Origin: a virus
Reading direction: 5' to 3' (one strand)
IMG/VR virus record: IMGVR_UViG_3300001848_000311
Location: 1-26,926 of that record
Length of the DNA stretch: 26,926 nucleotides
Shown here: positions 1-26,926 of the stretch, piece by piece
Numbering within the stretch: position 1 is the stretch's first letter
Layout: the number at the start of each line of letters is the position of its first letter
Notes under the pieces: model-generated
What the model was told of the DNA's origin: nothing
Databases searched by the model: none
The model's input: the letters and a program-made list of their open reading frames with translations, nothing else
Translations under genes and position numbers: made by a program

Positions 1-601
1 TACCGATTTCTTTGTAAGTATGATTGACAACAACCATTGGAATATCTTTAAGGTTCAAGTGAGGTGTTACCATACGGAACAAACTCTTAACTTGTTTCGC
101 ACGGCTCATATCAGCAACTGATTTGCCTTCAAGTGCATCTTCTACTTCTTTCTTTGATGCGAGATTACCAATCGAATCAAGGACAATAATCAACTTATCG
201 CCGCGTTCAACTTCTTGCAACTGCTGCATAATATCAAACTTCAACTGTTCGATATCAGTTAAGGGTGTATGCAGCACTCGGTCCATATCAATCTCAAATG
301 TTTCAAAGTATTTGATTGGCGTACCAAACTCCGAATCATAGAATAAAAGAACTGCTTCAGGATACTTGTCCATGTAAGACTTAGCCATGAGCAAAGAAAA
401 AGCAGTTTTAAAATGCTTACTTGGTCCTGCCCACATTGTAAGACCAGGCGTAAGACCACCATTTAAATTACCTGATAGTGCCACATTTACCATTGGCACT
501 CCAGTCGTTACAACATCCTTCTCATTGAAGAATTTAGATTTTGCCAAAATGGCACTTTCTTTAATCGTAGTATTTTTCTTTAGTTTGTCCAATAAACTCA
601 T
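1..601 (-). CDS. uvsX: UvsX recombinase (RecA/Rad51-like), C-terminal part cut off by the window edge
   Basis: ATP-dependent strand-exchange protein that coats ssDNA in phage recombination and recombination-dependent replication, loaded by UvsY. Only the first 200 residues are in the window. The N-terminus carries the T4 UvsX signature SKFFNEKDVV (about 22-31). A Walker A-type loop GPSKHFKT follows (59-66), then LFYDSEFGTP (86-95), the Walker B-like strand LIIVLDSIGNLASKKE (137-152) and VNHTY (192-196). The spacing matches T4 UvsX closely. The ATG at 601 is preceded by an AGGAG ribosome binding site 15 bases after the gene 43 stop, so uvsX follows the polymerase gene in the same transcript. 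The gene runs off the left edge at base 1; I see no frameshift in the visible part. Confidence 0.97.
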   Translation of the reverse strand, partial: MSLLDKLKKNTTIKESAILAKSKFFNEKDVVTTGVPMVNVALSGNLNGGLTPGLTMWAGPSKHFKTAFSLLMAKSYMDKYPEAVLLFYDSEFGTPIKYFETFEIDMDRVLHTPLTDIEQLKFDIMQQLQEVERGDKLIIVLDSIGNLASKKEVEDALEGKSVADMSRAKQVKSLFRMVTPHLNLKDIPMVVVNHTYKEIG

Positions 602-616
602 AATAATCTCCTATTT

Positions 617-3163
617 TTATCCAAAAAAGTCTTCTAGTGAATTTTGTTTCTCTAACTGCCAACCGATACAATCTAAAATGATCTTCATCGGTTCTATGAA
701 ACACTTATCAAACTGTGTATCGTAATCGATGTATTGTTCCAAACCAAACTCTTTAGGCAATCTAACTGGAAAAGATATGACACTATCTTTCAAAATGTTT
801 GGTTGCTTCAGGTAAGTAAACTTTAGTTTCTCACCATCTTTGATTGCCTCATACTTCTTGGTAAGGTTATGTTTCTTCAGCATATTATTATATAGAATGG
901 CACCCTTGACATGAATGGGCGTACCTTTCTTATATTGTGTAATATTATCCGAATACTCATTAATGCCGTTCACACCGCGAGGGAAAGAAATTTCTTCTAC
1001 TGGCCAAGTTTTGAATTCTTCTCGGAACTTTGCAACGAATTCTTGCACCGTCTGTTCATCGGATTTCATAATAAGATTTACCATCTCATACATCTTATCA
1101 CGAACCATAGGCGGCGTTGAAGACTTGACCATTTCAAGACCCATCACTTTAACATCAGGTTCACTATACACAACACCTTCATTATTATATACATTCAATG
1201 CATATCTTTTCTTTGCTGTCCAGAAACCTTTGTTTGCCAATGATTCTCTTTTCATTCGCATCTTCTGTTTTCGGGCATGAACATAGTCTGCAAGTTCTGT
1301 GAAACTTTTATCAATATATGGTTTGATCTTGTCTTCACACACACGATCCATAAAATCAATAACTTTACTTTCAGGCATATTTACTTTACCGTCAACACCA
1401 TATACTTTATCTACAAGAGGACCTAGATTGAGGTAAATTGAATCAGTATCTGATGCGATAACATAATCAGTATCAGTCTTCAACAGACTGTTCATGTAGT
1501 CATTGATTTTATTTTCAATCCAACGAATCGATAATTGACCAGCAGAAGTAACACCCAAAGCCATACGAAGATCATAGAACCTAAAATACTGTGAGCCAAG
1601 GGCACCATAGGCACTATTGAGAGAAACTTTTTTCGCTAGTTGTAGATTGTTATATTTTGCAACCAGTTTTTCAATCTCATATTTTTTAGATTCGTCTTTT
1701 TCGTTTTCATAATCTTGTTTGTATTTCAACATTAGATTCTTAAACTTTTTACGATCTTCATACATTGTTTCCATCATATCAGCAAGAAAACCTGCCTTGT
1801 CAGTTCTAAAGAATTGACCATTTGGTGTGATTGTAACATTAACAAGTTCGGAAGTATTTACCTGTTTCATTAATAGTTTGTCAACAGAAACACCTTGTGA
1901 AATGATATCACGCATTTCATCGGTATAATCTTTAACATCAACCAAAGTTTCTGGTGAGATAGAATACTGCATCATCAAATGGGGATACAGACTGTCCAAG
2001 TCAAACGATGCAACATACTTAAACATACCGATCTGAGGTTCTTTAACATATGCACCGTCAAATGCATTATCTTTATGTTGCACTCTACGAGGAGGGACAA
2101 TAATCTTTCTCTCAAGCAAATAAGAATAAGTCAAAGCATCCCACATACGAGTTTGTGCAAATACATCCTCATAGTTTGTTTTGGTATCATAAGCAAGGGT
2201 CAATGCCAACTCAAGCAACTTCAGTTTGTCTTCAAGTTTTAGAATCAGGTCAACATCTTTGATGTTATAATCAATAAACTTTTGATAGTCGAGGCGATAC
2301 AACTGATGAAGGTTATCATATTCATCATATGACAATTTACTTTCACCAAGTTCAGAGTTTGCAATCGTATCAAGGCGATAGTTATCTTGTCTCTTACCTT
2401 CAGGAGCGTACCACTTATACAATTCAATATAATCAAGTGCAGAAATGCCAGTAATATTATAGGATATCATTTCTCGACCCTTATAATTACGGCTACTTTC
2501 CCATATGTTACCCCAAGGCGACAACTTTTTCGTTTCTTCTTCACCGACTATTCTGTTGAAACGATTGAATAGATAAGGAATATCAAAGAAGTCTATGTTC
2601 CAACCAGTGATTACATCTGGACAATTATTTTGCCAGTCTTCAAGAAACCTTTTGCAGAGGGTGTATTCATCTCTACATTTCAAGTAGGTAACATCATCAC
2701 TATAGTTATTGTAATCTCCACAACCATAGACATAGGTGTGACCATTTAGATAACGGATACAAATCGCTGTGATAGGTTCTGTCGCAACATATGGATCAGG
2801 AAAACCATTCTCTGATCCAACTTCGATATCGATTACTGCAATAGAAACATCTTTGATATCCCAATCAATTTGTCCTTTGAATTCATCTGCAATAAATGCA
2901 TACTCAAACCTATCTTGACCATAGATTTTAAAGTTATCTACATCTTTATACTTCTTGATAAACTCTTTGGCATCTTTGATATCTAAGAATTTCATCTCTG
3001 CAAGGTACTCACCGAACAAAGTTTTCCATTCGGTAGGTTTATTGCTGGACAAAAACAAAGACGGCGAGTAAGGAACTTTTGTCTTTACTCGCCGACCGTT
3101 ATCAACACCACGAAAAAGAATATTGTTGCCATACAAGGCAACATTCGTGTAAAATTTACTCAT
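617..3163 (-). CDS. 43: Replicative DNA polymerase gp43 (family B, with 3'-5' exonuclease)
   Basis: Phage replicative polymerase of 848 residues (T4 gp43 is 898). Exonuclease motifs: Exo I D112-I-E114 (same numbering as T4), Exo II GWNIDFFD (187-194), Exo III YNIKDVD (299-305). Polymerase motifs: A, FDLDSLYP (387-394); B, KKVSLNSAYGALG (511-523); C, ASDTDS (570-575). The extreme C-terminus SLEDFFG resembles the clamp-binding tail of T4 gp43, which suggests it docks on the gp45 clamp encoded in this window. All catalytic carboxylates are present, so it should be active. The ATG at 3163 lies two bases past the upstream stop and has only a weak ribosome binding site, so it is probably translationally coupled to the Sm-like gene before it. 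T4 gp43 represses its own translation; I did not find a convincing copy of that operator hairpin. Confidence 0.98.
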   Translation of the reverse strand: MSKFYTNVALYGNNILFRGVDNGRRVKTKVPYSPSLFLSSNKPTEWKTLFGEYLAEMKFLDIKDAKEFIKKYKDVDNFKIYGQDRFEYAFIADEFKGQIDWDIKDVSIAVIDIEVGSENGFPDPYVATEPITAICIRYLNGHTYVYGCGDYNNYSDDVTYLKCRDEYTLCKRFLEDWQNNCPDVITGWNIDFFDIPYLFNRFNRIVGEEETKKLSPWGNIWESSRNYKGREMISYNITGISALDYIELYKWYAPEGKRQDNYRLDTIANSELGESKLSYDEYDNLHQLYRLDYQKFIDYNIKDVDLILKLEDKLKLLELALTLAYDTKTNYEDVFAQTRMWDALTYSYLLERKIIVPPRRVQHKDNAFDGAYVKEPQIGMFKYVASFDLDSLYPHLMMQYSISPETLVDVKDYTDEMRDIISQGVSVDKLLMKQVNTSELVNVTITPNGQFFRTDKAGFLADMMETMYEDRKKFKNLMLKYKQDYENEKDESKKYEIEKLVAKYNNLQLAKKVSLNSAYGALGSQYFRFYDLRMALGVTSAGQLSIRWIENKINDYMNSLLKTDTDYVIASDTDSIYLNLGPLVDKVYGVDGKVNMPESKVIDFMDRVCEDKIKPYIDKSFTELADYVHARKQKMRMKRESLANKGFWTAKKRYALNVYNNEGVVYSEPDVKVMGLEMVKSSTPPMVRDKMYEMVNLIMKSDEQTVQEFVAKFREEFKTWPVEEISFPRGVNGINEYSDNITQYKKGTPIHVKGAILYNNMLKKHNLTKKYEAIKDGEKLKFTYLKQPNILKDSVISFPVRLPKEFGLEQYIDYDTQFDKCFIEPMKIILDCIGWQLEKQNSLEDFFG

Positions 3164-3165
3164 TC

Positions 3166-3474
3166 TTATAGATTAAATCCTGGCTTTGCAATTTGAATAC
3201 CTGATCCAAAGACTGTGTTATATTGATTTTCAAGTTCGATAATAGGACTATTAATCATAAGAATGTCATCTTTTTTGATTTCAAATCCAGTTTTAAACTC
3301 TTCTGCATACTCAATGAAAGGAGAAAACGCTACTCCGCCTTGTGTATTTTGTGCTGAAGGAGGAACCATCACCACTTGCACACAATGTTTAATTTTGATT
3401 GATGTATCATTTTCTGATATCATCTCACCCATGATTGTGTGATTTGTTTTAAATGTAATAAGTTTAATATTCAT
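3166..3474 (-). CDS. Small Sm/LSm-like protein, copy A (102 aa)
   Basis: Function unknown. I start it at the ATG at 3474 (MNIKLITF), which has a GAGG ribosome binding site 5 bases upstream. A longer reading would run into the end of the 74-aa gene. The protein looks all-beta: IKLITFKTNHTIMGEM, then NDTSIKIKHCVQVVMVP, a gap, and FEIKKDDILMINSPI. This resembles the Sm fold, with the Sm1 strand at the N-terminus and a short strand near the end. A second protein of the same build is encoded at 22177-22596; both open with a basic hydrophobic strand, then a turn, then (G/A)xx. The gene sits immediately before DNA polymerase and is probably co-expressed with it. The fold assignment is an inference from pattern only; RNA or ssDNA binding would be the guess. 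Confidence 0.7.
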   Translation of the reverse strand: MNIKLITFKTNHTIMGEMISENDTSIKIKHCVQVVMVPPSAQNTQGGVAFSPFIEYAEEFKTGFEIKKDDILMINSPIIELENQYNTVFGSGIQIAKPGFNL

Positions 3475-3481
3475 ATTAACC

Positions 3482-3706
3482 TCAAATAGTAACTTCAGTT
3501 TCCGCTGGCAGAACGCCAATAGTTACCCATCGTTTAGGGAACAACATCTCACGACCTTCAAAATCACTCATGCTGAGAGTGGGATCAGGAACATACCCAA
3601 TAATTTCAACCATATCATCGTAATCCCTCAAATGCATATCATACTTCTCTGCCTTGGGCATCTTGTTCTCGATGGCGACTTTCTTAGCGATTTCACGAAT
3701 GTTCAT
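3482..3706 (-). CDS. Hypothetical protein, 74 aa
   Basis: I do not recognise the family. The N-terminal stretch IREIAKKVAIENKMPKAEKYD is a basic, probably helical segment. It is followed by YDDMVEIIGYVPDPTLSMSDFEGREMLFPKRWVTIGVLPAE, which looks like short strands linked by acidic loops. There is no signal peptide or membrane segment. The ATG at 3706 has an AAGG ribosome binding site, and the stop lies 7 bases before the start of the Sm-like gene, so the two are probably translated from one message ahead of gene 43. The 47-base gap upstream holds a possible extended -10 promoter, which would make this the first gene of a 74-aa / Sm-like / 43 / uvsX unit. Confidence 0.7.
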   Translation of the reverse strand: MNIREIAKKVAIENKMPKAEKYDMHLRDYDDMVEIIGYVPDPTLSMSDFEGREMLFPKRWVTIGVLPAETEVTI

Positions 3707-3734
3707 TTAGTACCTTCTATTAAGTTAAAAAATA

Positions 3735-3743
3735 ATTGTAACA
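3735..3743 (-). promoter_or_regulatory. Possible extended -10 promoter upstream of the 74-aa/43/uvsX genes
   Basis: The minus strand reads TGTTACAAT, which fits the extended -10 form TGnTAnnAT, 28 bases upstream of the 74-aa gene start. I see no recognisable -35 box, so the call is weak. It lies in the only gap between the AbrB-MazG gene and the polymerase cluster. Confidence 0.3.
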
Positions 3744-3753
3744 CAAATGTCGT

Positions 3754-4284
3754 TTACTTTGAGGCAAATTTAGAGAAGTTTGGTGGTTGCCAACCTTCAG
3801 GCTTCATTACTTTGCCATCTTCTCTTTTCAATACCACACCAGTTACTTTGTCAATCTTAGCATGGTTAGATTTAGAACCTTCTTGCCAAATAGCAGGGCA
3901 ATTCCAACCCTTCGATAACATATAGCCAATAATTACCCAAATCATATCGAAACAGGCATCTATCTGTTCTACCTCATCGTTCGCCATTATCGCTTGAATG
4001 AATTCATCGTATTCTTCATCGATTAATTTTTTATACAATGATGCTTGAACAGGATTATTTGTAACTAATGTTTGTCCACATGCCATCATAAACTTAGCAA
4101 CATCGGAAAAAACAGTTCTATTGATTGTTAAGTTTTTAACTACAATAGAATCTCCTTGAGTTTCACAATGAACGGTATCACCTTCACGCCAATCTAATTC
4201 TGATAACAACTCATCAGGTATCTCAATGATAGCATCACCATTGTCACAAGTCTCAAGAACTCTTGTTGGATAAATTTTAGACAT
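3754..4284 (-). CDS. AbrB/SpoVT-like domain fused to a MazG-like NTP pyrophosphohydrolase domain
   Basis: 176 residues from the ATG at 4284, which has GAGG 6 bases upstream; an upstream TTG lacks such spacing. Residues about 3-50 (YPTRVLETCDNGDAIIEIP, then LLSELDWREGDTVHCE and DSIVVKNL) read as a swapped-hairpin AbrB domain. Residues about 60-150 are all-alpha: LYKKLIDEEYDEFIQAI supplies an ExxE-type metal site and IDACFDMIWVIIGYML supplies the second acidic helix, as in the MazG/HisE NTP pyrophosphohydrolase group. The tail (GVVLKREDGKVMKPEGWQPP) is shared with phage-type MazG-like proteins. Such enzymes hydrolyse dNTPs or NTPs to monophosphate and pyrophosphate. The gene overlaps dCMP deaminase by 8 bases, which supports a role in nucleotide pools. 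The AbrB part may be structural rather than DNA-binding. Confidence 0.75.
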   Translation of the reverse strand: MSKIYPTRVLETCDNGDAIIEIPDELLSELDWREGDTVHCETQGDSIVVKNLTINRTVFSDVAKFMMACGQTLVTNNPVQASLYKKLIDEEYDEFIQAIMANDEVEQIDACFDMIWVIIGYMLSKGWNCPAIWQEGSKSNHAKIDKVTGVVLKREDGKVMKPEGWQPPNFSKFASK

Positions 4285-4708
4285 TTTCAACCTCTATATT
4301 ACAATTTTTTAAAAAGTCAACACCAGATGTATCTCTATATTCATTTCTATAGAACACAGATTTAATACCAGACTGATGTATTAGTTTGGCACAATCAAGG
4401 CATGGAGCATGGGTGATAAACATAGCAGCACCATCACTAGAGTTGGTTGACTTTGCAACCTTAGCAATAGCATTAGTCTCTGCATGAAGGACTTCTGGTC
4501 TACTTTTGAGAAATTGAATCTGCCCATTTGGCCATTTAATTTCTTCTTCGCAGTTGTTATCCCAACCAGATGGCATACCATTGTAACCAATGCCAATGAT
4601 CGTATCATTTTTTACAATAACACAACCAACATGAAGACGCCTTGCCGATGAAAGTTCAGCATACACCTCTGCTGCTTTCATATGTGCTTCTATAAATTTT
4701 GATTTCAC
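4277..4708 (-). CDS. cd: Deoxycytidylate (dCMP) deaminase
   Basis: Zinc-dependent deaminase converting dCMP to dUMP, the precursor for dTMP synthesis. The zinc site is complete: H75-A-E77 with the catalytic glutamate, and P102-C103-L-D-C106. The substrate region GIGYNGMPSGWDNNC (39-53) is typical of the dCMP deaminase family. At 143 residues it is shorter than T4 Cd (193) and similar to bacterial-type deaminases. It starts at a GTG (4708) that overlaps the stop of the preceding 51-aa gene as GTGA, a classic sign of translational coupling. It overlaps the AbrB-MazG gene downstream. An AT-rich phage needs extra dTTP, which fits. Confidence 0.93.
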   Translation of the reverse strand: MKSKFIEAHMKAAEVYAELSSARRLHVGCVIVKNDTIIGIGYNGMPSGWDNNCEEEIKWPNGQIQFLKSRPEVLHAETNAIAKVAKSTNSSDGAAMFITHAPCLDCAKLIHQSGIKSVFYRNEYRDTSGVDFLKNCNIEVENV

Positions 4709-4860
4709 TTTTTGTTTTCTTTAATTACAGGCGGAGGCTTTGCTGCTTCCAATTGAGCATAAATCATCAATTTTTTATATTGATTACTCTTGCTCTTATC
4801 ATACATAAGAGCCATTTGTCTCTTTACTGATCTATCAAGTTTAAAACTACTGTTTGTCAT
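4705..4860 (-). CDS. Small basic hypothetical protein, 51 aa
   Basis: Short gene supported by context rather than homology. The ATG at 4860 has GGAG 5 bases upstream, and the stop overlaps the dCMP deaminase GTG start by four bases (GTGA). The product (MTNSSFKLDRSVKRQMALMY to VIKENKK) is rich in Lys, Arg and Gln and has a central segment likely to be helical. The opening SFKLDRSVKRQMALM is a pattern I associate with small proteins lying beside deaminase or kinase genes in T4-like phages, but I cannot name a family. It probably ensures coupled translation of the deaminase. Confidence 0.65.
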   Translation of the reverse strand: MTNSSFKLDRSVKRQMALMYDKSKSNQYKKLMIYAQLEAAKPPPVIKENKK

Positions 4861-4878
4861 AATAACTCCATTATAATG

Positions 4879-4899
4879 AGTGGGGCATTGCGCCCCACT
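4879..4899 (-). terminator. GC-rich hairpin after hsp20 (possible terminator or processing site)
   Basis: An 8-bp perfect stem, AGTGGGGC paired with GCCCCACT around a 5-base loop, lies 13 bases after the hsp20 stop. It stands out in an AT-rich region. On the minus strand no U-tract follows, so it may act as a 3'-end stabiliser, RNase site or partial terminator rather than a full intrinsic terminator. Confidence 0.5.
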
Positions 4900-4911
4900 T
4901 TGTCCTACTTA

Positions 4912-5382
4912 TTAAGCCACTTTCTTCTCTTGCAGAAGTTGTGGTTGAAACTCCGTTAGATCAGAACCAATTTCAATCTTACGGGCTTTCTTGCTTTCTG
5001 GAATAATATTTTCCAGACCAATGCGTAGAATACCGTCTTTTAAGTCGGCACCCTTTACTTCAACCGTATCAGCAATACTGATAGATTTGGTGAAAGACCT
5101 TGCACCAATACCTCGCTGAAGATATTGTTGATACTGATTGTTTTCTGCTTTTTTACCAGCAATGGTCAGAGAACCATCTTTGGTAGTGATTTCGATTTCA
5201 TCTTTAGAGAAACCAGCTACTGCCATCTCAACAAGATAACGAGAATCATCTAGTTTTATGATGTTGGTAGGTGGAAAGTTAGATACGGGTTTCACATCAT
5301 TAGACAAGAATCTTTCAACTTCATCTAAAATTCTGTCGTAACCCAAAAATGATGAATGTGCAAATGGTGTAAATGCTGCCAT
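4912..5382 (-). CDS. hsp20: Small heat-shock protein Hsp20 (alpha-crystallin family)
   Basis: ATP-independent holdase chaperone, 156 residues from the ATG at 5382. An upstream in-frame start at 5403 would lie inside the leader hairpin and is rejected. The alpha-crystallin domain spans about 38-125 (IIKLDDSRYLVEMAVAGFSK, the strand SLTIAGKK, a variable loop, then RSFTKSISI). It ends with the conserved GILRIGLEN (117-125). The C-terminal IXI motif (IEI, 136-138) that links dimers into oligomers is present. Family members are common in T4-like aquatic phages, where a role in capsid or tail folding is suspected. A good AGGAG site lies 6 bases before the ATG, but it is predicted to be paired in a ROSE-like hairpin. 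A late-type promoter motif lies about 140 bases upstream. Confidence 0.95.
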   Translation of the reverse strand: MAAFTPFAHSSFLGYDRILDEVERFLSNDVKPVSNFPPTNIIKLDDSRYLVEMAVAGFSKDEIEITTKDGSLTIAGKKAENNQYQQYLQRGIGARSFTKSISIADTVEVKGADLKDGILRIGLENIIPESKKARKIEIGSDLTEFQPQLLQEKKVA

Positions 5383-5388
5383 AGTTTT

Positions 5389-5487
5389 CTCCTTATTAAG
5401 CAAGTTAAATAATCCAACCCATTAGGCGTTGGCACCGCTGATTATTTTACTACCCTTCAACGGTATGGTAGTTCCCATCCCTGGGAT
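5389..5487 (-). promoter_or_regulatory. Structured hsp20 leader with ROSE-like RNA thermometer candidate
   Basis: The whole gap between regA and hsp20 can fold. Reading 5' to 3' on the minus strand, hairpin 1 is TCCCA/TGGGA (5473-5486). Hairpin 2 is ACTACC/GGTAGT (5449-5472). Hairpin 3 has outer stem AAATAAT/ATTATTT and inner stem CCAAC/GTTGG (5407-5447). Hairpin 4 pairs TTGCTT with the ribosome binding site AAGGAG around a 3-base loop (5389-5403). The last hairpin has the hallmark of ROSE thermometers: a U(U/C)GCU strand facing the Shine-Dalgarno with a central G-G opposition. ROSE elements are known for bacterial small heat-shock genes. The fold is my reading by eye. Confidence 0.6.
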
Positions 5488-5491
5488 ATTC

Positions 5492-5893
5492 TTACTGATG
5501 AGGCTTCTTACCTATATTATATTTAGGCACTAACTGCCAATCATCCTTTTCCCTGAAAGAAATAATTTTAATTTGATGCAACGGAGCAATTTCTTCGCCA
5601 ATTAATTGAGGATTCATAATTGTAATGAGACCCCATTCTTCTAATAATTTAGCTATCGCATTACGCCTTTGAATATCGTTATCTGAAATATTAGAAGGCT
5701 TTCCATCTAAAGCAAATAATTCTTTGAAATGCACCAAATAATAGTATCCCTGTTTGTGCAAAATGTGACAGGACTGATATAGGATTTTATCTTTGCGTGA
5801 TGAAACTCCTATGCGAGTGAGTGTTTCTCGGACCTTTAAAAAATCATCCTGTTCGTTGAGTTTGACCTCAATAAATTTAGCCAAATCTATCAT
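5492..5893 (-). CDS. regA: RegA translational repressor
   Basis: RNA-binding protein that blocks translation initiation of early phage messages. Its sequence follows T4 RegA (122 aa) nearly end to end: DDFLKVRETLTRIG (16-29), KDKILYQSCHILHKQGYYYLVHFKE (34-58), then ALDGK, DIQRRNAIAKLLEEWGLI, IISFREKDDWQLVPKYNIG. This one has 133 residues, the extra length being at the N-terminus and in the loop before IISF. It starts one base after the gene 62 stop, with the ribosome binding site inside gene 62, so it is coupled to the clamp-loader genes exactly as in T4 (order 45-44-62-regA). The 3' end of the gene carries a late-type promoter motif that seems to serve hsp20. Confidence 0.97.
   Translation of the reverse strand: MIDLAKFIEVKLNEQDDFLKVRETLTRIGVSSRKDKILYQSCHILHKQGYYYLVHFKELFALDGKPSNISDNDIQRRNAIAKLLEEWGLITIMNPQLIGEEIAPLHQIKIISFREKDDWQLVPKYNIGKKPHQ
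5518..5528 (-). promoter_or_regulatory. Late-type promoter motif (GCCTAAATATA) upstream of hsp20
   Basis: The minus strand reads GCCTAAATATAATATAGG inside the end of regA. It resembles the T4 late promoter core TATAAATA with C for the first A. The same 11-mer occurs once more, at 25254-25264, just after the gene 23 terminator. With T4 geometry transcription would start near 5513, giving hsp20 a leader of about 130 bases that covers the ROSE-like structure. Confidence 0.5.
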
Positions 5894-5894
5894 A

Positions 5895-6278
5895 TCACTT
5901 TCCTAATCCACCGATATCGGTTTTTTCTTTTAATTGTTGGATTTGTTCTTCGCTGAGGAGCCTAAGTGCTTCTTTGGCTTTTGAATCGGAGAATCCGAAA
6001 TATGCTTTAACGCATTCTATATTTTCACTTTTCTCTGATTTAATCCACTTTGCAAAGGGTCTTTTCTGTGACCTTATGGTATTTAGCAAAAAATCATTTT
6101 GCATCTTTTTATCAAGGAAGTGCCTGCGATTCATTTCATTCGCATAAATGATGCAGTCTCTATGATAGGACAGGCTGCGATTTATGATGAAGGGGTTATA
6201 TTCTTTCTCCGTCAGGTCATCTACAATTAACTGCTTCTTGTTTTGTAGAATAGAATTAACAAAGTCGAACGGACTCAT
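5895..6278 (-). CDS. 62: Sliding clamp loader small subunit gp62
   Basis: Partner of gp44 in the ATP-driven loader of the gp45 clamp. At 127 residues it is the compact form found in aquatic T4 relatives (T4 gp62 is 187). Recognisable features are the N-terminal SPFDFVNSILQNKKQL, then EYNPFIINRSLSYHRDCIIYANEMNRR (27-53), a run on LDKKMQNDFLLNTIRSQKRPFAKW (55-78), and a helical C-terminus that ends in IGGLGK. The gene start overlaps the gene 44 stop by four bases (ATGA). It is followed by regA after a single base, the same order as in T4. Confidence 0.92.
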   Translation of the reverse strand: MSPFDFVNSILQNKKQLIVDDLTEKEYNPFIINRSLSYHRDCIIYANEMNRRHFLDKKMQNDFLLNTIRSQKRPFAKWIKSEKSENIECVKAYFGFSDSKAKEALRLLSEEQIQQLKEKTDIGGLGK

Positions 6279-7207
6279 GCGAACTCACAGTTCACCATCA
6301 ACTCTGTCAGACAAGCAACAGTATTAATTTCTTGGTCTGCAACGAAAGCCGCTTTATATTGATAGTCTGCAAGAATCAAGACTGCTTGTGGAATAGAATT
6401 TGGTTTCAATGTGTCATACATTCCATCATAAATCTTCCTAAACAGGGTGTTAGGATCGATTTCGTTTGACCCAACCCACTTACGAATAGAACCAAAATCT
6501 TTTTCTTTGATAAACTTTACAATCTCGGCGATAGAGATATCAGCAATTTGAGCCAAGATACCTGTATCGATCTTGCCAAACTGTGAATATCTTTGCAGTT
6601 CGTTTATGATACGGCGAAAGTCAGGAAAATGTTTCTTGACCAGTTCAGCAATAACTTTGTCATCATGCTCAACATTTTCACTTTGCAAAATTGATTGAAT
6701 TCGTTTGAAAAATGCAGAAGCCATCTTAGCCTTCTCACCATTCTTCAAACCGAAATCAATGACCGCACACCGAGAATGGAGTGGGTCAATGATTCGATTC
6801 TTATAATTACAAGTGAAGATGAAGGTGCAATTGACTGCAAATTCTTCAATCGCATTACGCAAGGCTGGTTGTGTGGAGTTTGGATTTAGATAGTCTGCTT
6901 CATCGATGATAATGACTTTTTTACCACCAGACAATGACATAGATGAAGCATAGTTCTTAATCTTAACTCTGAAAGTATCGATACCACTTTCATCAGAACC
7001 ATTGATAACCAGGTAATCACAACCAATCTCATTACACATGGCTTTTGCAACAGTCGTTTTACCTACACCAGGGCTACCTGATAGTAGCAGGTTAGGTATG
7101 TTTTTTTGATTGACATATTCCTGAAAAGGCTTTTTCAGCCTCTCAGGAATAATACACTCCTCAATCGTTTTGGGACGATACTTCTCCACCCAAATCATAT
7201 TCTCCAT
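6275..7207 (-). CDS. 44: Sliding clamp loader ATPase gp44 (AAA+)
   Basis: AAA+ ATPase that opens and loads the gp45 clamp together with gp62. I start it at the ATG at 7207 (310 residues), with AAAGG suitably placed; a GTG two codons earlier overlaps that site. Motifs: WVEKYRPKTIEECI at the N-terminus as in replication factor C-type loaders, Walker A GSPGVGKTT (44-52), Walker B VIIIDEAD with D102-E103, sensor 1 FTCN, and the arginine-finger SRC (145-147). The C-terminal part (FPDFRRIINELQRYS and beyond) is the helical collar domain, similar to T4 gp44. It lies 51 bases after the DUF262-like gene. Confidence 0.97.
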   Translation of the reverse strand: MENMIWVEKYRPKTIEECIIPERLKKPFQEYVNQKNIPNLLLSGSPGVGKTTVAKAMCNEIGCDYLVINGSDESGIDTFRVKIKNYASSMSLSGGKKVIIIDEADYLNPNSTQPALRNAIEEFAVNCTFIFTCNYKNRIIDPLHSRCAVIDFGLKNGEKAKMASAFFKRIQSILQSENVEHDDKVIAELVKKHFPDFRRIINELQRYSQFGKIDTGILAQIADISIAEIVKFIKEKDFGSIRKWVGSNEIDPNTLFRKIYDGMYDTLKPNSIPQAVLILADYQYKAAFVADQEINTVACLTELMVNCEFA

Positions 7208-7258
7208 ATACACCTTTCACAAAAATCATAATTTATAATTAAAACAAAACTTCAAAAC

Positions 7259-8794
7259 TTAAGACACTCTACGAATCCGATCACTCTGAGAACGATTCAT
7301 GTCTTTAGGTAGTGCTTCGATGTTTCCTATTTCTCTTATGCCTCCTTTTGAAACAGGAACAATTTCATTGATTTCAATATTACCTGACAATGAAAGTGGT
7401 ACATCAAGTGCAACAAGTGCTTCATCACGAGACATGGTTGTGCGTGAACCAACCTTAGAAATTATATTCGTTTTTTCAAGATTAGTCAAGCGAGAATTCA
7501 AATCTTCAAGGAGATATTGAACACGACCCCAGCTATCGAAAGTATACTTTGATCCACCATCACCAGCTACACACTCTTTACGAGCATGTTTCTGATCTGC
7601 GTTGTGTTTAGCAAACGACCAATCGTGAATCTGATACTTAGTGGTACCTTTTGCATTTTTATAGGCAATTTTAGTACCTGGAGCATTGATTCGTTTGAAT
7701 TCTTCATCAAAGAACCATTTCACAAACAAGGCAGGATTAACAATTTTATATTGACCGTCTATATCTTTTTTCTTACCCCAAATATTACCTTTTTGAAGAA
7801 TAAAGGAGACAGTATAGAACAGATTGTAAAAACTTGATTTAGTAAACTTCTTCAATTTTCTAATATCATATTGTGAACAACCATCTGCCATGATTTTGAA
7901 AATTTTCTTGGTCATATCTTTATCACCAGAAGAAATATTCACTTTGCCTGAAGGATAAGGACCTAGAACATCATCAAGAATATCAGAATCGTAACCATCA
8001 TAATTATTGTTGTTGATATACATCAACATTTCTGCAACAAATAGAGTATCTCCTTTGTGATCAAGAGAATATTCTCCAGTCATTCCAGAACCTACACTAT
8101 TAAACATATCACGAATGTTAATGTCATTCAAACACAATTGATTTAGCCAACGATTGATTTCATTGTAATTAAGAATGCGTTTTTCATGCTTGGTCATCGG
8201 CATCATGCTATTAGCAGTAATGAAGATACGAGCAAGTTCGCGCAAGTCTCCAGTTTTATAAATGACAACAATCAAAGGAATATTCTTCATCAAATGATTC
8301 TGAATATCTTCAGGAAGTTTATTAAAGTTTCCTTTTACATCAATACATCCCTGTTCGTTTTCGATACGCATACGAATCAATTCAATAGGTTTGAACGAGA
8401 ATTCGTTATCGAAATATCTAACAAGGGTATCGATTCGATGTTGACCATCAAGAACAAGATACTCATATCCTTCTTCAACTAACTTTTGAAAGTAAGATAA
8501 GTTCTCTTCAATGAATTGATAGTTATCAGAATTTGGTTTCAGATTATTTTGCAAATCTTCAACAATTGGTTTGATTTCTGCAAGTTGGAAACAATCTTTA
8601 ACAGATGCTCCATTAAATGCAGTAAACAAGTATGAATTAACTTTTGCATCATGCCAGCGAACAAGAAGTCTTTGCAACCTCTCACGATCATAAAACAACT
8701 TATTGTTTTTATGTAACTGGTACAAGAAAAAAGGCGATTTGATTGTTGCTTCACCTTGGATTTTTTGCGTGATATTAATGATGTTACTTTTCAT
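7259..8794 (-). CDS. DUF262/DGQHR-like (ParB-fold) protein with degenerate HNH-type C-terminus
   Basis: 511 residues; not a T4 core gene. Residues 112-122 read YLVLDGQHRID, the D-G-Q-(Q/H)-R motif of the DUF262/GmrSD-N and DndB-like ParB/sulfiredoxin-fold group. In GmrSD-type restriction enzymes this domain binds or hydrolyses nucleotides. Further on, ARIFITANSMMPMTKHEKRIL matches the N...(L/M)T..E segment of DUF262. Residues 475-505 (INEIVPVSKGG, GNIEALPKDMNRSQSDR) have the frame of an HNH nuclease, but the usual Asp-His before I-x-P is Asn-Glu, so the catalytic base is missing. The gene has its own AAGGAG site. A hairpin and tandem repeats separate it from gene 45, and it splits the usual 45-44 pair. 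Possible roles are a modification sensor, an anti-restriction factor or a decayed homing-type insertion. None is shown by the sequence. Confidence 0.7.
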   Translation of the reverse strand: MKSNIINITQKIQGEATIKSPFFLYQLHKNNKLFYDRERLQRLLVRWHDAKVNSYLFTAFNGASVKDCFQLAEIKPIVEDLQNNLKPNSDNYQFIEENLSYFQKLVEEGYEYLVLDGQHRIDTLVRYFDNEFSFKPIELIRMRIENEQGCIDVKGNFNKLPEDIQNHLMKNIPLIVVIYKTGDLRELARIFITANSMMPMTKHEKRILNYNEINRWLNQLCLNDINIRDMFNSVGSGMTGEYSLDHKGDTLFVAEMLMYINNNNYDGYDSDILDDVLGPYPSGKVNISSGDKDMTKKIFKIMADGCSQYDIRKLKKFTKSSFYNLFYTVSFILQKGNIWGKKKDIDGQYKIVNPALFVKWFFDEEFKRINAPGTKIAYKNAKGTTKYQIHDWSFAKHNADQKHARKECVAGDGGSKYTFDSWGRVQYLLEDLNSRLTNLEKTNIISKVGSRTTMSRDEALVALDVPLSLSGNIEINEIVPVSKGGIREIGNIEALPKDMNRSQSDRIRRVS

Positions 8795-8817
8795 GGTATT
8801 CTCCTTAGAGTTTGATT

Positions 8818-8835
8818 AAAAAGTCCTTAGACTTT
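8818..8835 (-). terminator. Short hairpin with T-run between gene 45 and the DUF262-like gene
   Basis: The minus strand has AAAGTC, a 4-base loop and GACTTT, followed by further T's and then AA. It is a short, AU-rich stem, so at best a partial terminator. It would reduce expression of the DUF262-like gene and the clamp-loader genes relative to the clamp. Confidence 0.4.
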
Positions 8836-8842
8836 GAGTTTT

Positions 8843-8882
8843 TACTACATTTACTACACTTCTACTACACTTCTACTACACT
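8843..8882. repeat. Tandem repeats of TACTACACT
   Basis: Four direct copies: TACTACATT (8843-8851), then TACTACACT at 8852-8860, 8863-8871 and 8874-8882, the last three spaced by TC. On the minus (transcribed) strand this is AGTGTAGTA repeated every 9 or 11 bases. It fills the gap between the clamp gene 45 and the DUF262-like gene. Purpose unknown. Confidence 0.8.
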
Positions 8883-8900
8883 ACAACACCTGCATTCATA

Positions 8901-9584
8901 TTATTCCTTTTGAAAATTAGAACCTACTTCTGTAGTAATCCAATACTGTAGAGGTAAGTTTTTGTTTTTGAAGTGTGAGATTCCTTTTGAAGAAATTTTC
9001 ACTTCATAAGAACCAGGAAGAATCTTACTCAAGTTTTCAGTTTTGAAAATCATGCGATACTTCGATTGATTACCATTTCCAATTTCAAGAGACTCGGTGT
9101 GTGCGCTATCATTTTGAACATCAAGTGTAACGATGTTAACTTTCTGACCATCAGATTCCACAGCAATGTTTGGTGAAGACAGAACATTAGCCGAACGCAT
9201 AACCCAATCAAAATCTTCTGAAGACAAGTCAAAAGAAATGTCTGAATCAGGCATAGTCAATTGTTTTTCGGGAGGCAAAACAATCATTGCAGGTTCACAG
9301 AAACGATACTTTGTTTTACTGCGACCTTTGTTACCAACAATCAAAACATGCTTCTCATCAAAATCAAAAGAGGGATCCTCTTTGTGCAAAGATACAACAG
9401 AAAGGAAACTGTTGATATCATATACACCAAAGTCAGCAGGAATTTCTTCTGCAATATTCACTTCTGCTAGAATATTTTTTTGTGAAGAAACTGTTTTGAG
9501 TGTCTTACCTTTCTTGAACATAATACCTTGGTTGATTGCACCAAAGTTTTTTAGAACAGAAAGAGTTTCATTTGATAATTTCAT
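8901..9584 (-). CDS. 45: Sliding clamp gp45 (DNA polymerase processivity factor)
   Basis: Trimeric PCNA-like ring that tethers gp43 and, in T4, activates late transcription with gp55 and gp33. Its 227 residues compare with 228 in T4. It opens MKLSNETLSVLKNFGAINQGIM, close to T4 gp45, and continues with AEVNIAEEIPADFGVYDINSFLSVVSL, matching the T4 region DVAIYDLNGFLGILSL. The rest shows the alternating beta strands of a clamp. The start ATG overlaps the upstream NTP pyrophosphohydrolase gene by 17 bases and has a GGAG site inside it. The gene is separated from clamp-loader gene 44 by the DUF262-like insertion. Confidence 0.96.
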   Translation of the reverse strand: MKLSNETLSVLKNFGAINQGIMFKKGKTLKTVSSQKNILAEVNIAEEIPADFGVYDINSFLSVVSLHKEDPSFDFDEKHVLIVGNKGRSKTKYRFCEPAMIVLPPEKQLTMPDSDISFDLSSEDFDWVMRSANVLSSPNIAVESDGQKVNIVTLDVQNDSAHTESLEIGNGNQSKYRMIFKTENLSKILPGSYEVKISSKGISHFKNKNLPLQYWITTEVGSNFQKE

Positions 9585-9954
9585 TTGTTACTCCATTATT
9601 AAGATTTTCATCAACAGAATACAGTATATCATGTTCATATAGAAACATGAGGCAACAAAGAGCATGGGCTAGGTGATTTCTGCCTGTTTCAGGATCATTT
9701 TGCTCACCTTCTTTCCATGCCCAAATGTGTCTCTGCATGGCATCAAAATATCGGCGTTTAGAATCTGGTACTTTTTTCCAGTTGTCACGCTCATATTTTT
9801 GAGCACCTACAGTCAGAACATCAACAGTCGCTTTAAGCGCAAGAGGCGGCAGCAAACCATATTCTAGTTTACCGCCGTCAAACTTGCGACCACCAGTGGT
9901 GGCAGTTTGTGACGCTTTGACATATTCTTGAACACAGTTATAAGTGATTGTCAT
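9568..9954 (-). CDS. dATP/dGTP diphosphohydrolase-like protein (DUF5664, MazG-like)
   Basis: 128 residues. The signature GGRKFDGGKLEYGLLPPLALKAT (21-43) followed by GAQKYERDNWKK, RRYFDAMQRHIWAWKEGE and ETGRNHLAHALCCLMFL is that of the phage DUF5664 group, which I recall as dATP/dGTP diphosphohydrolase N-terminal. The acidic and His residues in RHIWAWKEGEQNDPETGRNH probably hold the metal ions. The likely job is to remove or rebalance purine dNTPs. It is the second MazG-type enzyme in the window. It overlaps the glycosyltransferase stop by one base (TAATG) and gene 45 by 17 bases, so it is translated with the replication genes. Confidence 0.82.
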   Translation of the reverse strand: MTITYNCVQEYVKASQTATTGGRKFDGGKLEYGLLPPLALKATVDVLTVGAQKYERDNWKKVPDSKRRYFDAMQRHIWAWKEGEQNDPETGRNHLAHALCCLMFLYEHDILYSVDENLNNGVTNEIIK

Positions 9955-10769
9955 TACAAACGACCTGTATATTGTGCAACAGCAGGCATATTACCAGTAA
10001 ATGCGTAAGTACCAATATGCTGCGTTTTCATCCAAGGACAGAGGTAAATTTCACCTCCAATTTTTCGCCACATTTGGCAGAACATATAGTCTTCTGATAG
10101 ATAACGATCTGATCCGCCACCTGTAATACTGTCTGTGCTATCAATTACAGTATCAAAGTAAGCATGAATGTATCGTGAACCATCAAAGTTTGCTTGACCA
10201 ACATGATCTGGTTTATAGCGAATCATTGGATAAGCCTCTTTCATCTTATCAAAGACTTGACGCTTGATCAACATATGTCCTGTTCCAATCTCCATAACTT
10301 GAAGAGGTTCAGAAACTTGGAATTGTTTTGTGCCTTTAACGACATTGAAAACATATTCACCTACAAGATTTTCTAATTCCCTAGGTTCAAGGTTAGGATG
10401 TTTACGAGCAGTTTCTGCTACATTAGCCCAATTGATAGATTTCTTGGGATAAGGACCACCAATGATATCTTTATCCAAAGCAATCAATGCGATGATATCT
10501 TGGGGTGAATAATGAATGTCTGAATCGATGAACAGTAAGTGTGTATAGTCTGTGCGTAAAAATTCATCTACAAGGTAATTTCTCGCTCTTGTGATGAGTG
10601 ATTCATTAAAGAGAAATGAAAATTTTGTTTCAATGCCATAACGGGTCATAGTTGTTTGTAAATCAAGGCATGATTTAATATACAACCCGTGAGCCATGCC
10701 ACCATACATTGGTGTGGCAATGAACAATTTATTCTTTTTCAAATCATCTACATTTACTTGAATTTCCAT
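9954..10769 (-). CDS. GT-A-like glycosyltransferase
   Basis: 271 residues. The N-terminal strand KLFIATPMYGGM (14-25) and the sequence THLLFIDSDIHYSPQDI (76-92), with D82-S-D84 as a DXD metal/nucleotide-sugar motif, indicate a GT-A (GT2-like) fold. The later GTGHMLIKRQVFDKM and LSEDYMFCQMWRKIGGEIYLCPWMKTQHIG segments fit the acceptor and catalytic-base part, with ED as a candidate base. There is no signal peptide or membrane helix, so it is cytoplasmic. It could modify phage DNA, virion proteins or host surface sugars; the sequence does not decide. It follows a strong terminator by 12 bases, so its expression depends on read-through or an unseen promoter. Confidence 0.75.
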   Translation of the reverse strand: MEIQVNVDDLKKNKLFIATPMYGGMAHGLYIKSCLDLQTTMTRYGIETKFSFLFNESLITRARNYLVDEFLRTDYTHLLFIDSDIHYSPQDIIALIALDKDIIGGPYPKKSINWANVAETARKHPNLEPRELENLVGEYVFNVVKGTKQFQVSEPLQVMEIGTGHMLIKRQVFDKMKEAYPMIRYKPDHVGQANFDGSRYIHAYFDTVIDSTDSITGGGSDRYLSEDYMFCQMWRKIGGEIYLCPWMKTQHIGTYAFTGNMPAVAQYTGRL

Positions 10770-10781
10770 AGTGTATCCATT

Positions 10782-10818
10782 AAAAAAAAGGAGAGATATA
10801 AAATATATATCTCTCCTT
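10782..10818 (-). terminator. Strong intrinsic terminator after the HTH gene
   Basis: On the minus strand a 13-bp perfect stem, AAGGAGAGATATA pairing with TATATCTCTCCTT around a 5-base loop, runs straight into a T-tract. It lies between the HTH gene and the GT-A gene, only 12 bases before the latter's start. It probably ends the early HTH transcript and may act as a valve for the replication genes downstream. Confidence 0.88.
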
Positions 10819-10838
10819 AGCGTCTAATTCACCTACTA

Positions 10839-11117
10839 TTAGGCAAAAGCGCGGTCGCCTTGTTTACGCAAAGCGGCAATACCAGCAGCAATAACTTTCT
10901 TGCTAGGTGTGCCAAGACGGTAAACTGAAATGGTACGACCATCAGCAAGAGTTTTGCGATTGGTGTAAATTGGATAGCCTTCTTCACGAAGTTCGTTGAT
11001 ACGGGCTGAAACATTGGTGATACCAAAACGATGTTGAGCCTGAGCAACCGTAAAGGTATTATACCCGCTGGTCTTAGTTAGAACATTCAACATTTTTTCT
11101 TTAGCGGATTTACGCAT
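10839..11117 (-). CDS. Small helix-turn-helix protein (HTH_39-like)
   Basis: 92 residues with a winged-helix look. After a basic start (MRKSAKEKMLNVLTKTSGYN) comes FTVAQAQHRFGITNVSARINELREEGYPIYTNRK (22-55), in which VAQAQHRFG and NVSARINELREEG are helix 2 and recognition helix 3, with a wing at TLADGRTISVYRLG. This is the phage HTH_39 pattern. It has a sigma70-type promoter 74-101 bases upstream, a palindrome just downstream of the expected start site, and a terminator after the stop. It is therefore a free-standing early gene, plausibly an autoregulated DNA-binding protein. The C-terminus SKKVIAAGIAALRKQGDRAFA is basic and helical. Confidence 0.82.
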   Translation of the reverse strand: MRKSAKEKMLNVLTKTSGYNTFTVAQAQHRFGITNVSARINELREEGYPIYTNRKTLADGRTISVYRLGTPSKKVIAAGIAALRKQGDRAFA

Positions 11118-11158
11118 TGAAAAATCTCCATATTAAATTAGTCTCTATAAATTATCTA

Positions 11159-11182
11159 TTTGAGGTGAGACAGTCTCTCAAA
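11159..11182. promoter_or_regulatory. Nested palindrome, candidate operator of the HTH gene
   Basis: TTTGAG (11159-11164) and CTCAAA (11177-11182) flank the near-perfect palindrome GAGAC-A-GTCTC (11167-11177). It starts about 9 bases downstream of the -10 box, covering the predicted transcription start. A further GTCTC lies at 11141-11145. It could equally form a leader hairpin in the RNA. Confidence 0.4.
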
Positions 11183-11190
11183 TTTCATAC

Positions 11191-11218
11191 ATTGTATCAT
11201 ACCTAACTATAATGTCAA
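11191..11218 (-). promoter_or_regulatory. Sigma70-type promoter of the HTH gene
   Basis: -35 TTGACA at 11213-11218, 16-base spacer, -10 TACAAT at 11191-11196, with TGA directly before the -10. The leader would be about 68 bases. It shares the TGATACAAT block with the promoter at 14687-14715. Confidence 0.88.
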
Positions 11219-11241
11219 GTATTTTACAGGCAAACAATACA

Positions 11242-12390
11242 TTAGAAAGCAACTTCACCCGTTGAAACTGGTTTGACAGGTTCAGTATTCGCAGTATCTG
11301 TTGTACCCGAATCAATCTTGGTATACAGATCAAAGAAACTCATTTGAGTATCTACATCAAAACGATTCAGGCACAATTTGATTGCCTTAGTTTTGTCACC
11401 GAAGATACCGTATGTCTCAACGATATGAACAAGTCGGCGAGTAGAAATCAATTCATCGCAACCACCTTCTGAAAAAGTTTTACGAATTACTTCTGCCCAA
11501 GAAACAAGATTTTCAGCAAACTTTTCATCTGCGCGACCGATAGAAGTAAGTTCCTTTTCGATAATTTTGCGTTCGATCCTAACAGGAGGAAATTCTTGTT
11601 CCATAGTGGTACGAAAACGCTCAAGGAATGCTTCATTCAGAACATTAGTGAACATATAACGACCATCTTCTGAACCTTTACCTTTAGTGTTTGCAGTAGC
11701 GAACACGGTAAAACCTTCAGCAGGAACAACCAACTCACCTTTCTTTTTCAACATGAAAGGTTTGCCTTCAAGAACCCGTTGTAGTGAGGAAAGATTCTGA
11801 GCACCGTAATCAATTTCATCAATACACAATACAGCGCCTTGACGAGCAGCGGTGGTTACAGGACCATCGCGCCATTGCATACTGCCATCAATCAAAACAT
11901 AATTGCCAAGCAAATCACTTTCATCAGTTTCAGGTGTCATTGAAACGCATACGAATTTGCGTTTAGCCTTGGCACAGGCTTGTTCAATAGACATGGTCTT
12001 ACCGTTACCAGAATGACCAGAAATGAACACAGGAAAGAATCGCTTTGATTCTACGATAGCAAGAACATCCGCAAAGTTACCAAACGGTACATAGTTCTTG
12101 TATTGCGAAGGCACCAAATTCGTAGCATCAAGGTCTGTTGCAACACTAGCAATTTTATTTTTTTCAGTATTGGTTGGCATAGAAATTACTTTGGCTTGCA
12201 TATTGCAAACAACATTAGGTACATGATACAGACCACGACCAGCGCGGTTCTGATCTTCTTTAGTAAAGAAAAAAGAACTTTTGATTCCTGCTTTCTCACA
12301 AGCAAGTTTAACTTCTGCTAATGTTACCGTAGACTTGCCAAAAGCAGACAATTCATCAAAGAACTTTTGTTTTTTCTCACTACGATTCAT
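11242..12390 (-). CDS. cobS-like: CobS/MoxR-like AAA+ ATPase
   Basis: 382 residues. The ATPase core has Walker A GHSGNGKT (125-132), Walker B VLCIDEID (187-194) and sensor ATANTKGKG, then LNEAFLERFRTTMEQEFPP, where the ERFR arginine is the likely finger. This is the MoxR/CobS clade, annotated as cobS in many T4-like aquatic phages. The first 60 residues (TVTLAEVKLACEKAGIKSSFFF and GLYHVP) form a small extra domain. The partner VWA protein lies directly upstream. MoxR-VWA pairs act as metal chelatases or protein remodelling machines; true cobalamin synthesis by this phage is doubtful, since no third chelatase subunit is in view. It has its own sigma70 promoter and an AGGAG site 9 bases before the ATG. 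Confidence 0.88.
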   Translation of the reverse strand: MNRSEKKQKFFDELSAFGKSTVTLAEVKLACEKAGIKSSFFFTKEDQNRAGRGLYHVPNVVCNMQAKVISMPTNTEKNKIASVATDLDATNLVPSQYKNYVPFGNFADVLAIVESKRFFPVFISGHSGNGKTMSIEQACAKAKRKFVCVSMTPETDESDLLGNYVLIDGSMQWRDGPVTTAARQGAVLCIDEIDYGAQNLSSLQRVLEGKPFMLKKKGELVVPAEGFTVFATANTKGKGSEDGRYMFTNVLNEAFLERFRTTMEQEFPPVRIERKIIEKELTSIGRADEKFAENLVSWAEVIRKTFSEGGCDELISTRRLVHIVETYGIFGDKTKAIKLCLNRFDVDTQMSFFDLYTKIDSGTTDTANTEPVKPVSTGEVAF

Positions 12391-12422
12391 AATGTAAAAC
12401 TCCTATCACAATGTATAACGAT

Positions 12423-12451
12423 ATAGTATCACAAACTAGGAACTTTGTCAA
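12423..12451 (-). promoter_or_regulatory. Sigma70-type promoter of the CobS-like gene
   Basis: -35 TTGACA at 12446-12451, 17-base spacer, -10 TACTAT at 12423-12428 with TGA immediately before it. It lies in the short gap after the VWA gene stop, so the ATPase can be expressed separately from its partner. Confidence 0.88.
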
Positions 12452-12454
12452 GCC

Positions 12455-14659
12455 CTAGAGTGCGATACCTTGAATGAACTGACCAACCATTGCCCGACTG
12501 ACTGAGCGTTTCTTATTGAATTGCGAAAACGCCGTTTTGATACTACGCAACGATTCGGCATCTGATGCAAGACTTTCAAACGAATCATCTTCAGAAACAT
12601 CCATTGGAGCCGTGATGAAAAAGTTATCGTAACCATTAACTTTCAAACTGACATAGTTTTCTTTTTTGAACTGTTTCATCAATTCTTCAACTTTAAGGAG
12701 AGTGATCTCTTTTGATTTTTTGGCAAGGATTAAGTTTTTGGTTTTAGAAGTTCGTTCAGAAAGGTAGAAAGAAAAGATTTTGCAACCTGTAACCATTTTG
12801 AACCACTCCATAATTACAGGATGCATTTCATCTCTATAGCCAACTTTTCGGCAAAACTTAGTTTTTTCATCTACAATAAAACAATTGTTTTTGACAAACT
12901 GCATTTCTACTGAACTACGATATGCTTTAACATAAGGAGATGATACTGTTTTGCAAACTTCGGAAGTATAATCGGCATCACCGTCATGCACAATTACCAA
13001 ATTCAAAATGTCCAAATTGTTTTTTCGTTTGAACTGTTTTGTTACATCTGCCAATGCCACGATTGCTTGTGTCAAAGGTGTATTCGACAACATTTCGCTA
13101 ACTGGAGGATAATAACTTCTGCGATACTTAAAGCAATCACGCAAAATCAACATATTTTTTACAGATTTGGTAAACTCAGCAACACTCATATTTGAATTTA
13201 GATATTCACGCAAACGAACATTGGCGAATGCTATCGCGTTTTCTTTCCATTCAAACGATTTATAATTTTCATGGACATTTGCCTTGTCAGTAAGTATATC
13301 TTTTTTATTGGAGTTTTTCAAATCTGAAACAAAACCATCTATCGAATTACCAAATCCATAGACAACAAAAGGTATATTCACTTTGCGGCAGAACATGGTG
13401 AGAATCAAAATTTGATCAATCGAGTTACCGATGATATCTTGCATTGATCCAGATTTGTCAAGCAGCAATACTAAACCATGCGATTTACCTTTCGGCACCA
13501 AAAGCATTTTGCGGAAAATGTTATCATCAAAACGATATGTAGAAAGTTTCGATACATCAATTTCACCAGTATCAGAAAGACGCGAACGACTGAAAGATTT
13601 GGCAGCCTTACGCATTTCAAATTCTTTGACTAGCAGGTTAATGTATCGTTCATTGTTTTTCTTGAATTCCATATACAATGAATTTTTCTTCGCATCATCT
13701 ATATTTTGTTCACCATATGATTTGTCCATACCAAGGTGGACAATATTATGCGGAACAATGATGTTCTCAATGTTAGATTTTGGTATGGAATAGTAACAAT
13801 AATCTTTTGATTTTTCATCAAGCAGAGACATTTCGTTTTTACGATAGTTGTCATCTGTTGCACAAACTGGTTCAAAGTCACAATCTTTCGATTTTTTGTT
13901 ATGATTGATTAGACCTCCTTCATCATCTTCCGATTCTTCACCATCTTCATCTTCTTCACATTCAGAATCACGGGCTTTCAATTCGCCATCATCTTCAATT
14001 TCTTCACCTTCATTTTCTTCATTATCATCTTCATCAGAATTCGAATAACTATTATCAAATGAAAATTGAAAATCAGACATTTGTAATTCTTGTTGTTCTT
14101 CTTTCGAATACTCAAAAATTTCATCAGCGATTTTGACTACTTCTTCCCAAGTTTCTGCATCACGGACTTTCTGAACCATTTTGGTTTCTTGAGCATTAAA
14201 AGAAACACCTAAAGTCCATTGTGATTTGCTATACAGGTTCAAACGATCAATAAACGCCAAAGTATCAATATCACGATTTGCAACACCGAAAAAATCACGC
14301 TTCATCAATTCTTGATAAGCAGACTTGAAGGATGAACGAAGACCAGGATACTTTCGTTGGATTTTTTTCTCGATACGGGCATCTTCAACAACATTCAAAA
14401 ATCCTTTGTAACTTTTATTTTTGGATTTGTCAGTTGCGGCAGAATGCCAACCATCAGCAGGAGTGTATTGTGCGTGACCAACCTCATGTCCTGTAAGGAG
14501 GTCGTAAATCACGCCTGTCATATCTTTCCAAATTGGAAGATATAGAACACGCTTGATAGGATCAAAACTTGCTGTTTGTGCCTTAATGTGTTGGATGTGG
14601 AGATTCTCGGTTGCCATCAGACGGGCAAGTTGAGATTTAGATTCAACGGTGAATGACAT
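12455..14659 (-). CDS. cobT-like: CobT-like VWA protein with an HExxH metallopeptidase-type domain
   Basis: 734 residues from the ATG at 14659, with AGGA 6 bases upstream; a TTG at 14677 falls at the expected transcription start and is rejected. The N-terminal domain holds LLTGHEVGHAQYTP with H58, E59 and H62, followed by LNVVEDARIEKK, whose glutamates could supply a third zinc ligand, as in gluzincin-type metallopeptidases. A very acidic linker runs from about 207 to 249. The C-terminal half is a von Willebrand A domain with the MIDAS motif DKSGSMQ starting at 401 and IVHDGDADYT further on. The arrangement resembles CobT and other VWA partners of MoxR ATPases, and the CobS-like ATPase is encoded next. 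A metal-dependent, ATPase-driven protein-processing machine is a reasonable reading, but its target is unknown. Confidence 0.82.
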   Translation of the reverse strand: MSFTVESKSQLARLMATENLHIQHIKAQTASFDPIKRVLYLPIWKDMTGVIYDLLTGHEVGHAQYTPADGWHSAATDKSKNKSYKGFLNVVEDARIEKKIQRKYPGLRSSFKSAYQELMKRDFFGVANRDIDTLAFIDRLNLYSKSQWTLGVSFNAQETKMVQKVRDAETWEEVVKIADEIFEYSKEEQQELQMSDFQFSFDNSYSNSDEDDNEENEGEEIEDDGELKARDSECEEDEDGEESEDDEGGLINHNKKSKDCDFEPVCATDDNYRKNEMSLLDEKSKDYCYYSIPKSNIENIIVPHNIVHLGMDKSYGEQNIDDAKKNSLYMEFKKNNERYINLLVKEFEMRKAAKSFSRSRLSDTGEIDVSKLSTYRFDDNIFRKMLLVPKGKSHGLVLLLDKSGSMQDIIGNSIDQILILTMFCRKVNIPFVVYGFGNSIDGFVSDLKNSNKKDILTDKANVHENYKSFEWKENAIAFANVRLREYLNSNMSVAEFTKSVKNMLILRDCFKYRRSYYPPVSEMLSNTPLTQAIVALADVTKQFKRKNNLDILNLVIVHDGDADYTSEVCKTVSSPYVKAYRSSVEMQFVKNNCFIVDEKTKFCRKVGYRDEMHPVIMEWFKMVTGCKIFSFYLSERTSKTKNLILAKKSKEITLLKVEELMKQFKKENYVSLKVNGYDNFFITAPMDVSEDDSFESLASDAESLRSIKTAFSQFNKKRSVSRAMVGQFIQGIAL

Positions 14660-14686
14660 GATAAGTCCTATTAACAATATACTACT

Positions 14687-14715
14687 ATTGTATCATAGCC
14701 AGTATAGTTTGTCAA
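14687..14715 (-). promoter_or_regulatory. Sigma70-type promoter of the VWA gene
   Basis: -35 TTGACA at 14710-14715, 17-base spacer, -10 TACAAT at 14687-14692, again preceded by TGA. It begins 5 bases after the terminator at 14720-14746, so the unit boundary is sharp. Confidence 0.9.
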
Positions 14716-14719
14716 CCAT

Positions 14720-14746
14720 TAAAAAACCTTTTGGAATCAAAGGGTT
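14720..14746 (-). terminator. Intrinsic terminator ending the long recombination operon
   Basis: On the minus strand AACCCTTTG and CAAAAGGTT pair (9 positions, one C-A mismatch) around a 4-base loop, followed by six T's. It directly follows the tRNA-like cloverleaf; its first base overlaps the CCA of that element. Confidence 0.82.
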
Positions 14747-14808
14747 GGAGCGGATCGCAGGAGTTAAACCTGCCTGCCTATTGGGATAGGCTGTCTCGGA
14801 CTCTCCGC
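14746..14808 (-). ncRNA. tRNA-like mini-cloverleaf RNA with CCA end
   Basis: 63 bases on the minus strand fold into a four-arm junction. The closing stem is GCGGA/TCCGC, extended by a tandem G-A/A-G mismatch. A 3-bp D-like arm GTC/GAC follows, then a 6-bp arm GCCTAT/ATAGGC with loop CCCA. The last arm, GCAGG-TTTAACT-CCTGC, has the size and sequence feel of a tRNA T arm. After the closing stem come T and CCA, as in a mature tRNA 3' end. It is too short for a normal tRNA (about 75 bases) and the middle arm has a 4-base loop instead of 7, so no anticodon can be assigned. It sits after the DUF4338 stop and before a terminator. It could be a decayed tRNA, a tRNA mimic or a regulatory RNA. Confidence 0.45.
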
Positions 14809-14829
14809 ATTAAGAACATCATACTACAC

Positions 14830-16161
14830 TTATCGTCCAACTTGAGGCAAATATTTATCTCTCGCCTCTTGCCAAGTCAGGTAAATAAGATCATCATAGA
14901 ACAGAGTTTCGGTAGAAACTTTATCCTTCTTTTTGAGAAAACCTATGCGACCACGAGCATGTTTCTCTTTCCATATCTTAGTCAATGCTTCATAACTTGT
15001 ATCAAAAGATTTGACCAATTTATCTTCTGTGATTTCTTTACGAAGAAATTCATAAGAGTTGTCATACAAAGGACTAAAGTAGATACCTCTTGCGTGTTCA
15101 GAACGAATCAAGTTTTTTGGTATGTTCATCTTTGAGTAGGCAAATGTCAAAGAACGATTTTTGTGGTCTCTTTTGTGTGGTTGACCTGTAGGTCTTTTTG
15201 CTACATACCACTCAAAATATTTACGAGTATGATTTTTCTTCAACCACTCTCTGATCATATATCTTGTTTCTTTGTTAGGTTCAAACGATACAGAACCTGA
15301 TGTAAATCCCATAGGATTCCAATGATCAAGGTTATCATATTGAGATAGACCACCACTCTTAGTCTTACCGTAAAGAGATGTTGTTGTTACACCAATCAAA
15401 GTATCTCCATATTGTTTTTTCCAAAGAGATTGAACTTCATCAGATAGGCACAATAAAGCAAGAAGTTTACCTCCAACATAGTTGTAACCTAAAGGCTGAA
15501 ATGGAACAATCGTAGAACCAATCGCAGTATGATTGATCATGCCGCCTTGAGTTTTCAATTCACGCGACCAACCAATAGTTTTGTCTCTAGGTGTCAAATC
15601 AAGAAAGTCAGAACTAATACAAACAACACCAAGATACTTTTTTGTAACTTTATCAGCAACCATAAAGTTAAGATTGCGACCAATGTTACTGTTGTTCTTC
15701 ATTGTAGAAATGAAATTTCTTGCTGTGTTCCATTTCTCAGGCAAATCACTACGCTTAGTCTTTTCTTTAACGATAGAACCATCAACACCTTGTCTACTTG
15801 TAGTTGTAGAATCATCTGTGTAAATCAGATAAGGTTCTAGATTCAAATAGTCATCAGGTTGTTTGGGTAGCCAAATGTTGTTTTTTACTTCATCAACAAT
15901 TAACTGTTGCTCTCTGTCAACGAGTTGAGTTTCTTCACCAAACAAAGTATTCGTAACTACAGTAGGATACTTGTCTTTGATTTCGCACCATTTTTGATAT
16001 AGTGTATATTCACGAACATCCATAGATGAAACATATGTCAAATCTTCTATAGTATGTTTACGCAAATCATCAAAATCTATGTCTTTATATTCGACACCCG
16101 AATCAAGCCACTTTTTCCATTGCGTTTCTACATCATCTTTTGGATCAAAACTATAAGCCAT
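14830..16161 (-). CDS. DUF4338 / DruA-like protein
   Basis: 443 residues. The central region matches the pattern of DUF4338, the family of Druantia protein DruA. KYLGVVCISSDFLDLTPRD (175-193) is followed by IGWS (196-199). Next, GSTIVPFQPLGYNYVGGKLLALLCLSDEVQSLW (215-247) and YGDTLIGVTTTSLYG (251-265) occupy the place of the usual 'nLAS..L' and 'p.llETfv' blocks. An N-terminal 110-residue acidic part and a basic C-terminal part (RDHKNRSLTFAYSKMN onward) are lineage-specific. Biochemical function of the family is unsettled. The gene overlaps the GT-B gene by one base (TAATG) and is the last protein gene before the cloverleaf and terminator. In a phage it may be an anti-defence, DNA-modification or homing-related protein; I cannot choose. 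Confidence 0.6.
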   Translation of the reverse strand: MAYSFDPKDDVETQWKKWLDSGVEYKDIDFDDLRKHTIEDLTYVSSMDVREYTLYQKWCEIKDKYPTVVTNTLFGEETQLVDREQQLIVDEVKNNIWLPKQPDDYLNLEPYLIYTDDSTTTSRQGVDGSIVKEKTKRSDLPEKWNTARNFISTMKNNSNIGRNLNFMVADKVTKKYLGVVCISSDFLDLTPRDKTIGWSRELKTQGGMINHTAIGSTIVPFQPLGYNYVGGKLLALLCLSDEVQSLWKKQYGDTLIGVTTTSLYGKTKSGGLSQYDNLDHWNPMGFTSGSVSFEPNKETRYMIREWLKKNHTRKYFEWYVAKRPTGQPHKRDHKNRSLTFAYSKMNIPKNLIRSEHARGIYFSPLYDNSYEFLRKEITEDKLVKSFDTSYEALTKIWKEKHARGRIGFLKKKDKVSTETLFYDDLIYLTWQEARDKYLPQVGR

Positions 16162-17150
16162 TATTTAAGAATCTCATTCATTCGTTGTTCAAATTTTTCG
16201 TAGTACCATGATTTAGGTTTAATGGTATTGCGAACATAGTAATCTTTTATTGCAGGTAAAATCTCATCTGCTTTATGTATCTTGTCATACAATTCTTCTA
16301 GTGATTCCACTCTCTGCCATTGATCTGCAACTAGAGTGTTTTGTGAATCGTAGTTTTTCCACACAAACGGCAAAATATCACAGGCAATCGCTTCATGGTA
16401 CCTACTTGTTGTTGCTATAGGATCCAACCAATTGAAACACAGCGTAGACTTACCTTGCTTCAATACTGGTAACAGATTATACATCGTATCGATCTTTTTG
16501 TCAGGCACAATTGAGTTATATCTGCCTATAAAGTAGGCATTTATTTTGGCTTCTTTTTTGATTTGTTTGAAAATCAAATGTCTTTCATCACCAGATTCCA
16601 AGTTATCAATTAGCTTTCTCTTATCGCATCCCCAATAAATGAAATCATATATTTTTTCAGGATCACCAAACAAGTCAAAAGTAGTATTGCCTTTAATGAA
16701 GTGATATTTCATACCATGCAAACCACCAGGTATATCCATTTCATCAAAAGTAGAAAATTTGCCAATAGGTTGATCTTTAAATACTCTTGTTCGGTACAGT
16801 TCTTCGTTGTCAGCACGATCACTACGCATGATCATCAAATGCTTATTGGTAAGATGTTCACCAATTTGCCGGACAAATTCATCTGAACGCTCTTTATGGC
16901 GAGAATCAACATAGCCTTTAATGTGCTGAAAAAATTCATTCTCACTAGGAATAATTATAACATCAGCATCAATTATGTCGGTCAAATCTTTACGATTGGC
17001 AAAGTTCCAGCCAAAGTTGCAAACACCGTAGGTATGCTGCGGATTCTTTCTCATGTATTCTTTATACAACTCATAGAATGAATCCATGATATGATGGAGA
17101 GGTGCTTTGTAATTTGTACCGCTTCTCAAACGAGCAATAGTCAATTTCAT
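16161..17150 (-). CDS. Putative GT-B-like glycosyltransferase
   Basis: 329 residues, no membrane segment. The N-terminal half alternates strands and helices (GVCNFGWNFANRKDLTDIIDADVIIIPSENEF; KHLMIMRSDRADNEELYRTRVF). The C-terminal half carries STLCFNWLDPIATTSRYHEAIACDILPFVW (about 235-264), the kind of S-R-x-x-E-A-(I/L)-A-C segment that binds the sugar nucleotide in GT-B enzymes. Size is close to T4 beta-glucosyltransferase (351), but I see no direct similarity to it. With the GT-A gene at 9954-10769 this makes two glycosyltransferases, which may hint at modified DNA or glycosylated virions. Its stop overlaps the next gene by one base and its start overlaps peptide deformylase by four bases. 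Confidence 0.68.
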   Translation of the reverse strand: MKLTIARLRSGTNYKAPLHHIMDSFYELYKEYMRKNPQHTYGVCNFGWNFANRKDLTDIIDADVIIIPSENEFFQHIKGYVDSRHKERSDEFVRQIGEHLTNKHLMIMRSDRADNEELYRTRVFKDQPIGKFSTFDEMDIPGGLHGMKYHFIKGNTTFDLFGDPEKIYDFIYWGCDKRKLIDNLESGDERHLIFKQIKKEAKINAYFIGRYNSIVPDKKIDTMYNLLPVLKQGKSTLCFNWLDPIATTSRYHEAIACDILPFVWKNYDSQNTLVADQWQRVESLEELYDKIHKADEILPAIKDYYVRNTIKPKSWYYEKFEQRMNEILK

Positions 17151-17722
17151 TTTTTAGATAACCTAACAATCTTCTTAATCATCTTTTGCTGTTTCTTTTT
17201 TGCCATTTGAAGTGCTAGAGGCTTTACATGCTCTACCATGCGAATGCCATTCATATGATCTAGTTCATGTAGAAAACATCTTGCAGTCAAACCTTCAAAT
17301 GTAGCAAAGTTTTGTTTACCATTTTCATCATAGAAAGAAACATCAATCGAATCTGGTCGGCTAACTTTTACAAACAGACCTGGAAAAGAAAGGCATCCCT
17401 CACTATCATTTTTCAAATTGTTTGATTGTGATATAACTTTAGGATTAATACAAGCTACACTCATATCTCCATTACCTATCACAAACACTCTCTCAAAAAC
17501 TCCACATTGATTGGCTGATAGTCCTAGACCATTGTAATTTTTCATGGTCAATTTCAATCGACTTATCAAGTTCGACACTACAGGATTAGGCAATCTAGTA
17601 ACATCATACTCAGGAATAAATTGCTTCAACATTGGATGATTCTCATCATACAAAGGAAGTGGATTGATAGTTTCTTCTTTTAGAATATCTTGTTCAGTAT
17701 TGATTGTTAGAATTTCACTCAT
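17147..17722 (-). CDS. def: Peptide deformylase
   Basis: Metalloenzyme removing the formyl group from new proteins. I start it at the ATG at 17722 (191 residues) because it overlaps the upstream 58-aa gene stop as ATGA; an in-frame ATG five codons earlier has no such support. All three motifs are present: GLGLSANQ (65-72; Ser replaces the usual Ala), EGCLS (108-112; Cys110 binds the metal) and HELDH (152-156; His ligands and catalytic Glu153). The C-terminus is a run of Lys-rich helix. Phage deformylases are known from aquatic T4-like phages, where they may favour processing of phage or short-lived host proteins. Length and motifs suggest an active enzyme. Confidence 0.95.
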   Translation of the reverse strand: MSEILTINTEQDILKEETINPLPLYDENHPMLKQFIPEYDVTRLPNPVVSNLISRLKLTMKNYNGLGLSANQCGVFERVFVIGNGDMSVACINPKVISQSNNLKNDSEGCLSFPGLFVKVSRPDSIDVSFYDENGKQNFATFEGLTARCFLHELDHMNGIRMVEHVKPLALQMAKKKQQKMIKKIVRLSKK

Positions 17723-17895
17723 ACATTCATCACCCATTCTTCGGCAAAATCTTCTGCCTGTTGTTCATCGTTAAAAATTTTCTCTTCTTGTTCTTCTGTT
17801 ATTATATCTAGGCACCAAACTCTATATGAATTTTTACCTCTTGCATAAACTTTGGCTAGTCTGTTACCCTCTATAAACTCATGTAGTTCATTCAT
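17719..17895 (-). CDS. Small acidic hypothetical protein, 58 aa
   Basis: Small gene overlapping the deformylase start by four bases (ATGA) and lying 3 bases after the methyltransferase stop. The product begins MNELHEFIEGNRLAKVYARG and has a strand-like NSYRVWCLDIITEEQE, then an acidic helix ending FAEEWVMNV. The pattern of a short sheet followed by an 'xxAEDxAEEWV' helix is common in small phage proteins that I cannot name. No good Shine-Dalgarno is visible (only GGAT), so translation is probably coupled from the methyltransferase. Confidence 0.65.
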   Translation of the reverse strand: MNELHEFIEGNRLAKVYARGKNSYRVWCLDIITEEQEEKIFNDEQQAEDFAEEWVMNV

Positions 17896-17898
17896 AAT

Positions 17899-18666
17899 TT
17901 ATCCAATCTTAGGTTTATCAAATAATGATGACTTAATGACTTCTGGATCCCAAATTATCCTCGAATCGCACATGAGAACATTTATGTCTAGTAATTCTCT
18001 CAATCCCATGTTCATTTCAAAAGGAACATTATATTCTTTTTTTGCTTTCACTATGTAATCAACTAATGCTTTTTGATATTGCTCTACATATGGCATTTGG
18101 CACATATATGCTTTATTATCTCCAATAGCAAATACTCTCCATTGTTTATAGTTAATGGGTGACAATGAGAATTGAAACGCAGCACTATTAACTCCAGGAA
18201 ATTCTTGGTCTTGAAAATCGTCAAGCGATATGATACCCTCATCAAGCATTTCAATATTAAACAACATCAAATCACTTAAGACGGCAGAATGTTCATGGCA
18301 CCCATCTATATGTAGGAATCTAAGTTTTGGTTTAAAATTCAAATCAGAATATTTCAATTTAGTTGTATCTTGTAGATGCCAAATTAAATTTTTAGCATTG
18401 CCAAATTTTCTTATGTTCGATTCTGCTATCTGCCTTGCTTCTTCTGGAAAGATATCATAGAGATGAAATGCATTCTCGCCTCTGAATTGAGATATCGCTA
18501 TAGCACTTTTACCATAAGCAACTCCTATTTCACAAACATCACCTATTGGTTTCAATATTTCTTTCAAGAAACCATAGGTGATAATAATGTCTTTAGGATA
18601 AAACCAACCCTCTACTTCTCTGTCAATGACATTCTTGTAATTGTAAAGATATTCGTGAAAATTCAT
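17899..18666 (-). CDS. Class I SAM-dependent methyltransferase-like protein
   Basis: 255 residues. SAM-binding motif I is DVCEIGVAYGKSAIAI (43-58), motif II acidic residue is in FHLYDIF (67-73), and FLHIDGCHEHSAVLSDLMLFNIEML follows the Methyltransf_24 pattern, with a conserved HIDGxH before a helix. GIISLDDF gives the next strand. This subgroup often modifies sugars or small molecules and is frequent beside glycosyltransferase genes; here a GT-B-like gene lies three genes downstream. I see no DNA-recognition domain, so a DNA methylase role is unlikely. Its start overlaps the gene 46 stop by four bases (ATGA). Confidence 0.75.
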   Translation of the reverse strand: MNFHEYLYNYKNVIDREVEGWFYPKDIIITYGFLKEILKPIGDVCEIGVAYGKSAIAISQFRGENAFHLYDIFPEEARQIAESNIRKFGNAKNLIWHLQDTTKLKYSDLNFKPKLRFLHIDGCHEHSAVLSDLMLFNIEMLDEGIISLDDFQDQEFPGVNSAAFQFSLSPINYKQWRVFAIGDNKAYMCQMPYVEQYQKALVDYIVKAKKEYNVPFEMNMGLRELLDINVLMCDSRIIWDPEVIKSSLFDKPKIG

Positions 18667-20375
18667 TTCACTATCCTTGAGAAGTTTTTCTCTTTTTTGA
18701 ATCGAATGACATTGGCAAACTTGTCTTGTAGAATATCTCCTTTGTGTGATATCACAAACAGGTTACAACCTTCAAGTGAGTGAAGAATTCTCATCAGTTC
18801 TTCTGTACCATTTGAATCAAGCGATGAATCAAAAGTCTCATCCAAAATCAACAAGTTAGTATTCGATGAATTCTTCAACTTAGCAACTGCACGCCAGGTC
18901 AACATCAATGCCATATCGATTCGTTGCTTTTCACCCTCAGAGAAATTACTGTAGGTAAATTCATCACGATGCCGAGACTTGATAGTTTCTTTGAATGATT
19001 CATCAAGATTGAAGTTCACAAAGAAATTAAGTGTAGACAAATACTTGTTGACAAGTTTGTTGATAACAGGCAGATACTGTTTCACAATCTTTGTTTTGAT
19101 ACCTGTATCTTTCAGCAAGTTATATGCTACATCATAATAGGACTTTTCGTCAATCAGTTCTTTCAAATCTTTCCTCAAAGAATCCAACTCTTTTTCTACG
19201 GCATCTAAATCATTTTCTTCTTTGTTTGCGGTAGTTTTACTACTTACCAACTTAGCTTTTTGAGATTCGATATAGACAAGATTCTTACTCAAACTTTTCA
19301 ATGAGGTATTCTTTTGTGCCAATTCAATGTTCAGATTATTGATAGACTTTTCGGTATCTAAAATACTATTCAGTTTAGTTTGTTCAGCGACAATCTTTTC
19401 ATTCAATTGTTTCAGACCATTCTCACACTCATTTACCTTTACATTGGTATTTGCAAGTTCTGTCTCTTTAAACCCCAAGGCAATTTTTTGCTTGCAGGTT
19501 GGACAATCATCATTATGTTGAAAGAAACTGATATCCTTTTTAAATTTGGATATGTTCGCTTCAATCTGCGATTCAAGTTTAGTAATCTTCTTGAGTTTAG
19601 ATTCAGTTTCAACCTTATCTTTGACCAGTTGTTGAAGGGATTCAATTTGAACATTTGTGTTGGATATTTCGGTGTGAAGGACTTGTATCTCACTTGTAAT
19701 GAGTTGTATTTGCGAATCATAGTCTTTTACTCTTTCTTCATTGTCCAATTTAACTTCATCAATATGCTTCTTCAAGAGATCATATTTTTGTTGGATCAAA
19801 TCGATACTGTGCTTTTTTGTAGAAATGGATTCTTTATTTGTAGACAATCTTTCTTTTACCAAAGAATTCATGGTAGAAAATATTTCTATGTCTAACAAAT
19901 CTTCAATGATAGCACGGCGATCAGCAGCAGATAACTGCATGAACGGCGTAAATGATGCAGAACCTAGAATGACAATCTGTGTGAATGATTTATGATTCAT
20001 CTTGATGATAAACTTCTCAAGATGATCTTGGTAGTCACGCGAGGCGGCATCTTGATTCAGTAGATTGCCGTCACAATAAATTTCAAAGATGTTTGGTTTG
20101 ATACCTCTAACAACTTTATATTTCTTGTTGTTTGTATCAAACTCTATTTCAACAACGCAATCTTTACCATTGATAGAATTAATCAACTGTGGTTTGTTGA
20201 TAGACCGAAATGGTTTGCCAAACAAGGCAAAGCACAACGCATCAAGCATCGTGCTTTTACCAGAACCATTTTCACCTACAACAAGAGTGTTAGATGAAGT
20301 ATCTAATTGAATTTCAGTAAAGTAATTACCGGTACTCAGCAGGTTTTTATATTTCAGTTTTCTAAAAAGTATCAT
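18663..20375 (-). CDS. 46: Recombination nuclease subunit gp46 (SbcC/Rad50-like ATPase)
   Basis: Large subunit of the gp46/gp47 complex that resects DNA ends for recombination-dependent replication. 570 residues: Walker A GENGSGKST (34-42), long coiled coils at about 170-280 and 300-415, a zinc-hook CPTC (291-294) at the apex, ABC signature FSEGEKQRID (478-487), Walker B LLILDET (508-514) and D-loop SSLD (517-520). Every SMC/Rad50 hallmark is intact and the length is near T4 gp46 (560). Start and stop overlap its neighbours by four bases (ATGA at 20372-20375 and 18663-18666). No frameshift. Confidence 0.97.
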   Translation of the reverse strand: MILFRKLKYKNLLSTGNYFTEIQLDTSSNTLVVGENGSGKSTMLDALCFALFGKPFRSINKPQLINSINGKDCVVEIEFDTNNKKYKVVRGIKPNIFEIYCDGNLLNQDAASRDYQDHLEKFIIKMNHKSFTQIVILGSASFTPFMQLSAADRRAIIEDLLDIEIFSTMNSLVKERLSTNKESISTKKHSIDLIQQKYDLLKKHIDEVKLDNEERVKDYDSQIQLITSEIQVLHTEISNTNVQIESLQQLVKDKVETESKLKKITKLESQIEANISKFKKDISFFQHNDDCPTCKQKIALGFKETELANTNVKVNECENGLKQLNEKIVAEQTKLNSILDTEKSINNLNIELAQKNTSLKSLSKNLVYIESQKAKLVSSKTTANKEENDLDAVEKELDSLRKDLKELIDEKSYYDVAYNLLKDTGIKTKIVKQYLPVINKLVNKYLSTLNFFVNFNLDESFKETIKSRHRDEFTYSNFSEGEKQRIDMALMLTWRAVAKLKNSSNTNLLILDETFDSSLDSNGTEELMRILHSLEGCNLFVISHKGDILQDKFANVIRFKKEKNFSRIVK

Positions 20376-21443
20376 TCAGCAACTTCTGTATTCAATGCTT
20401 CAACATATAATTCACGCATAATTGTTTTCAACTTATCAGGCTCAACATCTAACTGGAGATTGTCAATATACTTATTTAAAATTGTAATCGTATCTTCGGC
20501 TTGATCCACAAGATCATCATCGCTATCCAATACTGCATCATTAAAGTCTTCAACAATCGCAATATCAGATGCCGAAGCCTTATAGATCGAATCGATTACA
20601 TGATCAAACAGGTAAGGGTTCTGTTTGTTTACGACAACAACTTTAACATAGGTACTTTTCAACTCACTAAATGCATACCCTTTCCACCAATCAAAATCTT
20701 GTTTGTTATCATCATAGAAGATTTTAACAAACATATCATATGGATTGCGGATAAATTCCATCTCTCTGTTTGTGGTATCAAAGATATGGAAACCTTTTGG
20801 GTCTTGAAAATCTGCCCATGTCATTTCATATGGAGTGCCAACATAGGTAATATTTCCGTTTGTTGACTTGTGGTGAAAATGCCCTGACATAACAACATCA
20901 TATCGGTCAAGAACTTTCATATCTAAACCATGATCACAAACTATTCCTTTATCCATTTCAAAGCCTGCAAGTTCAAAATGCCCAAAACAGATTTGTGATT
21001 TACTGTCTTTTATCTTCTGTAGGATATCATTTTGATTTTCATCGCACAACCAAGGAATAAAATCCATACTGACACCATGGAATTCATTCGTATAAAAATC
21101 ATCTATGATATGAACATTATCATACTCGCTCAACAACAAACTAGGTGAGTTTACTTCAAGAGTATTCTTATAGGCAATGTCATGGTTGCCAACCAAGGCA
21201 TAAACATGAATATGATTCTCGCGGCATACATCAAAGAAATACTTTTTCGCTTGATGTAATGAATTGAAGTTTATGAATTTTCTACGATCAAACAAATCAC
21301 CCAATTGAAATATGATGTTGATTCTATTTTCTAACAGGTAAGGAAAGAATATCTCATCATAGAATCGTTTGAAGTAATTATGGAATTCAAGAGAATCACC
21401 TCTTGCACCGAAAATGTGTGTCACCAAGAATACATATTTTCAT
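20372..21443 (-). CDS. 47: Recombination nuclease subunit gp47 (SbcD/Mre11-like), with a one-base frameshift near the start
   Basis: Nuclease subunit of the gp46/gp47 complex. The true start is the ATG at 21443, with AAGGAGG upstream. It reads MKICILGDTHF, the first Mre11 motif (G-D-x-H), and then shifts: four A's at 21411-21414 (TTTT on the coding strand) put the rest one base out, giving RCKR and a TGA. Removing one base restores GDTHFGARGDSLEF and the 351-residue frame that follows. Other motifs are GDLFDRR, LVGNHDIAY, CFGHFE and SGHFHHKS. The shift could be a homopolymer error, a true mutation, or +1 slippage of Phe-tRNA at TTT-C before a CGG codon. The next ATG-like start in the long frame (21427) would lack the motif I aspartate and histidine. 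Confidence 0.88.
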
Positions 21444-21514
21444 TGGAGACCCTCCTTTCTTAAAATAGTAAAACCACGATGTTGTTTATTTTTACCTTGA
21501 GAAACTTTTTTCAT
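21440..21514 (-). CDS. 24-residue mini-gene between genes 55 and 47
   Basis: An ATG at 21514 overlaps the gene 55 stop (ATGA), and the mini-gene's own TGA overlaps the gene 47 start (ATGA). The 24-residue product is strongly basic (MKKVSQGKNKQHRGFTILRK, then EGLQ). The last codons contain the AAGGAGG site for gene 47. Either it is a real small basic peptide or a translated leader that keeps ribosomes moving from 55 to 47. T4 has small genes in the same neighbourhood, but I see no similarity to claim. Confidence 0.55.
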   Translation of the reverse strand: MKKVSQGKNKQHRGFTILRKEGLQ

Positions 21515-22065
21515 AGTTCGTTACTTGTCTCTATATCGTTTTTATCTATAAATTTTTCAAGACCTTTTAGTTTCGTTTTCTTTTTCTTTTCACGGTTCTC
21601 TTCAAAAGTTTCAATAAATTCGGAAATATTATCATATAACTCAAATTGCTTTATGTTACCGTGTTCATCTTCATAGACTTCATTTTCATCTAGAATACCA
21701 AACTGTTGCGTTGCCTTATATTTGACATAGAGTTGCTTCTTCTCTTTCATAATACGGCGAAGAAAAGCATAGTAGATTATCTGTGTGAAATAGGCAAATG
21801 GATTCTTTGACTTGTCTGGATCAAAGTTTCGAAAATACATCAGGCAGTTTTCAATACCATCACAAATCATTTCGTCACGGAAAGAATATGAAATGAAGTT
21901 TGGCTTCCTTGATAGGTGCTCTGCTATCTTTAGAAAGCATTCACCGATGTAATCAGGAATTTTGGGATCAGGTTTGCCAGATTTCTTAGCCATATCACAC
22001 TCAGACCTATAGTCCATAAGTGCGGTAAGGAAATCTGCATTATTTACATAGTGTTTTTTACTCAT
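21511..22065 (-). CDS. 55: Late-transcription sigma factor gp55
   Basis: Directs host RNA polymerase to late promoters and, in T4, is activated by the gp45 clamp. 184 residues from the ATG at 22065, which has GGA 6 bases upstream; the ATG two codons earlier has no room for a ribosome binding site. It matches T4 gp55 (185 aa) through YVNNADFLTALMDYRSE, IAEHLSRKPNFISYSFRDEMICDGIENCLMYFRNFD and NPFAYFTQIIYYAFLRRIMKEKKQ, the sigma region 2-like core. The C-terminus, GLEKFID, might be the clamp-binding segment. The stop overlaps the 24-aa mini-gene by four bases. Confidence 0.95.
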   Translation of the reverse strand: MSKKHYVNNADFLTALMDYRSECDMAKKSGKPDPKIPDYIGECFLKIAEHLSRKPNFISYSFRDEMICDGIENCLMYFRNFDPDKSKNPFAYFTQIIYYAFLRRIMKEKKQLYVKYKATQQFGILDENEVYEDEHGNIKQFELYDNISEFIETFEENREKKKKTKLKGLEKFIDKNDIETSNEL

Positions 22066-22081
22066 AATCATTCCATTCTAA

Positions 22082-22093
22082 CATAGTATTTAC
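22082..22093 (-). promoter_or_regulatory. 55: Possible late-type promoter in front of gene 55
   Basis: The minus strand reads GTAAATACTATG, close to the extended T4 late consensus TATAAATACTATT. With T4 spacing transcription would start near 22075, giving gene 55 a short leader that just includes its GGA site. A weak sigma70-like reading (TTGAAT, 17 bases, TAGAAT) overlaps it. Confidence 0.35.
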
Positions 22094-22103
22094 TTCTATT
22101 CAA

Positions 22104-22123
22104 GGTAAATTTTTACATTTACC
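22104..22123. terminator. AT-rich hairpin between the Sm-like gene and gene 55
   Basis: Perfect 7-bp stem GGTAAAT/ATTTACC around a 6-base loop. It has no long T-tract on the minus strand (TT then GAAT), so it may be a weak terminator or processing hairpin rather than a full terminator. Confidence 0.35.
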
Positions 22124-22134
22124 TAACAAATCAC

Positions 22135-22162
22135 TTGACAAATTTTTCGAATGCTATAAAAT
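22135..22162 (+). promoter_or_regulatory. Candidate antisense (plus-strand) sigma70-type promoter
   Basis: TTGACA at 22135-22140, 16-base spacer, TAAAAT at 22157-22162, on the strand opposite to every gene here. Transcription would run into the Sm-like gene and uvsW in antisense. No plus-strand gene follows. Confidence 0.45.
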
Positions 22163-22176
22163 AGCGGTGTTCCCGT

Positions 22177-22596
22177 TCAATGAATAGTTTTATTACCTTT
22201 AAGTTCCTTAACTATACCAGTTAACTGTTCTACAATTTCTTCTTCATCATCAGCATCATCGCTTTCTTCAAACAGAGTATCTTCGCCGTTTTCATCTTTG
22301 GCTTCTTCAATCAACTGCTGCACATCATCCATCGCATTCTGATAATATTCAATTAGAGATTTTTTTGGCTCTATGATAGTAAGTATATCTTGGCTATACA
22401 GATCAGCATAATTGTTCTCTACTAATTCAAGCGGTAGCCAAGGACTCATCATCATTACTGCTCTACCTGTTGGCAATCTTTTGAAAAAAATAGCCATAGG
22501 TTTTTCGAGATGAACTAATCCTGAATTTTCATCTTCTGTATAATTGGCGATAATGTCATCGCCTGATTGTAGTCTTACAATTTTTATGTTATGCAT
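22177..22596 (-). CDS. Sm-like protein, copy B, with acidic C-terminal tail (139 aa)
   Basis: Opens MHNIKIVRLQSGDDIIANYTED, followed by VHLEKPMAIFFKRLPTGRAVMMMSPWLPL, strands that suggest an Sm/LSm barrel of the kind common in T4-like aquatic phages, then helix LIEYYQNAMDDVQQLIEEAKDE and an acidic run (FEESDDADDEEEIVEQ). The first strand resembles that of the 102-aa protein at 3166-3474. Function unknown. It overlaps uvsW by 8 bases and lies between uvsW and gene 55 in the recombination/late-transcription operon. The acidic tail could bind a partner or mimic nucleic acid. Confidence 0.75.
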   Translation of the reverse strand: MHNIKIVRLQSGDDIIANYTEDENSGLVHLEKPMAIFFKRLPTGRAVMMMSPWLPLELVENNYADLYSQDILTIIEPKKSLIEYYQNAMDDVQQLIEEAKDENGEDTLFEESDDADDEEEIVEQLTGIVKELKGNKTIH

Positions 22597-24052
22597 CTTT
22601 TAGCTCTATGTTGTAAAACTTGTAATTGAATTTTTCTTCATCGTATATCTTAACTCTTTCGATGAAATGTTTCAAGGTATAATTTGTATGTTTACCTACT
22701 CTCATGTCATCTGATATATCAAACAATGTCGCTTCTTTTTTATTGTCACCAATTCTCAGACCTCTACCTATTGACTGCAAATTCCTAATCCGAGACTTCG
22801 AAGGAGAGGCAAAGAGTATGTTGTGTAGGTTTCGAATGTTAACGCCAGTAGAAAAAGTACCATAAGAAGCAACAATAATTGCGTCACTTTCTTTTTCAGT
22901 AATGCTTCTAACAGATTCTCTAACTTCAACATCTGTACCTCCAAAAACAAAAAATACTTTTCTCTTTTTCGCAGATGATAAAATCAGTTCGTATAAATCT
23001 TTACCGTGCTTCTCAACAAATTGGAACAATACTAAAGTGTTACCTTCAAGAGACAAAGTTAAGTTTTTGATAAATTCGTTTCTTGATTTATTTAGTATGA
23101 TATAATTTATTTCATCGTTATATGACCAGTCTCGTGATTGTTTGCAAATGCTTTCAGAATATTTCAATATTAGACATTTGATTTTAAATTTTGCTAGATG
23201 ATCATTGTCCATCAGTTCTTTTGTTGTGGTTGCTTTATATACAGGTCCAAACAGACCTTCTAGTACCAACCTATGTGTTTGAGTACCATCAAGTGTACCT
23301 GTGCAACCTATACGATAATCTGAATTGATACAGCCAGAGAGAATCGTTGTAAGAGATTTTGCCTTAAATTGGTGTGCTTCATCACCAAGAACAAAATCAA
23401 ATTGTTCAAAGTAATCAGCATCATTCTTGTAGATAGATTGCCAAGTAGTGATGGTCAAAAACTTCTTTGTGTGTTTTTCTTTACCTGAGTATTGACGATG
23501 ACAATATTCTTCTGAATTGTAACCGTAAGATTCAAAGTCTTTATACATCTGTTCAACCAATGATGTAGTAGGTACAATCAACAAACCTTTTTTGTGACTT
23601 GTTTGAAGGTATCTAATAATCAAATATAGTATTAGAGATTTACCTGATGCTGTTGGTGATAGTAACAACACTCGTTTGTTACGCACAGCATGAAGAAAAG
23701 ACTTCCATTGATACTCTCTTACTTCAAATGGTAAGTTGAGAGTCGATATAAATTCTGTTGCTTCAATACCAGAAAAGTTTTCTGTTACCTTTAAAGTAAC
23801 ATCTACATCGATAGTATAATTTCTCTCTTCACAAAACTTTTCTATGTAAGGAATGAGTCCACGATATATGTTCATGGTTCTCAAATCTAACAGGCGTATT
23901 TTACCATCCCAATAACGAGATTTATATGCCGGTGTAAATTGATACCCCGGAACATAGAAAGTAAAAAAATCTGAAAGTTCTTGTGCAATACTACGCTCAC
24001 AGATTACATGAAGGTAGGATTCATTAACTTTCAATAGCTGAATATCATACAC
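22589..24052 (-). CDS. uvsW: UvsW helicase (superfamily 2)
   Basis: ATP-dependent helicase that unwinds branched DNA and R-loops and promotes strand annealing, switching replication from origin- to recombination-dependent in T4. 487 residues from a GTG at 24052, coupled to uvsY by an 8-base overlap. The N-terminal substrate domain (YRFTP-like PGYQFTPAYKSRYWDGKIRLLD, 35-56) is as in T4 UvsW. Helicase motifs: I SPTASGKS (132-139), Ia PTTSLVEQM, II DEAH (224-227; T4 has DECH), III CTGTL, V ASYGTFSTG and VI QSIGRGLR (426-433). All are intact, so it should be active. Confidence 0.97.
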   Translation of the reverse strand: MYDIQLLKVNESYLHVICERSIAQELSDFFTFYVPGYQFTPAYKSRYWDGKIRLLDLRTMNIYRGLIPYIEKFCEERNYTIDVDVTLKVTENFSGIEATEFISTLNLPFEVREYQWKSFLHAVRNKRVLLLSPTASGKSLILYLIIRYLQTSHKKGLLIVPTTSLVEQMYKDFESYGYNSEEYCHRQYSGKEKHTKKFLTITTWQSIYKNDADYFEQFDFVLGDEAHQFKAKSLTTILSGCINSDYRIGCTGTLDGTQTHRLVLEGLFGPVYKATTTKELMDNDHLAKFKIKCLILKYSESICKQSRDWSYNDEINYIILNKSRNEFIKNLTLSLEGNTLVLFQFVEKHGKDLYELILSSAKKRKVFFVFGGTDVEVRESVRSITEKESDAIIVASYGTFSTGVNIRNLHNILFASPSKSRIRNLQSIGRGLRIGDNKKEATLFDISDDMRVGKHTNYTLKHFIERVKIYDEEKFNYKFYNIELKDA

Positions 24053-24479
24053 CTTGTATAAATCTTTCCCATGCTATAAAATCACGCAATTGAAATGTTC
24101 GTGAATTTAGTTCTTTAAGTATGCTCTGACAGACTTCAACGATTTCTTCATTCAATATTCTTTGAGCGGAGAGTTTGTTCAAATCTTCATCACTATCAAA
24201 GTATGTATTGATTTCGGATTTCAATACAAAAGGAAATGGCTCCCATCCATAGTGTTTGAGTTGGTCATCGTCAAGTTTTCCAGTATAGTATTCCCATTTC
24301 AATTTCTTCATTCTGTTAAACTTATACTCACACTCTTTCGCAAGCAAACGATGCCGAGAAAGTATGTTCAAATACTTGCTATGTAATTGCGGTATGTTAA
24401 TTAGTTCTTTACCTGGCTCTGTTCTATCGATAACAGAGTCTTTCGACCACATCTGTAACAGTTCATCAAGTTTATTCAT
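24045..24479 (-). CDS. uvsY: UvsY recombination mediator
   Basis: Loads UvsX onto gp32-coated ssDNA. 144 residues, T4 UvsY has 137. The overall pattern matches: an N-terminal amphipathic helix (MNKLDELLQMWSKDSVIDRT), IPQLHSKYLNILSRHRLLAKECEYKFNRMKKLKWEYYTGK (about 29-68; similar to the KWLNKHS...LDYYSGR stretch of T4), a mid-region LKSEINTYFDSDEDLNKL (86-103) and C-terminal helix ELNSRTFQLRDFIAWERF. Position directly before uvsW is as in T4. Translation starts at the ATG at 24479 with a strong AGGAGG site that can pair with a CTCCT just upstream, which may throttle it. Confidence 0.92.
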   Translation of the reverse strand: MNKLDELLQMWSKDSVIDRTEPGKELINIPQLHSKYLNILSRHRLLAKECEYKFNRMKKLKWEYYTGKLDDDQLKHYGWEPFPFVLKSEINTYFDSDEDLNKLSAQRILNEEIVEVCQSILKELNSRTFQLRDFIAWERFIQGV

Positions 24480-24486
24480 AGTAAAC

Positions 24487-24499
24487 CTCCTACTAGGAG
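24487..24499 (-). promoter_or_regulatory. uvsY: Hairpin covering the uvsY ribosome binding site
   Basis: The minus strand reads CTCCT-AGT-AGGAG, a perfect 5-bp stem whose 3' arm is the Shine-Dalgarno of uvsY. If formed, it hides the site; ribosomes finishing the upstream gene, or heat, could open it. Confidence 0.5.
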
Positions 24500-24509
24500 T
24501 ATAACAGAA

Positions 24510-25055
24510 TCAATTCACTTTTGCAACATCAAAATAGGCATATCTGAAGGTGGCATCGGCAGTAATGGTTGAATCAGGACCATCATTTGAAGACATTGGA
24601 AAAGATGACAGACTGGTTGGGAAAACATCATAAAATTTAAATCGATATGTTGGATTGTTTGCTGAAGACAATATCGTTATGGTTGCATCAGAATACTGTG
24701 GCGGTATACCCATTTGCTGTCTTATACCCGCAGTCTTACTTAACAAGCCTAAATTTTGATATTCTTTGAAGTCTGTAGGGAAAGTCATGGCACGAATCCA
24801 ATCGTGTATTTCAAGCCACGATTTCAACATTTCATCGACCATAAAAGTTACATTCAGCAAATCATAGATTGCTTTTTCACCTGGTTTATATAGGTCAACA
24901 AAAGGATTTGGCGTCAATGATTCACCCATCGATATTCCAGGCACAACAACTGTCTGGCAAAAATACTGCATGTTAGGCAACCTAGAAAAATTCAATTGGA
25001 ATTTATTAGGGTGCAGGTAATTAGGATTTTTTGGGTTTCTTGTTAGTGCGCTCAT
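24510..25055 (-). CDS. Tail tube-like (gp19 family) protein or tail-completion protein
   Basis: 181 residues with the build of a T4-type tail tube protein: HPNKFQLNFSRLPNMQYFCQTVVVPGIS (15-42), a proline-rich PNPFVDLYKPGEKAIYDLLNVTFMVDEMLKSWLEIHDWIRAMTFP (47-91), a mid-loop, then strands ATITILSSANNPTYRFKFYDVFPTSLSSF and ADATFRYAYFDVAKV at the end. The 'NPxY..K..DVFPTSLS' and 'ADATFRY' blocks recur in structural proteins of T4-like phages. In related phages the gene between 23 and uvsY is sometimes called gp3 (tail completion and sheath stabiliser); both names are possible. It overlaps the 65-aa gene by four bases (ATGA) and is probably expressed late. Confidence 0.72.
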   Translation of the reverse strand: MSALTRNPKNPNYLHPNKFQLNFSRLPNMQYFCQTVVVPGISMGESLTPNPFVDLYKPGEKAIYDLLNVTFMVDEMLKSWLEIHDWIRAMTFPTDFKEYQNLGLLSKTAGIRQQMGIPPQYSDATITILSSANNPTYRFKFYDVFPTSLSSFPMSSNDGPDSTITADATFRYAYFDVAKVN

Positions 25056-25249
25056 TTGATATGTTCTCTTATATCTAACAACTTTTCTTCTTCAATCATG
25101 TGGATAATTTTTGTTGTTAAATCTATTTCTCTGCGAATGTAAAGCATTCTATCTTTAAGTTGCTCCAATTGTTCGTTGTAGAACTCAAGTTCTTTTTGTT
25201 TACGATGCCTCAAATCAATGAGGTCATTAATCAAAATTATTTCACTCAT
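25052..25249 (-). CDS. Small coiled-coil hypothetical protein, 65 aa
   Basis: Nearly all of the protein is predicted helical with heptad-like leucine/isoleucine spacing: IILINDLIDLRHRKQKELEF, then LEQLKDRMLYIRREIDLTTKIIHMIEEEKLL. It lies between the gene 23 terminator and the tail-tube-like gene, overlapping the latter as ATGA. There is no Shine-Dalgarno before the ATG at 25249, and a late-type promoter motif ends 4 bases upstream, so it may be read from a leaderless message. It might be a small assembly chaperone or scaffold for its neighbour; that is a guess from position. Confidence 0.7.
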   Translation of the reverse strand: MSEIILINDLIDLRHRKQKELEFYNEQLEQLKDRMLYIRREIDLTTKIIHMIEEEKLLDIREHIK

Positions 25250-25253
25250 ATGG

Positions 25254-25264
25254 TATATTTAGGC
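25254..25264 (-). promoter_or_regulatory. Late-type promoter motif (GCCTAAATATA) after gene 23
   Basis: The minus strand reads GCCTAAATATACCATATG. The 11-mer is identical to that upstream of hsp20 (5518-5528) and resembles TATAAATA with one change. It directly follows the gene 23 terminator and would start transcription at or just before the ATG at 25249. Confidence 0.5.
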
Positions 25265-25299
25265 GAAAAAAAGAGGACTCTTTTTAGGGAGTCCTCTTT
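25264..25299 (-). terminator. Strong intrinsic terminator after the capsid gene
   Basis: On the minus strand an 11-bp perfect stem AAAGAGGACTC/GAGTCCTCTTT around an 8-base loop is followed by a T-run. A smaller hairpin ATCAC/GTGAT lies at 25304-25319, closer to the gene 23 stop. Together they would end the abundant capsid message and protect its 3' end. Confidence 0.93.
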
Positions 25300-25325
25300 A
25301 AAGATCACTCTACGGTGATTTTTTA

Positions 25326-26684
25326 TTACATAATGTTCTTGATTGCAAACGCACGGTAGTAGTTGTTTGCTTGCTTGTTCAAGTTACCAAGACCCTGTGT
25401 AGTACCTTCAGCAAATGGGTTAGCAACTAGACCGTAACGAGTCTTGAAGCCAATCTTTGGCTGGAAAGTACCGGTATCAACTGCACGAACCATTTGTAGA
25501 GGAACATATGGGCAGTAGAAGATACCAGCATCGTATGCGTTAGTACCTTTGAAACCAACAACTGCAAACTCGTTGGTTGAAGATGCTTGAGCATATGGAT
25601 CGATGTAAACTTTGATACGACCGAACATTGTACCAGCGAATGTGTTACCGGTATCATCAACGGTTAGGTTAACTTGACCCTGTAGTGCTGAGTTGTAGTC
25701 AAGAATACCAGCCATTGCGAAAGCAGAAGCAACATCTGAAGAACAGATCAAGATGTTACCCTTACCACGACGAGTTGTCTTGGCAATGGTGTTAGCTTCA
25801 CGCTCGATTTGGAAGGCAAGACCTTTAACTTTTTCAACCATCCAACGACCATTTGAATCGGTGTCTAGGTCGAAAACGCAAGGGTTGGTTGTACCAACTT
25901 GGCAACCCAACTTAGCAACACCGTAAATGGTACGAATAACTTCACGGTTAATTTCAGCAAGAATTTCTGTTGAAAGAATGTTTGCTAGTTCGGTTTCTGC
26001 ATCTAGACCATGAACTGCTTTCAAGTCTTGAGCAAGTTCCATTGAGTATTCTGCTTTTAGAGCGCGGGTACGAGCAGTAACGGTAACTTTCTCAATTGAG
26101 AATGCCATTTCTTGGAAGGTGTTACCAGCAGCACCATCGCCAAGAGCTTCAGCAGAACCAGTTGTCATTGCAGTAGCAGCGGCAGCGTTTGACTGGAATA
26201 CTTCAGTTGTGTTAGCAGCAATAGTAAGAGCAGTCAACTGGCTAGCAATCTGAGCAGCTAGAGCAGTATTAGCACCACCAAACTGAGTGTTAGCTTCGTT
26301 GTAGAATGCTTCTGTACCAGCTTGTGATGCATAACGGGTACGCATTGCGAAAATAAGACCGGTAGGACCTGTCATTGGCTGAACGCCGCAAACATCATAC
26401 GCAATCAAGTTAGGCAATGAACGACGAACCAAGCTGATTAAGATTGGGTCGAAACCTGCAACTGGACCAGCAGCAGCAGCACTACCACCAAAACCGCCTG
26501 TACCAGCGAAGTTTGTTGGTGAACCTGCTTCGTGAAGAATGCCGGCTTCTTTCATCATTTCTTGAGCTTGGTTCTCAAGAATAACAGCAGTAACTGCTTT
26601 ACGATATGGATCTTTGATTGGAGCCATCTCTGGATGTTCCAATACTGTTTCCCATTTCTTTTGTAGACCTTCGGACAAATACAT
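25326..26684 (-). CDS. 23: Major capsid protein gp23
   Basis: Precursor of the hexameric head shell subunit; 452 residues against 521 in T4. Clear T4 gp23 blocks: RRSLPNLIAYDVCGVQPMTGPTGLIFAMR, LKAEYSMELAQDLKAVHGLDAETELANILSTEILAEINREV, GNILICSSDVASAFA, and the C-terminal FKGTNAYDAGIFYCPYVPLQMVRAVD to GFKTRYGLVANPF. The N-terminal 52 residues are probably a scaffold-like delta piece removed by the gp21 protease at ILHE|AGSP (E52). An insertion domain of T4 is reduced, as usual for aquatic relatives. AAGGAG lies 7 bases before the ATG. Gene 22 precedes it by 25 bases and a strong terminator follows. Confidence 0.98.
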   Translation of the reverse strand: MYLSEGLQKKWETVLEHPEMAPIKDPYRKAVTAVILENQAQEMMKEAGILHEAGSPTNFAGTGGFGGSAAAAGPVAGFDPILISLVRRSLPNLIAYDVCGVQPMTGPTGLIFAMRTRYASQAGTEAFYNEANTQFGGANTALAAQIASQLTALTIAANTTEVFQSNAAAATAMTTGSAEALGDGAAGNTFQEMAFSIEKVTVTARTRALKAEYSMELAQDLKAVHGLDAETELANILSTEILAEINREVIRTIYGVAKLGCQVGTTNPCVFDLDTDSNGRWMVEKVKGLAFQIEREANTIAKTTRRGKGNILICSSDVASAFAMAGILDYNSALQGQVNLTVDDTGNTFAGTMFGRIKVYIDPYAQASSTNEFAVVGFKGTNAYDAGIFYCPYVPLQMVRAVDTGTFQPKIGFKTRYGLVANPFAEGTTQGLGNLNKQANNYYRAFAIKNIM

Positions 26685-26709
26685 TGTTATCTCCTTGTTA
26701 TTACTTTAA

Positions 26710-26926
26710 TTAAATTCTAGTTTTTGAAATTACTTTAGCGACAGCGGCAACCATTGGATCAGCAACAGTCTTTTCGTCTGATTCGCCTATTTCTTCATGC
26801 AACTGTTCTTCATTGGCACGTTTAGTACCTGATGGGAAGTAGTTCTCACGGATTGTCTCAAGTTTGTCTTTGTATTCGTCCTCTGTGGAGAATTCTACAC
26901 TCTCTGCGAGTGATTTGATTTTTTCA
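26710..26926 (-). CDS. 22: Prohead core (scaffold) protein gp22, C-terminal end only
   Basis: The last 71 residues of a protein cut by the window's right edge. Visible part: KIKSLAESVEFSTEDEYKDK, then LETIRENYFPSG, an acidic stretch EEQLHEEIGESDEKTVADP and the C-terminus VAAVAKVISKTRI. A highly charged, helical tail immediately before gene 23 is what gp22 looks like in T4-like phages; 'ETIRENYF' is familiar from aquatic members. gp22 forms the prohead core and is digested by the gp21 protease during maturation; SLAE and QLHE fit the (L/I)-x-E cleavage pattern. Function is inferred mainly from position. Confidence 0.8.
   Translation of the reverse strand, partial: EKIKSLAESVEFSTEDEYKDKLETIRENYFPSGTKRANEEQLHEEIGESDEKTVADPMVAAVAKVISKTRI

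Follow-up and report, generated by a model that had tools for sequence, protein, structure and literature searches.

The leader of the hsp20 gene in this phage DNA carries what we take, at a probability of roughly 0.8, to be a short two-hairpin RNA thermometer of the ROSE type (nucleotides 5389-5433, minus strand), by which hsp20 would be translated mainly when warm. The window, that is, the whole stretch of 26,926 nucleotides analyzed, is a 26.9-kb fragment of a virus record whose source is a T4-like phage, and its major head protein shows 64% identity to the counterpart in cyanophage P-RSM6. The hsp20 start codon, ATG, occupies nucleotides 5380-5382 of the minus strand, the Shine-Dalgarno (SD) sequence AAGGAG (5394-5389) lies six bases ahead of it, and the leader is bounded upstream by the stop codon of regA, at 5492. 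A scan of the window for sigma-70 promoters and terminators gave nothing useful on the minus strand. The genes and the parts of the two-hairpin element are located as follows.

4912-5382, minus strand: hsp20, coding for a 156-amino acid small heat-shock protein of the alpha-crystallin family (Pfam HSP20, E=7.1e-17; PHROG 432 Hsp20, E=2.7e-36).
5389-5394, minus strand: SD AAGGAG, the sequestered strand (identified by sequence and by column conservation in alignment A5).
5389-5404, minus strand: ROSE hairpin 2, the candidate thermosensing hairpin, CUU-G-CUU / AAGGAG with triloop AAU (R1 match; 98.3% of helix-2 cells paired in 88 leaders; weak Rfam ROSE_3 match).
5405-5413, minus strand: A/U-rich linker separating hairpins 1 and 2 (alignments A2 and A5).
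5414-5432, minus strand: ROSE hairpin 1, CCAAC-G-CC-UAAU-GG-GUUGG, in which one G is bulged (7 of 8 pairs change on both sides, A5).
5492-5893, minus strand: regA, the translational repressor gene upstream of hsp20 (Pfam Translat_reg, E=6e-47).

The conserved unit consists of a bulged-G hairpin followed by the A/U-rich linker and a U(U/C)GCU/SD hairpin. In the latter, which in the transcript sense reads CUUGCUUAAUAAGGAG (5404-5389), CUUGCUU (5398-5404) opposes the SD, and G5401 is either bulged or opposite a G. A sequence-only reading of this DNA had described the pairing of TTGCTT with the AAGGAG SD, which is indeed present in the hsp20 leader on the minus strand, and had attributed four hairpins to the thermometer. 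All four stems can be drawn, namely UCCC/GGGA (5473-5486), CUACC/GGUAG (5450-5471), CCAAC-G-CC/GGGUUGG (5414-5432) and the SD hairpin (5389-5404); the thermometer unit, however, comprises the last two only; the other two form a separate module ahead of it, a small hairpin with an H-type pseudoknot. Three of the characteristics by which ROSE-like elements are defined in the literature were found here: U(U/C)GCU in the 3' hairpin imperfectly paired with the SD, one G being bulged or facing another G (CUUGCUU, 5389-5404), at least one further hairpin upstream (hairpin 1, 5414-5432), and a position ahead of a small heat-shock gene, within its leader (Pfam HSP20). A fourU thermometer was ruled out, as the anti-SD is CUUGCUU and not four consecutive U.

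The minimum-energy fold of the window leader was not significant (z = -1.19; 28 of 200 shuffles fold equally well), an ordinary result for a single sequence that is what chance complementarity to the SD would give. A covariance model, R1, was trained on 12 marine phage leaders with the window and its freshwater relatives excluded. Early MAFFT alignments had put the SD in the wrong place because the hairpin-2 loops vary in length, and the model was therefore seeded from a same-length subset. When R1 was run on both strands of the whole 26.9 kb, the top match was exactly 5389-5433 on the minus strand (E=1.6e-4) and the next had E=0.88; on 463 kb of phage loci all matches with E<1 were hsp20 leaders. 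The E value of the window match together with conservation over 88 distinct leaders leaves chance pairing with a negligible probability, and conservation by itself already refutes it. The training set of a second model, R2, took in the window and some named phages, and the R2 score of the window is not counted as evidence for this reason. Scanning 11 named phage genomes, some of them in the training set, and two IMG/VR records with R2 yielded strong matches one per record, all of them hsp20 leaders. The weakest per-locus E values among the named phages were those of HTVC008M (0.014), Atu_ph07 (0.025) and phage 30-3 (0.002), and R2 whole-genome scans with stricter filters missed the leaders of Atu_ph07 and phage 30-3.

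Relatives of hsp20 were collected from IMG/VR, 80 loci with the window protein and 80 with the P-RSM6 protein, to which named phages were added. Among the 169 leaders with enough upstream DNA, 164, a figure that takes in two bacterial-looking records, can be read as a hairpin with a bulged G and then, ahead of the SD, a CTYGCT-type motif; the remaining five are visible variants of the same layout. Every one of the 22 named phages whose hsp20 annotation was usable has the two-hairpin element. They come from Synechococcus, Prochlorococcus, Pelagibacter (long- and short-tailed phages), Methylophilales, Agrobacterium (Atu_ph07) and Pseudomonas (phage 30-3), and include cyano-, pelagi- and methylophages and two jumbo phages. 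Two further records, L090 (MG065691, 'Campylobacter phage A11a') and L091 (OQ572409, 'Pseudomonas phage Y7'), were kept out of this count. They contain bacterial hsp20/ibpA genes with ROSE_2 and ROSE_3 leaders, the Hsp20 protein of L091 is 99% identical to the P. aeruginosa PA7 protein, and both sequences are probably host contamination, i.e., bacterial DNA. Since hsp20 lies behind regA in several cyanophages as well as in the window, the leader might be thought a binding site for the RegA translational repressor, or for another RNA-binding protein. We consider this very improbable: the element stays with hsp20 beside non-regA neighbors in HTVC008M, HTVC103P, Atu_ph07 and P-SSM2, and it matches the ROSE elements of bacteria, where there is no RegA.

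Covariation was assessed on 92 model-aligned leaders, 88 of them distinct, in an alignment that is fitted to the model and leans towards structure. In the 88 distinct leaders 95.7% of the paired cells were paired, as opposed to 80.4% with shuffled partners and 52-64% with slid partners; 9 of 14 pairs changed on both sides (6.2 in shuffles); and the covariation score was 0.376 versus 0.127 shuffled, with all slid controls far lower. The sequence-only reading had staked its proposal on compensatory changes in the hsp20 leaders of related phages and on conservation of TTGCT opposite the SD. Double-changed cells numbered 167 versus 54 in the shuffled sets, and CUYGCU opposite AAGGAG is nearly invariant across the 88 distinct leaders with a covarying hairpin 1 ahead of it, so that the proposed U(U/C)GCU-versus-SD arrangement is borne out in the relatives. 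Hairpin 1 covaries strongly and provides most of the signal, with double-sided changes in 7 of its 8 pairs, and covariation supports it more than hairpin 2, for which the signal is weak because this hairpin hardly varies, as is expected when one strand is the SD. Support for hairpin 2 comes instead from the invariance of the facing CUYGCU and from joint changes in a flanking pair (C is matched by G in 9 of 9 cases and U by A in 6 of 7, the other being U-C). At the Y position of CUYGCU 67 C-G and 14 U-G pairs were found in the 88 leaders, and the neighboring positions are invariant.

Among the Rfam families, ROSE_3 (RF02523) matched the window leader weakly over 5377-5433 (19.3 bits, E=0.072 in a 261-base stretch). 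Higher scores were obtained with the best phage leader, that of locus L050 (36.4 bits, E=1.2e-6), and with the leaders of Melnitz-3 (34.1 bits, E=1.6e-6 in the whole genome), Atu_ph07 (28 bits) and P-RSM6 (23.7 bits, E=0.002). The alignment to the model runs end to end, positions 1 to 69 of 69 including the bulged G of hairpin 1, for the window, L089 and L050. The ROSE models, a search that had been suggested from the sequence, thus do pick out the window leader, at a score below the gathering cut-off of 43 bits; no phage leader tested reached this value, and a gathering-threshold Rfam search of the window and 20 loci returned no match. As judged from sequence, the element is ROSE-like by the literature definition and by the Rfam threshold is not yet a member of the family. 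Conversely, R1 and R2 both find Pseudomonas ibpA leaders, which score 45-79 bits with ROSE_3 and belong to a class of two-hairpin thermometers that reporter, probing and mutant experiments have proven (Krajewski et al. 2013, PMC3669281). The Pseudomonas and phage elements have in common the small heat-shock gene, a hairpin-1 bulged G next to CC/GG, a single-stranded linker, an SD facing U(U/C)GCU in the 3' hairpin, a free start codon and a length of about 60 nt. The phage elements differ in that hairpin 2 is shorter and A/U-rich with a loop often of 3-4 nt, in that the sequence of stem 1 has diverged, in their frequent location right behind a T4-type late-promoter-like box, in an Rfam score below the gathering threshold and, in the window, in the pseudoknot module that precedes the element. 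The phage element very probably works like, and is related to, the short two-hairpin ROSE. ROSE1 (rhizobia, Bradyrhizobium hspA) and ROSE_2 (enterobacteria, ibpA) likewise control small heat-shock genes by a U(U/C)GCU/SD hairpin but have three to four hairpins rather than two; ROSE_2 gave a weak match to L050 (15.4 bits, E=0.4). Cyanobacteria also possess thermometers of small heat-shock genes, those of Synechocystis hsp17 and of Anabaena, one Anabaena element being described as ROSE-like (PMC4166951). According to a review, the Synechocystis hsp17 thermometer is a single hairpin, and the two-hairpin element of the cyanophages therefore does not seem to have been copied from it.

In the proposed mechanism, hairpin 1, a stable bulged-G stem, would fold first and hold the register. 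In cooler conditions hairpin 2 would conceal the SD AAGGAG by pairing it with CUUGCUU across the bulged or non-canonical G. Modest warming would then open the weak hairpin 2 first, because of its unpaired or G-opposed G, while hairpin 1 remains closed, and ribosomes would start on hsp20 mainly once the infected cell has warmed up. That the melting falls within the physiological range, and that it controls Hsp20 protein during infection, is what we infer, and thermosensing is argued here from probable family membership rather than from energies. In silico deletion of the conserved G fully closed the SD, a prediction in line with the stabilizing single-nucleotide deletions that repress the Pseudomonas elements (PMC3669281). 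The phage leaders are predicted to be tighter than shuffled ones, with a median SD openness of 0.22 versus 0.40 at 20 C. For the window the predicted values at 20 C are rather open, 0.64 for the ROSE part alone and 0.42 for the full leader, and its nearest-neighbor hairpin-2 Tm of 31 C is the lowest, the phage median being 53.5 C (36-69.5) and the Pseudomonas controls 61-80 C; as the energy model lacks the G-G and triple pairs of ROSE, these Tm figures serve as a ranking only and the weak SD helix predicted for the window is not decisive. In ensemble predictions the median SD openness hardly moved up to 37 C, in the Pseudomonas leaders as in those of the phages, with no clear thermal switch, and such models therefore cannot tell a thermometer from a static lock. 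A static translational attenuator, in which the two hairpins merely set a lower level of hsp20 translation with no response to physiological temperatures, would fit the small shift in predicted SD openness of the phage leaders from 5 to 37 C, as well as hosts that inhabit water with small temperature swings. We regard it as unlikely, since an equally flat prediction is obtained for the ibpA leaders of Pseudomonas, whose class is proven to act as thermometers (PMC3669281), and since a static lock would need neither an invariant helix-destabilizing G nor a link to genes for heat-shock chaperones.

Of 102 distinct leaders, 73 have a late-promoter-like box of the T4 type (TATAAATA-like) whose end lies 1-8 bases, mostly 2-4, ahead of hairpin 1, compared with 3.4% of shuffled sequences; no such box was found just before hairpin 1 in the window. 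Where it is present, we infer that the transcript would start at the thermometer. This location is also what would be expected if hairpin 1 behind a late promoter protected the 5' end of the mRNA as a transcript-end or RNA-stability element, the SD pairing being incidental. Such an explanation appears quite improbable: it leaves the near-invariant anti-SD CUYGCU unexplained, the box is absent from that place in 29 of the 102 leaders and in the window, and hairpin 1 is common to bacterial ROSE elements. The thermometer and transcript-end roles could coexist. In the Melnitz-type phages and their relatives (L069, L072-L080 and L084), a common stretch, ACTCTG..., with a hairpin of the GGTAGTTTCC...AAACTACC type, is found just before the hsp20 late-promoter-like box. 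A second conserved block, GGCGTCCGTGTAATTACACC...CCAGTATAAGGTAAGCTGG, precedes the ROSE element in L020, L026, L029, L030, L035, L045, L047, L049, L068, L507 and L614, with no Rfam match at the gathering level.

IMG/VR was also scanned, blind to the gene, with the DNA pattern ACTYGCTT-n-AAGGAG-n-ATG. Among the matches listed, at least 240 sites, at least 204 precede hsp20, and several of the non-hsp20 sites precede truncated hsp20 ends. Six to seven of the listed sites stand before genes for a family of proteins of 63-90 aa (L280, L334, L366, L369, L391, L490 and perhaps L313), and another, on an IMG/VR contig, precedes a full-length AhpC peroxiredoxin gene (L273:1907-2470, minus strand) with a ROSE-like leader (R2 E=2.2e-5). 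The leaders of the small-protein family and of AhpC all include hairpin 1 (R2 E<=4.3e-5). The likeness of the small proteins to phasins was by eye only, and Pfam, PHROGs and NCBIfam gave it no support. The genes of this family behind the ROSE element, with products given as 70-90 aa, are the following.

L280:1385-1600, minus strand: small-protein family gene.
L334:741-968, minus strand: small-protein family gene.
L366:2084-2299, minus strand: small-protein family gene.
L369:6319-6531, plus strand: small-protein family gene.
L391:2531-2803, minus strand: small-protein family gene.
L490:757-1014, plus strand: small-protein family gene.

The separate module (5433-5486) upstream of the thermometer in the window has three parts.

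5473-5486, minus strand: conserved 5'-terminal hairpin of the module, UCCCAGGGAUGGGA (exact motif common to late-promoter-proximal leaders of other phages).
5450-5471, minus strand: stem-loop P1 (CUACC/GGUAG) of the H-type pseudoknot (equivalent architecture with different sequences in other loci).
5433-5441, minus strand: 3' strand of the pseudoknot helix, UCAGCGGUG (complementary to the P1 loop).

The P1 loop, UACCGUUGA (5457-5465), pairs with 5433-5441, and this architecture is kept with different but complementary sequences in L280, L366, L369, L513, L530, L545, L571 and L594; the mean stem plus pseudoknot score was 12.2 versus 4.9 in 60 rounds of shuffling, the maximum of which was 7.9. 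The UCCCAGNGAUGGGAA hairpin and the pseudoknot lie directly behind late-promoter-like boxes in L280, L369, L513, L523, L530, L545, L571, L594 and others. Most loci with the pseudoknot module have a ROSE element and then hsp20 or a small-protein gene downstream. The module gave no Rfam match at the gathering level. Another structured leader RNA of small heat-shock genes is the manA motif (RF01745), which has been reported upstream of the chaperone gene ibpA in marine and T4-like phage sequences (PMC2864571). It is a large riboswitch-like candidate with a different structure, and it was ruled out as the identity of the module since RF01745 matches none of the window and 18 related loci. In L513, L514, L530, L545 and L594 a structured-looking block, CACCUUAGGACCGCUAAG...GCUGG...GUAACCAGC, is found between the pseudoknot and ROSE, about 60-170 nt past the TCCCAG motif; riboswitch-like in look, it showed no significant Rfam match (L545).

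RNA thermometers known in phages are those of lambda cIII, the fourU of SPbeta blyA and the fourU of sigma70 in one gut Caudoviricetes phage (PMC11182007); a 2024 paper counted SPbeta blyA as the second phage RNA thermometer and added a third (PMC11182007). These too are RNA structures in phage leaders with temperature-controlled translation, but they are unrelated structures from single phages, are not ROSE and do not precede heat-shock genes. Cyanophage Hsp20 has been shown to be active as a chaperone, with no mention of its leader. The sequence-only reading knew of no described ROSE element in a T4-like phage, and the open-access literature, with subscription journals and preprints mostly outside its scope, likewise yielded no paper linking ROSE to phage hsp20. 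A ROSE-type RNA thermometer before a heat-shock gene appears to be previously undescribed in viruses. We lean towards the view that aquatic phages (T4-like cyano-, pelagi- and methylophages, and some jumbo and short-tailed phages) carry their own old ROSE lineage as a standard part of hsp20, often at a late promoter, spread to a second small gene family and sometimes found behind a new 5'-terminal pseudoknot module. As natural thermometers from cool habitats the phage leaders would form a large collection, and their helices are predicted to be weaker than those of their Pseudomonas counterparts. If such a lineage exists, phage gene expression would sense temperature directly, at translation. 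Judging from the leaders compared, nearly all hsp20 genes in some of the most abundant viruses of lakes and oceans appear to carry a heat-shock thermometer, which, if true, would tie the production of phage chaperones directly to the warming of the water and offers a simple testable hypothesis on why and when phages use hsp20.
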